Origin: Arthrobacter sp. Edens01
GTDB lineage: Bacteria; Actinomycetota; Actinomycetes; Actinomycetales; Micrococcaceae
Length of the DNA: 64,000 bases
Assembly (NCBI RefSeq): GCF_001307035.1
Contig: NZ_LKIU01000005.1
Span: 1,632,946-1,696,945 of the forward strand
Direction of reading: 5' to 3'
Shown in pieces: positions 1 through 64,000 of this stretch. Below the pieces are notes generated by a model. It did not search any database. It saw only the letters and a program-made list of their open reading frames with translations, and was not told the origin of the DNA. The translations under genes and the position numbers were made by a program. Within the stretch, counting starts at the first letter, position 1, and each line of letters starts with the position of its first letter.

Positions 1-760
1 TTTCGGGATCCCACGCTGCCACGGAGACGGTTTCTCCTGCACCGGCGTCAGCCGCCGCTCCCACCTCGGATGCAATCCGCGCCAGCGTCCTGGGATGGGT
101 TCCGGCTGACGGGATGAGAAGGACCAGCGGAGGCCCGCCGGCCGCAGGAGCTGCAACCTCAACGCGGTCCGCACCGGTGAAATCCACTTCCCAGAGGCTA
201 AGGGCATTGATGGCGGCAGTGGCCAGGGGCATTTCCTGGACCGGAACAAGGTCATCGGACCGGTGCGGGTGCATCGCCAGCCGGCCGCCGGGAGCCACGG
301 AGAAGCTCGCCCGGGTACGCCAGCCGAGGCCGTCCGGGTTCTCATCCGCAGGCACCTCTACGGATATTTCCCGCTCAACGCCCCCCAGCCGCTTGAGCTG
401 TTCAGCGAAGATCCCGGCCTTAAGCCGGCGCTGCTCGCCGAGCTCGATGTGGCCGAACTCGGCGCCGCCTACGGGCAGCCGGCCGCGGGATCCGGCTTTG
501 AGCGCATCGGCGGGCGCCCAGAAGTGCGCCACGCGCGAAGGCGAGGCTTCCAGGACCTCCACAGTGTCGGCACGCCAGAACTTAGCCTTTGGACCGGCGT
601 CCGTCAGCCGTGCACGCACTCGCTCCCCGGGCAGCGCGTGGCGGACAAACACCACGCGGCCTTCGTGCCGGGCAACGAAGTGCCCGCCGTGTGCGGCAGG
701 GCCGACAGTCAGTTCAAGCTCGCGGGGCGGATTCATTTCGGGCAGGTTTTCGCGGGTCAT
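1..760 (-). CDS. TRAM-domain class I SAM-dependent RNA methyltransferase (N-terminal part, cut by window edge)
   Basis: Reading leftward from ATG at 760, the frame stays open to the window edge (253 codons). The protein starts MTRENLPEMNPPRELELTV and continues through GPAAHGGHFVARHEGRVVFV and HALPGERVRARLT (about residues 20-55). This is a TRAM beta-barrel, the RNA-binding module found at the start of RlmCD/TrmA-type m5U methyltransferases. Residues after about 110 (rLKAGIFAEQLKRLGGVE) match the linker and N-terminal part of that family. The SAM-binding domain, with its catalytic Cys, would lie beyond position 1 and cannot be checked, so the target base and RNA are unknown. It is transcribed divergently from the TrkA pair; 761-900 is the shared promoter region. 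The family call is good; the exact substrate is not supported. Confidence 0.85.
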   Translation of the reverse strand, partial: MTRENLPEMNPPRELELTVGPAAHGGHFVARHEGRVVFVRHALPGERVRARLTDAGPKAKFWRADTVEVLEASPSRVAHFWAPADALKAGSRGRLPVGGAEFGHIELGEQRRLKAGIFAEQLKRLGGVEREISVEVPADENPDGLGWRTRASFSVAPGGRLAMHPHRSDDLVPVQEMPLATAAINALSLWEVDFTGADRVEVAAPAAGGPPLVLLIPSAGTHPRTLARIASEVGAAADAGAGETVSVAAWDPE

Positions 761-900
761 TGTGCGTTCGAACTTCCGTGTTGGTGCTAAAACACCATCA
801 CACCACGATTTCGGGCCGCTGCCGGACTATGCTTTCCTTTGGCCCGGAGCGGGATACGGCAGTATGCGGGGAATCCCGCTTGAACATGAGGTAGGACACG
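761..900. promoter_or_regulatory. Divergent intergenic region between the RNA methyltransferase and trkA genes
   Basis: This 140-bp gap must carry promoters for both directions. A TATGCT at 828-833 is a possible -10 for the rightward trkA transcript, but I see no good -35 at the right distance. GAGGTAGGA at 888-895 is the likely ribosome binding site for the GTG at 901. No clear operator is visible. Confidence 0.4.
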
Positions 901-1575
901 GTGGCCCATTACGTGATCATGGGGTGCGGCAGGGTTGGCGCCATGCTGGCGCACACCCTGGACAATGCCGGGCACTCGGTGGCGGTCATCGACCAGGATC
1001 CCCAGGCTTTCCGGCGCCTGCGCCCGGCCTTCACCGGAAGCCGCGTCACCGGCGTCGGATTTGACCGCACCACACTTGAACAGGCGGGAATCGAGGAGGC
1101 GTACGCGTTCGCGGCGGTTTCGAGCGGCGACAATTCGAACATCCTCTCCACCCGGGTGGCACGTGAGACGTTCCATGTTCCGCACGTGGTTGCACGGATC
1201 TACGATCCCGGCCGCGCCGAGATCTACCAGCGCCTGGGTATTCCTACGGTCGCAGCCGTGCGCTGGAGCGCAGACCAGGTGCTGCGGCGGATCCTGCCCG
1301 AACAGAGCATCAACGGGGATTTCCGTGAGTCCTCAGGCAGGCTCATCCTGGGCGAACTGTCGCTGGATCCGTCCTGGCTGGGCCGGCCCCTTCATGAGGT
1401 GGAAGCCGCAGCAGGGGTCCGCATTGCCTACCTGACCCGCTTCGGCGAAGGGGTGCTCCCCCGCCCGGATACCAGTTACCAGCAGGGCGACGTCCTGCAC
1501 GCCATGATGCACGTTGAACGAACCGCGGAGATCAGCCGGGTGCTCTCGGCTCCGCCGGCAAAGGAGAATCCGTGA
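901..1575 (+). CDS. trkA: TrkA-type K+ uptake regulatory protein (first of pair)
   Basis: This 224-aa protein is a cytosolic gating subunit for a Trk/Ktr-type potassium transporter. It opens with a Rossmann nucleotide-binding fold: MGCGRVG at residues 7-13 and the acidic end of strand 2 at Asp31 (AVIDQD). A C-terminal TrkA-C ligand domain follows, from about residue 140. The start is GTG, chosen because GAGGTAGGA lies just upstream. Its last 4 bases overlap the next trkA gene (GTGA), so the two are translated together, probably as a heteromeric ring. No membrane pore subunit (TrkH/KtrB) is encoded in this window, so the partner must be elsewhere. Confidence 0.9.
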   Translation: MAHYVIMGCGRVGAMLAHTLDNAGHSVAVIDQDPQAFRRLRPAFTGSRVTGVGFDRTTLEQAGIEEAYAFAAVSSGDNSNILSTRVARETFHVPHVVARIYDPGRAEIYQRLGIPTVAAVRWSADQVLRRILPEQSINGDFRESSGRLILGELSLDPSWLGRPLHEVEAAAGVRIAYLTRFGEGVLPRPDTSYQQGDVLHAMMHVERTAEISRVLSAPPAKENP

Positions 1576-2234
1576 AGGTTGTGATTGCCGGCGCAGGCAG
1601 CGTTGGATCCTCGATCGCCAAGGAACTGCTCTCCCACGGGCACGATGTCCTGCTGATCGATGAGAAGCCGGGCACCGAGGGGCGCAGCGAGCTCGACGGC
1701 GCTTCCTGGCTGATCGGCGACGCCTGCGAACTCTCCACCTTGAAGGACGCAAAGCTGGATCTGGCTGACGTAGTTGTCTCCGCCACCGGTGATGACAAGG
1801 TGAACCTCGTCGTCTCGCTGCTGGCAAAGACCGAGTTCGGCGTGGCCAGGACCGTGGGACGGGTCAACAATCCCAAGAACGACTGGATGTTCGACGATTC
1901 CTGGGGCGTGGATGTTGCCGTCAACACTCCTCGGCTGATGACCGCGCTGGTGGAAGAGGCCGTGGAGGTCGGCGACCTGGTGCGCCTGCTGACCCTGCAG
2001 ACCGGTGTCTCCTCGATGGTGGAGTTCACCGTGCCGGGCGCTTCGCCGATGGTCGGTGCCCGGGTGGGCTCCGTACCGTGGCCGCAGGACTCAACGCTGG
2101 TGGCGATCCTGCGGGACGACGCTCCGATCACGCCCAGTGCCGACGACGTGGTTGAAGGCGGCGACGAGCTCTTCTTCGTCACCACCATCGCCGCGGAAGA
2201 TGAACTGCGTGACCTGCTGGCCCCGAAGGACTAG
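1572..2234 (+). CDS. trkA: TrkA-type K+ uptake regulatory protein (second of pair)
   Basis: This 220-aa protein has the same architecture as the gene it overlaps: a Rossmann motif GAGSVG at residues 7-12, Asp30 at the end of strand 2, and a TrkA-C domain from about residue 130. It starts at a GTG that overlaps the upstream stop codon by 4 bp, a classic translational coupling. Paired TrkA genes of this kind are common in actinobacteria, and the two products probably assemble together. Its TAG stop shares the tetranucleotide CTAG (2231-2234) with the stop of the convergent DUF3159 gene, leaving no room for a terminator between them. Confidence 0.9.
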   Translation: MKVVIAGAGSVGSSIAKELLSHGHDVLLIDEKPGTEGRSELDGASWLIGDACELSTLKDAKLDLADVVVSATGDDKVNLVVSLLAKTEFGVARTVGRVNNPKNDWMFDDSWGVDVAVNTPRLMTALVEEAVEVGDLVRLLTLQTGVSSMVEFTVPGASPMVGARVGSVPWPQDSTLVAILRDDAPITPSADDVVEGGDELFFVTTIAAEDELRDLLAPKD

Positions 2235-2935
2235 GGTTCGCGGACCGCAACCGGCCGGGAAATGACCCAGGCCAGCCAAAGGCCCAGTGCGTAGAGAGGC
2301 ACTCCCATTGCCAGGCGCATGGTGCCAAGGGCCGCAACGTTGTCCGCAAGGTAGAGCGGCAGCTGCACGGCAAGGCGCAGCGCGAAAACGGAGATGATGA
2401 TCCAGGTGGCCAGGGTGTAGGACCGCAGCCGCTTTGGCTCGTTGCGCCAGGACACGTTTTCCCCGCGGATAAACCCGAACAGCAGTCCGGCCACTGGCCA
2501 CTTGACCGCCACGGAAATGATGAACGCCAGGATGTACGCGCCGTTGAGGTAGAAACCGGGCAGAAAGAACGTGGTTCCGCTTCCGCTGCGCAGGGCAAAC
2601 ACTGCACAGATGGCGACGCCGATGACTCCGGTGAGCGACTGCACCAGCGGCCGCTTCTGCACAAGGTTGGCGGCGGCGAAGGCGCCTGCGGCGACCACGG
2701 CGGCACCCAGCGAGAGATACAGGCCGGACGTAATGGTGTAGAGCAGCGTGAACAGCAGGCCGGGAAGAATCGCCTCCGCCAGTCCGCGGACTCCCCCTAC
2801 CGACTTCAGGACATCAATCTGTCCGTCATCTCCACGCTCGACGCCGGAGCGTGCGGCGTACTGGCCCGCCAGCTCACTCATCGAAGGCTGGCCGTCGGGA
2901 CGGCCCTTTCCTTCAGACTCTGGGCTGGTGTTCAT
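2231..2935 (-). CDS. DUF3159 family membrane protein
   Basis: This protein of about 234 aa has several hydrophobic segments between residues 50 and 230 (for example ILPGLLFTLLYTI and LYLSLGAAVVAAGAFAAANL), after a polar N-terminus. It matches the actinobacterial DUF3159 family of polytopic membrane proteins, whose function is unknown. I start it at ATG 2935 (MNTSPESEG), because this ATG overlaps the TGA of the upstream OB-fold gene (ATGA). A longer frame to 3007 exists but would run inside that gene. It is the last gene of the dut-DUF3710-OB-DUF3159 run. Its stop overlaps the stop of trkA. Confidence 0.85.
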   Translation of the reverse strand: MNTSPESEGKGRPDGQPSMSELAGQYAARSGVERGDDGQIDVLKSVGGVRGLAEAILPGLLFTLLYTITSGLYLSLGAAVVAAGAFAAANLVQKRPLVQSLTGVIGVAICAVFALRSGSGTTFFLPGFYLNGAYILAFIISVAVKWPVAGLLFGFIRGENVSWRNEPKRLRSYTLATWIIISVFALRLAVQLPLYLADNVAALGTMRLAMGVPLYALGLWLAWVISRPVAVREP

Positions 2936-3276
2936 AGCTGGCCTTCCGGACGTCCAATGATTTCGTAACGGGGGTTGAAGACGGTGGGCTGCCCGCCGAC
3001 ACTGCACACCATCCCTTCGAACGCTACCTGAGTCCCGGCGACGATGCCGGGGATGCGCCGCTGGCCGATCCAGACCAGACGGACCCGGCGACGCGCCTGC
3101 GCCGCAGCCGGATCCCGGTAAGCGCCCTGCAGGTCGCCCAGCACGGCCGTAAAGCGCGGAGCGGCATCAGCGGGCACCAGAGTGACTGACTCCACGTAGC
3201 CGCTGCTGTGTGCCCGCCCGCGTTCGGGGAGATCGGCGATCCGCAGCCGGGCGGATGCTCCGGCCACCGGCGGCAT
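2932..3276 (-). CDS. OB-fold nucleic-acid-binding-like protein
   Basis: This small protein of about 114 aa (MPPVAGASARLRIADLPERG at the start) has a beta-rich core, VESVTLVPADAAPRFTAVLGD followed by RRVRLVWIGQRRIPGIVAGT. That resembles the single OB-fold proteins always found between DUF3710 and DUF3159 in actinobacteria. Its function is unknown; the fold suggests nucleic-acid or oligosaccharide binding. The start at ATG 3276 lies 4 bp after the DUF3710 stop. A TTG overlapping that stop is an alternative. The 3' end overlaps the DUF3159 start by 4 bp, so the genes are coupled. Confidence 0.75.
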   Translation of the reverse strand: MPPVAGASARLRIADLPERGRAHSSGYVESVTLVPADAAPRFTAVLGDLQGAYRDPAAAQARRRVRLVWIGQRRIPGIVAGTQVAFEGMVCSVGGQPTVFNPRYEIIGRPEGQL

Positions 3277-3280
3277 GCGC

Positions 3281-3985
3281 TTAGCCAATGGTGGTGATTT
3301 CCGGTCCGCGCTGCGGCGGCTCCGGCTTCGATGCTTCCTCGCCGCGCTTCGGCAGCGGAGAGGCATCGCGCGGCAGCGTCAGCTGCAGCAGGTCCCGTGG
3401 CGGCAGCGGGGCGTCGCCGCGGACCACCACAACGTTGCGGAAGACATCTTCCAGCGGGGCGGCTGCGTCCGGGTTCATCGCTGCCGGGCCGCCGAAGACA
3501 CCGCGCAGGAACCAGCGCGGACCGTCGACCCCCACGAAGCGTGCCACCCGGTAGCCCTTGGACCCGTCCTGGGCCTGGGCCGGCACACGGGCCAGCAGCT
3601 CGGTCCCGAGCCTGCCCTCGAGTTCATCAGCTGTGCCGCCCTGGGAAGAAACGGACTTCACGATCTGCCCGCGGATCTCATCCCAGAGTGTTTCCGACTT
3701 CGGCGCAGCGAAGGCCTGCAGCTGGAGGCTGGACCCGTCCATGTCCAGGGTCACGGCGACAACGCGCTTGGTCTTCTCCTCGACTTCAAGCCGGAGGGCA
3801 AGTCCCTGCGTCGCGGCGATGCGGAGCGCGCCGAGGTCCACGTAGCCGTCCTCGGAGGGACGGTCGGCGACGTCGAAGGGTCCGTGCTCGGGACCGCCGT
3901 CAGCGGCGCTTCCGCCGTCTGCTTCCTCTGCCCCGGGCACGTAGCCGGATTCCGCCCGGTCTTTCCTGCGGCGTCCAAATGCCAT
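3281..3985 (-). CDS. DUF3710 domain-containing protein
   Basis: This 234-aa soluble protein begins MAFGRRRKDRAESG with a basic then acidic N-terminal linker. The conserved DUF3710 body follows (GPFDVADRPSEDGYVDLGAL, then GLALRLEVEEKTKRVVAVT and DEIRGQIVKSV). The molecular function of the family is not known. It lies downstream of dut in most actinobacteria. The ATG at 3985 is preceded by AAGAGGATCAGGCG, a plausible ribosome binding site. The open frame extends further upstream to 4141 but would overlap dut, so I rejected the longer form. It is probably in one operon with dut (55-bp gap) and the two genes below it. Confidence 0.85.
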   Translation of the reverse strand: MAFGRRRKDRAESGYVPGAEEADGGSAADGGPEHGPFDVADRPSEDGYVDLGALRIAATQGLALRLEVEEKTKRVVAVTLDMDGSSLQLQAFAAPKSETLWDEIRGQIVKSVSSQGGTADELEGRLGTELLARVPAQAQDGSKGYRVARFVGVDGPRWFLRGVFGGPAAMNPDAAAPLEDVFRNVVVVRGDAPLPPRDLLQLTLPRDASPLPKRGEEASKPEPPQRGPEITTIG

Positions 3986-4040
3986 CGCCTGATCCTCTTT
4001 CCTCGTCTGTTCCGGGCAGTTGAACCCGGAATATAGCGGC

Positions 4041-4490
4041 CTAAGCCGTCGCCGTACCGAATCCGCCGGTGGAACCAAAGCCGCCTGCGCCGCGGACGGA
4101 ATCGGAAAGCTCCGCCACCGGCTCGAATTCTGCGGTTTCAACCCGCTGGATGACCATCTGCGCGATTCGGTCTCCGCGCTTCAGCCTGATCGGTTCAGCC
4201 TTGTCCGTATTTAACAGTGTGACGGAGATTTCACCCCGGTAACCCGCGTCAACGGTACCGGGTGCGTTAACTACCGTGAGCCCGTGCTTCGCAGCGAGCC
4301 CTGAACGCGGGTGGATAAGCGCCACGTAGCCAAAGGGAAGGGCAATGGCGACGCCGGTGGGAACCAGGGCACGCTCGCCGGGGGCCAGTTCGACGTCGAC
4401 CCGTGCACGGAGATCCGCACCGGCATCCCCGGGATGGGCGTAGGACGGCGCTTCGAGGCCGTCGTCGAGCATTTTCAGCTGGACTTTCAC
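4041..4490 (-). CDS. dut: dUTP diphosphatase (deoxyuridine triphosphatase)
   Basis: The enzyme hydrolyses dUTP to dUMP and pyrophosphate, keeping uracil out of DNA and feeding dTMP synthesis. All five trimeric dUTPase motifs are present. Counted from the GTG at 4490, they are GDAGADL (21-27), PRSGLA (61-66), VDAGYRGEI with catalytic Asp81 (80-88), RGDRIAQ (about 103-109) and the glycine-rich arm [10 protein letters not shown] near the C-terminus. The 149-aa length is normal. I chose GTG 4490 ([11 protein letters not shown]), preceded by a GCAGGA. The frame stays open up to 5123 but that part is antisense to DUF3093. It is the first gene of a likely four-gene operon. Confidence 0.95.
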
Positions 4491-4691
4491 ACTGGGTCCT
4501 GCTTGCTGCACAGCTGTCTCCGGGATCTTTCTGGAACGGGTTTTCGGGGCACGCGGACCCGCAAAGGGGGTGTCCGGCAGCGCCTTGACCACTTTAGCGC
4601 GTACAACTCCCGTCAGCCCGCCCGCCGCGCGGGGTCCCGGCCGGCAGGCCCGCAAGATGAAAACCCGGCGCAAAGGTGGAAAGCTGGGAGT

Positions 4692-5162
4692 ATGTCGACC
4701 CCCGCTGCCCAAAGCCCTGCCCAGACCGTCCTTTATTCCGAGCGGCTGCTGCCGGCATTCTGGATCTGGCTGGTGGTCGCCGGCATCGCGGGGACTTTCG
4801 TCCTGGCCTTTATCCCCATCAGTCTGCTCACCGGCATTATCGTCGCCGTGGTTGCGGCCGTGGCGCTCACGGTCCTGCTGCTGATGTCCACACCGGTAAT
4901 CCGGGTAACACCCCAGGTCCTGCAGGTGGGGCGGGCCCAGATTGAGCGCAAATGGGTGGGGGAAGTCCAGGCCTTCCGCGGCGAGGATGCCACCCAGCAG
5001 CGGGGCCCGGCCCTGAATGCCACCGCTTACCTGTGTATCCGGGGCTGGATCAGTCCGGTCGTAAAGATCGAGATTACTGATCCCGCTGACCGTACCCCCT
5101 ACTGGCTCACGTCCACCCGCCATCCGGAGAAGCTGGCCGCAGCGCTTCAGGCTGCGGCGTAA
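4692..5162 (+). CDS. DUF3093 family membrane protein
   Basis: This 156-aa protein ([20 protein letters not shown] at the start) has two adjacent transmembrane helices at about residues 22-65 ([18 protein letters not shown], then a Val/Ala-rich helix ending LTVLLLMS). A cytosolic or periplasmic beta-rich tail follows, with the family motif [17 protein letters not shown] near the C-terminus. This is DUF3093, of unknown function. It is almost always divergent from dut and next to DUF4193 in actinobacteria. The ATG at 4692 follows CTGGGAGT. The 200-bp region 4491-4691 separates it from dut and must hold promoters for both. Confidence 0.85.
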
Positions 5163-5178
5163 CCTTCCCGGACTGCGC

Positions 5179-5478
5179 TCAGCCTACGCAGTCGATGCAG
5201 TAGTAGAGCCCGTCTTTTTCCTCCGCGATCTGGGACCTGTGCCGAACCAGGAAGCATGATGCACAGGTGAATTCGTCCTGCTGGGCCGGCAGGACCCTAA
5301 CCATCAGCTCTTCACCCGAAAGATCTGCTCCCGGCAGTTCAAAGCTGTCTGCGGTTTCGGCTTCGTCTTCATCCACTACTGCGGACTGGGTGTTCGTCCG
5401 CCGTGTCTTGAGTTCTTCAATTGATTCTTCGCTGGCGTCCTCGTCGGCCTTCCGCGGCGCGTCGTAGTCTGTCGCCAT
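5179..5478 (-). CDS. DUF4193 small zinc-ribbon-like protein
   Basis: This 99-aa acidic protein starts [19 protein letters not shown] and ends with two cysteine pairs, CASC and CIDC, separated by a short basic hairpin (about residues 74-98). That is the layout of a small zinc ribbon. DUF4193 is nearly universal in actinobacteria; the function is unknown, though the fold suggests nucleic-acid or protein binding. I chose ATG 5478 because GGGATGAG precedes it. An ATG three codons upstream is possible. The gene is convergent with DUF3093. Confidence 0.85.
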
Positions 5479-5798
5479 ATTTCTCATCCCACCATCCGGT
5501 GTCGGTACTGCACGGGTATTTCCGGCACGTTGCTGCGGTACCGGGCTTCGGCCCGGAACCGCAGAGCGGCTCGGAGTACTCAACGCCGCGGACCGCATGT
5601 TTGTGCCCGCAGAAGAGAGATTTTTGTCCGCTGGGAACGAAATAGCCACGCCCGCGCGTCCTGGAGCGTCCGTACGGGCAAAGAATGGCGCCGCCCGCGG
5701 CTGCGGATCCGCGCCACACCGGCCTAAACGGTAGGATTTTCAAGGCCCGGGTGGCATTGTTTCAAGGAGGAGTTGGCATCGATAGCGAGGATTTTTTC
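5479..5798 (+). promoter_or_regulatory. Divergent region between DUF4193 and sepH
   Basis: This 320-bp stretch has no convincing gene. A TAGGAT at 5732-5737 is a candidate -10 for the rightward sepH transcript, which would give a leader of about 55 nt. The leader contains a very strong Shine-Dalgarno-like AAGGAGG at 5764-5770 that is not followed by a normal in-frame start codon. The likely functional site is GCGAGG at 5785-5790, 8 nt before the sepH ATG. The rest shows no recognisable signal. Confidence 0.4.
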
Positions 5799-7019
5799 AT
5801 GCAGGATCTACGGCTCGTGGGTGTCCATGAGGGCGGCGAACATCTGCTGCTGAGCGGTCGGGGCGGCGAAACCTTCCGGCTCCGCATCGACGAAGCCCTG
5901 CGCGTTGCCGCTGCCCGTCCGGCACGGCGGGCCGGGCAGCCGGCTGAGCCGGACGCCGGACCAACCATGACCCCCCGTGATATCCAGGCCCGCATCCGTG
6001 CCGGAGCCAGCGCAGAGGACGTCGCTGAGCTCTCCGGACACGACCTCGCGCACATCCGCCGTTATGAAGGTCCAGTGCTTGCTGAGCGTGAGTACATTGC
6101 CCGCCAGGCACAGTCCGTAGAGGTTGCAGCTCCCATGTCCGCAGCGCAGGACAGCCACCGTTCAGCGTTTGGCGACTCCCCTGTGAGCCTCGGCGAAATG
6201 GTCAGCCACCGCCTGCGTGCCTTCGGTGTTGATCCCGAAACCGTGGTGTGGGACTCGTGGCGCCGCCCGGAAGGCTCCTGGGACGTCGTTGCCCGCTTCA
6301 GCCTGGCTGAGAACTCCCGCGTTTCCGTCGGCGAAGAACCTCCTGCCCGCTGGACCTACAGTCCGCTGCGCCGTCAGGTCACCAATTCAAACCGGTGGGC
6401 CCAGCTGCTCAGTGAACTCGCGCCCGTTGACTCCCCTGTGCCGGCCCGGAGGCTTTCCGCGGTGGCCGACCGCGTCTTCGACTTCGAAACGGATACGGCT
6501 CCCGAAGAGCCCGTTACCGTAAGCGAGGAGGAAACCGACGAGCTGCTGAACGTACTGCGCTCCCGCCGTGGACAGCGGCTTGGTACCGATGAAGAGGGCG
6601 ACGACGCATTGGCCGCCCTGCTCGCAAAAGGCAGCATCCCGGCCGCCCACCCGCGCGAAGGCCAGGCCGAACTCGAAGACGAGTCCGCACACCGGCCGCG
6701 CACCGGCAGGCTGAGCCTTGCCCCGGTACCCCCGGGCGGGGAAGAGGACGCGACGGACGCGCCAGACCCTGAGCCGGTTGCCGATCCGCTGCGCCTTGAC
6801 GAAGGAATCAGTACCTCAACCAAGGAGATCAGCATCCTGGCCAAGCCGCTGCGCGGCTCCCGGCCGGACAGCCAGTCCGCCCCGGAGAAGCCCGACGAAG
6901 ACCGTGGGGAAACCCCGGAACAGGCGGTCAAGGAACCGGTCACCGAACGCCGGATCAAGCCGAAACGCTCTTCCGTGCCCAGCTGGGACGAGATCGTCTT
7001 CGGCACCAAGGGCGATTAG
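5799..7019 (+). CDS. sepH: Septation protein SepH (DUF3071 family)
   Basis: SepH binds FtsZ and promotes its assembly at division septa in actinobacteria. The 406-aa protein starts MQDLRLVGVHEGGEHLLLSG, the conserved DUF3071 domain with its small helix-turn-helix (TMTPRDIQARIRAGASAEDV, about residues 60-85; then AREYIARQAQSVEV-like sequence to about 115). A second conserved block at about 128-210 (SLGEMVSHRLRAFGVDPETV, WDSWRRPEGSWDVVARF) is followed by a long acidic, disordered tail ending KRSSVPSWDEIVFG. The C-terminal WDEIVFG motif is typical of the family. The ATG at 5799 has GCGAGG 8 nt upstream. Confidence 0.93.
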   Translation: MQDLRLVGVHEGGEHLLLSGRGGETFRLRIDEALRVAAARPARRAGQPAEPDAGPTMTPRDIQARIRAGASAEDVAELSGHDLAHIRRYEGPVLAEREYIARQAQSVEVAAPMSAAQDSHRSAFGDSPVSLGEMVSHRLRAFGVDPETVVWDSWRRPEGSWDVVARFSLAENSRVSVGEEPPARWTYSPLRRQVTNSNRWAQLLSELAPVDSPVPARRLSAVADRVFDFETDTAPEEPVTVSEEETDELLNVLRSRRGQRLGTDEEGDDALAALLAKGSIPAAHPREGQAELEDESAHRPRTGRLSLAPVPPGGEEDATDAPDPEPVADPLRLDEGISTSTKEISILAKPLRGSRPDSQSAPEKPDEDRGETPEQAVKEPVTERRIKPKRSSVPSWDEIVFGTKGD

Positions 7020-7043
7020 CGGGGCATTGCCGGTCTCTGCGGA

Positions 7044-7760
7044 CTAGCTGCGCGGCCTCTCGAGGGCGCAGACGTCCGGGTCCTCTCCCATGCCGGCGAA
7101 ACGGGCAGCCTGCTGGGCGCCCATCCGGCGCATGTAGTGGCGGCGGCAAAGAGTCTCGTAGCCCACGACCGGTGCGGCTCCGGCTTCCTCCGGCTCAAAC
7201 AGTGCTTCCGGTGCGGGGTCCGCTGAACGCTTGTCCACGTCTCCCACAACCACCTGGTCACCGGTCACGACCATTACGCCGTCCACCGTGCGGGCGTTGT
7301 GCGTAGCCCGGCGGCCGCACCAGCACAGCGCCCGCACCTGCAGTACTTCGATCCGGTCCGCGAGCTCGATCAGCCGCCGGGAACCGGGAAACAGCCTGGT
7401 GCGGAAGTCCGTGGTGATGCCGAAGGCGAAGACGTCGATGTCCATCTCATCCACTATCCGGGCAAGCTGCTCAATCTGTCCTTCGCTGTAGAACTGTGCC
7501 TCATCGCAGATCAGGTAGTCCACCCGGTCACCCGCGCTGCGGCTGCGGATTACTTCGTCCCAAAAGTCGGTGGTGTCCCGGACCTCCGCCGCGCGGGTTT
7601 TCAGGCCCAGCCGGCTTGAAATCATGGCGTTGCCGGCACGGTCGTTGCGGCTGAAGAGGATCCCTCCGCGCCCCCGGGCACTGTGGTTGTAATCCATTTG
7701 CAGCGCCAGGGTGGACTTGCCGCAGTCCATGGTCCCGGAGAAGAAAACGAGCTCTGCCAT
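7044..7760 (-). CDS. tdk: Thymidine kinase (type II)
   Basis: The enzyme phosphorylates thymidine to dTMP in the nucleotide salvage pathway. The 238-aa sequence shows the P-loop GTMDCGKST at residues 9-17, the Walker B/active-site segment ICDEAQF at 84-90 (Glu87 is the expected general base), and cysteines around CWCGRR and later CRRH that form the zinc site of type II thymidine kinases. It lies 3 bp downstream of the phosphatase-fold gene and is the last gene of a DUF5998-phosphatase-tdk run. It converges on sepH with a 24-bp gap. Pairing with dut nearby is consistent with clustering of pyrimidine nucleotide genes. Confidence 0.93.
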   Translation of the reverse strand: MAELVFFSGTMDCGKSTLALQMDYNHSARGRGGILFSRNDRAGNAMISSRLGLKTRAAEVRDTTDFWDEVIRSRSAGDRVDYLICDEAQFYSEGQIEQLARIVDEMDIDVFAFGITTDFRTRLFPGSRRLIELADRIEVLQVRALCWCGRRATHNARTVDGVMVVTGDQVVVGDVDKRSADPAPEALFEPEEAGAAPVVGYETLCRRHYMRRMGAQQAARFAGMGEDPDVCALERPRS

Positions 7761-7763
7761 AAC

Positions 7764-8942
7764 CTACTTCCGCCCGCTCTTTGCCGGCCGCGCCAGCGTC
7801 AGGAGCGGGACTTCGCGCTCGGCACGGGTCAGGGAGCCGTGCTGGCCCACCATCTGCAGTGCGGACGGGCTGGCCCTCCGGGTGTCATAGAGGGCAATCG
7901 GTTCGCGTGCGGCGACCAGCAGGTCACCGATGCGCGGGAGCACTTCGGGCCGGACCGGGCCGAAGAGCCCGGCGGCCACGGCTTCGTCCCGGGTCATGAT
8001 CCAGGTCTTGGAACCAAGCGCCCGGCGCCATGCGGCGGCCAGCCGCTCGAGCGTGCCCGACGGCGCATCCGGCTCAAGGTGCAGCTGCACCAGCCGCGGG
8101 TCGCCGGCTGTATGCCGGACCCCGTCCACCAGCGCCGGGTCGGCGGAGAAATCGATCCTGTCCGCTGGGGCAGTGTCCACCATCCCGTGGTCGGCCGTGA
8201 GCAGCACCAGGGTGTCCTGCGGCAGCTTGGCGGTGAAGCGCTTCAGGGCGGAGTCGAGCTCTTCCAGCGCCCCGCCCCACTCGGAGGACTGTGCTCCGTG
8301 CCGGTGCCCGATCTTGTCCAGCTCGTTGAAGTAGAAGTACATCAGCATGCGCTTTTCCGAGGCGAGGGACTCGGAGGCCGCCTGGATCCGGGCATGTATT
8401 CCTATGCCGGAGGCGTGGGATCCGCCGCGCAGGGCCGCCTTGGTCATCGCGGAGTCGGCAAACCTCGGCAGGCTGACAGTTGTGACCGGCACGTGCTCGG
8501 CTGCCTGTTCCAGGACGGTGGGGAACGGCTGCCACAGCCGGGGATTCACGCCCGGATCCCAGTTCCCCAGCATGTTGACTACCTTGTCCTGTGCCGGGTC
8601 CAGTACGTCATAGCCCACCATGCCGTGCTGGCCCGGCGGGAGGCCGGTGCCCAGCGAGGCAAGTGAGGCCGCAGTCGTCGTCGGGAAGGCAGCGGAAAGT
8701 GTCCGTCCGCTGTCCAGCAGCGAACGCAGGTAGGGCGCGTGTCCGGCCCGCTGTTTCAGCAGGCTGCGGCCCAGGCCGTCAACCATAACCACACAGACCC
8801 GGCGTGCGGCGGGCAGCTCAAGGGTGTTCGTGAAGCCTGGAACCTGCAGTGCTGCTGCTGCGCTGCTGAGGACTTCGGCTACGGAACTGCGTCCGTAGCC
8901 GGGCGCTTTCGGAAGCGGTTCGGGAGCGGCGGGAGAGTCCAT
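7764..8942 (-). CDS. Alkaline phosphatase superfamily protein (nucleotide pyrophosphatase/phosphodiesterase-like)
   Basis: This 392-aa protein has the metal-binding signature of the alkaline phosphatase/NPP superfamily: VVMVDGLG with Asp55, the nucleophile region FPTTTAASLASLGTG at about 86-100, FYFNELDKIGHRHG at about 225-240 and TADHGMVD at about 270-280. There is no signal peptide, so it is probably cytosolic. The substrate cannot be told from sequence: nucleotide or phosphonate-type diesters are both possible. It starts at ATG 8942, 5 bp after the DUF5998 stop, with AAGGGGC just before, and is probably co-transcribed with DUF5998 and tdk. Confidence 0.85.
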   Translation of the reverse strand: MDSPAAPEPLPKAPGYGRSSVAEVLSSAAAALQVPGFTNTLELPAARRVCVVMVDGLGRSLLKQRAGHAPYLRSLLDSGRTLSAAFPTTTAASLASLGTGLPPGQHGMVGYDVLDPAQDKVVNMLGNWDPGVNPRLWQPFPTVLEQAAEHVPVTTVSLPRFADSAMTKAALRGGSHASGIGIHARIQAASESLASEKRMLMYFYFNELDKIGHRHGAQSSEWGGALEELDSALKRFTAKLPQDTLVLLTADHGMVDTAPADRIDFSADPALVDGVRHTAGDPRLVQLHLEPDAPSGTLERLAAAWRRALGSKTWIMTRDEAVAAGLFGPVRPEVLPRIGDLLVAAREPIALYDTRRASPSALQMVGQHGSLTRAEREVPLLTLARPAKSGRK

Positions 8943-8947
8943 GCCCC

Positions 8948-9619
8948 TTACCGCTGGTGGTGGCCGCGGTTGAACCGGCTGCCGATGCCGGGCATCCGCT
9001 GCCGGTCAAGGGCGGGGTCCACGGCACGCACGTTCATGGTGTCAGTGTTGACCTTGCGCAGGGCGCGGGCAAAGGCCTTGGCGTTCTGGACAGCCTGGAT
9101 CCCGTCGGCTTCAGCCGAGACGCGCAGCACGATGTCTTCCTGCGCAATGGTTCCGGTGTAGCCATGGTCGGCTTCGCACTGGGGATCTGCGCAGCCTGCC
9201 GGCCCCATGTCCAGCCGCTGTCCCCCGGACCAGGCGATTGCCAGGGTCAGTTCCCGGGCCTGGTCGGACGGCTTATAGTTCTGCGGCTGTGAGTACATAT
9301 AGCCGAGCACAACCGAACGGATCTGTGTGACGGGCACGGACTCGGTGGAGACCTGGGCCATCATCTGTTCGCCGGCTTCGTCCAGCTGCTGGTCGTCCAC
9401 GTGGGTGATCACCAGCATGTCCTCGGTGAGGACCAGGACGGTGATATGCCGGTGCACTTCCGTCCGGTCAAAGTGCGTCTCAAGATGGATCAGGTGAGAG
9501 AGCGGTTCACGCCCGTCCAGGGCGTCATGCACAACGTCTGCCAGAAGCGTGGGATAGAAGCCTGCGCGCTCCATGGAGGCGTCAAGGCTGCGGCGTTCAG
9601 CTGAAAGTAGCGGCGACAT
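8948..9619 (-). CDS. DUF5998 family protein
   Basis: This 223-aa protein (MSPLLSAERRSLDASMERAG at the start) matches the actinobacterial DUF5998 family found beside the phosphatase-fold gene and thymidine kinase. Visible features are a helical N-terminus, a beta-rich middle (ETHFDRTEVHRHITVLVLTEDML) and a motif MGPAGCADPQCEADHGYTG with two Cys and one His that might bind metal. Its function is unknown. I used ATG 9619, which follows GGGGGAAAC. The frame continues 11 codons further upstream to 9652. Confidence 0.8.
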   Translation of the reverse strand: MSPLLSAERRSLDASMERAGFYPTLLADVVHDALDGREPLSHLIHLETHFDRTEVHRHITVLVLTEDMLVITHVDDQQLDEAGEQMMAQVSTESVPVTQIRSVVLGYMYSQPQNYKPSDQARELTLAIAWSGGQRLDMGPAGCADPQCEADHGYTGTIAQEDIVLRVSAEADGIQAVQNAKAFARALRKVNTDTMNVRAVDPALDRQRMPGIGSRFNRGHHQR

Positions 9620-9654
9620 GCATCCAGTTTCCCCCAGATTTGCCCTGAGCACCT

Positions 9655-9692
9655 AAAAAGGCGCGCTGACAGTGCATAACTTCAGGCAGCGC
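9655..9692 (-). terminator. Possible terminator for the GNAT/acyl-CoA synthetase gene
   Basis: Read leftward, GCGCTG (9692-9687) pairs with CAGCGC (9668-9663) around an 18-nt loop, and a run of five T follows at 9659-9655. The stem is only 6 bp, so this is weak. It lies directly between the stop at 9697 and the DUF5998 start. Confidence 0.35.
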
Positions 9693-9696
9693 GGGG

Positions 9697-12432
9697 TTAG
9701 TCACGCAGGGCCCGGCGGGCGCTGTCTGTCCGCTGCTGCGGGTTGCCCAGCCGGATATCAGCGCTCAGGACGGTGACTCCCTGCACCGAGACGAGCACGG
9801 GATTGATTTCCAGGAGCGCAATTTCCGGGTGCTCGTCCTTCAGCAGCGCCACCTTCGAAATCAGCTCCTCCAGGGCAGCAACGTCCACCTTGGGCAGCCC
9901 CTGGTAGCCGAAAAGCCGCCGGGAGGTCCGCGGTGTCCGTACCAGGTCGGCGATGTCCACGTCCGTGAGCGGCGGGATGCCGTGCGCCCAGTCGTCGAGG
10001 AGGTTCACCGCGTCCCCCGCAATGCCAAAGGACAGGACCGGGCCCAGCAGCGGATCCTCAATGGCCCGCAGTACGCAGCCCTGGCCGGACGGGGCCATGG
10101 ACTGCACCTCAAGCTCAAACCGCCCATAGGGCTCCAGCGCCGTCCGCATCTCGGAAATGTTGCTGCGAAGCGACTGTTCAGAGGAGATGTTCAGCCGCAC
10201 ACCGCCGAGGTCCAGGCGATGCCGCAGGTGCTCATCCATGGTCTTGAGCACCACGGGCCAGCCCAGCCGGTTGGCTGCTTCCACTGCCTCATCCTCGCTG
10301 CGGAACGGCAGCGAAGGGAGGACGTCAATACCGTAGAAACCCAGCAGCCGCGCAGTCTCGGCAGGCCCAAGGCGCAGCAGCTCGGTGTTGGCCACACGGG
10401 CCATCTGTTCCTCAATGAAGGCGTGCGCGGCCTCAGTGTCCACGCCGGCGGGCGAGGTGAAATGGCCGTGTTCCCGTCCGGACCACTCGGTGTAGCGGAC
10501 CAGCGCGGCCAGGGCAGTGACCGCGGCACCCGGGCTGGCGAAGCACGGCAGCCCGGCAGGCAGCTGCGCATCGGTTCCCGGTTCAGCACCGTCTTCGTCC
10601 GCCGCGGCCGGCTGGAGGGCAGCACGCAAGGCCAGGACACCTTCGGTGTGCTGGTTCGGATCCATGATTCCGGTAAACACGGCCACAACCGGCTTCGAAG
10701 CCTCCAGTGCGCAGTCCAGCAGCGTCTCCGCCACCGCGTCATTGCTCAGCCCCGCTGAGGGAAGCAGGGTCACGACGGCGGAATGCACTGCTTCGTCAGA
10801 GAGAGCCTTCGCCACGGCTTCACGCAGTGCGGGCAGGGCTGCGCTTTGGCCCCGGTCCAGTTCCAGGTCGGTGCGAAGGTGTACGGTATCCAGGTCCAGC
10901 GCGACCGCGGCGTCCGCCAGCACCCGGCCCAGCGCTGCGGAGTTGCTGAGGACGGCCAGTCCCCGGCCGCGCGGCAGCGGCTGGCTGCAGGCAATCTGCG
11001 CAACATCCATGAGCTGTTCATTGGTGGGGACGCGGATGACTCCGGACTGGCGCAGCATTGCGTCCAGTGCGCCGCGGGGCGCCTGGGTCAGCCGGACAGA
11101 GTGCCCCGGGGGCAGCTGCAGCCCGGTGACGTCCGACTTCGCCACGATCACCGGCTTGCTGGTGGCCAGCCGGCGTGCAATTCGGGAGAACTTACGCGGG
11201 TTTCCCACTGACTCGAGGTAGAGGCCCACCACTTTCGTGTCCGCGTCGTCTTCCCAGTACTGCATCACGTCGTTGCCGGAGACATCTGCCCGGTTACCGG
11301 CGGAAATCGTTGAGGAAAGGCCCAGCCTGCGACGCTGCGCCGCCGCGTACAGCAGCACGCCGATTGCAGCCGACTGGCTGAACAGGCCCAGTCCCCCGCG
11401 GCGCGGCAGGGCCGGAGCCATCGAGGCGTTGAGGGAGATTTCAGGACGCGTGTTGATCAGGCCCAGGGACGCCGGGCCGACCACCCGCATGCCGTTGGCC
11501 CGGGCGTAGCGCACCAGCCGGCGCTGGCGTGCCAGTCCTGCCTCGCCGTCGTCGAACCCTGCACTGACCACCAGCAGGTGCTTCACTCCGGCGGCAGCGC
11601 ATTCCTCAGCCACGCGCTGCACCTGGTCATACGGCACGGCGATGACTGCCAGCGAGACGGGCTCGGGGATCTCAGAGATCTTCCCGTAGGAAACCATGCC
11701 GGCCAGTTCAAAGGCCTCGGGGTTTACCGCGTAGACGCTGCCGGTGAATCCGCCCTCGACGATGTGTTCCATGAGCTGGTAGCCAACGCTCCCCCACTCA
11801 CGGCTGGCACCAATCACTGCAATGGACGACGGCGAGAGCAGGTTCGCGACGCTGCGCGCCTCGGCCCGGTGTTCCCGGGCTTCCATCACTGCACGGGATT
11901 TCTCGGTGGGGTCAATGTCGAAGTCAAGGGCGATCACGCCGTCGTCGAAAGCCCTGCGGACTTCATAGCCCGCATCGGCAAAGACGCTGAGCATTTTGCG
12001 GTTCTCCGGAAGCACCTCGGCACTGAAGCGGCGGATCCCGTTTTCGCGGGCCGCCGCGGCCAGGTGTTCAAGGAGGATCGAGCCGATTCCGCGGCCCTGG
12101 TGCTCGTCGGAAATGTTGAAGGCGACCTCGGCCTCGGTGGGGTCGTCCAGGCGGTCATACCGGCCAATGCCCACGATCTCGGTGCCGAGTGTGATGACAA
12201 ACGCAACGCGATCCCGGTAATCGACGTTGGTAAAGCGCTTCAGCTCGCGGCCGCTCAGTTTAGCCTTGTAAGTGAAGAAACGAAGATAGATGGAGCTCTG
12301 GGACTGCCGCATGTGGAATGCCTGCAACGCCTCGGCATCGGCCGGGGAAACCGGGCGGAGATGGCCCGTACCGCCGTCCCGCAACACGACATCAGCTTCC
12401 CAATATTCGGGGTATTGTCCCTGCTCCGCCAT
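9697..12432 (-). CDS. GNAT acetyltransferase fused to NDP-forming acyl-CoA synthetase-like domains (Pat-like)
   Basis: This 911-aa fusion has an N-terminal GNAT domain (about residues 10-165; acetyl-CoA loop EHQGRGIGSILLEHL), then a CoA-binding domain (about 195-320; SIAVIGASREWGSVGYQLME), a succinyl-CoA-synthetase-like flavodoxin domain, and a C-terminal ATP-grasp domain (about 680-905; LGWPVVLKTMDEHLRH). Such proteins include the Pat lysine acetyltransferases, which acetylate and switch off acyl-CoA synthetases. The catalytic SHTGA motif of active ADP-forming ligases seems to be replaced by HSVRLTQ, just before RQSGVIRV. The ligase part may therefore be a regulatory sensor. A TAGGCT 6 nt before the ATG suggests a leaderless transcript. 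It is divergent from parC. Confidence 0.88.
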   Translation of the reverse strand: MAEQGQYPEYWEADVVLRDGGTGHLRPVSPADAEALQAFHMRQSQSSIYLRFFTYKAKLSGRELKRFTNVDYRDRVAFVITLGTEIVGIGRYDRLDDPTEAEVAFNISDEHQGRGIGSILLEHLAAAARENGIRRFSAEVLPENRKMLSVFADAGYEVRRAFDDGVIALDFDIDPTEKSRAVMEAREHRAEARSVANLLSPSSIAVIGASREWGSVGYQLMEHIVEGGFTGSVYAVNPEAFELAGMVSYGKISEIPEPVSLAVIAVPYDQVQRVAEECAAAGVKHLLVVSAGFDDGEAGLARQRRLVRYARANGMRVVGPASLGLINTRPEISLNASMAPALPRRGGLGLFSQSAAIGVLLYAAAQRRRLGLSSTISAGNRADVSGNDVMQYWEDDADTKVVGLYLESVGNPRKFSRIARRLATSKPVIVAKSDVTGLQLPPGHSVRLTQAPRGALDAMLRQSGVIRVPTNEQLMDVAQIACSQPLPRGRGLAVLSNSAALGRVLADAAVALDLDTVHLRTDLELDRGQSAALPALREAVAKALSDEAVHSAVVTLLPSAGLSNDAVAETLLDCALEASKPVVAVFTGIMDPNQHTEGVLALRAALQPAAADEDGAEPGTDAQLPAGLPCFASPGAAVTALAALVRYTEWSGREHGHFTSPAGVDTEAAHAFIEEQMARVANTELLRLGPAETARLLGFYGIDVLPSLPFRSEDEAVEAANRLGWPVVLKTMDEHLRHRLDLGGVRLNISSEQSLRSNISEMRTALEPYGRFELEVQSMAPSGQGCVLRAIEDPLLGPVLSFGIAGDAVNLLDDWAHGIPPLTDVDIADLVRTPRTSRRLFGYQGLPKVDVAALEELISKVALLKDEHPEIALLEINPVLVSVQGVTVLSADIRLGNPQQRTDSARRALRD

Positions 12433-12438
12433 AGACTC

Positions 12439-12444
12439 AGCCTA
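12439..12444 (-). promoter_or_regulatory. Candidate -10 element of a leaderless transcript for the GNAT/acyl-CoA synthetase gene
   Basis: TAGGCT (read leftward from 12444) ends 6 nt before the ATG at 12432 and no ribosome binding site is seen. This is the TAnnnT-N6/7-start arrangement of actinobacterial leaderless genes. Confidence 0.5.
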
Positions 12445-12520
12445 GTGGGCATTTTTTAGAACCCGCCACCGAACCGCCATAAGGCACCAAAACCCACAAC
12501 CTCAAGGACGCAAGAAATAC

Positions 12521-15004
12521 ATGGCCCGGCGCTCCGCCTCCGCACCCACTCCCGGTGAACCAATCGCCGAGAACATCATCGATATAGACGTCACCACCGA
12601 GATGGAAGGGTCCTTCCTCGAGTACGCCTACTCGGTGATCTATTCACGTGCCCTGCCGGATGCGCGTGACGGATTGAAGCCGGTGCAGCGCCGCATCCTG
12701 TACATGATGTCCGAGATGGGGCTGCGGCCCGACCGTGGCCACGTCAAGAGTGCCCGCGTGGTGGGCGAGGTAATGGGCAAGCTCCACCCGCACGGCGATT
12801 CAGCCATCTACGACGCCATGGTCCGGATGGCCCAGGACTGGGCACTACGCCTCCCGCTGATCGACGGGCACGGCAACTTCGGTTCGCTCGACGACGGCCC
12901 GGCTGCCTCGCGGTACACCGAGGCCCGCCTTGCCGCTGCGGCGCTGACGCTCACCGACCACCTCGATGAAGACGTGGTGGACTTCGTCCCGAACTACGAC
13001 AACCAGCTGACCCAGCCGGAGGTGCTGCCGGCTGCGTTCCCGAACCTGCTGGTCAACGGCGCCAGCGGTATTGCCGTTGGCATGGCGACCAACATGGCAC
13101 CGCACAACCTGGGTGAAGTCATTGCCGCCACCCAGCACCTCATCCGCCACCCCGAGGCAACCCTCGAAGACATCATGCGGTTCGTGCCGGGACCTGACCT
13201 GCCCTCCGGCGGCCGGATCGTCGGCCTGGATGGAATCCGCGACGCGTATGCCACCGGGCGCGGTTCGTTCAAGACCCGGGCCAAGGTGGAAGTTGAACAG
13301 CTCACCGCCCGCCGCACAGGCCTGGTGGTCACCGAGCTTCCGTACATGGTGGGTCCGGAAAAGGTGATCGAGAAGATCAAGGACGCGGTGACGTCCAAGA
13401 AACTCCAGGGCATTTCCGACGTCGTTGACCTGACCGACCGCCAGCACGGTCTCCGCCTGGTCATTGAGCTGAAGAACGGGTTCAATCCCAAGGCTGTCCT
13501 GGCCCAGCTCTACCGGTACACGCCGATGGAAGATTCGTTCGGCATCAACAACGTCTCCCTGGTGGACGGCCAGCCCCGGACCCTGGGCCTGGTGGAGCTG
13601 CTGCAGGTTTATGCCTCGCACCGCCTCGGCGTGGTCCGGCGCCGCACTGCCTACCGGCTTGGGCGCAAGAAGGACCGGCTGCACCTCGTTGAGGGCCTGC
13701 TGATCGCGATCGTCGATATTGACGAGGTCATTCAGGTGATCCGCTCCTCGGAGGAAACGGCCGAGGCCCGGACCCGCCTGATGTCCATCTACGACCTCAC
13801 TGAAATCCAGGCGAACCACATCCTGGAACTGCGCCTGCGCCAGCTGACCAAGTACTCCCGCCTCGAGCTGGAGAAGGAACAGGAAGAACTCCGCGCTGCC
13901 ATCGAGGAGCTCCAGGCGATCCTCGATTCCGAAGATCGCCTCCGCGGACTTGTCTGTGACGAGCTGGGCGAAGTCGCTGCCCGGTACGCGACTCCGCGCC
14001 GGACCGTGCTGCTGGAGTCCGAAGCCGTGGCGCCGATGGCTTCCGAAGCCGTGGCCGTGAAGGCAGGCAAGGGTGCCAAGGCCGTTCTGCCCCTGCAGAT
14101 CCCTGACGATCCCTGCTGGGTGATTCTCTCTGCCTCCGGGCAGCTGGCCCGGACCGCCAACCAGGAGCCGCTCGCCGAGGGCGGCCAGCGGACCCGGCAT
14201 GATGTGTTCCGTTCCGTGGTCGCCACCACCGCCCGCGGTGAAATCGGCGCGGTCACCTCATCCGGCCGCATGATCCGGGTGCAGGTGATGGACATGCCGG
14301 CGCTGCCCCCGACCAACGGGCTGCCGAATCTCGCCGGCGGTGTGCCTGCCAAGGACTTCATGACCCTGGCCAAGGGCGAGAAACTGATCGGCATGGTGCC
14401 GCTGAACGCCGTGCTGGCCCTCGGTACCCGCAACGGCGTGGTCAAGCGGGTCAATCCCGACTACCCGCTGAACCGGGACGACTGGGAAGCCATCACCCTG
14501 AAGCCCAAGGACGAAGTGGTGGGTGCCGCCGTCGCTGCGAACGAGGACGACGAACTCGTCTTCGCCACCCGGGGCGCCCAGCTGCTGCGCTTCCCTGCTT
14601 CCGTCGTCCGTCCGCAGGGACGGACCGCCGGCGGTGTGGCCGGCATGAAGCTCAGCGATGGTGACCAGGTCATCTTCTTCGGCGTGGTCCCGGCCGGCGA
14701 CCCGGACGCCGTCGTGGTCACCGTTGCCTCCGGCACCGAAACCATTCCCGGAACGCCCGGCGGGTCGGTTAAGGTCACCGATTTCTCCGAGTACCCGGCG
14801 AAGGGACGTGCAACGGCGGGTGTCCGGGCGCACCGGTTCCTCAAGGGCGAAGATGCGCTCGTGGTGGCCTGGGCCGGGCACGGTCCGGCGAAGGCTGCCG
14901 CTGCCAACGGTGTTGCCCGTGCCCTGCCCACCGAGCACGGCCGGCGGGATGGATCGGGTGTGCCCCTGGCGAGCCCGGTCGACCACGTGGGTCCCAGCTT
15001 CTAG
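12521..15004 (+). CDS. parC: DNA topoisomerase IV subunit A (type IIA, GyrA/ParC family)
   Basis: This is the DNA-breaking and religating subunit of a type IIA topoisomerase (827 aa). The catalytic tyrosine is Tyr132 in [10 protein letters not shown]. The quinolone region [10 protein letters not shown] (89-98) carries Ser and Asp at the classical resistance positions, so it looks wild-type. The C-terminal half (from about residue 500) is the beta-pinwheel DNA-wrapping domain. The GyrA-box found in true gyrase is not visible; [11 protein letters not shown] is at the corresponding blade. That, and the presence of a matching parE at 27.4 kb, argue for Topo IV rather than gyrase. The ATG follows CAAGGACG. 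A strong terminator follows. Confidence 0.9.
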
Positions 15005-15016
15005 CCGCGTTAACGC

Positions 15017-15057
15017 AGTCCGGCCGGGCCTGGCTAACCAGGCCCGGCCGGACTTTT
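15017..15057 (+). terminator. Strong intrinsic terminator after parC
   Basis: A perfect 17-bp stem (AGTCCGGCCGGGCCTGG at 15017-15033 pairing with 15038-15054) closes a 4-nt loop and runs into TTTT. It lies 12 nt after the parC stop and before the convergent copA end. Confidence 0.9.
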
Positions 15058-15079
15058 GTCCTGTGGCAGGTTGTTCGTG

Positions 15080-17311
15080 CTACTTGCCGAAGCTGCGCAG
15101 CCGCAGCGAGTTCAGCACAACGAGCACAGAGCTGGCTGCCATGGCTGCGCCGGCGATCATGGGGTTCAGGAGCCCGAAAGCCGCAACCGGGATGCCTACA
15201 GCGTTGTAGAAGAAGGCCCAGAACAGGTTGACCTTGATGGTCCGCAGCGTCCGGCGGGAGAGCTCAATTGCCGTCGCCACCTGTCCCAGCGAACTGCCCA
15301 TGACGGTCAGGTCTGCAGCGGCCATGGCAGCGTCAGTACCCGAACCCATTGCGATGCCAAGGTCGGCCTGGGCCAGTGCCGCGGCGTCGTTCACGCCGTC
15401 ACCGGCCATTGCCACCGTGGCGCCCTCCGACTGGAACCGGCGGACTGCTTCGACTTTGCCCTCCGGCCGGACGTCTGCGAGCACGTCCCCAGCGGGAATG
15501 CCGACTTCCCTGGCTACTGCTGCAGCCACCACGGCGTTGTCCCCCGTGAGGAGAACAGGCCTCAGACCGAGTGCGGAGAGCCGGGCAACAGCTTCCCGCG
15601 AACCTTCCTTGATGGTGTCCTGCAGGCTGATCACGCCAGCGGGAACCCCGTCCACAGCCACAACGACGGCGGTGGCTCCGGTTTCCTGTTCGTGCAGGAG
15701 CACGTCCTGCGCAGCAGCGTCGAGCAAAATCCCGTTTTCCTGCAGCCAGCCGGGACGGCCTGCGACGACGCTTCGTCCCTCGACCATGCCGCGTACTCCG
15801 CCGCCCGGTGAGGACTGGAAGCCGCTGACCGGTGCCAGCCCCGGTCCCTGTTCGGCAGCTGCGGCTATTGCACGTGCGATCGGATGCTCACCGGCATTCT
15901 CAAGCGATCCGGCAAGGCGGAGCAGTTCAGTTTCATCTTCGGTGCGGCTGCCCGGCAGCAGGACCGTGCGGGCAACGGAGAGCTTTCCGCTGGTGACCGT
16001 CCCGGTCTTGTCCAGCAGGATGGTGTCCACCATGCGGGTGTCCTCAAGGACCTGCGGGCCCTTGATGAGGATGCCAAGCTGGGCTCCGCGGCCGGTACCG
16101 GTCAGCAGGCCCACCGGAGTGGCCAGCCCGAGCGCGCAGGGGCACGCAATGACCAGCACGGCAACGGCAGAGGTGAAGGCACCCTGCAGGTCGCCGGTGA
16201 GTACCAGCCACAGCACAAAGGTCAGTACGGCAATGGCCAGGACCACGGGCACGAACACGGAACTGATCCGGTCTGCCAGCCTTGCGATCGGAGCCTTGCC
16301 GGACTGGGCAGCACTCACCAGTGCGCCCATCTGGGCCAGCGTTGTTTCACTGCCCACGCGGGTAGCGCGGACCAGCAGCCGTCCCGAAGTGTTGACGGTC
16401 GCCCCTGTCACGGGATCCCCTGCATGGACTTCCACCGGCAGGGATTCTCCGGTGATAAGGGCAGCGTCAATGGCGGATTCGCCGTCGACCACTATTCCGT
16501 CAGTGGCGACCTTCTCCCCCGGACGGACAACGAACACGTCCCCGGGAACCAAATCGCCTGCCGGTATCTTCTCTTCCCGGCCGTCCCGAAGGACTACTGC
16601 CTCCTTCGCGCCGAGTGAAAGGAGCGAGGTGAGGGCGTCCGCCGCGCTCGTTTTGGCGCGCGCTTCCAGGAACCGGCCAAGCAGCAGGAAGGTAGTGACC
16701 ACGGCGGCCACTTCGAAGTAGAGGTGCGCCTCGCTCATCCCCGGATCCGCGGTCAGCGCGGGATCGGCGATCAGCTGCCCCAGGGAGAAGAGGTAGGCCG
16801 CGGAGACACCAATGGAGACCAGTGTGTCCATGGTGGAGGCAAGGTGCCGCGCGTTGACCGCCGCCGCCCGGTGGAACGGCCACGCAGACCACAGCACCAC
16901 GGGAAGGGACAATAGCGCTGCTGCCCATCCCCAGTTGGGGAACGCGAACGCCGGGACCATGGAAATGAGCAGCACGGGAACTGTCAGCACGGCTGCCGTT
17001 ATCAGGCGGGGCCGCAGTTCGCCGGCAGTGCCGCCGTGGGCCATGTGGTCCTCATGGCCGTTGTGTGCCGGAGTAGCCACGCTTGCCCGGTAACCGGCTG
17101 CTTCGACGGTTTCCACCAGCTGCTGGTCGCTGACGCCGGCCGGAACCTTCACCGTGGCTGAGTTGAGCGGAAGGTTGACGCTGGCCTGCACACCGTCAAT
17201 CTTGGCGAGCTTGCGCTCAACCCTGTTGACGCAGGAGGCACAGGTCATGCCCTGAATGTCCAGCGACACCTCGCGCTCAGCGCCCAGGTGCTGCTGTTCA
17301 CGGGTTTCCAT
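15080..17311 (-). CDS. copA: Copper-exporting P1B-type ATPase
   Basis: This 743-aa membrane pump exports Cu(I) from the cytosol using ATP. From ATG 17311, the features are an N-terminal heavy-metal domain with GMTCASC (Cys24, Cys27), about eight transmembrane helices with the metal-transport motif CPC at 390-392 (IACPCALGLATP), the phosphorylated Asp434 in DKTGTVTSGK, and the nucleotide-binding and hinge motifs GDGVNDAAALAQAD near residue 650. A His-containing linker (HNGHEDHMAHGG) follows the N-terminal domain. I rejected the longer frame to 17443 because AAAGGAGAATC precedes this ATG and the extension would overlap copZ. It is the last gene of csoR-copZ-copA. Confidence 0.95.
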   Translation of the reverse strand: METREQQHLGAEREVSLDIQGMTCASCVNRVERKLAKIDGVQASVNLPLNSATVKVPAGVSDQQLVETVEAAGYRASVATPAHNGHEDHMAHGGTAGELRPRLITAAVLTVPVLLISMVPAFAFPNWGWAAALLSLPVVLWSAWPFHRAAAVNARHLASTMDTLVSIGVSAAYLFSLGQLIADPALTADPGMSEAHLYFEVAAVVTTFLLLGRFLEARAKTSAADALTSLLSLGAKEAVVLRDGREEKIPAGDLVPGDVFVVRPGEKVATDGIVVDGESAIDAALITGESLPVEVHAGDPVTGATVNTSGRLLVRATRVGSETTLAQMGALVSAAQSGKAPIARLADRISSVFVPVVLAIAVLTFVLWLVLTGDLQGAFTSAVAVLVIACPCALGLATPVGLLTGTGRGAQLGILIKGPQVLEDTRMVDTILLDKTGTVTSGKLSVARTVLLPGSRTEDETELLRLAGSLENAGEHPIARAIAAAAEQGPGLAPVSGFQSSPGGGVRGMVEGRSVVAGRPGWLQENGILLDAAAQDVLLHEQETGATAVVVAVDGVPAGVISLQDTIKEGSREAVARLSALGLRPVLLTGDNAVVAAAVAREVGIPAGDVLADVRPEGKVEAVRRFQSEGATVAMAGDGVNDAAALAQADLGIAMGSGTDAAMAAADLTVMGSSLGQVATAIELSRRTLRTIKVNLFWAFFYNAVGIPVAAFGLLNPMIAGAAMAASSVLVVLNSLRLRSFGK

Positions 17312-17321
17312 GATTCTCCTT

Positions 17322-17534
17322 TCAGCCCACCACGGTGTAGCCGGCTTCTGCCACGGCTTCCCCGAGCAGCTTCGGTTCGATCGGCTCGGCTGAGGTAACG
17401 ACGGCGGTTGAAACTCCTCCGGCCACCAGGTCCACCCGGACATCCTGTACCCCGCTGACCTCCTTTAGTTCCTCAGTCACCGAGGCAACACAGTGCCCGC
17501 AGGTCATTCCGGAAATGTTTAGCTGGGTTTCCAT
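17322..17534 (-). CDS. copZ: Copper chaperone CopZ-like heavy-metal-associated protein
   Basis: This 70-aa single heavy-metal-associated domain has the Cu(I)-binding motif GMTCGHC (Cys12 and Cys15). It delivers copper to the CopA pump and to the CsoR sensor. It starts at ATG 17534, preceded by AAGGAGAGCC, and ends 10 nt before copA. The gap to csoR upstream is 61 nt, so the three genes form one copper operon. Its length and fold are normal for CopZ. Confidence 0.92.
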   Translation of the reverse strand: METQLNISGMTCGHCVASVTEELKEVSGVQDVRVDLVAGGVSTAVVTSAEPIEPKLLGEAVAEAGYTVVG

Positions 17535-17595
17535 TCTTGGCTCTCCTTGTTCCCGGGCATAAGCCCTGGTTTGTGCTTGGTGGTCGGACAGGGGT

Positions 17596-17919
17596 TCAGC
17601 GAAGCAGCCGTCCGATTGCGTCTGCTGCTTCCTGGACCTTCACATCCACGATTGCGGGATCTCCTGCTGCTTCGGCTTCCCGCGCAGCCGAAACCACGCA
17701 GTGCGAAATATGGTCCTGGACCAGGCCCAGGCTCACCGCATGCAGCGCCTTGGTCACGGCTGAAACCTGCGTCAGGACATCGATGCAGTACTTGTCTTCA
17801 TCAACCATCCGGGCGATTCCCCGAACCTGTCCCTCAATGCGTTTCAGCCGCCGCAGGTACGCCTCCTTGTCACTGGCATAGCCGCGTTCTTCAACAGCAT
17901 CAACTGAACTGGCATCCAC
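17596..17919 (-). CDS. csoR: Copper-sensing transcriptional repressor CsoR
   Basis: CsoR is an all-helical repressor that leaves its DNA when it binds Cu(I). The 107-aa protein has the three conserved copper ligands Cys45 (KYCID), His70 and Cys74 (DHISHC), spaced exactly as in the CsoR family. The helix-1 motif RRLKRIEGQVRGI is at 23-35. It starts at GTG 17919 with GGGAGG 7 nt upstream. It is the first gene of csoR-copZ-copA and very probably represses this operon through the two inverted repeats at 17960-17999. Confidence 0.95.
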   Translation of the reverse strand: MDASSVDAVEERGYASDKEAYLRRLKRIEGQVRGIARMVDEDKYCIDVLTQVSAVTKALHAVSLGLVQDHISHCVVSAAREAEAAGDPAIVDVKVQEAADAIGRLLR

Positions 17920-17954
17920 GATTCGACCTCCCGGTAATCTCTGGCAACATCCCC

Positions 17955-17983
17955 AAGCTATACCCCCTGTAGGTATCAGTCAA
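17955..17983 (-). promoter_or_regulatory. Promoter of the csoR-copZ-copA operon
   Basis: Read leftward, TTGACT (17983-17978) is a good -35 and TAGCTT (17960-17955) a -10 at 17-bp spacing (TATAGC at 15 bp is an alternative). The promoter lies between and overlaps the two CsoR-type repeats, which fits repression when copper is low. Confidence 0.65.
17960..17976. promoter_or_regulatory. CsoR-type operator 1 (imperfect)
   Basis: ATACC-CCCTGTA-GGTAT is an inverted repeat with the G/C-rich core typical of actinobacterial CsoR sites. It covers the region just before the likely -10 of the copper operon. Confidence 0.6.
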
Positions 17984-17984
17984 G

Positions 17985-17999
17985 TACCCCCTAGGGGTA
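17985..17999. promoter_or_regulatory. CsoR-type operator 2 (perfect arms)
   Basis: TACCCC-CTA-GGGGTA is a perfect inverted repeat, 25 bp from operator 1 and just upstream of the copper-operon -35. It is also 30 bp from the promoter of the divergent DtxR-type gene, so copper might affect both. Confidence 0.7.
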
Positions 18000-18028
18000 T
18001 CAACCTGACCGGGATCCGGCCGCTGGCG

Positions 18029-18034
18029 TAAGGT
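18029..18034 (+). promoter_or_regulatory. Candidate -10 of a leaderless DtxR/MntR-type transcript
   Basis: TAAGGT lies exactly 7 nt before the GTG at 18042. The same bases (AAGGTGGGA) could instead act as a ribosome binding site on a longer transcript. Confidence 0.45.
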
Positions 18035-18041
18035 GGGACCC

Positions 18042-18710
18042 GTGGGAAAGAAAGAGCTGACCAGCGCCGCGGAAGACTATTTGAAAGTCATCTGGACGGC
18101 CCAGGAGTGGACCGATGCGCCGGTCACGGTATCGGCGCTCTCCGCCCATCTTGGATTCTCCGCTTCTTCGGTCTCGGAGGCGGTCAAGAAACTGGCTGCG
18201 CAGGGGTTCCTGACCCACGCACGCTATGGTTCCGTTTCCCTCACCCCGGCCGGCGAGCAGGCCGCCGTCAACATGGTGCGGCGCCACCGGCTGATCGAAA
18301 CCTTCCTGGTGGAATATCTCGGTTACGGCTGGGACGAGGTGCATGATGAGGCAGAGAACCTCGAACACGCCGTCTCAGACAAGATGGTGGAAGCCCTCGC
18401 CGTCAGGTTGGGCCATCCGGTCCGCGACCCGCACGGGGATCCAATTCCCGCCCGCGACGGCAGCCTGCCGGCCCTGGACGCGTCCCGTCTTAGCCATAGC
18501 GAACCGGGTACCATGCTGCGGATTGCCCGGGTGTCAGACAACAATCCGGAGCTGCTCCGGTATCTGGGCGGCATGGGTCTTGGACTGGACACAGAGATCA
18601 GCGTCCTTGAACGGCAGGCCTATGCGGGCACCCTTACGTTGGAGCGCTCGGGAGACCGGGTGGAGCTCGGCCTCCCGGCCGCAGAGGCGATCTGGGTAGT
18701 GCAGGCCTAG
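18042..18710 (+). CDS. DtxR/MntR-family metal-dependent transcriptional regulator
   Basis: This 222-aa regulator starts MGKKELTSAAEDYLKVIWTA and has the DtxR winged helix (about 5-65; VTVSALSAHLGFSASSVSEAVKKL as the recognition part). The metal-binding and dimerisation domain follows (about 70-140; HRLIETFLVEYLGYGWDEVHDEAENLEHAVSDKMVEAL, with the His/Asp/Glu ligands of the family). A C-terminal SH3-like domain (about 150-222) is also present, which is closer to the long IdeR/MntR form. Iron and manganese cannot be told apart here. I prefer GTG 18042 over GTG 18033 from its spacing to TAAGGT/AAGGTGGGA. Its stop overlaps that of the convergent GNAT gene (CTAG). Confidence 0.85.
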   Translation: MGKKELTSAAEDYLKVIWTAQEWTDAPVTVSALSAHLGFSASSVSEAVKKLAAQGFLTHARYGSVSLTPAGEQAAVNMVRRHRLIETFLVEYLGYGWDEVHDEAENLEHAVSDKMVEALAVRLGHPVRDPHGDPIPARDGSLPALDASRLSHSEPGTMLRIARVSDNNPELLRYLGGMGLGLDTEISVLERQAYAGTLTLERSGDRVELGLPAAEAIWVVQA

Positions 18711-19714
18711 GCCGGCTCAGCATCTAGCGGGAGGTCATAGACGATCTGCCGGCTGACGGGCGTATATCCCAGCTGCTCGTAGATCCGCAGCGCCCCGGAG
18801 GGGTTCTCCGTATCCACGCCCAGACCGGCGTTCTGCATCCCCGAAGCACGGAAACGCCGCATGGCTTCGGCCAGCATGGCAGGGGCAATTCCCATGCCCC
18901 GCCAGTCCCGCAGCACCCCGAGCAGCTCGGTGTAACCCTCCGAGTAGCCGAATATCTCCGGCGACTCGGGGTCGTAGCTGGCCAGCTGGTATGCAGCGAT
19001 TCCGCCGGAGGACTTCTCAATCACTACGAAACTCCAGTCGCGGCGGAACTGGGGATGGCCCACCGTGAAGCGCCAGCTCTGCTCATCCCGGGGCTCGCTG
19101 CCCCAGTGGTCCAGGAAGGCCTCGTTGTGCGCCACGCGCAGGCGCTCGGAGATCTCATCAGAAAAGGTCTGGAACTCCATTCCCTCGGGCAGCCGCGCAT
19201 CCGGCAACCCGTCGGAGAGCGGCCTGGTCATTTCGGTGAAGTACCGGGAAACCCGGGCCCCGGCCGACTCGAGCATGGCAACGTGGGAGGGGTTGTCCGC
19301 CTCCGCATAGCTCCGCAGCAGCGGCTGCTCGTCGCTCTTCCTGTCCTGGACCCGTGCCCGGGCGCGGTCCGCCTGCCAGCGGTACACGGCCGTGCCGATG
19401 CCGCGGCGGCGCCACGCAGGATCCACCCCGCCAAACCCGATGACGCGGACTGAGTCCGGGTTCAGGTTGACCAGTCCGAAAGCCCTCGGAACGCCGTCGG
19501 AATCGACTCCCAGCAGCGAGTCCTGCCCCGGATCGTTATTGGCGCGGTCCAGCGCGTGCTCCAGGTCTGCGCGTTCCTCTGACCAGCCGGGTTTGTCTGC
19601 CTCAGCAATCCGGCGGGTCAGGGCATACCAGTCATCCAGGTCGGCGTGCGTGATGGGACGCCATGCCAGCCGTGTCTGCGGTCCGGGCAGCTGCACTGTG
19701 CTTGAAAAGGCCAT
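18707..19714 (-). CDS. Tandem-GNAT acetyltransferase in the cyd operon
   Basis: This 335-aa protein has two GNAT domains. The first (about 10-165) has the acetyl-CoA loop WRRRGIGTAVYRWQ; the second (about 175-330) has WRGMGIAPAMLAEAMRR and ends in a conserved YEQLGYTPVSRQIVY. Double-GNAT proteins include mycothiol synthase MshD, but nothing here shows that specificity, and tandem GNATs also act on antibiotics and amino acids. It begins 5 bp after the cydDC stop and is probably the last gene of the cyd operon. Its stop overlaps the DtxR-type gene. Confidence 0.8.
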   Translation of the reverse strand: MAFSSTVQLPGPQTRLAWRPITHADLDDWYALTRRIAEADKPGWSEERADLEHALDRANNDPGQDSLLGVDSDGVPRAFGLVNLNPDSVRVIGFGGVDPAWRRRGIGTAVYRWQADRARARVQDRKSDEQPLLRSYAEADNPSHVAMLESAGARVSRYFTEMTRPLSDGLPDARLPEGMEFQTFSDEISERLRVAHNEAFLDHWGSEPRDEQSWRFTVGHPQFRRDWSFVVIEKSSGGIAAYQLASYDPESPEIFGYSEGYTELLGVLRDWRGMGIAPAMLAEAMRRFRASGMQNAGLGVDTENPSGALRIYEQLGYTPVSRQIVYDLPLDAEPA

Positions 19715-19719
19715 GGCCC

Positions 19720-22700
19720 CTAGCGTAGGGCAAGGCTGCTTTCCGCTGCACCCAGCTCAAGCCGCCGGCTGCACCAGGCGGCGTCGGCCGGGTTATGGGT
19801 CACCACGACCACCGTCTTGCCGGCCAGGCCTACACTGAGGTCGGCCATCAGCTGCCGCCCCGCCGGCGGATCAAGGTGCGCCGTGGGCTCATCCAGGAGC
19901 ACCACGTCAGCCTCCGTCAGGAGCGCGCGCGCGACGGCCAGCCGCTGGCGCTGCCCGCCGGAGAGCAGGTGCCCCCCGTTGCCGATGCGGGTGTTGATGC
20001 CGTCCTCGAGTTCCGCGGTCAAGCTGCCCAGTCCCACGGCATCGAGCGCCGCGAGCATTTCGGCCTCACTGGGGGCCTTTGAACGGTCGCGGGCCAGAAG
20101 CAGGTTTCCGCGCAGGGTCGAATCGAAGAGGTGCGCTTCCTGCGGGCACCACGCCATCCCGCGGTTTTCACGGCTGAAGCTCGATGCCGGCTGCCCGCCG
20201 ATGCTGAAGGTTCCGGCCTGGGGCTCCAGGAAACCGAGAAGCACACCGAGCAGGGTGGACTTGCCGCTGCCGGAGGGGCCCGTAACGGCCAGCCAGTCCC
20301 CGGGCTCCAGGTGCAGGTCGACCCCGGAAAGAACGTCGCGGGATCCGCCCGGATACCGGTAGCGGATGCCGGAGAGCTCGATGGCACCCGGGCGCGGCGG
20401 GCGGGCCTGCGCCCCGGGGTCCGCCCCGGGGTCAACGGAGTCCGAGCCAAGATCCGGGAGCACCTTGTCTCCCAGCACCTGCCAGGCCGTGAACTGCTGG
20501 ATGGAGCCGTTGACGGCGGCGAAGCATTCAAGCAGGGCAAGCTGCATAAGGACGATCACCGCGGCGACCGTGGCGGGAACGTTCTGCGCCACGGTGAGGA
20601 TCCAGAGGGCCGATCCGGCGCACGCGAGTGCGGTGAGGGCGTTGGCCAGCCCCTGGGCCCAGGCGCTGCGGCGTGCGGCATCGGCAGCGGCAGCATCCAG
20701 GAGCCGCTGCCGGGTGACCACTGGTGTGGAGGAGGAATTTGCCTCCAGGTCCCGTGCGGCTGTCAGCAGTTTAGCCATGGATGCCATCGCCTTTGACTGC
20801 AGTGTCACAGTCCGGGCGCGTGCTGCGGAGTCCGCCCACAGCGCTACGGCCGGTGCGGCGATAAGACCCACCAGGCAAAGCCCAACCTGGATCCAGAGCG
20901 CTTCCGGTATCAGCAGCCCGGTGGCGACGCAGGCCGCGATCGATGTGACGAAGGCAGTAAGCGGTGCGAAGACGACGCGCGGCGCAATGTCGCGCAGTTC
21001 ATCGACGTCGCCCACCAGGCGTTCCAGCGCTCCCCCGCCGCGCGCCAGCCGGCGCCAGCCTTCGGGACGGTTTAGGAGCCCGTTCCAGAGCCGGATGCGG
21101 ATGGAGTTGGTGGCGCGGAAGACCGCGTCATGCAGGTGCAGCCGCTCCCGGTAACGCAGGACGGCGCGGCCAATGCCGAAGAACCGCACTCCCACAATGG
21201 CCGTGAGCAGGTAAAGGATAGGGGGCTGCTCTGCGGCACGGACAATCAGCCAGCCGGAGAGGGCGCTGAGGGCAACGGCAAACACCGTCGCCCCGGTCCC
21301 GTAGGCCAGTGCCTTCAGGAACTGCGGGCTCCAGGGCCGAAGCACCAGGAGGTTCTTCCACAGCGGCTGGTGCCCTGGCGCCTCCTGCGGTGCGGACCCG
21401 GCGAAATCCACGGGCAGCACCTGTTCGGCAGGGACGTATTCCTCCTGCGGAGGTACTGGATCCAGGTCGCGGCCGGAGCCGCCCACGGCAATCACCGTAT
21501 CGGCGATGGCCGCTGTGCGGCGGTCGTGTGCCACCAGCAGGACGGTGCACCGGGAGCGCAGCCGGGCAAGTGCCGTCCGGACTGCTGCGGCACTTGATTC
21601 ATCAAGGTGCGCCGTGGGCTCGTCGGCGAGCAGGACCCGGACGCCGGGAACGTTGTATATCCGGGCAAGGGCCCGGGCCACGGCGACGCGGCGCTGTTCA
21701 CCGGGGCTGAGGTCTGCGGTGTGGGCGTCGAGCAGGTGCAGCGAGTTGATGTCTGCCAGTGCCTGCTCTGCTGCAGCACGCTGGGCCCCTGGATCGGAAA
21801 GACCGGAGTAAAGCCCGATTTCGGCGGCGACAGTGTCTTCCACCAATACGGGGTGCTGCGGAATCCAGGCGATTCGGTCCCGGTCCACTCCCCTGGCTTC
21901 ACCGCTGACCTGTGCTTCATCGCCGTCGCGCCGCAGACCTGCCAGCACTTCCAGCACCGTGGTCTTGCCGCAGCCGCTCGGCCCGGTCAGCGCGGCGATG
22001 CTTCCGGCCGGGAGTGCGAAGGACAGGTCCTGCAGGACGGCCTCGGGCCGCCCGGGGTAATGCACGGTCAGGCCGCGCACTGCAACACTGCCGTCCTCCT
22101 GCCGGCCGGGTTCTCCGGTGCCGGTTTCCGCCAGCGGACGGGCCGCCGGCGCCTCCAGGACGCTGTTCGTCCGTTTCAGGGCTTCCAGTCCATCCTCGCT
22201 GGAGTGGTGGGCGGTGCCCAGATCCCTGAGCGGCTGGTAGCACTCCGGCGCCAGGATCAGCGCCAGCAGGCCGACCTCGAGTGACATGTCCCCGTGAACC
22301 AGCCGGACGCCGATGAACACTGCCACCACTGCCACGGAGATGGTTGCGATGAGTTCCAGTGCCAGCGAGGACATAAACGCCACACGCAGGGTTTGGAGCG
22401 TGGTAGTGCGGTAGCGGTCGGCTACGTCGCGCAGCGCACGGGTCTGTGCACGGGCACGTCCCAGCCCCACCAGCACGGGCAGGCCCTTTGCCAGTTCCAG
22501 CATGTTGTCCGACAACCGGTTCAGGGCATCGATGGCCTTGGCCGTTTTGTCGCCGGTGTGGAGCCCAATGAGCACCATGAACACAGGTACCAGCGGCACG
22601 GTCAGGACAATAACGACGGCACTGACCCAGTCGGCGGCAAGGATGCGGACGCCGATCAGCAGGGGCAGCACGGCACAGGTGACAAGGGCCGGCAGGTACT

Positions 22701-23076
22701 TGGCGTAGTAGTTGTCCAGGCCGTCGAGTCCACGGGTCAGCAGGACGCTCAGCGCTCCGCTGCCCATCCCGGGCACACTCCCGCCGTCGGCCAGCACCCG
22801 GTCAGTCAACTGGCCGCGCAGCTCATCCTTGACACCCGCCGCGGCACGCTGGGCAACGGTGTCCTGCGCCCAGATGGCAAGGGAGCGCAGGAGAGCACCG
22901 GTGATGCCCGTGGCTGCCACGTAGCCCCAGTCCGGTCCGTCCGCAGCCAGCCCGGCAATGCCGGCGGCCACTCCGGAGGCCAGAAGCACGAGCGCCAGTG
23001 CCTTCACTGCGGCGATGAGCCCCAGCAGGTACAGTGCCCGGCGGCTGGTGGCACTGACAGGAAGGACCGGCTTCAC
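19720..23076 (-). CDS. cydDC: Fused CydD-CydC thiol reductant ABC exporter
   Basis: This 1118-aa membrane protein joins the two half-transporters that export cysteine/glutathione-type thiols and are needed to assemble cytochrome bd. The CydD half has about six transmembrane helices, then an ATPase with GPSGCGKTT near residue 365, LSPGEQRRVAVARAL near 460 and LLADEPTAHLD. The CydC half starts near 560 (PWSPQFLKALAYGTGATVF) and has GPSGSGKST near 933, LSGGQRQRLAVARALL near 1030 and LLDEPTAHLD. Fusion of the two is common in actinobacteria. It starts at GTG 23076, overlapping the cydB stop (GTGA). Confidence 0.95.
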   Translation of the reverse strand: MKPVLPVSATSRRALYLLGLIAAVKALALVLLASGVAAGIAGLAADGPDWGYVAATGITGALLRSLAIWAQDTVAQRAAAGVKDELRGQLTDRVLADGGSVPGMGSGALSVLLTRGLDGLDNYYAKYLPALVTCAVLPLLIGVRILAADWVSAVVIVLTVPLVPVFMVLIGLHTGDKTAKAIDALNRLSDNMLELAKGLPVLVGLGRARAQTRALRDVADRYRTTTLQTLRVAFMSSLALELIATISVAVVAVFIGVRLVHGDMSLEVGLLALILAPECYQPLRDLGTAHHSSEDGLEALKRTNSVLEAPAARPLAETGTGEPGRQEDGSVAVRGLTVHYPGRPEAVLQDLSFALPAGSIAALTGPSGCGKTTVLEVLAGLRRDGDEAQVSGEARGVDRDRIAWIPQHPVLVEDTVAAEIGLYSGLSDPGAQRAAAEQALADINSLHLLDAHTADLSPGEQRRVAVARALARIYNVPGVRVLLADEPTAHLDESSAAAVRTALARLRSRCTVLLVAHDRRTAAIADTVIAVGGSGRDLDPVPPQEEYVPAEQVLPVDFAGSAPQEAPGHQPLWKNLLVLRPWSPQFLKALAYGTGATVFAVALSALSGWLIVRAAEQPPILYLLTAIVGVRFFGIGRAVLRYRERLHLHDAVFRATNSIRIRLWNGLLNRPEGWRRLARGGGALERLVGDVDELRDIAPRVVFAPLTAFVTSIAACVATGLLIPEALWIQVGLCLVGLIAAPAVALWADSAARARTVTLQSKAMASMAKLLTAARDLEANSSSTPVVTRQRLLDAAAADAARRSAWAQGLANALTALACAGSALWILTVAQNVPATVAAVIVLMQLALLECFAAVNGSIQQFTAWQVLGDKVLPDLGSDSVDPGADPGAQARPPRPGAIELSGIRYRYPGGSRDVLSGVDLHLEPGDWLAVTGPSGSGKSTLLGVLLGFLEPQAGTFSIGGQPASSFSRENRGMAWCPQEAHLFDSTLRGNLLLARDRSKAPSEAEMLAALDAVGLGSLTAELEDGINTRIGNGGHLLSGGQRQRLAVARALLTEADVVLLDEPTAHLDPPAGRQLMADLSVGLAGKTVVVVTHNPADAAWCSRRLELGAAESSLALR

Positions 23077-24089
23077 TGGACCTTCACCTTGTGCACGGCG
23101 GGGATGGACTCAGCGGTGACGCGCTTGCGGAATACCCAGTAGGTCCAGCCCTGGTAGAGCAGCACAATGGGCAGGCCGAATACGGATACCCAGGTCATCA
23201 CCTTGAGCGTGTACGGGCTGGAGGAAGCGTTGTCCACCGTCAGGTTCCACGCTGCGTCAAGCGAGGACGGAAGGACCACGGGGTACATGGCCGCGAAGAT
23301 TGAAACCGCGCCAAAGAGAAGGAATGCGCCCAGTGCTGCGAAGGACAGCGCTTCCCTGCCCCTGAAGGCCATGAGCCAGGCAACCACCAGGGCAACCACG
23401 GCAACGGCCAGCGGGATCAGGGACATCAGCTCGCCGCTGGTGAACTGCACGCCGATGGCCCAGACAGCCAGAGGCAGCACACCAACAGGCAGCCAGCGCA
23501 CGACGGCGCGGCGGGCCCGGGCGCGGATCTCGCCGTCGGTCTTGAGCATCAGGAAGGCGCACGCGTGCACCAGGGCAAAACCAACCACGGCGAGGCCGCC
23601 CAGGACGGCCCAGGGGGTCAGCCACGCGAAGGCGCCGCCCACGCGGTCGCCGTTCTCATTCAGCGGCAGGCCCGTGGAGGTAAGGGCCAGTGCCGCGCCG
23701 ACGCCGAAGGCGCTCACAAAGGAGCCGAGGGCCATGGCCCAGTCCCAGCGGTTGCGCCAGCGGTCGGAGTCCCGCTTGCCGCGGTATTCGATGGAAACGG
23801 CGCGGAAGATCAAGCCGAGGAGCACCAGGGTCAGCGGCAGGTAGAGCGCGGAGAACAGTGCCGCGTACCAGAAGGGGAAGGCTGCGAAGGTCATCGCGCC
23901 TGCGGTGATGAGCCAGACCTCGTTGCCGTCCCAGACAGGGCCGATGGTGTTGAGCAGTACGCGCCGCTCGCGCTCATTGCGGGCGAAGAGCTTCATCAGC
24001 ATGCCCACGCCCAGGTCGAACCCTTCCAGGAAGAGGTAGCCAACCCACAGGAACGCAATAACAATGAACCAGAATGTTGGAAGCGTCAT
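23073..24089 (-). CDS. cydB: Cytochrome bd ubiquinol/menaquinol oxidase subunit II
   Basis: This 338-aa polytopic subunit of cytochrome bd oxidase opens with LPTFWFIVIAFLWVGYLFLE and GFDLGVGML, the family N-terminal signature. It has about eight to nine transmembrane helices and ends in the usual long hydrophobic region plus YQGWTYWVFRKRV. It forms the membrane oxidase with CydA. The ATG at 24089 follows GGAAGGGAAGAAC, 15 bp after cydA. The 3' end overlaps cydDC by 4 bp. Confidence 0.95.
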   Translation of the reverse strand: MTLPTFWFIVIAFLWVGYLFLEGFDLGVGMLMKLFARNERERRVLLNTIGPVWDGNEVWLITAGAMTFAAFPFWYAALFSALYLPLTLVLLGLIFRAVSIEYRGKRDSDRWRNRWDWAMALGSFVSAFGVGAALALTSTGLPLNENGDRVGGAFAWLTPWAVLGGLAVVGFALVHACAFLMLKTDGEIRARARRAVVRWLPVGVLPLAVWAIGVQFTSGELMSLIPLAVAVVALVVAWLMAFRGREALSFAALGAFLLFGAVSIFAAMYPVVLPSSLDAAWNLTVDNASSSPYTLKVMTWVSVFGLPIVLLYQGWTYWVFRKRVTAESIPAVHKVKVQ

Positions 24090-24104
24090 GTTCTTCCCTT
24101 CCTG

Positions 24105-25733
24105 CTAGTAGGCGAAATCTAGGACGTCGTCGGACTTGCGCCCGCCGGGCTTGCCGGGCCCGCCGTCGCCGTCGCTATCGGCACCATCCGGTCCGCCCGC
24201 TCCGTCGCCGTCGTGCCCGTTTCCGGGCAGCACCTCAGGCATGGCAGACGGAACGCCGCCGCGGACATACTTCGCCAGCAGTCCGACCTCGACCACAAGC
24301 AGGGCCAGGTAGATCACCGTGAAGGAGATGACTGAGAAGAGCAGTTCGGCCTTGCTGACTCCCGGGGAGACCGCTGCCGCCGTGAACATAAACACGTTGT
24401 CTATGCCGGTGAAGCTGGGGTTGGGCACCACGACGAAGGGCTGGCGGCCCATTTCCGTGAAGATCCAGCCGGCGCTGTTGGCGCCGAACGGAGCGAGGAT
24501 GCCGAACACAGCCAGGCGCATAAGGCCCTTGGACTGCGGCACGGTGCCCTTGCGGGTGACCCACAGCGCCACCGCGGCAGCCACTGCCGCAACACCGCCG
24601 AAGCCGATCATGATGCGGAAGCCCCAGTAGGTCACGGCCATGACCGGCAGGTAGTCGATCTCCTGGCCGGCCTGCTCGCCGTACATCGGGTCATCAGGCA
24701 GGTGGGTGCCGTAGTTTTCCTGGTACTCCGGGATCAGCGTGTTCACGCCGTCCACGGGCGTGTTGAAGTCGCCGTTTGCCAGGAAGGACAGGACGCCGGG
24801 AACCTCGATCAGCGTCTTAACGTCGTCGCAGTCACGGGCACCCACGTCCCCGACGGACAGGATGGAGAACGAGGTGCCGTTGTGGCAGGCAGCTTCCGCG
24901 GCAGCCATCTTCATTGGCTGCTGCTCGAACATCAGCTTGCCCTGCAGGTCGCCGGTGATGGCGGTGCCGGCAAAGGCGACAACGGCAACGGCGGCACCGA
25001 TGCGCAGCGCCTTGATCCAGACGGCGTGGTCCGTCGTGTCACGGCCGATAGCGGCGTCCTCGCCCACGATCACGCGGCCGTTCTCATCCACCGTGTCGAT
25101 GCCGTCGCGGCGCCGCTTCCACAGGTGGTACCAGGAAATGCCCAGCAGGAACCCGCCGGCTACGGCGAAGGCGCCGGTGATCGTGTGCGGGAAGGCCACA
25201 AGGAGCGTGTTGTTCGTAAGGACAGCCCAGATGTCCGTCATGACGGCACGGCCGTCCACCAGCTCCACGCCTACCGGATGCTGCATCCAGGAGTTGGCGG
25301 CAAGGATGAAGTAGGCGGAGAGCGCAGAGGCTCCCGTTGCCAGCCAGATAGTGGCCAGGTGCAGCTTCTTGGGCAGCCGGTTCCAGCCAAAGATCCACAG
25401 GCCCAGGAACACCGATTCGGTGAAGAAGGCCAGGAGGGATTCCAGCGCCAGCGGGGCGCCGAAGACGTCGCCAACGAAGCGGCTGTATTCACTCCAGGCC
25501 ATGCCGAACTGGAATTCCTGCACCAGGCCGGTGGCCACACCCATGATGAAGTTAATCAGGAAGAGCTTGCCCCAGAACTTGGTGAGGCGCAGATACTCTT
25601 CCTTGCCCGTGCGAACCCATGCGGTCTGCAGGGCGGCAACCACCAGCCCCAGGCCGATGGTCAGCGGGACCATCAGGAAGTGATACACCGTCGTAATGCC
25701 GAATTGCCAGCGGGCAATGTCCAATGCTTCCAC
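24105..25733 (-). CDS. cydA: Cytochrome bd oxidase subunit I
   Basis: This 542-aa quinol oxidase subunit reduces O2 to water with high affinity and without proton pumping. Expected ligands are all present: His18 (TVYHFLMVP, heme b595), His183 (AFPHTITG) and Met375 (GFRIMIGFG) for heme b558, plus Glu98 and Glu106 of the proton path (ALESLLAFFTES). The Q-loop after GDLQGKLMFEQQPMKM is of the short type. The C-terminus is a Gly/Asp-rich tail (GNGHDGDGAGGPDGADSDG) not needed for the fold. It starts at GTG 25733 with AAGGA 8 nt upstream. Three inverted repeats lie directly upstream, suggesting repression by the divergent BlaI-type protein. Confidence 0.96.
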   Translation of the reverse strand: MEALDIARWQFGITTVYHFLMVPLTIGLGLVVAALQTAWVRTGKEEYLRLTKFWGKLFLINFIMGVATGLVQEFQFGMAWSEYSRFVGDVFGAPLALESLLAFFTESVFLGLWIFGWNRLPKKLHLATIWLATGASALSAYFILAANSWMQHPVGVELVDGRAVMTDIWAVLTNNTLLVAFPHTITGAFAVAGGFLLGISWYHLWKRRRDGIDTVDENGRVIVGEDAAIGRDTTDHAVWIKALRIGAAVAVVAFAGTAITGDLQGKLMFEQQPMKMAAAEAACHNGTSFSILSVGDVGARDCDDVKTLIEVPGVLSFLANGDFNTPVDGVNTLIPEYQENYGTHLPDDPMYGEQAGQEIDYLPVMAVTYWGFRIMIGFGGVAAVAAAVALWVTRKGTVPQSKGLMRLAVFGILAPFGANSAGWIFTEMGRQPFVVVPNPSFTGIDNVFMFTAAAVSPGVSKAELLFSVISFTVIYLALLVVEVGLLAKYVRGGVPSAMPEVLPGNGHDGDGAGGPDGADSDGDGGPGKPGGRKSDDVLDFAY

Positions 25734-25757
25734 GTGCAGGTCCTTAGTTATGTCATG

Positions 25758-25774
25758 TTCTACAAGCGGTAGAA
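25758..25774. promoter_or_regulatory. TTCTAC-N5-GTAGAA inverted repeat, copy 1
   Basis: A perfect-arm repeat (centre AAGCG) 25 bp upstream of the cydA start, probably overlapping the cydA promoter or leader. It is one of three copies in the cydA-blaI gap. Confidence 0.75.
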
Positions 25775-25782
25775 AACCCTTC

Positions 25783-25799
25783 TTCTACGAATCGTAGAA
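25783..25799. promoter_or_regulatory. TTCTAC-N5-GTAGAA inverted repeat, copy 2
   Basis: A perfect-arm repeat with centre GAATC, starting 25 bp after copy 1, the closest match to a palindrome of the three (TTCTACGAATCGTAGAA). Confidence 0.78.
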
Positions 25800-25814
25800 C
25801 ACCAGGCGACACAT

Positions 25815-25831
25815 TTCTACGTGACGTAGAG
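25815..25831. promoter_or_regulatory. TTCTAC-N5-GTAGAg inverted repeat, copy 3
   Basis: The third copy, centre GTGAC, with one mismatch in the last base. It contains an internal perfect 15-bp palindrome (TCTACGT-G-ACGTAGA). It is nearest to the blaI gene and probably serves autoregulation. Confidence 0.72.
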
Positions 25832-25957
25832 AACTTCCGAAAAAGTCGGTATTGTTAAGCTCCTCGGCAGGACCCGGCAGGGTCCGCTGTGAGGGACAAC
25901 CAGCCCGGGGCGAACTCCCGGACCAGGAACCAGAAGAGACAAAGGAAGATGCGGACT

Positions 25958-26329
25958 ATGGCGACTCTTGGAGAGCTCGAGCGTGCGATGATGGACCTCC
26001 TCTGGGAGTCCGCCGAGGCGTTGACCGCCAATGAACTCCGCGAACGCCTGGCGCAGAATGACGCGGGACGCGCCGAGGCAAAGGGCCTGGCCGTGACCAC
26101 GGTCCTCACTGTTCTCTCCCGGCTCGAGAAAAAGGCCCTGGTGGCGCGGGAACGCGACATCCGTCCGCACCGCTACCGGGCAGTGACAACACGCGCGGAG
26201 CACACAGCCGAACTTATGCATGAAGTCCTCGGATCTGCCAACGACCGCGAGGCTGTCCTGGCCCGGTTTGTTGGTTCCGTCTCGGCAACCGAAGCGCAGA
26301 CACTGCGCAGGCTGCTCGACGGCGCCTAG
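25958..26329 (+). CDS. blaI: BlaI/MecI-family transcriptional repressor
   Basis: This 123-aa winged-helix repressor has the layout of BlaI/MecI/CopY. The N-terminal part is MATLGELERAMMDLLWESAEALTANELRERL. The recognition region is GLAVTTVLTVLSRLEKKALV with the wing RERDIRPHRYRAV. A C-terminal dimerisation helix pair (VLARFVGSVSATEAQTLRRLLD) carries the region that a partner protease cleaves in characterised members. I chose ATG 25958 with AAAGGAAG 9 nt upstream over the in-frame ATG at 25949. It is followed 21 bp later by an M56 peptidase, its usual partner. The three inverted repeats upstream suggest that it represses both itself and cydA. Confidence 0.9.
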   Translation: MATLGELERAMMDLLWESAEALTANELRERLAQNDAGRAEAKGLAVTTVLTVLSRLEKKALVARERDIRPHRYRAVTTRAEHTAELMHEVLGSANDREAVLARFVGSVSATEAQTLRRLLDGA

Positions 26330-26350
26330 GCCCGCCGGCCGGCCCGCCCG

Positions 26351-27322
26351 ATGTTCTGGGCCTCCTATTTCCTGGCCGCGCTGGCAGTAATTCTCGCGTG
26401 GCCCGTCCCCGTCTTTCTGTCACGGGCCAAATGGCCCGCACGCTCCCCGTTCACCGCGATGGTGCTGTGGCAGTCGATAGCGCTCGCCGGCGGTTTGTCG
26501 ATGATCGGTGCAATGCTCACCTGGGGTCTGGAGCCTATCGGCGACAACCTGGCCCAGGGACTCAGCGGACTCTGGGACATCCTCATGCAGCGGCGGTCAG
26601 TTGCATCGCTGGGCCTGGTCCACGTGTTCGCCATCAGCGCAGCCGTTCTGCTGAGCGTGCATCTTGTCTTCACCCTGCTGCTGACCTACTACCGCATTGT
26701 CACCGGGCGCCGGCGCCACAGGGACATGCTCAATCTGCTCAGTTCCCCGTCAGTTGATACGCCTGCCACCGTGGTAATCCCGCACCCCTCCCCCGTGGCG
26801 TACTGCCTCCCGGGCGGAGCCAAGTCCGTCACCGTGCTCTCGGACGGGCTGATGGACATCCTGACGGAATCGGAACTCTCAGCCGTCCTGACCCATGAGA
26901 AAGCCCACCTCAGCCAGCATCATCATCTGCTGCTCTGGGCCTTCGCAGCCTGGCGGGCGGCGCTGCCGTGGCTTCCCACCTCGCAGCTCGCGCAGCATGC
27001 CGTCAATGAACTGATCGAAATGCTCGCTGACGACGAAGCGCTCAAGCGGGTGGACAGGCCAACGCTGATCCGCGCCGTGGCAATAGTGGGCTCGGCCACT
27101 GGATCCGGTGCGGAAACCGCTGCAAGCCTCCCCGGTTCCTCAGGTACTGCAGTCACGGGCGGCGGCTCCGACGACGAAATCGACATGGCGGCACGCCTTA
27201 GCCGTCTCCTCACGCCGCGGCCCCCGCTTTCCGGCTGGGTAAAAGCCCTCATTCAGGCTGCGGCCGTGCTGCTGCTGGCGGTTCCCACCGTGCTGCTGTT
27301 CGCGCCGGGCCTGATCCACTGA
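26351..27322 (+). CDS. M56-family (BlaR/MecR-type) membrane metallopeptidase
   Basis: This 323-aa membrane protein carries the zinc peptidase motif HEKAH at residues 182-186 (zinc ligands His182 and His186, catalytic Glu183), and a further acidic ligand in ELIEMLADDEAL near 222. There are about four membrane helices (residues 4-24, 37-58, 90-115 and 290-318). It has no extracellular penicillin-binding sensor domain, so the stimulus is not obviously a beta-lactam. In known pairs the M56 protein inactivates the BlaI-type repressor, and that is the likely role here. It is in an operon with blaI (21-bp gap). A 19-bp tandem repeat spans its stop codon. Confidence 0.88.
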   Translation: MFWASYFLAALAVILAWPVPVFLSRAKWPARSPFTAMVLWQSIALAGGLSMIGAMLTWGLEPIGDNLAQGLSGLWDILMQRRSVASLGLVHVFAISAAVLLSVHLVFTLLLTYYRIVTGRRRHRDMLNLLSSPSVDTPATVVIPHPSPVAYCLPGGAKSVTVLSDGLMDILTESELSAVLTHEKAHLSQHHHLLLWAFAAWRAALPWLPTSQLAQHAVNELIEMLADDEALKRVDRPTLIRAVAIVGSATGSGAETAASLPGSSGTAVTGGGSDDEIDMAARLSRLLTPRPPLSGWVKALIQAAAVLLLAVPTVLLFAPGLIH

Positions 27323-27341
27323 GCCGGGCCTAATCCACTGA
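27304..27341 (+). repeat. 19-bp tandem duplication across the M56 stop codon
   Basis: GCCGGGCCTGATCCACTGA (27304-27322) is followed directly by GCCGGGCCTAATCCACTGA (27323-27341), one base different. The first copy holds the stop codon of the M56 gene. The unit is not a multiple of three, so the second copy is simply 3' untranslated sequence. Confidence 0.85.
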
Positions 27342-27365
27342 CCAGGCCGGACCCGGGCCGGGCTG

Positions 27366-29492
27366 CTAGGCGTCGATCCGGTCGCGGTCCAGCATCGCAG
27401 CACCGGCGATGATGAATTCCTTGCGCGGCGCAACGTCACTGCCCATAAGCAGTTCGAAGGTCGACTCATCAACGTGCCGCTCGGCCTCTTCGGCTTCGCT
27501 CAGGCGGATCCGGCGCAGTGTCCGGTGGCGGGGGTCCATGGTGGTTTCCGCAAGCTGGTCGGCGTCCATCTCACCCAGACCCTTGTAGCGCTGGATCGGT
27601 TCCTTGTAGCGCTTGCCTTCCTTCTCCAGGCGGTCCAGCAGCTGATGCAGCTCCTTCTCGCTGTACGTATAGACCATTTCATTGGCCTTGGAGCCGTGGT
27701 TGATGACTTCGACCCGGTGCAGGGGCGGAACAGCGGCGTACACCCGCCCGGCCTCTACCAGCGGACGCATGTACCGGAAGAACAGCGTCAGCAGGAGAGT
27801 GCGGATGTGGGCCCCGTCGACGTCGGCATCCGTCATGAAGATCACCTTGCCGTACCGTGCCGCATCCAGCTGGAAGCTGCGGCCGGACCCTGCGCCCACC
27901 ACCTGGATTAGGGCGGCGCACTCGGCGTTGGAGAGCATGTCCGAGACGGAGGCCTTCTGGACGTTCAGGATTTTTCCCCGGATGGGAAGCAGCGCCTGGA
28001 AGTCGGACGAACGGGCCAGCTTGGCCGTGCCTAGAGCGGAGTCGCCCTCCACGATGAACAGCTCGGAACGCTCGTTGTCGTCGATCCGGCAGTCCGCAAG
28101 CTTGACGGGCATGGACGAGGTTTCCAGCGCGTTCTTGCGCCGCTGGGTTTCCTTGTGCACCCGGGCCGAGATCCGGGACTTCATCTCCGAGACGACTTTT
28201 TCGAGAAGCAGGGCAGTCTGTGCCTTGTCCCCGCGCGCCGTGGAGTTCAGCCTGGCGGTGATCTCCTTCTCAACGACCTTTGCGACAATGGCGCGGACGG
28301 CTGAGGTGCCGAGGATTTCCTTGGTCTGGCCCTCGAACTGCGGCTCCGCCAGCCGAACGGTGAGCACGGCCGTCAGGCCCGCAAAGACGTCGTCTTTCTC
28401 GATCTTGTCGTTGCCTGCCTTGAGCTTGCGTGAGTTGGCTTCGATGACCTTGCGGAAGGTCTTCAGCAGGGCCTGCTCGAACCCGGCCTGATGTGTGCCG
28501 CCCTTCGGCGTGGCAATGATGTTGACGAAGCTGCGGATGCTCGTTTCGTAGCCGATTCCCCAGCGCAGGGCGATGTCCACCTCGCACTCGCGCTCGACCT
28601 CAGTGATCTTGCTGTGGCCGCGCTCATCAAGCACGGGCACGGATTCCTTGAACTTGCCGGCTCCGTGCAGGCGCCAGATATCCGTAACGGGTGCGTCTGC
28701 GGCGAGGAACTCGACGAACTCCGAAATACCGCCGTCGTGGTGGAACACCTCTTCGACCGGCCCGTCTTCGCCGGGGGTACCGGGCAGTCGGCGTTCATCA
28801 CGGAGGGTGATGCGCAGTCCCGGCACCAGGAACGAGGTCTGGCGGGCACGGGCTTCAAGCTCGGCGTAGGAGAACTTGGCATCCGGAGTGAAAATCTGCC
28901 GGTCAGCCCAGTAACGGATGCGTGTTCCGGTAACGCCGCGCTTGGCCTTGCCGACCACCTCAAGCTTGCTGCTCTCCAGGAACGGGGTGAATTTGGCATC
29001 CGGTGAGGGTTTGGACCCGGAGTCTGCAAAGACACCGGGCTCGCCCCGGCGGAAGTTCATCTGGTAGGTCTTCCCGGCACGGTCCACCTGGACGTCAAGG
29101 CGGGATGAGAGTGCGTTGACCACTGAGGCGCCCACACCGTGCAGGCCACCGGACGCGGCGTAGGAACCGCCGCCGAACTTGCCGCCCGCGTGGAGCTTGG
29201 TGAACACCACCTCCACACCGGACAGGCCGGTCTTGGGTTCAATGTCCACGGGTATGCCGCGGCCGTCGTCATGGATTTCCACGGAGTTGTCCGCATGCAG
29301 GATGATCCTGATGCTCTGTCCGTAGCCAGCCAGGGCTTCGTCCACGGAGTTGTCGATGATTTCCCACAGACAGTGCATAAGCCCGCGCGAATCCGTGGAA
29401 CCGATGTACATGCCCGGACGCTTTCGGACAGCTTCAAGGCCCTCGAGCACTGAAAGGTGTCGGGCGTTGTACTCAGTATCCAGGGGGACCAC
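27366..29492 (-). CDS. parE: DNA topoisomerase IV subunit B
   Basis: This is the ATPase subunit of the type IIA topoisomerase (708 aa). The GHKL motif WEIIDNSVDEAL (Glu44, Asn48, Asp51), DDGRGIPVDIEPKTG and GGLHGVGASVVNAL make up the ATP lid, and TOPRIM residues sit at EGDSALGTAK (Glu482, Asp484) and DADVDGAHIRTLLLT. It pairs with the ParC subunit at 12.5 kb, not in an adjacent operon. It starts at GTG 29492 with AGGAG upstream. It is convergent with the M56 gene and divergent from DUF7455. Confidence 0.92.
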   Translation of the reverse strand: MVPLDTEYNARHLSVLEGLEAVRKRPGMYIGSTDSRGLMHCLWEIIDNSVDEALAGYGQSIRIILHADNSVEIHDDGRGIPVDIEPKTGLSGVEVVFTKLHAGGKFGGGSYAASGGLHGVGASVVNALSSRLDVQVDRAGKTYQMNFRRGEPGVFADSGSKPSPDAKFTPFLESSKLEVVGKAKRGVTGTRIRYWADRQIFTPDAKFSYAELEARARQTSFLVPGLRITLRDERRLPGTPGEDGPVEEVFHHDGGISEFVEFLAADAPVTDIWRLHGAGKFKESVPVLDERGHSKITEVERECEVDIALRWGIGYETSIRSFVNIIATPKGGTHQAGFEQALLKTFRKVIEANSRKLKAGNDKIEKDDVFAGLTAVLTVRLAEPQFEGQTKEILGTSAVRAIVAKVVEKEITARLNSTARGDKAQTALLLEKVVSEMKSRISARVHKETQRRKNALETSSMPVKLADCRIDDNERSELFIVEGDSALGTAKLARSSDFQALLPIRGKILNVQKASVSDMLSNAECAALIQVVGAGSGRSFQLDAARYGKVIFMTDADVDGAHIRTLLLTLFFRYMRPLVEAGRVYAAVPPLHRVEVINHGSKANEMVYTYSEKELHQLLDRLEKEGKRYKEPIQRYKGLGEMDADQLAETTMDPRHRTLRRIRLSEAEEAERHVDESTFELLMGSDVAPRKEFIIAGAAMLDRDRIDA

Positions 29493-29784
29493 GGTGCTGA
29501 ACTCCTAGGGCCGTCGAACGGCCTTGTTATGCGTTGGGAAGCCTTGCGGCTGGCCAGCCGGCGGAAAACCGGCCTCCTATAAGGTTAATGCCCTCCGGTG
29601 ACAGAGGATGGCAGCGACTCAGCCGGGGGCACCGTTCCTGCCTTCCACAGGACCGCGGGCAACGGTTGAATCCGCGGGTGTGACGTACTCATTGGTACGC
29701 GCAGAGCGAAAGACACGCCCTAATGGAAAGCCCAGTCCCACAAAGGTGGTTATATGAAGTATCAACACCCTTAAGGAGGCACTC
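29493..29784. promoter_or_regulatory. Divergent promoter region between parE and DUF7455
   Basis: This 292-bp region has no gene. Toward the right, AAGGAGG (29773-29779) is the ribosome binding site of DUF7455, and TATATG near 29749 is a possible -10. Toward the left, several small hairpins (GGCTGGCCAGCC; CCGGCGGAAAACCGG) and a TATAGG are visible. No operator is recognised. Confidence 0.45.
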
Positions 29785-30006
29785 ATGACAGCAGCAGTTG
29801 CTACACGTCAACTAAACACGCTGGACCGCTGTGACCGCTGCGGCGCTCAGGCCTATGTGCGCGCGGTACTCGAATCCTCCGGTGGGGAACTGCTTTTCTG
29901 CGCTCACCATGCCCGGGCGGTGGAGGCCAATCTTCGGCCCCTGACGTCCGAATGGCAGGACGAAAGTGCACGCCTGCACCAGAAGGCCGGTTCCCCGGAG
30001 GACTAA
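29785..30006 (+). CDS. DUF7455 small zinc-binding protein
   Basis: This 73-aa protein has CDRCGAQAYVRAVL with Cys16 and Cys19, and LFCAHHARA with Cys39 and His41/42, the pattern of a small zinc finger. It matches the DUF7455 family that sits between the primary sigma factor and topoisomerase genes in actinobacteria. Its function is unknown; binding to the transcription machinery is possible but unproven. The AAGGAGG 5 nt before the ATG implies strong translation. A strong terminator follows. Confidence 0.85.
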   Translation: MTAAVATRQLNTLDRCDRCGAQAYVRAVLESSGGELLFCAHHARAVEANLRPLTSEWQDESARLHQKAGSPED

Positions 30007-30033
30007 TTCCGCGGACCAGCTGTTCAGACTTGG

Positions 30034-30070
30034 CGACGGCCCCTCCTGCTGGAGGGGCCGTCGTTCTGTT
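30034..30070 (+). terminator. Intrinsic terminator after DUF7455
   Basis: A perfect 13-bp stem (CGACGGCCCCTCC at 30034-30046 with 30051-30063), a TGCT loop and then TTCTGTTCT. Confidence 0.85.
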
Positions 30071-30170
30071 CTAAGGGGACGTTCTGTTCCGAATGGACGT
30101 TGTGTTCGCGGACATGCTTAAGACAGCGGGTATTCGTCTCACGCCCCGGGCAGTGAAACAGCGAACACCT

Positions 30171-30222
30171 CAGCCAAAAGGCAGGGCCCCCGCACCTGGT
30201 GCGGGGCCCTGCCTTTTGGCTG
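30171..30222. terminator. Long palindrome, probable bidirectional terminator after sigA
   Basis: CAGCCAAAAGGCAGGGCCCC (from 30171) pairs along its length with the far arm ending at 30222, giving a stem of about 25 bp with a single bulged C. Each arm supplies CCTTTTGG, so it can stop transcription both ways. It lies 11 bp beyond the sigA stop. Confidence 0.8.
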
Positions 30223-30232
30223 TCGCCGGTTC

Positions 30233-31483
30233 CTAGTCCAGGTAATCCCGGAGGACCTGGGAACGCGACGGGTGGCGCAGCTTGGACATGGTTTTGGACT
30301 CGATCTGGCGGATCCGCTCGCGGGTCACACCGTAGACCTTGCCAATCTCATCCAGCGTCTTGGGCTGGCCGTCGGTCAGGCCGAAGCGCATGGCCACCAC
30401 GCCTGCCTCACGCTCGGACAGGGTGTCCAGCACAGAGTGCAGCTGCTCCTGGAGCAGGGTAAAGCTGACGGCGTCGGCCGGAACAACAGCCTCGGAGTCC
30501 TCAATCAGGTCGCCGAATTCGGAGTCGCCGTCCTCGCCCAGCGGCGTGTGCAGCGAGATCGGTTCGCGGCCGTACTTCTGGACCTCGACAACCTTCTCCG
30601 GGGTCATGTCCAGTTCCAGGGCCAGCTCTTCAGGAGCGGGCTCGCGGCCCAGGTCCTGAAGCATCTGGCGCTGGACACGGGCCAGCTTGTTGATGACCTC
30701 AACCATGTGGACCGGGATACGGATGGTGCGGGCCTGGTCGGCCATGGCGCGGGTAATAGCCTGCCGGATCCACCAGGTGGCGTAGGTCGAGAACTTGAAG
30801 CCCTTGGTGTAGTCGAACTTCTCAACTGCACGGATCAGGCCCAGGTTGCCTTCCTGGATCAGGTCGAGGAAAAGCATGCCGCGGCCGGTGTAGCGCTTGG
30901 CAAGCGACACCACCAGACGAAGGTTCGCTTCGAGGAGGTGGTTCTTGGCGCGCTTGCCGTCATGGATGATCTGCTGCAGGTCGCGCTTCAGCTTGGGATC
31001 CATGTCCGGGTCAGCGGCGATCTTCTCTTCGGCGTAGAGACCCGCCTCGATACGCAGCGCCAGGTCCACTTCCTGCTCGGCATTCAGCAGGGCTACCTTG
31101 CCGATCTGCTTCAGGTAGTCCTTGACCGGGTCGGCGGTAGCACCGGCGGAAACAACCTGCTGGGCAGGTGCGTCGTCGTCGTCAGCGTCGGAGTAGACGA
31201 AGCCGGAGCCGGTGGGAGCCGCTTCCGGAGCGTCTGCTTCGGCTACTTCAACGTCAGCGGGCTCGGCATCGGCGTCATCGGTGTGGACGTCGGTGTCCTC
31301 AGCCGGCTCCGCAGCCTTCTTGGCCTTTGCCGCGGCGGTCTTGGCCGGGGTCTTCCGAGTGGCAGGCTTGCGGGCGGGCTTGGCCGCCGTTTTGGTGCCT
31401 GCGGCAGGAGCCGCCTCGGCAACCTCGGCTGCGGCAGTCACAGTGTCAGTCTCTTTGACAGCAGTTGTCTTTCTCGCGGACAC
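30233..31483 (-). CDS. sigA: Primary RNA polymerase sigma factor
   Basis: This 416-aa protein directs RNA polymerase to housekeeping promoters. A long Ala/Lys- then Asp/Glu-rich N-terminal tail (about 1-115) precedes region 1.2 ([20 protein letters not shown]), region 2 ([37 protein letters not shown]), region 3 and region 4.2 ([20 protein letters not shown] and [17 protein letters not shown]). This length and tail match actinobacterial SigA/HrdB. The start is GTG 31483 with AAAGG 6 nt upstream. A perfect TTGACA (31549-31544) stands in the leader region. The stop is followed by a 25-bp stem terminator. Confidence 0.95.
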
Positions 31484-31775
31484 AGAAAACCTTTCAATAC
31501 GGCGGGCTGCGATATCACCATGGGGGCAACACCACTATGACCCTGTCAAGTCCGTGCTCTAACCCAAGTGGTCCATACGCGGTGCTCTTCATCAGAAAAC
31601 ACACCACGCACTGTTCCTATTCCCGCCTAAGACGGAAGCGCGGAACGACACTTGGTACACGAACCCAACCGGGTCTCGGTTCCCATTGTCGCATGCTTTA
31701 GGGCAACGTCACCACCGGAGGAGGCGGTTCGGGAACCGGAGCCCGGCTCAAACCGGCCGCGGCATGCGCACATCC
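31484..31775 (-). promoter_or_regulatory. sigA promoter region and gap to DUF4192
   Basis: This 292-bp region lies upstream of sigA and downstream of DUF4192; no gene is seen. A perfect -35-like TTGACA reads leftward at 31549-31544, but the base pairs 17 nt on (CCCCCA) do not form a good -10, so the true start site is uncertain. CATAGT (31538-31533) could be a -10 with a different -35. Confidence 0.4.
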
Positions 31776-33110
31776 TTACAACACGGGCGCACCCCGCCAG
31801 GCAGTCTCCGGCGACTGCGACCACTTCGGCAGCTCCCCGCGGCGGAGCAGCTCCCGCAGCAGCACTGCCAAACGGTAGCCGGGTTCTTCCCCCAAGGCGC
31901 CGGAGAGGTAAAGCTCGGCACGTGAACTGCGCCCCCGCGCCCACTCGATCCAGCCCAGCAGAGTCAGCAGCGCCGCGGCCTGTTCACCGCCCGCCATCAG
32001 CGCCAGCTCGCTGAACGCCCCGTACGCGCGGTCCAGCCGGTCCCAGTCCGGAGACAGCCGGCTGTTTCCTATCAGCACGGCGCGGAACAGGACACCTGCC
32101 TGGGCAGAACGCCCCGATACGGGGCCGGCCTCACCCCCCAGCCAAAGGCCTGAACCCTCCAACGCCGTTTCCATGCCCAGGGCGGCCAGGACCAGGACTG
32201 TGTCCCGAACCGGCTTCACTGCCAGGCTGGCGAGCAGCAGTGCGTCGTCTTCAGCCTGCCGGTCAGCCCGGAGGGTTCCGGAGCTGCCGCGCACCGGCGA
32301 ACCCGGTGAATTGGGCTGCGGCATGGACCTGATCCGCCTATCCCAGGCTTCCAAAACCGGGCCGAACTTCCCTGGCCTGGTCCACAACCCCAGCATCCGC
32401 TGTGAAACAGAGTCAACGGCGGCGTCCAGGTCATCATTCCGAAAACGGCCGGCACCGCCCACCGTGTCCTGGAGCGAGGACGCGTAGGCACTGCCGCGGT
32501 ACACGAGCTCGGCGTTGAGCCGGCTTTCCATGACGTCGCCCAGCGGATTCCCGGGCCAGGGGCAGCATCCGCTGTCACCGCAGAAATAGTCACGCCAGAT
32601 CCCCTGTCCCACCAGCCACCCGTCTCGCAGCCGGATGCCGTTCTCCGCGAGGTCTTCCGTCAGGAGTTCCACCACGCCGCTGTAGGGCGGCGGTGTCCCC
32701 TCTTGCCAGGGCAGGTCCGTGTACATCACCATCAGCACCCCGTCTGTCTCGTCATCCCCGGCAAGGAGGGAGCTGATCCGGGCCGTGTAGGCGCAGACCA
32801 GGCCGAAATCCCCGCTCCCGCCATCCTCCGCCGCATATGAGGCATCCGGAAGGTCCAGCCTGAGGGTGGCTCCGAGCCGGGAGCCGCGCAGTCCCAGCAG
32901 CACCAGCGATTCCTGCGGCCCGAAGCCCAGGCAGTGCGGTACGAAGGCAAGAATGTCCTGCGGCGAACCCACCCGCAGGGTTTCCGGCGCCCCGCGGCCC
33001 GCCGCCGACGGCTCAGGGCCTGGTGGACCTTCCGGGCCGCGGGTCGGGATCTTGCCGGCTGCTGATCGCGGGCCGCTGGCGTCAGGTCCGGTTCCTTGGG
33101 AATCGTTCAT
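31776..33110 (-). CDS. DUF4192 domain-containing protein
   Basis: This 444-aa soluble protein belongs to the actinobacterial DUF4192 family. Typical blocks are VGSPQDILAFVPHCLGFGPQESLVLLGL near residue 50, GIWRDYFCGDSGCCPWPG near 170 (with three cysteines), then LLTLLGWIEWARGRSSRAEL and LAVLLRELLRRGELPKW. The function is unknown. I chose ATG 33110 (MNDSQGTGPD): CAGTCT lies 6 nt upstream with TTCATC at about -35, a leaderless arrangement. The frame continues to 33170 without better signals. Confidence 0.8.
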   Translation of the reverse strand: MNDSQGTGPDASGPRSAAGKIPTRGPEGPPGPEPSAAGRGAPETLRVGSPQDILAFVPHCLGFGPQESLVLLGLRGSRLGATLRLDLPDASYAAEDGGSGDFGLVCAYTARISSLLAGDDETDGVLMVMYTDLPWQEGTPPPYSGVVELLTEDLAENGIRLRDGWLVGQGIWRDYFCGDSGCCPWPGNPLGDVMESRLNAELVYRGSAYASSLQDTVGGAGRFRNDDLDAAVDSVSQRMLGLWTRPGKFGPVLEAWDRRIRSMPQPNSPGSPVRGSSGTLRADRQAEDDALLLASLAVKPVRDTVLVLAALGMETALEGSGLWLGGEAGPVSGRSAQAGVLFRAVLIGNSRLSPDWDRLDRAYGAFSELALMAGGEQAAALLTLLGWIEWARGRSSRAELYLSGALGEEPGYRLAVLLRELLRRGELPKWSQSPETAWRGAPVL

Positions 33111-33263
33111 GGGGCAAGACTGCCCCTGCTGCTTCGGCGATGAAGCGGCTGCGGCTCCGGATCCGGACAACTACCCTGGCGGGGGCTCATGTGGAGGACA
33201 GGACAGGACGGTGCTGCCAGCGGAGGTGCAGAAAGGGTGCAGGGAACCGGCAGGAAGCTGTTG

Positions 33264-34709
33264 CTACTTCGCGCCTGGGCCTGAACCGCCGTCGGAGGCC
33301 CGGTCCGGTTCGGATCCGGTGTCGGGAGCGGTTTCTGAATCATCCGCGGGTTCGGTTCCGGTTTCATCCGCATTGCTGCGGTTAGGCTCCGCACCCTCAC
33401 GCTCTTCCCTGCGGCGGCGGCGGTCGCGCGCGAGGGCTTCGCGGAGAGGAGGCAGGTGAAGGCCTTCGGTCGCCATCGCTGCGCGGACCTTCCGCCGGTT
33501 CCGCAGGATGCCGGCCACGCCCAGCGCCATGACCAGGAACTGCACCGCGAGGGCAATGCGGAAGGACATGAGGCTGTACAGGTTGCCGTCAGAGAACCCG
33601 GTATTGAAGAGCACATCGAGTACCAGGCCAACCAGGTACATCGAGACCAGCGAGGCAACGAACCCGCCTATGTTCACGATTCCGGTTGCGGTGCCCAGCC
33701 GGCTGCTGGGGTTGTACGTCCTGGCGAAATCAAAGCCGATCATGGATCCCGGTCCGCCGATGGCAAGCACGGCCACAAGGCCGGCCAGCACCCAGACAGG
33801 AGCCTGGCCCGGCCAAAGCATCACGGTCAGCCAGGCGCCGGCCATTGCGGCAGCGATGAGCAGGACCATGGTTGACCGTCTCAGCGGATGCCGGCCAACC
33901 CAGGAACCCAGCCACGGACCGCAGAGGATGGCAACGGCCACGAAGAAGGTCATCAGGAAAGAGGCAGTGCCCGGGGAAACCTGTTCCCCGCTGACCAGGT
34001 ATGGGTAGCCCCACATCAGCACGAACACGGTTCCGGGGAACTGGATGGTGAAGTGGGTCCACATACCCAGCCGCGTGCCGGGATGCCGCCATGCAGCAGC
34101 CAGGGAGCCGCCCTGCAGTCCGGCCTTCGGGGCGCGGACCACCCCTCCGGGCTGGTTGCGGATCAGGGCCAGCGACAGGACAAAGGCCACCACGGACAGC
34201 GCGGCGGCACTGAGGAAGGCGGTGTTCCAGCCCAGGGCGTGCAGAGCCAGCGCGAAGGGGATGGCACTGGCGATCTGGCCCAGCTGGCCAATGATGCCCG
34301 TCCACTGGGTCAGTACCGGAACCCGGTGCGGCGGGAACCACGCAGGAAGCAGGCGAAGTACGGAAATGAAGGTCAGGGCATCTCCGGCACCAACCAGCGA
34401 ACGCCCGGCGATACCGGCAGCAACGCTGTCCGCCATGGCCAGCTGGAACTGCCCGGCACACATCAGCGCAGCCCCGGCAGCAATGAGCAGCCTCGGACCG
34501 AAACGGTCCACCAGCATGCCCACCGGAATCTGGAGGCCGGCGTAGACCAGCAGCTGCACAACCGTGAAGACGGAAAGAACCGATGCAGTTGCGTCGAACC
34601 GTTCAGTGGCTTCGACGCCGGCGACGCCGAAGGCCGTCCGCTGGGTAACGGCCACCATGTAGGCGAAGACTCCTGCGCCCCAGACAAGCCATGCTCCCCT
34701 GTGCTTCAC
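33264..34709 (-). CDS. Major facilitator superfamily transporter
   Basis: This protein of about 481 aa has 12 predicted membrane helices in two halves (first half about 8-190, second about 215-400). MFS loop motifs include GMLVDRFGPRLLIAAGAAL after helix 2 and RHPLRRSTM in the second half. The long C-terminal tail (RDRRRRREEREGAEPNRSN onward) is charged and disordered. The substrate cannot be read from sequence. I start it at GTG 34709 because GGAGG lies 6 nt upstream; a TTG two codons earlier would put the site too close. It is separate from DUF4192 by 153 bp of non-coding sequence. Confidence 0.85.
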   Translation of the reverse strand: MKHRGAWLVWGAGVFAYMVAVTQRTAFGVAGVEATERFDATASVLSVFTVVQLLVYAGLQIPVGMLVDRFGPRLLIAAGAALMCAGQFQLAMADSVAAGIAGRSLVGAGDALTFISVLRLLPAWFPPHRVPVLTQWTGIIGQLGQIASAIPFALALHALGWNTAFLSAAALSVVAFVLSLALIRNQPGGVVRAPKAGLQGGSLAAAWRHPGTRLGMWTHFTIQFPGTVFVLMWGYPYLVSGEQVSPGTASFLMTFFVAVAILCGPWLGSWVGRHPLRRSTMVLLIAAAMAGAWLTVMLWPGQAPVWVLAGLVAVLAIGGPGSMIGFDFARTYNPSSRLGTATGIVNIGGFVASLVSMYLVGLVLDVLFNTGFSDGNLYSLMSFRIALAVQFLVMALGVAGILRNRRKVRAAMATEGLHLPPLREALARDRRRRREEREGAEPNRSNADETGTEPADDSETAPDTGSEPDRASDGGSGPGAK

Positions 34710-34742
34710 CGGCAACCTCCGTCGGGAGAAGCGGCGGCAGGT

Positions 34743-35813
34743 TTACGAAGTGCCGCTGCCCCCTTGGGTTCCCGGACGGTCGTCCGTGCCGGGAAGGCTG
34801 TCGGGGCCATTCGGTTCAACGCTGTCCTCATCCTCGTCTGCGTCCGGGGTTTCACCTTCCGGTTCCCGGCCGCCGTTTCCAACAAGCAGTGCCTCGGTCT
34901 CTTCTTCAGCCTGCGGGCTGGCCAGGTACGCCTCGACGGCGGCACCGAGCTCCTCGGCGTCGGGCAGCTCGTCATTGTCCTTGACCAGCAGCGACCGGCG
35001 GGCCGTGCTGCCGGTGAATTCGTCGTACCGGGTTTCCAGCGTCGCAACCACGCCGCGGACTTCCGCGGAAGCTTCAACCTGTTCGGCAATCTGCTTCTCG
35101 ACTTCCCGTCCTGCTTCCCGCAGACGGTCGGTCGGCAGGACCAGATTAGCCGCAGCACCAAGGTATTCAAGTGCCGCCACGGCAGCCGGAGGGAATTCAG
35201 CGTCGGAAAGGTAATGCGGCACGTGGACCACATGGCCTACGACGTCGACTCCCGCCTCGGAGAGCCGCAGTTCAAGCAGATGGCCCACGGCCGCCTGGAT
35301 CTGGGCAGTCGGCTTCCAGGAGCTGATGCCTTCAATAAGGTCCGGCCTGTTGCCGTGGGCGGTGACGCCAATTGGCCGCGTATGCGGAACCGGCATCGGT
35401 ACCGAATGCACCCAGGCAACCAGCGAAACATCCAGCGCCTGGACAAGCCGCAGCACGGCGGCGGTGAACCGTTCCCACTGGAAATCAGGTTCGAAGCCCG
35501 TCAGGAACAGGAACGGCTCCCCCAGCCCGTCATAGAAGCGGTGCAGCTCGATCCGGGGCGGCTCGTATCCGGTGAAGTGGTCTTCAACGAACGTCAGCTG
35601 CGGACGGCGGGCACGGTAGTCGATGAGCTGGTCGGCATCGAATGTGGCTACCAGATCATGTTCAAGGTTCTCAAAAAGTTCGTCGCGGACCTGGGACACC
35701 ACATGGCCTGCCTCGCCGAAACCCGTGAAGCCGGCAAGCAGCCGCAGCCCGTGAAGTTCGGAGGAGGCGGCCAGTTCCGGATCCAGGTTAAACAGGGTCA
35801 GCGGATCAAGCAT
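34743..35813 (-). CDS. PAC2-family (proteasome-assembly-chaperone-like) protein
   Basis: This 356-aa protein matches the PAC2 family: LLAGFTGFGEAGHVVSQV near residue 25, FDADQLIDYRARRPQLTFVE near 60, FLFLTGFEPDFQWERF near 100, GIPMPVPHTRP-like sequence near 140 and a C-terminal Asp/Glu-rich tail. In actinobacteria these proteins accompany the proteasome or act on their own; the role is not established. The start is ATG 35813 (MLDPLTLFNLD) with GGAAGG upstream; the frame extends 18 codons further without a signal. It is divergent from leucyl aminopeptidase. Confidence 0.85.
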   Translation of the reverse strand: MLDPLTLFNLDPELAASSELHGLRLLAGFTGFGEAGHVVSQVRDELFENLEHDLVATFDADQLIDYRARRPQLTFVEDHFTGYEPPRIELHRFYDGLGEPFLFLTGFEPDFQWERFTAAVLRLVQALDVSLVAWVHSVPMPVPHTRPIGVTAHGNRPDLIEGISSWKPTAQIQAAVGHLLELRLSEAGVDVVGHVVHVPHYLSDAEFPPAAVAALEYLGAAANLVLPTDRLREAGREVEKQIAEQVEASAEVRGVVATLETRYDEFTGSTARRSLLVKDNDELPDAEELGAAVEAYLASPQAEEETEALLVGNGGREPEGETPDADEDEDSVEPNGPDSLPGTDDRPGTQGGSGTS

Positions 35814-36023
35814 GTTGTACCTTCCTGCCACTCGTCCCGTTGGTTTGCGGGTGCGCCTGGAAAACAAAGCGCGAAGTTGTCAATCCCTTACTCAAGGGTA
35901 AACGCCGGGACGGGGCCGATTCATTCCGTGCAGCGCGCATGACGTCGGCACCCCGGACGGCGGAAGAGACTACGATCGATAGAGCAAAGCACCGAGAACA
36001 CACAAACGTGAGGATGAAGCTTC

Positions 36024-37550
36024 GTGAGCAAAGCCAGTGAGCCAGACCTGCAGGTAATCTCCCGGGACGTACGCAAGGTCCAAGCGCAGGCCCTCGTGGT
36101 CGGCGTCGGGCAGAGCCCGGACGGACCGGTACTGGTGGACAGCCCGCTCTCTCAGAAGTCTTCCTCGGCTGTTGCCGGATCCTTTGCCCTGCTGGGTGTC
36201 ACGGGTGCCGCGGACCAGGTTGTCCGCCTTCCCGGCCTCCCGGAACTGGACGCCGAAATGCTGGTTCTGGCAGGACTGGGACCGGTTGCTGCGGGTGAAC
36301 CGCTGAGCACTGAAGCCCTGCGCCGTGCCGCGGGATCCGCTGTCCGCCAGCTGGCCGGGACAGAAACCGTGGCCCTGGCCCTGCCCGCTGCCACAGTGGA
36401 GGACGCCGCTGCCGTCGCCGAAGGCGCCCTGCTTGGTGCCTACAGCTTTACCGAATTCCGCAGCGCCCATTCAGCGAAGGCACCGGCTGCGGTTTCCAGG
36501 ATCACGGTAATCACCAGCACCGCCGGTGAAGCGGAATTGAAGTCCGCCATGGAACGGGCGCAGGTAGTTGCCCGGGCCGTGAACGCCACCCGGACCCTGG
36601 TCAACCAGCCCCCCAGCCACCTGTACCCGGAAACCTTCGCTGCCGCAGCCCGGGAGGCCGCACGGCCGCTGCCGGTCAAAGTCACGGTCTGGGACGAAAA
36701 GAAGCTTGAGCGTGAAGGGTTTGGCGGCATCCTAGGCGTCGGCAAGGGCTCAGCCCGCCCGCCCCGCCTGGTGAAGGTGGAGTACTCCCCCGCCCGCGCC
36801 AAGGCCAAACTGGCCCTGGTGGGCAAGGGAATCACCTTCGATTCCGGCGGAATCTCCCTGAAGCCCGCTGCCGGCATGCAGGCCATGAAGTCTGACATGG
36901 GCGGCGCCGCCGTCGTTCTCAATGCCCTCCTGGCCATCGCCGAGCTGGGCCTGCCCGTAAAGGTGACCGCGTGGCTGTGCCTGGCGGAAAACATGCCCTC
37001 GGGATCCGCCCAGCGGCCTTCAGACGTGCTGACCACCTACGGCGGCCGCACGGTGGAGGTGCTGAACACCGACGCCGAAGGCCGCCTGGTGATGGCTGAC
37101 GGCCTGGCGATCGCCAGCGAAGAGGAACCAGACGTGATCATCGACGTCGCCACCCTCACCGGCGCCCAGATGGTCGCACTGGGCAACCGTGTTTCCGCCG
37201 TCATGGGCGAAGACGGGGTCCGCGACGCCGTTAAGGCAGCCGCAGACCGCGCCGGAGAACTGTTCTGGCCCATGCCGCTGCCCGAAGAACTGCGTGCCAG
37301 CCTGGATTCGCCCACCGCGGACCTTGCCAACATCGGTGAGCGCTTCGGCGGCATGATGACCGCAGCGGTGTTCCTGCGCGAGTTCGTTGGAGAGGTCGAC
37401 GGCGTGAAGATCCCGTGGGCCCACCTGGACATCGCCGGGCCCGCATTCAACGAAGGCGCCCCGTACGGCTACACGCCCAAGGAAGGAACGGGCGTCGCAG
37501 TGCGGACCCTGGTCTCCTACGCCGAGGACGTCCTCGCCCGGGCGGTATAG
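36024..37550 (+). CDS. pepA: Leucyl aminopeptidase (M17)
   Basis: This 508-aa cytosolic enzyme releases N-terminal amino acids from peptides and uses two metal ions. Characteristic sequences are GKGITFDSGGISLKPAAGMQAMKSD at about 271-295 and the M17 signature NTDAEGRL at 348-355 (metal ligands Asp350 and Glu352). The N-terminal domain (1-180) is the usual alpha/beta regulatory region. The GTG at 36024 has GAGGA 9 nt upstream. The gap to the divergent PAC2 gene (210 bp) contains a possible -10 TACGAT at 35970-35975. Confidence 0.95.
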   Translation: MSKASEPDLQVISRDVRKVQAQALVVGVGQSPDGPVLVDSPLSQKSSSAVAGSFALLGVTGAADQVVRLPGLPELDAEMLVLAGLGPVAAGEPLSTEALRRAAGSAVRQLAGTETVALALPAATVEDAAAVAEGALLGAYSFTEFRSAHSAKAPAAVSRITVITSTAGEAELKSAMERAQVVARAVNATRTLVNQPPSHLYPETFAAAAREAARPLPVKVTVWDEKKLEREGFGGILGVGKGSARPPRLVKVEYSPARAKAKLALVGKGITFDSGGISLKPAAGMQAMKSDMGGAAVVLNALLAIAELGLPVKVTAWLCLAENMPSGSAQRPSDVLTTYGGRTVEVLNTDAEGRLVMADGLAIASEEEPDVIIDVATLTGAQMVALGNRVSAVMGEDGVRDAVKAAADRAGELFWPMPLPEELRASLDSPTADLANIGERFGGMMTAAVFLREFVGEVDGVKIPWAHLDIAGPAFNEGAPYGYTPKEGTGVAVRTLVSYAEDVLARAV

Positions 37551-37744
37551 CACCGCCTCATGTTTCGCGTGCAACTTAGAAGGGCAATTGTTGCGCGTGT
37601 TTCTGGTTACATTCGCCTTCCGGCCCACTTCACCGAGTGGATGCCGGGGAAACTGGGCGATAGTGTGAAACCTATTCACAACCGCCCGAATCACTAACCG
37701 ACGCGCCATCAGTGCGTCAACAGATTACGCGAGGGAGCGTCCAC
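37551..37744 (+). promoter_or_regulatory. lpdA upstream region
   Basis: This 194-bp region separates pepA from lpdA. It contains TAGTGT (37661-37666), a possible -10, overlapping the 17-bp inverted repeat at 37664-37680. GGGAG (37734-37738) is the ribosome binding site for GTG 37745. Confidence 0.5.
37664..37680. promoter_or_regulatory. Perfect 17-bp inverted repeat upstream of lpdA
   Basis: TGTGAA-ACCTA-TTCACA has perfect 6-bp arms. It looks like a CRP-type TGTGA...TCACA site, but the centre is N7 rather than the N6 of known CRP/GlxR sites. It overlaps a candidate -10, which suggests a repressor operator. Confidence 0.6.
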
Positions 37745-39127
37745 GTGGCCGAAGAGGCAACTGCGCAAGAGTTCGACATCCTGATCCTCGGTGGAGGAAG
37801 CGGCGGCTACGCCGCAGCACTCCGCTCCGTGGAACTGGGCTTTTCCGTTGGGCTGATCGAAAAGGGGAAGCTGGGCGGCACCTGCCTGCACAACGGCTGC
37901 ATCCCCACCAAGGCACTGCTGCACTCGGCTGAAATCGCCGAAAACGCCAAGACGGCGGAGAAGTACGGCATCAAGGCCACCTTCGACTCCGTGGACATGA
38001 ACGCGGTCAACTCCTACAAGGACAACATCATTGCGGGCAAGTTCCGCGGCCTCCAGGGCCTGATCAAGTCCAAGGGCATCACCGTGATCGAGGGCGAAGG
38101 CCGGCTGACCAGCGAGAAGACCATTGAGGTCAACGGCCGCACGTACACCGGATCCAACATCATCCTGGCCACCGGCTCCTACTCCCGGTCACTCCCGGGC
38201 CTGGAAATCGGCGGACGCGTCATCACCTCCGACCAGGCGCTGACCCTGGACTACGTTCCCAAGAGCGCCGTGATCCTCGGCGGCGGCGTGATCGGCGTCG
38301 AGTTCGCATCCGTGTGGAACTCCTTTGGCGTGGACGTCACGATCGTGGAGGGCCTGCCCTCGCTGGTTCCCAACGAAGACGCTTCCATCATCAAGAACCT
38401 GGAACGCGCCTACAAGAAGCGCGGCATCAAGTTCAGCACCGGCATCTTCTTCGAGAAGGTGGAACAGAATGACGACGGCGTTGTTGTCACCCTCGCTGAC
38501 GGCAAGACCTTCGAAGCTGAACTGCTGCTCGTAGCAGTCGGCCGCGGACCGGTCACGGCGAACCTCGGCTACGAGGAAGCGGGCCTGACCATGGACCGCG
38601 GCTTCGTCATCACCAATGAGCGCCTGCACACCGGCGTCGGCAACGTTTACGCCGTCGGCGACATTGTTCCCGGCCTGCAGCTGGCCCACCGCGGCTTCCA
38701 GCAGGGCATCTTCGTCGCCGAGGAAATCGCCGGCCTGAAGCCCGTTGTCGTCGAGGACGTCAACATCCCGAAGGTCACCTACTGCGAACCTGAGATCGCC
38801 TCCGTTGGCCTGACCGAGGCCAAGGCCAAGGAAAAGCTCGGCGCAGAGAACGTCCAGGTCCAGGAATACAACCTTGCCGGCAACGGCAAGACCTCCATCC
38901 TGGGCAGCTCCGGCCTGATCAAGATGGTGCGTGAGAAGGACGGCCCCATCATTGGCGTCCACATGATCGGCGGCCGCATCGGCGAGCAGATCGGTGAAGC
39001 ACAGCTGATCGTCAACTGGGAGGCCTACCCCGAAGACCTGGCCGGCCTGCTGCACGCGCACCCCACGCAGAACGAAGCCCTCGGCGAGGCTGCCATGGCC
39101 CTGGCCGGCAAGCCGCTGCACGGCTAA
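37745..39127 (+). CDS. lpdA: Dihydrolipoyl dehydrogenase (E3)
   Basis: This 460-aa flavoenzyme reoxidises the lipoyl groups of the 2-oxoacid dehydrogenase complexes. Key sequences are the FAD site GGGSGGYAA (16-24), the redox disulfide GGTCLHNGCIPTK (Cys47-Cys52), an NAD site GGGVIGVEFASVW and the His-Glu pair HAHPTQNEALGEAAM near the C-terminus. GTG 37745 is preferred because GGGAG lies 6 nt before it; a GTG at 37712 would add 11 residues with no ribosome binding site. It lies upstream of the E2 gene sucB. Confidence 0.96.
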   Translation: MAEEATAQEFDILILGGGSGGYAAALRSVELGFSVGLIEKGKLGGTCLHNGCIPTKALLHSAEIAENAKTAEKYGIKATFDSVDMNAVNSYKDNIIAGKFRGLQGLIKSKGITVIEGEGRLTSEKTIEVNGRTYTGSNIILATGSYSRSLPGLEIGGRVITSDQALTLDYVPKSAVILGGGVIGVEFASVWNSFGVDVTIVEGLPSLVPNEDASIIKNLERAYKKRGIKFSTGIFFEKVEQNDDGVVVTLADGKTFEAELLLVAVGRGPVTANLGYEEAGLTMDRGFVITNERLHTGVGNVYAVGDIVPGLQLAHRGFQQGIFVAEEIAGLKPVVVEDVNIPKVTYCEPEIASVGLTEAKAKEKLGAENVQVQEYNLAGNGKTSILGSSGLIKMVREKDGPIIGVHMIGGRIGEQIGEAQLIVNWEAYPEDLAGLLHAHPTQNEALGEAAMALAGKPLHG

Positions 39128-39154
39128 GAGGCCCACAGCAACAGTTTTTCCCTG

Positions 39155-39185
39155 GTGCACCCGGCGCCATAGCTGCCGGGTGCAC
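39155..39185 (+). other. Stem-loop between lpdA and sucB
   Basis: A perfect 11-bp stem (GTGCACCCGGC at 39155-39165 with GCCGGGTGCAC at 39175-39185) closes a 9-nt loop. No T-run follows on the plus strand, so it may be an RNA-stability or attenuation element rather than a terminator. Confidence 0.55.
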
Positions 39186-39254
39186 TAGGCTTCAAACCAA
39201 CCAGCACCAGCGGTACGGCTGGTCAGAGAACTAACAAGGAGAAACGGGGACAAT

Positions 39255-40988
39255 ATGTCTGAAACCGTGAACTTACCCGCCCTTGGTGAGAGCGTCACCG
39301 AAGGCACCGTTACCCGCTGGCTGAAGCAGGTAGGCGATACCGTCGCCGTTGACGAGCCCCTGCTCGAAGTGTCCACCGACAAGGTCGACACTGAAATTCC
39401 TTCGCCGGTAGCCGGCGTCATCGAGGAAATCCTCGTAGCTGAAGATGAGACCGCTGAAGTTGGCGAAGCGCTGGTGCGCATCGGCGACGGCTCCGGTTCC
39501 TCCTCCGATTCCGATTCCCCGGAACCGGCGCAGGAAGAAGCAGCCGCCGAAGAAGCTCCGGAACCCGAAGCCAAGGAGGAAGCACCCGCTGCCGAGGAAG
39601 CCCCCGCTGAGGACTCCGGCTCCGGCGATTCCGGTGACAGCACCGAGGTCACACTTCCGGCACTGGGCGAAAGCGTCACCGAAGGCACCGTCACCCGCTG
39701 GCTGAAGTCCGTGGGCGACGACGTAGCCGTTGACGAGCCCCTGCTTGAGGTCTCCACTGACAAGGTAGACACTGAGATCCCGTCCCCCGTGGCCGGCAAG
39801 CTCCTGGAGATCAAGGTCAACGAAGACGAGACCGCAGAGGTCGGATCCGTCCTGGCCGTCATCGGTTCCGGCTCCGCTGCCCCCTCAAAGGCAGAACCGA
39901 AGGAAGCCGAGCCTGTCGCTGCCGCGCCGTCGACCGAGCGTGAAGAGCCCGTAGCCGAGCCCAAGCAGGAGGCTCCGAAGGAAGAGGCTCCGAAGGAAGA
40001 GGCTCCGAAGCAGGAAGCCCCCAAGCAGGAAGCCGACAAGGAAGAGTCCGGCTCCGGCACTTACGTCACTCCGCTGGTCCGCAAGCTGGCCAACGAGCAC
40101 GGCGTGGACCTCTCCACGGTCAAGGGCACCGGAGTTGCCGGACGCATCCGCAAGCAGGACGTCCTGGCAGCAGCCGAATCGGCCAAGGCAGAGGAACCGG
40201 CAGCAGCAGCGCCGTCGTCGTCTGACAAGGCTGCTCCGGCCAAGATCAGCGAGGAAAGCGCCAAGCTGCGCGGCACCACGGTCAAGGCACCGCGGATCCG
40301 CCAGACCATTGCCCGCCGCATGAAGGAGTCCCTGGACACCTCGGCACAGCTGACGCAGGTCCAGGAAGTGGACATGACCCGCATCGCCACGATGCGGCAG
40401 AAGGCCAAGGCAGGCTTCAAGGAGCAGAACGGTGCAAACCTGACGTTCCTGCCCTTCATCGCCAAGGCAGTGGTTGAGGCACTCAAGGCGCACCCGAAGC
40501 TGAACGCCTCCTACGACAGCGAATCGCAGGAGATCACTTACCACGACGCCGAGCACCTGGCGATCGCCGTTGATACTGAAAAGGGCCTGCTCGTTCCGGT
40601 CATCAACGACGCCGGCGACCTTAACCTCGCCGGTCTGGCCAAGCGCATTGCCGATGTCGGAGCACGTACCCGCAGCGGCAAGATCGGTCCGGATGAGCTC
40701 TCCGGCGGCACCTTCACGATCACGAACATCGGCAGCGTCGGAGCACTCTTCGACACCCCGATCATCAACCAGCCCCAGGTTGGAATCCTGGGCACCGGTG
40801 CGATCGTGAAGCGCCCCGTGGTCCGTACGGATGAGGACGGCAATGACACCATTGCCATCCGGTCCATGATGTACCTCTCGCTGACGTACGACCACCGCCT
40901 GGTGGACGGCGCCGATGCCGGCCGTTTCCTTCAGACCCTGAAGGCACGACTGGAAGAAGGCAGCTTCGAAGCCGATCTGGGCCTCTAA
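39255..40988 (+). CDS. sucB: 2-oxo acid dehydrogenase E2 (dihydrolipoyl succinyl/acyltransferase) with two lipoyl domains
   Basis: The protein is 577 aa. Two lipoyl domains are lipoylated on Lys43 and Lys170 ([15 protein letters not shown] in both). A repeat-rich linker of EAPK(E/Q) units leads to the E3-binding domain ([20 protein letters not shown], about 275-310) and the catalytic acyltransferase domain (from about 350), with His547 and Asp551 in YDHRLVDG. The duplicate lipoyl modules are almost identical. SucB of the 2-oxoglutarate dehydrogenase is the likely name, but pyruvate and branched-chain E2 are similar, so the substrate is inferred. AAGGAG precedes the ATG. No E1 gene is in view. 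Confidence 0.9.
39969..40043 (+). repeat. 15-bp tandem repeat in the sucB linker
   Basis: Five units of the 15-bp codon group GAGGCTCCGAAGGAA (with some substitutions) encode E-A-P-K-(E/Q) repeats between the lipoyl and E3-binding domains. This is a typical flexible linker that can change length by slippage. Confidence 0.85.
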
Positions 40989-41007
40989 GCGCTAAAGCAC
41001 GCGGACA

Positions 41008-41036
41008 GGCGGGCGTCCCCTCAGGGGGCGTCCGCC
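41008..41036 (+). terminator. Possible terminator after sucB
   Basis: GGCGGGCGTCCCC (41008-41020) pairs imperfectly with GGGGGCGTCCGCC (41024-41036) around a TCA loop. Only a short TT follows, so its strength is doubtful. Confidence 0.4.
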
Positions 41037-41066
41037 TTCGCATTATGTGGCCCCCGGCATGGGAAT

Positions 41067-41083
41067 TTCTACCCGTTGTAGAA
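41067..41083. promoter_or_regulatory. TTCTAC-N5-GTAGAA inverted repeat, distal copy (same family as the cydA-blaI copies)
   Basis: Arms TTCTAC and GTAGAA with centre CCGTT exactly match the repeats at 25758-25831. It lies 53 bp upstream of the start of the small membrane protein gene, and 40 bp before its candidate -10. Confidence 0.75.
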
Positions 41084-41122
41084 TAGTTACCGGAATAATT
41101 ACGCACCCTGACATAGTGTCGG

Positions 41123-41128
41123 TAAGAT
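41123..41128 (+). promoter_or_regulatory. Candidate -10 of the small membrane protein gene
   Basis: TAAGAT ends 7 nt before the ATG at 41136, the leaderless arrangement. A GAAAG between them could alternatively be a weak ribosome binding site. Confidence 0.5.
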
Positions 41129-41135
41129 CGAAAGC

Positions 41136-41483
41136 ATGGACTTCCTTCACAGCTTCCTTGTCTTCCTCCACATCCTCGGAGCCGGCATCATCGTCGGCAT
41201 CTGGGTTGCCAAGATCAAGAACCCCACCGTGATGCCCGGCCAGTTCCACGCCGCACTGCTGCAGCTGGTGACCGGCATCCTGCTGGTGGGCGTCAACGAG
41301 ATGGGCGACGGCGATGTCAACCACATCAAGATTGCGGTCAAGCTCGCCATCGCACTGGTCATCGCCGTCATGGCCTTCATCGGCCAGCGCAAGTACAAGA
41401 AGGACCAGCCTGTTTCCGGTGTCCTGGCAAACGGCGTGGGCATCCTTACCGTGGTGAATGTGGCCCTGGCCACCATGTGGTAA
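41136..41483 (+). CDS. Small four-helix membrane protein of unknown function
   Basis: This 115-aa protein is almost wholly hydrophobic, with four predicted membrane helices (about 5-25, 38-56, 63-83 and 95-113). It begins MDFLHSFLVFLHILGAGIIV, and a short positively charged loop KYKKDQ separates the last two helices. I do not recognise a characterised family. The two N-terminal histidines at helix 1 (His5, His12) and His38 could hold a metal or heme, but this is speculation. An operator identical in pattern to those of cydA and blaI lies upstream, which ties it to the BlaI-type regulon. A terminator follows at 41520. Confidence 0.75.
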   Translation: MDFLHSFLVFLHILGAGIIVGIWVAKIKNPTVMPGQFHAALLQLVTGILLVGVNEMGDGDVNHIKIAVKLAIALVIAVMAFIGQRKYKKDQPVSGVLANGVGILTVVNVALATMW

Positions 41484-41519
41484 CCAACCCCTAAGAGCGG
41501 CAAGCGGTTCAGCCGCCCG

Positions 41520-41556
41520 GTTCCTCCCCTTCGTTTCGGAGGGGAGGAACTTTTTT
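41520..41556 (+). terminator. Intrinsic terminator after the small membrane protein gene
   Basis: A 14-bp stem with one G.U pair (GTTCCTCCCCTTCG at 41520-41533 with 41537-41550), a TTT loop and a run of six T at 41551-41556. Confidence 0.9.
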
Positions 41557-41679
41557 GTGCCTCTGCCCAGGGAGCCACCGGAACGCAGCAGGTCTGGCAG
41601 CAGGGCTCCGGGCCTGCAAGGATTGCGTCAGCAGCCCGGGCAGCCGCCCCGGCGCCACCTGTGAATAAGGAGAGCTTCC

Positions 41680-42108
41680 ATGGCTACTGTCCGTTCAGCA
41701 CACACCGTCTGGAACGGGGACCTGTTCCACGGCAAGGGTGAAGTCACCCTGGACTCCTCCGACCTCGGCACATTCGATGTCACATGGAAGGCACGCGCGG
41801 AAGAAGCCGAAGGGCGGACCAGCCCGGAGGAACTGATCGCTGCAGCACACTCGGCCTGCTTCTCCATGGCCTTCAGCAATGCCCTCGCGGAGGCAGGAAA
41901 GACGGCAGAACGCATCGAAACTGCCGCCGAGGTCTCCTTCGTTCCCGGCACCGGAATCACCGGCAGCCATTTGCGGGTCAACGCCGTGGTGCCGGATCTG
42001 ACCGCCGAGGAATTTACCGATATTGCCGAGTCCGCGAAGACCGGCTGTCCGGTATCCCAGGCACTATCCGGTATCACCATCACCATGGATGCGACGCTGG
42101 AAACCTAG
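41680..42108 (+). CDS. OsmC/Ohr-family peroxiredoxin
   Basis: This 142-aa thiol peroxidase family member has the two conserved cysteines in AAHSACFSMAF (Cys60, peroxidatic) and AKTGCPVSQAL (Cys123, resolving). This is the OsmC branch, which acts on organic hydroperoxides. The start is ATG 41680 with AAGGAGAGC upstream. It stands alone between terminators, so it is probably a single-gene unit. The urease genes begin 164 bp later. Confidence 0.9.
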   Translation: MATVRSAHTVWNGDLFHGKGEVTLDSSDLGTFDVTWKARAEEAEGRTSPEELIAAAHSACFSMAFSNALAEAGKTAERIETAAEVSFVPGTGITGSHLRVNAVVPDLTAEEFTDIAESAKTGCPVSQALSGITITMDATLET

Positions 42109-42130
42109 GTTCCCCACGCCGCCAGGACAA

Positions 42131-42163
42131 AAAGGACCTCTCCCCCGCCGGGAGAGGTCCTTT
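42131..42163 (+). terminator. Intrinsic terminator after the OsmC gene
   Basis: A 14-bp stem (AAAGGACCTCTCCC at 42131-42144 with 42150-42163), a CCGCC loop and TTT at the end. It isolates the OsmC gene from the urease operon. Confidence 0.8.
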
Positions 42164-42272
42164 GGGGTATTGCCCGCCAATGCGGGCGCGTACTCTCCCT
42201 TACAAGCGAGCTTGGCCCGGGGGCCAAGGGAGCGGTTTCGAAACGACCGCAACTGCGTCTGAAGGTGAAGAT
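42164..42272 (+). promoter_or_regulatory. Urease operon promoter region
   Basis: A weak TTGCCC/TACTCT pair (42170-42175 and 42191-42196, 15-bp gap) and a hairpin CTTGGCC-CCGG-GGCCAAG (42211-42228) precede a perfect 10-bp palindrome GTTTCGAAAC at 42235-42244. GAAGGTGAAG before the ATG is the ribosome binding site. GTTTC/GAAAC could be half of a nitrogen-regulator site, but a full GlnR box is not visible. Confidence 0.4.
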
Positions 42273-42578
42273 ATGAACCTCACGCCAAAAGAAATCGACA
42301 AACTCTATGTCTACCAAGTGGCCGAGCTGGCCCGCAGGCGGCGGGACCGGGGAACCAAACTCAACGTCAGCGAAGCCATCGCCCTGATCTGCGAGGCAAT
42401 CCTGGAAGGCGCTAGGGACGGCAAAACGGTCGCTGAAGTGATGGAGCTTGGAAAGCACATCGTTTCCGAGAGCCAGTGCATGGACGGCGTCCGCGAGCGG
42501 CTGCCCCTGCTGCAGGTCGAAGCAACGTTCGTCGACGGCAGCAAGCTGGTCTCCTGCCACGATCCGATCGGGGTGTGA
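42273..42578 (+). CDS. ureA: Urease gamma subunit
   Basis: This 101-aa small subunit of the nickel enzyme urease has the typical size and sequence: MNLTPKEIDKLYVYQVAELA, LNVSEAIALICEAILEGARDGK, then GVRERLPLLQVEATFVDGSKLVS ending HDPIGV. It is the first gene of the operon ureA-cbiX-like-ureB-ureC-ureF-ureG-ureD-nickel transporter-urea transporter. The stop is followed after 1 nt by the start of the CbiX-like gene, which is inserted between ureA and ureB. Confidence 0.95.
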   Translation: MNLTPKEIDKLYVYQVAELARRRRDRGTKLNVSEAIALICEAILEGARDGKTVAEVMELGKHIVSESQCMDGVRERLPLLQVEATFVDGSKLVSCHDPIGV

Positions 42579-42579
42579 C

Positions 42580-43485
42580 TTGACCCGGCCCACGGAGCCG
42601 GATGCGACGGTAGTGCTGGTCGGAGGACACGAGAGCGGAAACGGCGAGGATCTGTGTTTCGTGCCGGATTTCCTGCCCGGGTCCCTTGTCACCCCCGCCG
42701 GTCGCCCCCTTCACAATCTGCTCACGCGGCTGCTTGGCCGCAGCAGGGATGCCGACGGCTCAGTTCCACAGCCGGTAGTGGTGCTTCCGATGACTTTCGG
42801 GCGCAATCCCACTCTTGTTGCCGACACAGCCAAGACGCTTCGATGGCTCGGCACCGGGGACAGCAACGGAGATGCCGCAGCACCGCTGGCGCTGGCCGAT
42901 GCCTTTGGAACGGGCGACCACCTCACAGCCTGGCTAAGGACAGCAGCCGTCGAAGTGCGCAGGCGGTCAGCGGAAGCGGCAATGCTGATTACTGCCGACG
43001 CCGCGAACCCGTTCGACGACGCCGAACTCTACCGCATCACCCACCTGGTGCGGACGCACGGAGCAGGCGTCCCCGTCGAGACGGCAGCTGCGGGCAGCGC
43101 GGCCGGGCTCCTGGAAGCGGTCCGGCGGCTCCGTCTGCTTGGAAGCAAACACACAATCGTCGTTCCGGCGGGCTTTCGCCGTACTCCGGTCGTTTCCTCA
43201 GAACTGGTGCCGTACGGCTCAGGCGATTTCTCCGACACTGAGTTCTACGGCGGACTGCTCAGTGAGAGGGCTGTGCTGCGGGTCATCGGCGAGCGTGTCC
43301 GCGACGCCCTTCACGCCCTCAGCCACGGCCGTACCGGCGTAGAAGCAGGGCTGCAGGCTGACCACGGCCACGGCTACGCCCATTCCCACGCATTTGAGGA
43401 GTCCGTCGGCCACTCCCATCCGCACAGTCACGGCACGGGCGCAAGCCATCCGCACAGCCACCCCGCCCCGATCGGCAGGAATTGA
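42580..43485 (+). CDS. CbiX/SirB-like protein with histidine-rich tail, inside the urease operon
   Basis: This 301-aa protein (TTG start at 42580 with GGGGTG upstream; GTG 42613 is another candidate) resembles sirohydrochlorin-type chelatases. It has an N-terminal [12 protein letters not shown] (His17), a paired second half ([40 protein letters not shown]) and a conserved [20 protein letters not shown]. The last 41 residues hold 11 His in GH/SH/PH pairs, like the tails of nickel chaperones. It sits between ureA and ureB and is coupled to both (1 nt after ureA; 59 bp before ureB). No ureE is in this operon, so a nickel-handling role is a reasonable inference; a tetrapyrrole role is not excluded. 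Confidence 0.8.
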
Positions 43486-43544
43486 CCGGGTCCCCCACCA
43501 AACACCACATGCAGCGACCCTGCACCGCTAGGGAAGGACAGATC

Positions 43545-43991
43545 ATGCTGGGCACCCCAAGTTATGACCATAAGCAAGAGGACATTGAGATAAACGCCGG
43601 CCGGCCAAGTGTCACCCTGCTGGTAAGCAACACCGGAGACCGCGCGGTGCAAATAGGCTCGCACTTCCACTTCTTCGAAACCAACAAGGCCCTGCTGTTC
43701 GAACGTGAACGCGCCTACGGAATGCATCTGGATCTTCCCGCAGGCACCGGCGTCCGGATCGAGGCGGGTGATACCAGGGAGGTAACCCTCACCGCCTACG
43801 CCGGAAACCGGCGCGTGATCGGCTTCAACAATCTCGTTGACGGCGGACTCGACGCAGCGGACACCAAAATCCGCGCCATGGAACGGATGCGGGAACTCGG
43901 GTTCCAGGACGGGAAGCCCACCACCAAACCAACTGCCGGTAATAAGGGCGGCGCAGGCAAAACCGGCGCCGCAAAAGAGGGGAAGAAGTGA
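43545..43991 (+). CDS. ureB: Urease beta subunit
   Basis: This 148-aa urease subunit has the core sequences [65 protein letters not shown] and [10 protein letters not shown]. It carries a C-terminal extension of about 25 residues rich in Gly, Ala and Lys ([21 protein letters not shown]) that is not part of the conserved fold. ATG 43545 has GGAAGGACAG upstream; a longer frame to 43482 lacks this. The stop overlaps the ureC start. Confidence 0.92.
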
Positions 43992-45715
43992 TGGCAAGGA
44001 TCCCGCGCAAACAGTACACCGACCTCTTTGGCCCGACTACCGGCGACCGGGTGCGCCTGGCGGACACCAATCTGGTAATCGAGATCGAGAAGGACTTCAA
44101 CGAAGGCCATTACGGCGATGAAGTTGTCTACGGCGGCGGCAAGACAGCCCGCGACGGCATGGCCGCAGATCCCCAGGCGACTTCCGCTGAGGGAGTCCTG
44201 GACCTGGTCATAACGAACGCCATCATCCTGGACCCGATTCTCGGAGTCGTTAAAGGCGACATCGGCATTCGCGACGGAAAGATAGCCGGGGTCGGCAAAT
44301 CCGGGAACCCGCACACCCAGAGCGGAGTCGACCCGCGCCTGATCGTTGGCCCAGGCACCGAACTCCTCGCCGGTGAACACTTCATCGCCACAGCCGGAGG
44401 CATCGACTCCCACGTGCACTACATCTCCCCCGAGCAGGCCCTGGCAGCGCTTTCAAACGGCATCACCACGCTTTTTGGGGGCGGCACGGGGCCGACGGAC
44501 GGTACTAACGGCGTTACAACCACCCCAGGCGTCTGGAATATAGCCACGATGCTTAGGTCCATCGAGGCGATGCCGGTCAACATGGGCATTCTTGGAAAGG
44601 GCAACGGATCACTGCCGGATGCATTGATCGAGCAGATCGAGGGCGGAGCGGCGGGACTCAAGGTCCATGAAGACTACGGTGCCACCCCGGCGGCACTAAG
44701 CAGGGCGCTCTCCGTTGCGGACGATTACGACGTCCAGATCTCGGTGCACACAGACAGCCTCAACGAGGCCGGATATGTAGAGAACACGCTGGACGCCATC
44801 GACGGCCGCACCATCCACACCTTCCACACCGAGGGCGCCGGCGGCGGGCACGCCCCGGACATCATCAAGGTGGCCGGCTACCCCAACGTGCTTCCGTCGT
44901 CAACGAACCCCACATTGCCTTACACGGCCAACTCCGTGGATGAGCTGCTGGACATGGTGATGGTCTGCCACCACCTCTCCCACGACATCCCCGAGGACGT
45001 CGCCTTTGCGGACTCGCGCGTCCGCGCCGAAACGATCTCGGCGGAGACCGTTTTCCACGACGAGGGCATCATCTCGATGGTGTCCTCCGATTCCCAGGCC
45101 ATGGGGCGCATCGGTGAATCCTTTATGCGCACCTTCCAAATTGCGCACCACTGCAAGGACCAGCGCGGCAAGCTGCCGGAAGACAGCGCGGACAATGACA
45201 ACTTCCGCGTGCTGCGGTTCCTTGCCAAGATCACCATCAACCCGGCCATCACCCAGGGTGTCTCCGATTACATCGGGTCACTGGAAGAGGGCAAAATGGC
45301 CGACATCGTGCTCTGGCCGATTCAGTCCTTCGCCGCCAAGCCGAGGCTGATCGTTAAGGGCGGCCTGATCAACTGGGCGCTGATGGGAGACCCGAACGCT
45401 TCGCTGCCCACCCCGCAGCCGGTGTTCTACCGGCCTATGTTCGGTGCCCAGGGCAAGGCGCTGCAGAGCACCAGGGCGACCTTTATGTCCAAGGCAGCCA
45501 TTGACAAGGGCGTGCCGGAAACGCTTGGCCTGGAGAGCCAGGTCCTGCCGGTGCACCGCTGCCGCGGCATCGGGAAGGAACATATGGTCCGCAACAATGC
45601 CACGCCGGATATCACGGTGGATCCGGAGACCTATGACGTGACCTATAACGGCACGCTGGCGAAGATACCCCCGGCGCAGTCCCTGCCGCTGACCCAGCTG
45701 TTCTTCCTGGCGTAG
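43991..45715 (+). CDS. ureC: Urease alpha subunit (catalytic)
   Basis: This 574-aa catalytic subunit hydrolyses urea to ammonia and carbamate at a dinickel centre. It has the nickel-bridging carbamylated lysine Lys224 (GLKVHEDYG), nickel ligands in SHVHYI (near 135) and [19 protein letters not shown] (near 255-280), and the active-site flap [15 protein letters not shown] (Cys326, His327). Its length is normal. It starts at ATG 43991, overlapping the ureB stop; GAGGGG lies 7 nt upstream. An alternative GTG at 43988 is one codon earlier. Confidence 0.97.
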
Positions 45716-45724
45716 GAACACAGG

Positions 45725-46414
45725 ATGTCGGACGTAAGGCAGCTGCTCACCAGCCTGCAGTTCGCGGACTCGGCCTTTCCCAGCGGGTTCTACACAATGT
45801 CACACGGACTCGAGGGCTACAGCCAGGCCCGCCTCGTCTCGCGCGGGGATGTGCAGCCCCTGCTGGCGGATCTGCTGCTGCACTCCGTTGGACCCGGGGA
45901 TGCAACGGCACTCGCCGCGGCACACCGCGCGGCGTCCGACGGCGACATCGAACTCGTTCAGGAAATCGACCAGCTTCTCTTCGCTTCCAAGCTGAACGCG
46001 GAAATGCGCACGACCTCCGTGCGCAGCGGTCACCAGCTGATCGATCTCGGTGCCGAGCTGATTGAGCAGCCACTGCTCGCTGAATACGGCGCCCGGGTAC
46101 GGAGCCGGGCCACCCCCGGTTGCCAGCCGGTCGCCTCGGCCGTGATTTATGCGGCCAACGGCGTGCAGACCCGGCAGGCCGTGGCCTCGGACCTGTTCGC
46201 CTTTTCGGCAAGCTTCGTTGGTGCCGCACTCCGCCTGCGGCTGACTGACCACCGGCATGCCCAGGCCGTCCTGCTGGAGACGGCTGGAGTGATGGAGCAG
46301 GCCACAGATGCCGCGCTTGAACGCGGCCTCGCTGACCTTGGCGGCTGCGTGCCGCTGGCCGATGTTATGTCCGCGCAGCACGAAAAAGCGGAGGCACGGC
46401 TCTTCGCCAGCTGA
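45725..46414 (+). CDS. ureF: Urease accessory protein UreF
   Basis: This 229-aa accessory protein helps load nickel into urease together with UreG and UreD. The sequence has the family start LLTSLQFADSAFPSGFYTMS HGLEG and a central helical region (QLLFASKLNAEMRTTSVRSG). It begins 9 nt after the ureC stop with CACAGG before the ATG. The gap to ureG is 81 bp. Confidence 0.92.
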   Translation: MSDVRQLLTSLQFADSAFPSGFYTMSHGLEGYSQARLVSRGDVQPLLADLLLHSVGPGDATALAAAHRAASDGDIELVQEIDQLLFASKLNAEMRTTSVRSGHQLIDLGAELIEQPLLAEYGARVRSRATPGCQPVASAVIYAANGVQTRQAVASDLFAFSASFVGAALRLRLTDHRHAQAVLLETAGVMEQATDAALERGLADLGGCVPLADVMSAQHEKAEARLFAS

Positions 46415-46495
46415 CGCGGGCAAACGAAGGAAGTTCGGGACGGCACCGGAAGGTGTACAGACCCAAAGATGCAGAACACCGGAAATGAGGAAGTT

Positions 46496-47131
46496 ATGAG
46501 CGAGAACGTGTTGAGGATCGGTATCGGCGGACCGGTAGGCAGCGGCAAGACTGCGCTGACGGAGGCCCTCGTCCCCCGGCTCATCGCGGCCGGCCGAACC
46601 CCGGGCGTCATCACTAACGATATCTACACCCAGGAGGACGCCCACCATGTCCGCCGGGAGCTGGACGGCATCCTGGACCCTGAGCGTGTCATGGGGGTCG
46701 AGACCGGTTCCTGCCCGCATACGGCCGTGCGGGATGATCCGACCATGAACCTGGCCGTCGGCGCCGAGATGCTGGAACGGTTCCCGGACATCGATACCCT
46801 CATCTACGAATCGGGCGGCGACAACCTGACCCTGACCTTTTCCCCGGCCCTGGCAGATGTGTTCGTGTTCGTGCTGGACACTGCCGAGGGCGAGAAAATG
46901 CCCCGCAAACGCGGACCGGGCATTACGGACAGCGACATCCTGGTGATCAACAAGATCGATATAGCGCAGTACGTACGCACGGACCTGGGCGTCATGGAGG
47001 CCGATGCGCACCGGGTACGCGAAGACAGGCCGGTGGTGCTGACCAACTCACTGACCGGGCAGGGGGTCGATGAGCTGTACCAGCAGATCATGACGCAGTG
47101 GAACGGTGCCAGAACCGAGCTCATCGGATGA
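46496..47131 (+). CDS. ureG: Urease accessory GTPase UreG
   Basis: This 211-aa SIMIBI GTPase delivers nickel to urease using GTP. The P-loop is GPVGSGKTAL (12-21), the nickel-binding CPH motif is Cys73-Pro74-His75 (ETGSCPHTAVRDD), and INKIDIAQYV gives guanine specificity. ATG 46496 follows GAGGAAGTT. The N-terminus has no His-rich extension. Its stop overlaps the ureD start (ATGA). Confidence 0.95.
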   Translation: MSENVLRIGIGGPVGSGKTALTEALVPRLIAAGRTPGVITNDIYTQEDAHHVRRELDGILDPERVMGVETGSCPHTAVRDDPTMNLAVGAEMLERFPDIDTLIYESGGDNLTLTFSPALADVFVFVLDTAEGEKMPRKRGPGITDSDILVINKIDIAQYVRTDLGVMEADAHRVREDRPVVLTNSLTGQGVDELYQQIMTQWNGARTELIG

Positions 47132-48177
47132 CGGTCAAAGCCGCGGAACCGGAAAGCACCGCTGGCCCCCGGCTGAGTCCGGCCCCTCAGAAGCCGGCTC
47201 CCCAGGCCGGAGGCCGGCCCCCGAGCACGGGCGGTTACCGGCTCGAACCGGCGTACTACGAAGCGGTCCGGGTGCCGGAGGAAGTGCTGCGCCACGCGGG
47301 CTCACCGCGCAGCCTGCCCGTCGGCAGCCCGGGCAAGGTCGGCGTGCTGCAGCTTGGCTTCGACCGCAACCGCGGCCGGACCGAACTGGTGGAGCATTAC
47401 CAGAAGTCCCCGCTGCAGATCATGCATCCGCTGTACTTCAATCTGCTGCGCCCCGACATGCCCTACACCTACCTGATGTCGTCCGGCGGAGGCATCCTGC
47501 AGGGAGACCGGCAGCGCACCGACCTGCGGTTCAGTGCCGGAACGTCGGCGCACGTGACCACCCAGGCCCATACCCGGATCTACCGCATGGACTATGGGTA
47601 CGCGACCGCCGTCGTCAACATCGCGGCTGAAGAAGATGCCTATGTGGAGTACCTGCCGGACCCGGTTGTGCCCTTCGCGGATTCGCGTTTCTACCAGCAG
47701 ACGTCGGTGGTGCTGGACGAGTCCGCGACGCTGCTGCTGGGCGAGACCGTCTACGCCGGCCGGCTGGCGCGGGGTGAGCGGCACGCCTATGACGTATATG
47801 CCTCAGACTTTGAGGTACGTCGTCCCGACGGCCGGCTGGTAGCCCTGGACAGGGTGCGGCTCTGTCCCGGGGACGGGGAAGACGGCCGCGGCGTAAACGG
47901 ATTGGGTGTGCTGGCGGGCCACGATGTGCTCGCTATGCTCTACGTCTTCACTCCCCTCGTTCCCCCGGCGCAACTGGCAGACTCGCTGTCCCGGGCAGTT
48001 CGCGAAAGCGGGGGTGACCTGATCTTCGGGGTGAGCACCCTGCCCGGCGATACCGGCGTGTGGATGCGGCTGCTTGGCAACGACACTGTGGCCGTGGCGG
48101 CCGCGAACACAGCAGCTGCATCCGCCATGCATGAGCTGCTGACCGGGAAGCAGGCTCCCCTTATTCGGAAGAACTAG
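47128..48177 (+). CDS. ureD: Urease accessory protein UreD/UreH
   Basis: This 349-aa scaffold protein binds urease apoprotein and the UreF-UreG complex during nickel insertion. It has the conserved segments GVLQLGFDRNRGRTELVEHY, IMHPLYFNLLRPDMPYTYLMS, GGGILQGDRQRTDLRFSAGTSAHVTTQAHTRIY and SRFYQQTSVVLDESATLLLGE. The ATG overlaps the ureG stop by 4 bp. It contains an N-terminal Pro-rich stretch of about 40 residues before the conserved fold. Confidence 0.92.
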   Translation: MTVKAAEPESTAGPRLSPAPQKPAPQAGGRPPSTGGYRLEPAYYEAVRVPEEVLRHAGSPRSLPVGSPGKVGVLQLGFDRNRGRTELVEHYQKSPLQIMHPLYFNLLRPDMPYTYLMSSGGGILQGDRQRTDLRFSAGTSAHVTTQAHTRIYRMDYGYATAVVNIAAEEDAYVEYLPDPVVPFADSRFYQQTSVVLDESATLLLGETVYAGRLARGERHAYDVYASDFEVRRPDGRLVALDRVRLCPGDGEDGRGVNGLGVLAGHDVLAMLYVFTPLVPPAQLADSLSRAVRESGGDLIFGVSTLPGDTGVWMRLLGNDTVAVAAANTAAASAMHELLTGKQAPLIRKN

Positions 48178-48191
48178 GAAGGGGTCTGACC

Positions 48192-49388
48192 GTGCGTGGA
48201 CAAAGCGTTACGCAGACGGCGACGGCAAGGCCGCAGCACTCCTACCGGGCGCAGGTAGTTCTCGCCTTCATACCCGTCGTGCTCCTGCACGTCGCGGGGT
48301 TCGGACTGTTCTTCTTCCTGGTGGAACCGCTGCACCTGCAGCTTGGATCCTCCGTCTTTGGTGTCGGCATTGCCGTGGTGGCCTATGTGCTTGGCGTGAG
48401 GCACGCCTTCGACGCCGACCACATTGCCGCCATTGACAACACGACCCGCAAGCTCGTTGACCTGCGCCGGCCCGCCGCCGGCGTCGGCCTGTTCTTTTCA
48501 CTGGGGCACTCCACGATCGTCTTTCTCATGGCGGCACTGCTGGCACTCGGAGTGAGCTGGGCGGTGGGCCTGAGCGATGACGGCAACGAGGTCCGCAATG
48601 GCCTGGGCGTTTTCGGCACGCTCGTGTCCGGAGTCTTCCTGCTGCTGATCGGGCTCATCAACGCCGTCGCCTTTCTCGGAATCCTGAAGGTCTGGCGGGC
48701 TTCACGCAACGGAGAGCTGGACCAGGTGGAGCTGGAACGCCACCTTCAGGGTCGCGGGTTCATCACCCGGATCCTGCGGCCGCTGCTGAAGACGATCGAC
48801 CGGCCGGGCAAGATGTACGCGGTCGGGTTCCTATTCGGGCTGGGTTTTGACACCGCCAGTGAGATTGCACTGCTGGTGCTCGCCGGAACCGGAGCCGCGA
48901 CCGGGCTGCCCTGGTACGCCATCCTCTGCCTGCCGCTCATCTTCGCGGCCGGCATGAGCCTGTTCGACACACTCGACTCGGCCGTGATGGTCCGTGCCTA
49001 CGGCTGGGCCAGCGTCAACGCGATCCGCAAGGTTTACTACAACCTGACCATCACCGGGCTCTCCGTGATGATTGCGGTCATCATCGGCGGCATTGAGCTC
49101 GTAGGCCTGCTGAACGAGAAGCTTGGCCTCCAGGATCCCCTCACCGGGTGGGTGGCCGGCATCGACCTGGAGAACGTGGGGTACATCATCGTGGGCACCC
49201 TGGTCCTGGTCTGGCTAATCTCCACCGCCTACTGGAAGTTTGGGAGGGTGGAGGAGCGGTGGGCCCTGCCGGGCCCCGGGCCCGGGGGCGCCGTGCCCGG
49301 TGAGGGTGCATCACCGGCAGCCAGACCCGGAAAAACACCCGGGCAGGGCCGGCCGCCGAACACACCCGCGGGAGAGGACAGGATATGA
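48192..49388 (+). CDS. NiCoT-family nickel/cobalt permease
   Basis: This 398-aa transporter of the HoxN/NixA family has the metal signature RHAFDADHIAAIDN (HX4DH: His71, Asp76, His77), FSLGHSTIVF and LGFDTASEIALL, and about eight transmembrane helices. It imports Ni2+ for urease maturation. The GTG start has GAAGGGG upstream, and the 3' end overlaps the urea transporter by 4 bp (ATGA). Residues after about 355 form a Pro/Gly-rich tail outside the membrane domain. Confidence 0.92.
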   Translation: MRGQSVTQTATARPQHSYRAQVVLAFIPVVLLHVAGFGLFFFLVEPLHLQLGSSVFGVGIAVVAYVLGVRHAFDADHIAAIDNTTRKLVDLRRPAAGVGLFFSLGHSTIVFLMAALLALGVSWAVGLSDDGNEVRNGLGVFGTLVSGVFLLLIGLINAVAFLGILKVWRASRNGELDQVELERHLQGRGFITRILRPLLKTIDRPGKMYAVGFLFGLGFDTASEIALLVLAGTGAATGLPWYAILCLPLIFAAGMSLFDTLDSAVMVRAYGWASVNAIRKVYYNLTITGLSVMIAVIIGGIELVGLLNEKLGLQDPLTGWVAGIDLENVGYIIVGTLVLVWLISTAYWKFGRVEERWALPGPGPGGAVPGEGASPAARPGKTPGQGRPPNTPAGEDRI

Positions 49389-50314
49389 GCAGCGTAGGCG
49401 CAACCGCCCCGCATCCTGCCATCCCAGCCGCAGGCTGGCTCAAAGGCTGGTGCCAGGGGCTCTCACAGATCTTCTTCCAGAGCAACGTCTTCACAGCGCT
49501 GCTGATACTGGCCGCCTTTGCCGTCGCGGACTGGCGCATGGCGTTGCTGGTCCTCATTGGCGCTGCAGGCAACACGGTGACCGGACGGCTGATCGGAGCT
49601 GACTCCTCCTCGGTCACGGCGGGCATGCAGGGTTTCTGCGGGGCCCTGGTCGGAGCGGCAACCTTTGCGGCCATCGGAGGCCAGTGGGCGGCCTACCCGA
49701 TCGCCCTGATCGGCGGTGCTCTCTGCGCTCCCGTGATCTGGCTGGTGAACGCGCTCTTCACGAAGACCCCGCTGAGGATCTACGGACTGCCCTCGACCAC
49801 AGCGCCGTTCTGCATCGTGGCCACGATCATCCTGTTCAGTACCGAGGCGCTGCATGTAAGCGCGCCGACGTCGGCCACCATCGATTCGGCGCCGTTGGCC
49901 TTCGTCCGCTCACTGCTGACGAATGTGTCCGAGGTAGTCCTCATCAACAACGAATGGTCCGGCGCGCTGATTCTGCTGGGCCTGTTCGTGGCGAGCTGGA
50001 AGGTTGGCCTGGCCGGCCTGCTCGGCAGTGTGGTTGGCAGCCTGTGCGCACTGGCGCTCGGTGAAGCACTGACCGAGACGGCCAACGGCCTGGCCGGTTA
50101 CTCCGGCGTGCTGACCGCCATCGCACTGGCCGTCGTGTTCCTCCGCAGCAGCACGATCTCATGGGTGCTTGCAACCATTGGAACGGCGGTGACAGCGGTG
50201 GTGACCCTGCTGATGCATGAGATCGCCGCGCCCACCTACACATGGCCGTACATCCTCACCACCTGGGTGTTCCTGATAATCGCCCACTACATTCCCGCAG
50301 CGAAGCGTCCCTAG
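49385..50314 (+). CDS. Urea transporter (UT family)
   Basis: This 309-aa membrane channel brings urea into the cell for the urease encoded upstream. It has the two repeated halves of UT-type transporters, with conserved QIFFQSNVFTALLILAAF (about 28-45) and GLPSTTAPFCIVATIILF (about 138-155), and ten or so membrane helices. It starts at ATG 49385 overlapping the nickel permease. It is the last gene of the urease operon and converges on crcB. Confidence 0.9.
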   Translation: MSSVGATAPHPAIPAAGWLKGWCQGLSQIFFQSNVFTALLILAAFAVADWRMALLVLIGAAGNTVTGRLIGADSSSVTAGMQGFCGALVGAATFAAIGGQWAAYPIALIGGALCAPVIWLVNALFTKTPLRIYGLPSTTAPFCIVATIILFSTEALHVSAPTSATIDSAPLAFVRSLLTNVSEVVLINNEWSGALILLGLFVASWKVGLAGLLGSVVGSLCALALGEALTETANGLAGYSGVLTAIALAVVFLRSSTISWVLATIGTAVTAVVTLLMHEIAAPTYTWPYILTTWVFLIIAHYIPAAKRP

Positions 50315-50340
50315 CAGCGGGTCGTCCGGACAGGGAAGAG

Positions 50341-50718
50341 CTAGATGGAAGCGCCGATCCACAGCCCAAGGACCGCTGCTACCACTGAGAGCAGCAGCAT
50401 CACGACGCCGCTGATGAACGAAGCCCCGTAGCGGCCCTTTTTGATGAGCTGCACGGTCTCGTAGCTCGCCGTGCTGAAGGTCGTATAACCGCCAAGGAAT
50501 CCGGTACCGATGACGATGCTGACGTCGGTGGGTACAAAATGCTCGACGGTGAGGCCGGTGAGAAAACCAAGCACGAGGGAACCGGAGACGTTGATGATCG
50601 TCGTCGCCCAGGCAAACTGCGTCTTGGAGTGGGCACGGATGAATCCGTCCAGCATAAACCGCACAGTGGCGCCCACGCCGCCGGCCAGGGCCAGCAACAG
50701 GAAGATTCCGGGGGTCAT
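50341..50718 (-). CDS. crcB: CrcB/Fluc fluoride channel (second of pair)
   Basis: This 125-aa four-helix protein exports fluoride as a dimeric channel. Family motifs are GGVGATVRFMLDG (14-26), WATTIINVSGSLVLGFLTG (37-56) and GTGFLGGYTTFSTASYE (72-88). It overlaps the first crcB by 4 bp. Two different subunits suggest an antiparallel heterodimer. No fluoride riboswitch was recognised upstream. Confidence 0.92.
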   Translation of the reverse strand: MTPGIFLLLALAGGVGATVRFMLDGFIRAHSKTQFAWATTIINVSGSLVLGFLTGLTVEHFVPTDVSIVIGTGFLGGYTTFSTASYETVQLIKKGRYGASFISGVVMLLLSVVAAVLGLWIGASI

Positions 50719-51170
50719 GTCGCATCCTCCTGTTCATCCCTGCGCGGGCCAGGGGCACGGTTGTTGACGGCGGTCGCAATCGCGATGCCCGCCCAGGTGG
50801 CGCAGGCACCCACAATCACCGTGGCCAGCGCGTAAACCACCGCGGATCCCGGGAGCCCGTCGCGGAAAAGCACGGCGGTGTCGGTGGCCAGCGAGCTGTA
50901 GGTGGTGAAGCCGCCGCAGAACCCGGTGCCCAGCAGGAGCTTGAGGTTCGCGCCGGTGGGCCGCGCCTTGTCCAGGCGCGTAACGGCTTCGTAGAGGTAG
51001 CCGAGCAGGAAGGCGCCGATCACGTTGATGATCGGGATCGCGATCGGGACTTCGCCGAGGTTCGGGATGACGAGCGACAGGCCCTCGCGGCTTGCTGCGC
51101 CGGCTCCGCCGCCAACGAAGACCAGCCCGATGGCTGCCCAGCGCAGGTACGGCGCGCGGGTGCCGCTCAT
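50715..51170 (-). CDS. crcB: CrcB/Fluc fluoride channel (first of pair)
   Basis: This 151-aa homologue of the downstream gene begins MSGTRAPYLRW and has GGGAGAASREGLS, VIGAFLLGYLYEAVTR and GTGFCGGFTTYSSLATD. Such paired genes form heteromeric fluoride channels in Gram-positive bacteria. I chose ATG 51170; the longer frame to 51224 contains no better signal. The 3' end overlaps the second crcB gene by 4 bp. Confidence 0.9.
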   Translation of the reverse strand: MSGTRAPYLRWAAIGLVFVGGGAGAASREGLSLVIPNLGEVPIAIPIINVIGAFLLGYLYEAVTRLDKARPTGANLKLLLGTGFCGGFTTYSSLATDTAVLFRDGLPGSAVVYALATVIVGACATWAGIAIATAVNNRAPGPRRDEQEDAT

Positions 51171-51350
51171 TTTGCCGTCCGATCCCGGGCCGCACCGGCC
51201 CCGCCGGTGACGGTCCGCAGCCAACTGGAATTAGAGTCCATTCTTGAACGCTACGCCTGCGTACCGGCTGGCTCAATCAAGCAGACCGCCGGAAACGCCC
51301 GGACGGAGGAATCCCTCCCGCCAGGAAGAGGTCCCTCCCTCCGGTTCCGC

Positions 51351-54300
51351 CTAGCTGTCCTTGCCGGACCGGCCCTGCGGCCGCGGCGGCAGCGGTGCCG
51401 GGCGAAGGCTGGGATAGCCCTCCCTGGCCGGCGGCTGGTCCGTGGGGATTTCTGCGAGCATCTCCTTGAGGATGGCGACACCCTGCTCCAGCTGCGGGTC
51501 GGCTCCGGCCATGTAGGAATGCGGCGGGTACGGAACTTCAATGTCCGGTTCAACCCCGCGGTTCTCCACCCCGAAACCAACGCCGCCGGTGAACCAGAAG
51601 GCGTACCGCGGCTGGGTCACCGAAGTTCCGTCAGCCAGGGCAAAACGCCCGTCGATGCCCACTACGCCGCCCCATGTGCGGGTACCGACCACAGGGCCGA
51701 TCCCGCGCAGCTTGGCCACCTGGGTAACGATGTCGCCGTCGGATCCCGCGAATTCGTCAGTCAGGATCACCACGGGGCCACGCGGGGCCTGCGCCGGATA
51801 GGTACCGGCCTGGTCTCCCCGGGGCAGGCTCCAGGCCGTCACCTTCCGGCCAATCAGTTCCGCCACCAGCTGGGACGTGTGTCCGCCCCGGTTGTGCCGG
51901 ACGTCGATTACCAGGCCGTCCTTCGCAGCCTCGCTGTCCAGGTCCCTGTGCAGCTGTGCCCACCCGCTGGCCACCATGTCCGGGATGTGCAGGTAGCCGA
52001 AGGAGCCGTCTGAAGCGGCACGCACCGCACGCCGGTTGGCATTTACCCAGTTCTGGTAACGGAGCCGCTCTTCGCTGCGCAGGGGCACGACGGCGATCCG
52101 CCGCTGCTGCGGGCTGTCCCCGTTGCGGATAACCGTCAGCTCAACCACCCGCCCTCCGGCGCCGACGAGCAGCGCTGCCGGACCCTTGTCGGCAGGGACA
52201 GGGAGCCCGTCCACGGCGGCGATCACGTCTCCGGGACGCACATCGGCACCCGGAGCGCTCAGCGGCGATATTGCCTGCGGGTCAGAGGATTCCGGATCGA
52301 GGATCCTGGCCACTTCCCAGCCGCCGTTTCCGGGCCGGAGATCTGCGCCAAGGAAGCCCTGCGGTCCTCCCCCGGCTTCGGCGATGCCGGCCGGAGTGAC
52401 GTAGGCGTGGGAGGTTCCCAGTTCACCCTGCAGCTCCCAGAGCAGGTCCACAAGATCATCATGGGACCCAAGCTGCTGTACCAGTGGCCGGTACCGTGCG
52501 TGGACGGCATCCCAGTCGAGTCCGCCCATATCCGGGGTCCAGAAGAAGTCCCGCTGCAGGCGCCAGGTCTCATCGAATGCCTGCCCCCACACCTGGAGAG
52601 GCTCCAGGAGTACGCGGATGCGGGAAAGGTCAATGGTCGTGCTCTCCGGGGAATCCTCGTCCACCCTGGCTGAGGCGGGCACGGCACGGACACGGTTTTC
52701 CTGCCGGAGCACAACCGTTCCGGCGTCGCCGCTGAGTTCGTAGTCATCCAGCGCCGGAACCAGCACGGAGACTTCCCTCTTGGCCAGGTCGAAACGCTCC
52801 AGACGCTTGCCGGGCAGCCGGTCGGAGGAGCTGGCCTTCCCGTCGCCGGTTACGCCATAGACGTCCTCCGCGAGCCACAGCAGCGCACCGTCAGCCGCCC
52901 GGAGTTTGGAGTAGCGCCCCTGCGGGACCGGAACGGGGATGATGCGTTCTGCCAGCCGGTCCAGGTCCACCAGCGTTTCCACTGCGTCCCCGGAAGCGTC
53001 CCCGGGGTCGTCCGACCCTACGGCCGGCCCTGCCGAGGGCTGTTCCACCGTGTGCGCGGACGGACCGAACGGCGAGTTGGTGGACGCTGCGAGGGCAACC
53101 AGGAAAGGCTTCGTGGACGTGGGGAACCCCAGGTCAAAACCATGTGTGTCATAGACCGGGTCAAAGCTGCGCTCTGACAGGAAAGCCAGGAACGCTCCAT
53201 CCGGTGTGAAGGAAGGGCTGTGGTCGTGGAAACGGCCGTCCGTAACGTCAGTGACGGCCGCGTCCGAACCGTTCGCGGGACGGAGCCGGATCCTGCGGCG
53301 GGCCCCTTCGATGGCGACGGGCTCGGCCCATGCCAGCCAGCGGGAGTCAGGACTGAATGCGAGTTCCTCAACGGCCCCGTGGCCGCTGTCGGCGATCTCG
53401 GACAGCAGGCCGGATTCGACGTCGAGCAGGTAGACCTGGCCGAACTCCGTGGCAGCGGCCACGAGCTTCCCGTCGGGGCTGGGGACCAGCTGGGACACCC
53501 GGGTGGGGGCGGGGAACTGGATCCGGACTACGGCATTGCCGGCTGCGCTTTCCTGGGATGCGAGGACTGCCTCGGAGGCACCCTGCTCGCCGCCCTCCGC
53601 CGGGACGCCGGCGGCCGGAGCTGACACCGCTGCGGGGGCAGCAGGCACTGCCGTGCTGCCTGCCGGGGGACGGCCCAGAGCCGATACGGGCCGAGGAAGC
53701 TCATCCTGGCCGTCTTCTGCCGGTGCAGCCGGCGTTTCGGTGTCTCGCTTTGCCTGCTCTGCCACGGCTGGCAAAGACGCGAAAACGTCCTTGATGAACA
53801 ATGCCTCTTCGTTGCCGGGATCGGCCACAAACACGGCGCGTCCTCCCGGCAGCGGCCGGCCCAGCCGGGCCCGGACACCCGGGGTTGCCTCGATTACCCG
53901 CGAGGGTCCGTCCTTGTGCGTGAGCCAGTGCAGCGTGCCGTGGCTTTCAACCACACTGGATTTGCCGGCGGTGTCGGGCACCGCTGCGGCCAGGTGGCGC
54001 GCGGCGTTGAGCGGGCGGGGCCGGCGTCCGGTTCCCGCCGAACCCAGGCTGATGTCCAGCCGCTCAGGTTCCGCGTCCAGGTTCGCAAGCAGCCAGAGTG
54101 CGCCGGCAGATTCGAAGATGATCCGGGTACCGTCCGAGGACGGGTGCCGGACGTAGAAGTCCTGGAAGTCAGTGTGCCTGCGCAGGTCGGATCCTGCCGG
54201 CGTCACCGAGTAGATGTTGCCGTAGCCCTCATGGTCGGAGAAGAAGGCGATCCGGCCGTCTACCCACATCGGGTAGGCGAGGTTGCCGTCAAGTTCGGGA

Positions 54301-54863
54301 ACCAGGCGGACAAACTCGCCGTTGCCGTCGGCATCGATCCAGAGTTTCCCGGCAGTGCCGCCGCGGTATCTCTTCCAGCGTGCGGGCTCCCGGCTAAGCA
54401 CGGATCCGATAACAAGCGGGCGCTCGTCGCCCAGTGCCGGCCCGTGTGCCAGCGTGTCCAGCGGCCCGTAGGGAAGCCTCGACGGCGCTGCGCCGTCCAA
54501 TGGAACCTCGTAGGCCCAGCGGAGGCGAAAGTCCTCGTACTCAAAAGGGCTGGTGGCGATGACCGCCCCTGAGGGCGCGAACCCGCGGACCCGGGTGTTC
54601 TGGTTGCCCCAGAAGGTCAGCTGGCGGAAGTCTCCGCCCTCGGTATCGGCCGTCACGACTTCCGGTGCGGCACCCTGGATGACAGTCCAGGCGATCCGCG
54701 ATCCGTCCGGCGAGAACTTGGGATTGCGGGCAGGCAGCTGCAGGGAGGACACACGCCAGGCCCGTCCCCCTGAAACCGGCGCCACCCACACGTCGTCCTC
54801 GGCTACGAAGGTCACGCGGTCGCCGTGCAGGTTGGGAAAGCGAAGGTACGCAGTTGAACTCAT
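51351..54863 (-). CDS. Tricorn-type S41 protease (beta-propeller plus PDZ)
   Basis: This 1170-aa cytosolic protease degrades peptides downstream of proteasome-like enzymes. From ATG 54863, it has an N-terminal beta-propeller region (MSSTAYLRFPNLHGDRVTFVAEDDVWVAPVSGGRA through about residue 660). A PDZ domain near 760-840 (RPGDVIAAVDGLPVPADKG) follows, then the S41 catalytic core near 880-1100 with the nucleophile Ser in DEFAGSDGDIV and His in LGTSHAYV. A disordered Ala/Pro insert lies near residues 370-430. A TAGGAT ends 7 nt before the ATG (54876-54871) and shares its first three bases with the TAG of the kinase gene, so it could be leaderless or coupled to that gene. Confidence 0.92.
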   Translation of the reverse strand: MSSTAYLRFPNLHGDRVTFVAEDDVWVAPVSGGRAWRVSSLQLPARNPKFSPDGSRIAWTVIQGAAPEVVTADTEGGDFRQLTFWGNQNTRVRGFAPSGAVIATSPFEYEDFRLRWAYEVPLDGAAPSRLPYGPLDTLAHGPALGDERPLVIGSVLSREPARWKRYRGGTAGKLWIDADGNGEFVRLVPELDGNLAYPMWVDGRIAFFSDHEGYGNIYSVTPAGSDLRRHTDFQDFYVRHPSSDGTRIIFESAGALWLLANLDAEPERLDISLGSAGTGRRPRPLNAARHLAAAVPDTAGKSSVVESHGTLHWLTHKDGPSRVIEATPGVRARLGRPLPGGRAVFVADPGNEEALFIKDVFASLPAVAEQAKRDTETPAAPAEDGQDELPRPVSALGRPPAGSTAVPAAPAAVSAPAAGVPAEGGEQGASEAVLASQESAAGNAVVRIQFPAPTRVSQLVPSPDGKLVAAATEFGQVYLLDVESGLLSEIADSGHGAVEELAFSPDSRWLAWAEPVAIEGARRRIRLRPANGSDAAVTDVTDGRFHDHSPSFTPDGAFLAFLSERSFDPVYDTHGFDLGFPTSTKPFLVALAASTNSPFGPSAHTVEQPSAGPAVGSDDPGDASGDAVETLVDLDRLAERIIPVPVPQGRYSKLRAADGALLWLAEDVYGVTGDGKASSSDRLPGKRLERFDLAKREVSVLVPALDDYELSGDAGTVVLRQENRVRAVPASARVDEDSPESTTIDLSRIRVLLEPLQVWGQAFDETWRLQRDFFWTPDMGGLDWDAVHARYRPLVQQLGSHDDLVDLLWELQGELGTSHAYVTPAGIAEAGGGPQGFLGADLRPGNGGWEVARILDPESSDPQAISPLSAPGADVRPGDVIAAVDGLPVPADKGPAALLVGAGGRVVELTVIRNGDSPQQRRIAVVPLRSEERLRYQNWVNANRRAVRAASDGSFGYLHIPDMVASGWAQLHRDLDSEAAKDGLVIDVRHNRGGHTSQLVAELIGRKVTAWSLPRGDQAGTYPAQAPRGPVVILTDEFAGSDGDIVTQVAKLRGIGPVVGTRTWGGVVGIDGRFALADGTSVTQPRYAFWFTGGVGFGVENRGVEPDIEVPYPPHSYMAGADPQLEQGVAILKEMLAEIPTDQPPAREGYPSLRPAPLPPRPQGRSGKDS

Positions 54864-54870
54864 ATTTCCG

Positions 54871-54876
54871 ATCCTA
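54871..54876 (-). promoter_or_regulatory. Candidate -10 of a leaderless tricorn protease transcript
   Basis: TAGGAT (read leftward, 54876-54871) lies 7 nt before ATG 54863 and includes the kinase stop codon. Translation coupling to the upstream gene is an alternative. Confidence 0.45.
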
Positions 54877-56523
54877 TCTTTCGGCTTCCCCCCTCCTGTC
54901 CAGGCTTGCCGCAGCGGGCAGCACTGCGGCGATCCGCCACTGTCCCTCCACTCGAACCATCTCCAGGAGCACGTCCTGCCGGACCGGGCTCCCGGCGGGG
55001 GCAGCCTCTGTGCCGTCTGCACGGACCTGCTGCCAGCCGGAGAGCTGCGCCGAGACATGGATCCGGGCTGCCCCTGCGGGCGGGCCACCTGGTCCGTCCC
55101 GCTCAGCGGCTGAGGCCTGTAGGACTTCGACGCCAAAACCGGCCAGCCGTTCCCCCCGTTCCTCAAGACGTGCCAGCTGGGCTTGGTCTGCCGCCTGCGC
55201 CGCTGAGCCTTCCTGATTGACCCATGCCAGCAGCTCAGTACTGCCCTGTTCGAACGCACGTGCGCGAAGAGCCGAGAGAACCCGGACAGCCGTGAGCGGA
55301 TCCTCTGCTGCCAACGCAGCCTGCTCCTCGGCTGAAGGCTCCCCCGTCCCGGCTGCCTCACCGCTTCCCGGCCGTTCATCGGCCGCGTCGCTCCGGCCCG
55401 GCAACGCGGAGCCCTCCACGGTGTCCCCTGACGCGGGCACGAAGGCATGCTGGCGGGGATAGAGGACTTCCGGGGCCAGAACGGCGACAGCTCCGAGGCC
55501 GGCGGTCGCGGACACCAGCAGCGTGGCGATGACCATCCTGGCTTTCCCGTGGCCGCCTTCCGCTACCCGTCGCCGTGCCGGGCCCGTTCCCGCAGAACGG
55601 GGTTTCCTGCCCTGCTTCTGTCTCCGGCGTCTTCCAGACCCGGCACGCAGGGATACGGAAGCACCCGCCCCGGGGCGGCGGAGGCCGGCGGTGAGCAGGT
55701 CCATAGGCTCCGGGTCCCAGGCCCCCAGTACCTCCGCAGCGAATTCTCCGGCTCCCGGACGCAGGGCAGGGTCCTCCCGGAGCGCCGAATCCAGCAGGTC
55801 CCGCAGCACGGCGGGCGCCTCCGGCACCAGGACGCCCAGCGGAGGACGGAGACCAGGCACCAGGGGCCTGCCCGTCAGCATGAACCAGCCGAGGGCCCCC
55901 AGCGCGTACACGTCCTCCGACGGTCCGTGACCCGGCACAGACGTAGAAACCCCTGCCGTGCAGGACCCGGGATCCCCCGCTTTGAGGCCATGCGCCGGGG
56001 GCAGGATCACCCCCGCCCCGAAATCCGCCAGCAGCGGCTTGCCGTTGGCCGTGAAGAGAACGTTCCCGGGCGTGAGCCGTCCGTGGACGGCCCCTTCGTC
56101 ATGCAGGGCCTGGAGCGCCCGGCCCACACCCACCAGCACTGTTACGGCCTGCCCCGGCGTCAGAGCGCCCCGCGCAGCAACCACCCGGGCCAGGCTGCCG
56201 CCGGGCGCATATTCAAGCAACAGTCCCGGACCGTCGGCCGCAGCAACGATTCCGTGGACACCCAGCAGGTTCTCATGGTGGTAGCGGGAGAGGATGGTGA
56301 GTTCCCGGCGCAGTTCATAGTCGTCTCGGAGGGTACTGCCGGCGTGCGGGATTTTGAGCGCATAGCTCTGCCCCTCACCAATGTGTTCCACCAGCCAAAC
56401 CGACGCACCGCTTCCCGTGCCCAGACACGGACCGGTTCGCCAGGCCTCCTCAGGGAGCAGCGGAGGGCGGACGGTGCCGGCGTCTTCAAAAGCGTCAGCT
56501 TCAGTTCCCGGCCCTGTCTCCAT
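54874..56523 (-). CDS. Membrane-anchored Ser/Thr kinase-like protein, predicted pseudokinase
   Basis: This 549-aa protein has an N-terminal kinase fold (about 25-275) followed by a Pro/Arg-rich linker, a single membrane helix (about 335-355; RMVIATLLVSATAGLGAVAV) and an extracytoplasmic domain of about 190 residues. ALK57 (VAIK lysine), Glu74 and ADFGAG with Asp167 are present. The catalytic loop reads HGRLTPGN at 147-154, where active kinases have HRDLKPEN. Both the catalytic Asp and the Lys are missing, so it is probably not an active kinase. It is followed directly by the tricorn gene (10-bp gap), perhaps to control it. Confidence 0.85.
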   Translation of the reverse strand: METGPGTEADAFEDAGTVRPPLLPEEAWRTGPCLGTGSGASVWLVEHIGEGQSYALKIPHAGSTLRDDYELRRELTILSRYHHENLLGVHGIVAAADGPGLLLEYAPGGSLARVVAARGALTPGQAVTVLVGVGRALQALHDEGAVHGRLTPGNVLFTANGKPLLADFGAGVILPPAHGLKAGDPGSCTAGVSTSVPGHGPSEDVYALGALGWFMLTGRPLVPGLRPPLGVLVPEAPAVLRDLLDSALREDPALRPGAGEFAAEVLGAWDPEPMDLLTAGLRRPGAGASVSLRAGSGRRRRQKQGRKPRSAGTGPARRRVAEGGHGKARMVIATLLVSATAGLGAVAVLAPEVLYPRQHAFVPASGDTVEGSALPGRSDAADERPGSGEAAGTGEPSAEEQAALAAEDPLTAVRVLSALRARAFEQGSTELLAWVNQEGSAAQAADQAQLARLEERGERLAGFGVEVLQASAAERDGPGGPPAGAARIHVSAQLSGWQQVRADGTEAAPAGSPVRQDVLLEMVRVEGQWRIAAVLPAAASLDRRGEAER

Positions 56524-56623
56524 GCCGACAGTTCTAGCCTGCCAAAGCGATTGGTGCAGGACTTATCCACAGGCTGCGGCAAACGTGACGCGAAACACAT
56601 CTGCTTTCCGTCACTGCACCGGT

Positions 56624-56629
56624 TAGGGT
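56624..56629 (+). promoter_or_regulatory. Candidate -10 of a leaderless lipB transcript
   Basis: TAGGGT ends 7 nt before ATG 56637. No purine-rich ribosome binding site lies between them, which favours a leaderless mRNA. Confidence 0.55.
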
Positions 56630-56636
56630 AGCCCCT

Positions 56637-57353
56637 ATGGATCTGCAGTTTCTCCGCGTTGGCCTTGCTCCCGGCTACCTGGACTACCAGGAGGGATGGG
56701 ATCTTCAACGCAGGGCCCACCGGGAGGTCAGCGAGGGAACCCGGCAGAACACCGTCTACCTTCTGGAGCACACCCCGGTCTACACGGCCGGAAGGCGAAC
56801 CGAGCCCCATGAGCGCCCCTTCGACGGCACCGAGGTGGTCAATGTTGACCGCGGTGGCAAACTCACCTGGCACGGTCCCGGGCAGCTGGTGGGCTACCCA
56901 ATCCTCCGCCTGCCGGATCCCGTCCTGGTGGTGGACTACGTCGCAGCTCTTGAGTCCGCCCTTATCAGCGTGCTGGCCGACTACGGCCTGGCCGGGGAAC
57001 GCGTAGACGGACGCTCGGGTGTCTGGATCCGCGGGACGGACGGCGGGCAGGACCGCAAGATCGCCGCCGTCGGCATCCGCGTGGACCACGGCGTTACGAT
57101 GCACGGATTCTCACTGAACTGCAGCAATGACCTCGCTCCCTACGCCCAGATCGTGGCGTGCGGAATTTCCGATGCAGGCACGACTTCAATCAGCGCCGAA
57201 ACGGGCACTGCGGTGACGCCCTCAGACGTGGTGGCGCGTGTGGAGGAAGAACTGCGGCACACCCTCGCGAACCTATCTCCCCATCCCGGTGCTGCACCCC
57301 CAGCGCCGGGCAACTCCGGCACAGCCAACAAAGCACAAGGAGCCATGACGTGA
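56637..57353 (+). CDS. lipB: Octanoyl-(ACP) protein N-octanoyltransferase
   Basis: This 238-aa enzyme transfers octanoyl groups from acyl carrier protein to lipoyl domains, the first step of lipoylation. The catalytic pair is Lys141 (DRKIAAVG) and Cys175 (VACGISDAG). [14 protein letters not shown] is the substrate-binding segment. The last 20 residues are a Pro/Ala tail. The stop overlaps the lipA start (GTGA). The pathway supplies the lipoylated SucB encoded at 39.3 kb. Confidence 0.95.
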
Positions 57354-58354
57354 CACTTGCCCCCGAAGGCCGCCGCCTGCTGCGCATCGAGCAGCGAAAC
57401 GTCGCCGTTCCGGTGGAACGCAAGCCCGACTGGATCAAAGCGAAGGTCAACATTGGCCCGGAGTACGTCCATTTGAAAGGGCAGGTGAAGAAAGAAGGCC
57501 TGCACACAGTCTGCGAGGAGGCAGGCTGCCCCAACATCTTCGAATGCTGGGAAGACAAGGAAGCGACGTTCCTGATCGGCGGTTCGGACTGTACGCGCCG
57601 CTGCGATTTCTGCCAGATCGACACTGGCAAGCCTTCGCCGCTGGACCGCATGGAACCGCTGAAGGTTGCGCGTTCGGTCCAGTCGATGAACCTGCGCTAC
57701 GCGACCGTCACCGGCGTCGCCCGCGACGACCTTGCGGACGAGGGAACCTGGCTGTACGCGGAGACGATTCGCCAGATCCATGCCCTCAACCCGGGAACCG
57801 GCGTCGAAATCCTCATTCCGGATTTCTCCGGCAAGCCCGAACACATCCAGGCCATCTGCGATGCGGCCCCGGAAGTATTCGCGCACAACGTGGAGACGGT
57901 CCCCCGCCTTTTCAAGCGGATCCGGCCGGCATTCCGCTACGAGCGTTCCCTGGATGTCATCACTCAGGGGCAGGCACTGGGCATGGTCACCAAGTCGAAC
58001 CTGATCCTGGGCATGGGCGAAACACGGGACGAAATCTCCGGTGCGCTGCGGGACCTCCGTGAGGCAGGCTGCGACCTGCTGACCATCACCCAGTACCTGA
58101 GGCCCAGCGAACGCCACCTGCCGGTGGACCGCTGGGTCAAGCCGGAGGAATTCGTCGAGCTCAGTGCAGAGGCGGAAGAACTGGGCTTCCTGGGAGTGAT
58201 GAGCGGTCCCCTGGTCCGTTCCTCCTACCGGGCAGGCCGGCTTTGGGCAGGCGCCATGCGCAAAAAGGGCCGCGTGCTGCCGCCCAACCTCGCCCACATC
58301 GCTGACTCCGGGACCGCTGCCCAGGAGGCATCCGCCGTCCTGGCCCGCCGGTAA
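57350..58354 (+). CDS. lipA: Lipoyl synthase
   Basis: This 334-aa radical-SAM enzyme inserts two sulfur atoms into octanoyl-lipoyl domains. It has the auxiliary cluster cysteines C55, C60, C66 ([12 protein letters not shown]) and the radical-SAM CX3CX2C motif at C81, C85, C88 (CTRRCDFC). The C-terminal serine of the auxiliary cluster is in [11 protein letters not shown]. The start is GTG 57350 with AAGGAG 7 nt upstream, overlapping the lipB stop codon. It is followed by 103 bp of non-coding sequence. Confidence 0.96.
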
Positions 58355-58457
58355 TGCCCGGCGGATACCTTCGTTTTCCCTAGTCTCAACAGGCCCGCCT
58401 GCTCCCCGCGTCACGGGGAGATAGTGCTGCGCCTTCATCACGTAGAATTGACGCATT
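58355..58457 (+). promoter_or_regulatory. lipA-DUF4191 gap
   Basis: A hairpin CTCCCCG-CGTCA-CGGGGAG (58402-58420) without a T-run lies here. TAGAAT at 58443-58448 is a likely -10 for DUF4191, 9 nt before its ATG. Confidence 0.45.
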
Positions 58458-59210
58458 ATGGCCAACAGCACTGATTCCGACGCATCCAAGGGCGCCCGCC
58501 GCGGCCTCTTCTCCCGCAAGCCGAAGGCGGAAAAGAAGAACAAGCAGCCCGGCCGCATGAAACAGATCGCCGATGTCTTCAAGATGACCCGGCGCAATGA
58601 TCCCAGTGTCATTTGGCGGATGGTGGGTGCCTTTGCGGGCATCATCGCCATCGGCCTGATCATTGGTTTCCTGATCGACAACTGGGTCACGATGCTCATC
58701 ATCGCGATCCCGCTCGGCCTGCTGGCCGCCATGTTCATCCTCTCCCGCCGTGCCGAACGCGCAGCCTTCGCGCAGATCGAGGGACAGCCGGGAGCCTCCG
58801 GTGCCGCACTTTCCGTCCTGCGCCGCGGCTGGATCCTGGAGGAACAGCCCGTTGCCGTCAGCCCGCGCACCCAGGATGCTGTGTTCCGCGCCATCGGACG
58901 TCCCGGCATTGTCCTGGTCACCGAAGGTCCGTCGAACCGGGTCAAGACACTGGTTGACGGTGAACGCCGCAAGATGAACCGTATTGTCCCCAACGTTCCG
59001 GTCCACGTCATCCAGACGGGACGCGGCGAAGGACAGGTCCCCCTCCAGCAGGTTGCCAAGAAGGTCAAGAAGCTCAAGAAGTCGCTGACCAAGCAGGAGG
59101 TCGCCGCCGTGAACAAGCGGCTCTCCGCCCTCGGCCAGCGCCTTCCAATCCCCAAGGGCATCGACCCGTACAAGGCACGCCCGGACCGCAAGGCCGCCCG
59201 CGGCCGCTAA
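58458..59210 (+). CDS. DUF4191 family membrane protein
   Basis: This 250-aa protein begins with a basic, disordered tail (MANSTDSDASKGARRGLFSR) and has two transmembrane helices (about 55-74 and 77-96). A conserved soluble domain follows, from about 105 (LRRGWILEEQPVAVSPRTQD, GIVLVTEGPSNRVKTLVDGERRK), with a basic C-terminus. It is a DUF4191 protein of unknown function, always beside lipA in actinobacteria. A strong terminator lies 14 bp after its stop. Confidence 0.85.
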   Translation: MANSTDSDASKGARRGLFSRKPKAEKKNKQPGRMKQIADVFKMTRRNDPSVIWRMVGAFAGIIAIGLIIGFLIDNWVTMLIIAIPLGLLAAMFILSRRAERAAFAQIEGQPGASGAALSVLRRGWILEEQPVAVSPRTQDAVFRAIGRPGIVLVTEGPSNRVKTLVDGERRKMNRIVPNVPVHVIQTGRGEGQVPLQQVAKKVKKLKKSLTKQEVAAVNKRLSALGQRLPIPKGIDPYKARPDRKAARGR

Positions 59211-59223
59211 GATCCGCAGCATA

Positions 59224-59265
59224 AAAGAATGCCCCCGTCAGGTGAACCTGGCGGGGGCATTCTTT
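59224..59265. terminator. Bidirectional terminator between DUF4191 and the RDD gene
   Basis: A 20-bp stem with one G.U pair (59224-59243 with 59246-59265) around a 2-nt GA loop, ending CATTCTTT on one side and AAAGAATG on the other, so it works in both directions for the two convergent genes. Confidence 0.9.
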
Positions 59266-59276
59266 GTGTTGGGGGG

Positions 59277-59723
59277 TCAGCGCCCGTGCTTGACCTTCAC
59301 GAGGACAGTCTTCATCGCCCTGTCATGGAGACCACGCTGGTCGGCATCGAAGATCAGGGCCGGGATAACGAGGCAGAGCAGGACAGTGCGAACGACGCCG
59401 GCAAGCGGGCCGGCAGCGCTGCCGTCGAGTTTCTGCACCTGCAGGCTGAAAACCCGGTGTCCGATGCTGTAGCCCAGCAAGCCGACGAGCACGATCTGCC
59501 CTGCAGCAAACACCAGCAGGATCGAGTTTCCCGTGCCGCCGAAAAACGCGTACGCAATCAGTGACGCCAGCGCCCAGTCGATGATGAGCGCACCCAGCCT
59601 CGGGCCCACCCGGGCGATCGAACCAGGACCTGTCCGGGGCCTGCCCAGCCTGCGGCCCGGCCAGTTCTCTTCGTCGGATGGGGGGCCTTCAAGCCATGAA
59701 CCAATGCTTCGTCTGTCAACCAC
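59277..59723 (-). CDS. RDD family membrane protein
   Basis: This 148-aa protein has three membrane helices in the RDD domain (about 43-63, 68-90 and 108-125). The motif GPRLGALIIDWALASLIAYA corresponds to the Arg-Asp-containing first helix, and HRVFSLQVQKLDGSAAG and DADQRGLHDRAMKTVLV to later conserved blocks. The function is not defined; some members relate to Na+/H+ exchange. A TAGTCT 6 nt before its GTG (59723) suggests a leaderless transcript. Confidence 0.85.
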   Translation of the reverse strand: MVDRRSIGSWLEGPPSDEENWPGRRLGRPRTGPGSIARVGPRLGALIIDWALASLIAYAFFGGTGNSILLVFAAGQIVLVGLLGYSIGHRVFSLQVQKLDGSAAGPLAGVVRTVLLCLVIPALIFDADQRGLHDRAMKTVLVKVKHGR

Positions 59724-59987
59724 GGTTTAAGACTACCCGGAGCCCCTGATGCCCGGTTCCCCCTTCTGTGACGGGACCCTATTGTGCCCGCAACTGCCTG
59801 CACAGGCTAGGGTGGTAGGTGTTACCGGGAGCACGTAACGTCACCGAAACATTGGTGACACGGGCGGGTAATGGGGTGTTCCTAGACTTACAGCTGTTAC
59901 CGGAACCGCGGAATTCACCGCCCGGTACACGGACAGGCCAACCGCCCGGGGCCTTCCACTCAAACATGTATAAGGAGCATAGACACG
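59724..59987 (+). promoter_or_regulatory. Divergent region between the RDD gene and glnA
   Basis: This 264-bp region carries the leftward promoter for RDD (TAGTCT 59735-59730) and the glnA control region with a GlnR-type box (59835-59850). TAGACT at 59885-59890 is a possible -10 for glnA. AAGGAG at 59972-59977 is its ribosome binding site. Confidence 0.5.
59835..59850 (+). promoter_or_regulatory. GlnR-type box upstream of glnA
   Basis: GTAAC (59835-59839), then 6 nt, then GAAAC (59846-59850) exactly match the gTnAC-N6-GAAAC half-site of actinobacterial GlnR. A second, poorer half-site follows (GACAC at 59857-59861 and GTAAT at 59868-59872). GTCACC-N8-GGTGAC (59840-59859) is an inverted repeat inside the same stretch. 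Confidence 0.6.
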
Positions 59988-61412
59988 ATGTTCAAGAATG
60001 CGGACGAGGTCCTCAAGTTCATCGCTGACGAAGATGTGAAGTTCGTCGACATCCGTTTCACCGACCTGCCCGGAGTGCAGCAGCACTTCAACGTACCCGC
60101 CAAGTCAGTGGACGCCGACTTCTTCATCAACGGCCAGCTCTTCGACGGATCCTCCATCCGCGGTTTCCAGGGAATCGCCGAATCCGACATGCAGCTGATC
60201 CCCGATGTGACCACCGCATTCCTGGACCCGTTCCGCATTGAGAAGACGCTCGCCCTGAACTTCTCGATCGTCAACCCCCGCACCGGCGAGCCCTACCACC
60301 GCGATCCCCGCGGCGTAGCTGAGCGCGCTGAAGCATACCTCGCGTCCACCGGCATTGCGGACACGGCCTTCTTTGCTCCCGAAGCCGAGTTCTTCATCTT
60401 CGACAACGTGCAGTACGAATCCGCCCCGCAGGGCAGCTTCTACAAGGTTGACTCCATCGAAGCTCCCTGGAACAGCGGCCGCGAGGAAGAGGGCGGCAAC
60501 CTGGGCAACAAGACGCCGTTCAAGGGCGGCTACTTCCCCGTAGCTCCGGTGGACAAGCAGGCCGACCTGCGCGACGCCATCTGCGTTGAGCTGGACAACG
60601 CCGGCCTTGAGGTTGAGCGCTCCCACCACGAAGTTGGCGGCGCCGGCCAGGCAGAGATCAACTACAAGTTCACCACCCTGACCCACGCGGCCGATGACCT
60701 GCTCAAGTTCAAGTACATCGTCAAGAACGTTGCCGATGCCTGGGGCAAGTCCGCAACCTTCATGCCGAAGCCGATCTTCAACGACAACGGTTCGGGCATG
60801 CACTGCCACCAGTCGCTCTGGAACGGCGGCGAGCCGCTCTTCTACGACGAGAAGGGCTACGCGGGCCTCTCCGACATTGCCCGCTGGTACATCGGCGGCC
60901 TGCTGAAGCACGCTTCAGCCGTTCTGGCATTCACGAACCCGACGGTGAACTCCTACCGCCGCCTGGTCAAGGGCTTCGAAGCTCCGGTCAACATGGTCTA
61001 CTCGCAGGGCAACCGCTCGGCCGGTATCCGTATCCCAATCACCGGTTCGAACCCGAAGGCCAAGCGCATCGAGTTCCGCGCACCGGATCCCTCCTCCAAC
61101 CCGTACCTGGCCTTCGCCGCACAGCTGATGGCAGGCCTGGACGGCATCAAGAACCGCATTGAGCCGGCCGACCCGATCGACAAGGACCTCTACGAGCTCC
61201 CGGCCGAGGAAGCCAAGGACATCCAGAAGGCCCCGGGCTCCCTCGAGGAAGCCCTGGATGCCCTCGAAGCGGACAACGAGTTCCTGCAGGCCGGCGGCGT
61301 GTTCACCCAGGACATGATTGACGCCTGGATCGCCTACAAGCGCGAATATGAGATCCTGCCGCTCGCCATGCGCCCGAACCCCTTCGAGTTCGAGCTCTAC
61401 TACGGCGTCTAA
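59988..61412 (+). CDS. glnA: Glutamine synthetase type I (GSI-beta)
   Basis: This 474-aa dodecameric enzyme makes glutamine from glutamate, ammonia and ATP and is the main ammonia-assimilating enzyme. Signatures are [18 protein letters not shown] (N-terminal), the metal site [25 protein letters not shown], the ATP segment [18 protein letters not shown] and the arginine motif [20 protein letters not shown]. The regulatory tyrosine of GSI-beta is Tyr402 in [11 protein letters not shown], so activity is probably controlled by adenylylation. AAGGAG lies 10 nt before the ATG. The GlnR box upstream and the ammonia made by the urease at 44 kb link it to nitrogen supply. Confidence 0.97.
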
Positions 61413-61436
61413 GACGTAACCGGTTCCGGCCACAGG

Positions 61437-61479
61437 AGGGCCCGCACAGCTGCCGAAAGGCGGCGGTGCGGGCCCTTTT
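61437..61479 (+). terminator. Intrinsic terminator after glnA
   Basis: AGGGCCCGCAC (61437-61447) pairs with GTGCGGGCCCT (61466-61476), an 11-bp perfect stem with an inner hairpin (GCTGCC-GAAAG-GCGGC) and then TTTTG. Confidence 0.88.
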
Positions 61480-61523
61480 GCGTTACCCGGCTTCCCCACC
61501 AGCACAGCGCCTGCCAGTGGGCC

Positions 61524-61559
61524 TTGACCGGTACCCGCGGAGTGGGTCAGGGTGTACCC
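61524..61559 (+). promoter_or_regulatory. Candidate promoter of the beta-lactamase-fold hydrolase
   Basis: TTGACC (61524-61529), 18-bp spacer, CAGGGT (61548-61553), then 6 nt to ATG 61560. No ribosome binding site is present, again a leaderless layout. Confidence 0.55.
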
Positions 61560-62681
61560 ATGCCGCAGATAACCGAGGAACTGTGGGATGCAGTGGACTC
61601 GCGGGTGGAATCGTGCTGGTGCCCGGGACTGGTAGCCGGGGTGCGGATTGGCGGCGAGCTGGAAGTCCATTCCTGCGGCACATACGCCTTCGGCAGCCCC
61701 CGCGCAATGGACACGTCCACGCCCTTCCGGATCTCTTCCCTGAGTAAGCTCGTGGGCGGTGCCCTTGCACTCAGCCTGGTAGACGATGGAACGCTGGCCC
61801 TGGACGACGACGCCGCACGCTGGCTTCCACAGCTGGCGGACCTTCGGGTCCTCGCCACTCCGGATGCCCCGCTGTCCGTCACCGTCCCGGCACGCGGGCC
61901 GGTGACCGTCCGCCACCTGCTGACCCTGACTGCCGGCTTCGGAGTCGACTTCGGGCAGACACCCTATGCCGCGGCGACCCGGGACCTGCTCTGGGGCCCC
62001 AATCCGCCGGCCATGGAACCGGATGCTTACCTTGACCAGCTGGGCAGCCTCCCGCTCGCTGCGCAGCCGGGGGAACGGTGGATGTACCACGCGGGTGCCG
62101 ACGTGCTCTCAGCGCTGCTTGCGGCTGCTGCGGGCATGCCGCTGCGCGAACTGGTTGCCGACCGGATATCCGGCCCGCTGGGACTCACCGCAACGGGTTT
62201 TCCGTCCGGAAACGAGGAGTTTCCAGCCGTTTACGAGTCCACGGCCTCCGGACTGGTGGAAGCGGCCGCCTACCGGGACGCGTTCGCTTCCCCTCCGATG
62301 TTCGAATCCCTTGCCGGGGGCCTGGTATCAACAGTCCCTGACTACCTGACGTTCCTCGCGGCCCTGGCAGATGACAGGCTGCTCCCCCACGGACTGCGGG
62401 AGTCCATGACCTCAGACCAGCTAACCGGCACCCAGCGCGCAGGCGCCGCGGAGATGAACGGTCCGGACGAGTCCTGGGGCTACCTGACCGGCGTCCAGAC
62501 AGGGCCGGGGCCGGTCTGGTCGGATCCCGGAATGTGGGGCTGGGCCGGTGGATCCGGAACCAGTGCGGCGGTCTACCCGAACGGGGATATCGGGGTGGTT
62601 TTCACCCAGCGCTTCCTGAGCGGCCCCGGCGACGGCTTCGACTGGTTCTGGGAACCCCTCGGTGCCGCGCGGGGCCGCTGA
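61560..62681 (+). CDS. Beta-lactamase-family serine hydrolase
   Basis: This 373-aa protein is in the class C beta-lactamase/DD-peptidase-like serine hydrolase family. The catalytic SxxK is Ser60-Leu-Ser-Lys63 (RISSLSKLVGG). The YxN position reads YHAG (near 178), so Asn is missing, and GWAGGSGTSAAVYPNG near 340 is the third motif. No signal peptide is present. It is therefore probably an esterase or amidase-like enzyme rather than a real beta-lactamase; the substrate is unknown. It has nothing to do with the BlaI-type regulon on sequence alone: no TTCTAC repeat lies near it. Confidence 0.85.
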   Translation: MPQITEELWDAVDSRVESCWCPGLVAGVRIGGELEVHSCGTYAFGSPRAMDTSTPFRISSLSKLVGGALALSLVDDGTLALDDDAARWLPQLADLRVLATPDAPLSVTVPARGPVTVRHLLTLTAGFGVDFGQTPYAAATRDLLWGPNPPAMEPDAYLDQLGSLPLAAQPGERWMYHAGADVLSALLAAAAGMPLRELVADRISGPLGLTATGFPSGNEEFPAVYESTASGLVEAAAYRDAFASPPMFESLAGGLVSTVPDYLTFLAALADDRLLPHGLRESMTSDQLTGTQRAGAAEMNGPDESWGYLTGVQTGPGPVWSDPGMWGWAGGSGTSAAVYPNGDIGVVFTQRFLSGPGDGFDWFWEPLGAARGR

Positions 62682-62686
62682 GAGGA

Positions 62687-63028
62687 TCAGGTCCGCGGCT
62701 GCGCCGGGTTGGTGGGGACACCCTGCGACGGCGGGTTGATCTTGGGGCCGGCGGTGGCTGGGGAAACCTTGGAGCCTGCCGAGCCCTCGCTCATTTCCGG
62801 ATTGTCCTCCGGGATGGACCCGCTGGGTTCCGCACCGTACTTCAGCGAGTCGAGCCTCGCTTCGAGCACCTGCACTACCGGGAGGCGGTTCCCGTGCTCC
62901 CGTTCGTAGGACAGCAGCGCGGAGATACCGCCCTGGTCCAGCGCGGTGATCCGGGTGGGCAGGGTACCGAGCGGAATATGGTCGTAATCGGGAAGCGGCA
63001 GGTTATCGTGGGCGGGTGTTTCCGTCAT
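62687..63028 (-). CDS. Small conserved actinobacterial protein (possibly DUF8129-like)
   Basis: This 113-aa protein starts MTETPAHDNLPLPDYDHIPL and contains GTLPTRITALDQGGISALLSY and EREHGNRLPVVQVLEARLDSL. The tail is Pro/Gly/Ser-rich and disordered. The core pattern PDYDHIPLGTL...R...YE..H.NR reminds me of a small domain in actinobacteria (DUF8129); I am not certain of the name. The function is unknown. ATG 63028 has an excellent AGGAGG 5 nt upstream. It is convergent with the serine hydrolase (5-bp gap). Confidence 0.7.
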   Translation of the reverse strand: MTETPAHDNLPLPDYDHIPLGTLPTRITALDQGGISALLSYEREHGNRLPVVQVLEARLDSLKYGAEPSGSIPEDNPEMSEGSAGSKVSPATAGPKINPPSQGVPTNPAQPRT

Positions 63029-63116
63029 GGATCCTCCTACGGTTCGGTTCCGATAATCAGCCACCTTATCGTTTTCCCCGCCGTCACGGCCAACCTGGAC
63101 CCCCGGAGCTTAACGC

Positions 63117-63160
63117 ACGACGGCGGTGAGGCACCCAGCCGGGCACCGCACCGCCGTCGT
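63117..63160. other. Inverted repeat between the amino-acid ABC ATPase and the small conserved protein
   Basis: ACGACGGCGGTG (63117-63128) is complementary to CACCGCCGTCGT (63149-63160) around a 20-nt loop. No T-run follows the stem on the leftward strand, so termination is uncertain. Confidence 0.5.
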
Positions 63161-63174
63161 AGTCAGCTGTGGTT

Positions 63175-63903
63175 CTAGAGCACCTTCGCCAGGAAGTCCT
63201 GCAGCCGCGGGGACTGCGGATTGCCGAAGAGTTCCTCGGGTGAGTTCTCCTCCACGATCAGGCCGTCGGCCATGAAGACCACACGGTCGGCGACTTCGCG
63301 GGCGAAGCCCATCTCATGTGTGACCACGACCATGGTCATGCCCTCCTGCGCCAGGTCACGGATGACCTGCAGCACCTCGCCCACCATCTCCGGGTCAAGT
63401 GCCGACGTAGCCTCGTCAAAGAGCATCACATCCGGCTTCATGGCCAGGGCACGGGCAATCGCCACACGCTGCTTCTGCCCGCCGGAGAGCTGTGCCGGAC
63501 GGGCGTCGGCCTTGTCTGACAGGCCAACACGGTCCAGCAGGGCCAGGGCATTTTTGCGGACCTCGTCCTTGGAACCCTTCTTCAGTTCCACCGGTGCCAG
63601 CATGATGTTCTCCAGCACGGACATGTGCGGGAACAGATTGAAGTGCTGGAACACCATGCCGATGTGCTGGCGGACCTTGTTCAGGTCAACCTTCGGATCA
63701 GTGAGGTCGAAGCCGTCGATGACGACCTTGCCGCCGGTGATGTCCTCAAGCTTGTTCAGGCACCTCAGGAACGTGGACTTGCCTGAACCGGACGGGCCAA
63801 TCACGCAGACAACTTCACCCTCGGCGACGGCAACGTCCAGACCCTTCAGGACCTCGACCGGACCGTAGGACTTGCGCAGGCCAATGGTTTGGATCTTGCT
63901 CAC
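63175..63903 (-). CDS. Amino acid (glutamate/glutamine-type) ABC transporter ATP-binding protein
   Basis: This 242-aa ATPase drives a polar amino-acid importer. Walker A is GPSGSGKST (36-44), the Q-loop is [16 protein letters not shown], the ABC signature is [15 protein letters not shown] and Walker B is [18 protein letters not shown], all typical of the GlnQ/GluA family. The GTG at 63903 overlaps the stop codon of the upstream permease gene. The position near glnA is consistent with nitrogen nutrition, but the amino acid cannot be read from sequence. Confidence 0.93.
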
Positions 63904-64000
63904 TTGTTGAACCTCTTATCCAGGACGTCCGCCAGCTTGGTCAGCAGCGTGATGACGATGAAGTACAGGGCGGCGACGATGATAAGGACCTCTGCGGTCC
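63900..64000 (-). CDS. Amino acid ABC transporter permease, C-terminal end (cut by window edge)
   Basis: Read leftward from the window edge, a frame ends in [20 protein letters not shown] followed by FNK and the TGA at 63902-63900. A final membrane helix ending in this charged segment is typical of polar-amino-acid permeases of the HisM/GlnP type. Its stop overlaps the start of the ATPase gene (GTGA), confirming a transporter operon. Only about 33 residues are in view. Confidence 0.8.

Follow-up and report, generated by a model that had tools for sequence, protein, structure and literature searches.

A histidine-rich protein with a predicted class II chelatase fold, encoded between ureA and ureB in actinobacterial urease operons, is a candidate nickel-delivery factor

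Bacteria that lack the chaperone UreE raise the question of how urease obtains its nickel. Haas et al. (2009, PMC2770081) reported that UreG bears a histidine stretch in ureE-less genomes, with two exceptions, Frankia CcI3 and Bradyrhizobium japonicum, for which they suggested HypB. Helicobacter pylori handles nickel for its urease with His-rich proteins (PMC4671568). HypA/HypB and the His-rich Hpn proteins belong here. His-rich regions also occur on chelatases: CbiXL carries one, for which metal storage and delivery were proposed, and its deletion left cobalt insertion unaffected (PMC7689651). The related chelatase SirB holds its metal through His10, Glu43, and His76, of which Glu43 is not conserved even among CfbA proteins, and both SirB and CfbA are able to use Ni2+ (PMC11301274). 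Here we describe a protein that shares features with several of these systems.

The window (the whole 64,000-nucleotide stretch of Arthrobacter sp. Edens01 DNA that was analyzed) contains a urease operon in which a 301-residue protein, referred to below as X, is encoded between ureA and ureB (Table 1). Annotation with Pfam and NCBIfam gave the gene order ureA, X, ureB, ureC, ureF, ureG, ureD, NiCoT permease, urea transporter, in agreement with the first-pass annotation of this DNA; ureF and ureD were matched by Pfam and unmatched by NCBIfam. The X reading frame opens with TTG, one base past the ureA stop codon, and is confirmed as a real gene. Its dN/dS is 0.20 against the Arthrobacter citreus protein (L007) and 0.18–0.31 against four further relatives, the two most distant of which have dS above 1.5, near saturation, so that X looks to be under selection. 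X diverges far faster than UreC (80% versus 99% identity between the window and L007), and its core may therefore be weakly constrained. The 11 His residues previously noted in the last 41 were recovered by counting, and they make up 11 of the 19 His residues in the protein (hypergeometric P 2.8e-6). From residue 265 the tail resembles a disordered end in the structural model.

Table 1. Features of the urease operon in the window
Feature	Position in window	Strand	Evidence or remark
ureA, urease gamma subunit	42273..42578	+	PF00547 E 2.5e-40
X, class II chelatase-fold protein (predicted) with His-rich C-terminal tail, 301 aa	42580..43485	+	
His17-Glu18 codons of the X GHES motif	42628..42633	+	placed by eye at the chelatase GHG His
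13-residue tail-root codons of X	43357..43395	+	unchanged in 12/13 A1 rows; altered in distant A3 rows
X His-rich tail	43360..43482	+	11 His in 41 residues; model confidence <50 from residue 265
ureB, urease beta subunit	43545..43991	+	PF00699 E 5.5e-39; likely ATG start, judged from the sequence; ORF opens at 43482
ureC, urease alpha subunit	43988..45715	+	PF00449 E 1.6e-48; TIGR01792
ureF	45725..46414	+	PF01730 E 4.3e-33
ureG	46496..47131	+	TIGR00101 E 2.2e-72; likely start MSENVL; ORF opens at 46469
ureD	47098..48177	+	PF01774 E 1.3e-52
NiCoT permease (NicT)	48192..49388	+	PF03824 E 1e-88; NF052500 451.7 bits, cut-off 450
Urea transporter	49385..50314	+	PF03253 E 1.3e-60

X had been described as CbiX/SirB-like, and this description holds for its fold and ancestry rather than for its family membership. 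No Pfam or NCBIfam family names the X of the window, which has no match to PF01903 (CbiX) at E ≤1. Among six relatives, three gave PF01903 scores of 15.0, 19.2, and 21.2 bits (at E ≤10), below the curated Pfam cut-off of 22 bits by which we defined membership of the CbiX family; X thus falls short of that cut-off. Searches of the PDB were equally unrevealing: phmmer with X found nothing relevant (best E 0.71, a chitinase), and the profile of the 17-row alignment A3 gave an unrelated best match at E 0.36 and a sirohydrochlorin cobaltochelatase only at E 6.6. The predicted structure of X is nevertheless of the two-lobed class II chelatase type seen in SirB, CbiK, and ferrochelatase, and when the A3 profile was compared with ten CbiX-like proteins by hhalign, the two aligned over 189 columns with a probability of 98.9 and 20% identity. 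The A2 profile of X also reached CbiX-like genes, with E values down to 2.7e-11 per genome, and ten of its 25 weak loci were scanned, all ten with PF01903; as the ten CbiX-like proteins came from the A2 search, the hhalign comparison and this search are not independent. The significant profile match suggests that X is homologous to CbiX.

X differs from these chelatases at the positions that bind metal in SirB. The GHES motif of X has His17 in 16 of the 17 A3 rows (Arg in L108) and Glu18 in all 17, and His17 was matched by eye to His10 of SirB, outside the hhalign range. His76 of SirB is, we assume, the histidine of the CbiX GHAKGDIP motif; in the 20%-identity alignment all 17 rows of X have Thr, Val, Ala, or Glu at the corresponding position, and residues 66–92 contain no His in 16 of 17. 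The position aligned with Glu43 is Glu in none of the 17 rows, although the match to the CbiX motif is presumed and the local alignment poor; position 38 is Glu in none. By alignment, X therefore appears to have no counterpart to two of the three residues that bind metal in SirB. X shares with CbiXL the His-rich C-terminal extension and lacks the other mark of that protein, the Fe-S CxxC, which is absent from all 17 X rows and present in 6 of the 10 CbiX-like rows. The family scans, the sub-threshold PF01903 scores, and the ligand alignment together led us to reject the view of X as an ordinary CbiX/SirB protein. Two residues of X, Arg75 and His114, are invariant in all 17 rows and match no SirB ligand; they could form a new site that binds a metal or a partner. 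Among the CbiX-like proteins, those of L130 and L132 (genomes G435 and G420, family f47) are PF01903 proteins that have CxxC and lack the N-terminal GHGT motif present in six other CbiX-like rows, and they perhaps represent another noncatalytic branch.

These comparisons bear on the possibility that X is an active tetrapyrrole chelatase, inserting Fe, Co, or Ni into sirohydrochlorin, and lies in a urease operon by chance. The predicted chelatase fold would suit such an enzyme, as would the nickel use of SirB and CfbA (PMC11301274), and the genome of the window has no CbiX-family gene over the cut-off, its one weak CbiX match scoring 13.9 bits (E 0.16). The missing His and Glu residues and the replacement of His17 in L108 speak against it, however, another X genome (G652) has a separate weak CbiX-like match in addition to X, and tetrapyrrole synthesis leaves the fixed place in the urease operon unexplained. 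We regard an active chelatase as highly improbable and infer that the X core has probably lost tetrapyrrole chelatase activity.

A scan of genome contigs, the sole source for organisms outside the class and one that picks up close relatives, found 13 X loci. X is present in 5 of the 347 genomes sampled from the order, that of the window included, and in 15 of 29 genomes of the genus. In a sample of 394 genomes from the class, 33 gave matches; five of these, again with that of the window among them, are X, and the others are CbiX-type weak matches where checked. Two X genes are on plasmid records, from Embleya and Streptomyces. After removal of duplicates there were 32 distinct X proteins, counting that of the window, which excludes an insertion peculiar to this genome. 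The order ureA-X-ureB is found at 30 of the 32 distinct loci; of the two that fall outside the count, one (L014) ends within X, and the other (L169) has remnants of ureA and ureC. The latter, on the Embleya plasmid at 6867–8475, is a degenerate urease locus in which X and ureB are intact, ureA is cut to its two ends, and ureC is cut to its first residues. X thus keeps its place from Arthrobacter to Streptomyces relatives. In the genus, ureC is present in 24 of 29 genomes, as a lower-scoring type in 15, as another type in 20, and as both in 11, and X adjoins the lower-scoring type in all 15 genomes that have it.

A slot fixed between ureA and ureB, while ureF, ureG, and ureD come after ureC, might be expected of a scaffold that holds UreA and UreB together or guides the docking of UreD, UreF, and UreG, with the tail of secondary importance. 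We consider this role quite unlikely, because a scaffold has no need of a His-rich end and the last 60 residues of X contain 11–22 His in all 17 aligned rows, that of the window included.

The first-pass annotation had seen no ureE in the operon and had proposed that X replaces UreE as a nickel store or chaperone, a proposal to be refuted, by its own account, by a ureE elsewhere in the genome that urease needs. In the whole genome, UreE_N had no match at E ≤1; in 14 control genomes, the family scored over the cut-off in two, Corynebacterium glutamicum and Haloferax volcanii. X itself has no Pfam match to UreE_N (PF02814). UreE was found in none of 18 X genomes, and a second set (18 X genomes and the two X plasmid records) gave none either, the two weak matches being in genomes without X. 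Among the 97 genomes of the order sample with ureC, X occurs in 5 and UreE over the cut-off in 21, never together, but about one meeting is expected by chance, which makes this a weak test. From each of the 96 such genomes other than that of the window we retrieved the region around the best ureC hit, which omits second copies such as the UreE-linked one of G148, and found X in 4, UreE in 20, and neither in 72. As most of these urease stretches have neither gene, the absence of UreE says little by itself, and we rejected the stand-alone argument that X must replace UreE because UreE is missing. The survey for mutual exclusion of X and ureE that had been suggested thus gave a clean pattern, but one that amounts to nearly a single historical event per state.

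The informative partner is UreG, whose His-rich end is lacking in the company of X or UreE. We counted His before and after the G domain of UreG rather than over whole reading frames. At least 3 His after core position 190 were found in 0 of 4 stretches with X, 0 of 20 with UreE, and 51 of 63 with neither; the 63 are those of the 72 that showed ureG, and the other nine comprise six of a distant UreC group (L119–L124) and three whose contig or stretch is short (L063, L093, and L096). The remaining 12 of the 63 carry 3–8 His within the 40 residues preceding the G domain, a count that is noisy because it takes in frame upstream of the likely start and that reaches 5 in X and UreE operons. The UreG of the window is His-rich at neither terminus. 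No His-rich UreG tail was found at any of 11 X loci from genome contigs that have ureG, one of which (L006) apparently comes from the same genome as an order-sample row (L114), or seen at five further X loci. Set beside the report of Haas et al. (2009), the X operons are a further class that lacks both UreE and the His stretch of UreG, and in which X itself bears such a stretch. The genus of the window also has a second urease operon (L177–L185), with neither X nor UreE in all nine fetched stretches; its UreG has a His-rich C-terminal tail (of the DPGPMAPHFHADEDGG... type) in eight, and the ninth ureG is split.

Of 36 X genomes, six of which look like duplicates as judged by identical X, two (G062 and G652) have HypA over the cut-off. 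HypA/HypB and Hpn are not known to be related to X in fold.

The exclusion among X, UreE, and neither could also be mere inheritance, with old urease lineages differing in several ways and X taking no part in nickel delivery. In a quick tree of 117 UreC rows, with long branches flagged, X occupies one side of a branch with a support of 100 and UreE likewise with a support of 96, and the three labels together need two changes. Because each state is close to one UreC lineage, the covariation counts as roughly one event per state, a point in favor of inheritance. Against this, X looks selected and has kept its position in relatives ranging from Arthrobacter to Streptomyces. In addition, a long-branched locus without X (L116), which joins next to the X clade with a support of 90, has a UreG that is His-rich ahead of its G domain, as would be expected if the His stretch had passed from UreG to X. 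We therefore think inheritance without function extremely unlikely.

The absence of a His-rich UreG tail beside X suggests that X has taken over a task, and we judge it likely that X is a dedicated urease accessory protein that delivers nickel in place of UreE or of the UreG His stretch. In building on computed features (the gene and its predicted fold, the gene order, the lack of UreE matches and of a His-rich UreG end, and the conserved tail root), this reading would run as follows. Ni2+ taken up by the NiCoT permease of the operon would be bound by the His-rich tail of X, which would hold it near nascent urease and hand it to tail-less UreG; UreG, UreF, and UreD would then load UreC. X would in this way do the task that UreE, or the UreG His stretch, does elsewhere. 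A nickel store or chaperone in place of UreE, as first proposed, is thus the best-supported reading, favored by the fixed gene order, the lack of UreE matches, and the rarity of HypA, whereas the absence of ureE taken alone carries little weight. The fast divergence of X, the alteration of the tail root in distant relatives, the presence of HypA in G062 and G652, the roughly single event behind each state of the covariation, and the unaffected cobalt insertion by CbiXL without its His region count against a nickel helper.

In another reading, X would buffer nickel or store it for detoxification, in step with expression of urease and the NiCoT permease and with no direct hand-over to UreG. The tail is long and variable in length and a nickel importer adjoins, as a buffer would allow. 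The root of the tail, on the other hand, although altered in Streptomyces-type relatives, does not vary among 12 of the 13 core-group rows (alignment A1), which is more conservation than a mere buffer seems to need, and UreG lacks its His-rich tail where X stands. A buffer is, in our estimation, unlikely, and we retain delivery to UreG as the preferred reading. There is about an even chance that X represents a third nickel route to urease, besides UreE and the His-stretch UreG, in which a class II chelatase formerly acting on tetrapyrroles has retained a metal-handling core and a His-rich tail and now serves an entire lineage of actinobacterial ureases as metallochaperone.

X would resemble UreE in binding nickel and supplying it to UreG, and both are encoded in urease operons; it differs in its predicted chelatase fold and in its position, since in the UreE operons that were fetched ureE comes after ureC. 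The likeness to UreG with a His stretch (PMC2770081) lies in a His-rich end where UreE is missing, whereas in X operons a distinct protein of predicted chelatase fold bears the stretch and UreG has none. From CbiXL, SirB, and CfbA, with which it shares the predicted fold, X is set apart by its score below the Pfam cut-off and its urease context. X is a named candidate for nickel supply in such UreE-less operons, and its candidacy predicts that chelatases without catalytic residues can act as protein metallochaperones.

A search of the open-access literature, which included PMC7055735, found no paper on X, and the accessible portions of three papers that mention CbiX and urease (PMC2667541, PMC7689651, and PMC4531530) yielded no description of it. 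The last of these, on Frankia, reports CbiX, UreG, and HypAB in all its genomes, although its table gives no HypB for two (PMC4531530). A transcriptome of Arthrobacter sp. Helios, of the citreus group, describes two urease gene sets; in one of these, ArtHe_04130 encodes the gamma subunit and ArtHe_04140 the beta subunit, and ArtHe_04135 goes unmentioned in the main text (PMC9608346). By gene numbering, this gap is the place where X would lie.

Three minor features of the window were also recorded. UreB has a C-terminal extension of 26 Lys/Gly/Ala-rich residues past its Pfam domain (43911–43988). Within ureC, on the minus strand at 44155–44447, there is a match to the Rfam family 5_ureB_sRNA (RF02514; 56.5 bits, cut-off 40), which is probably due to conservation of the urease coding sequence and not to an sRNA. 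Beyond the urea transporter gene, the minus strand at 50341–51224 encodes two adjoining small proteins that we take to resemble a CrcB fluoride-channel pair.
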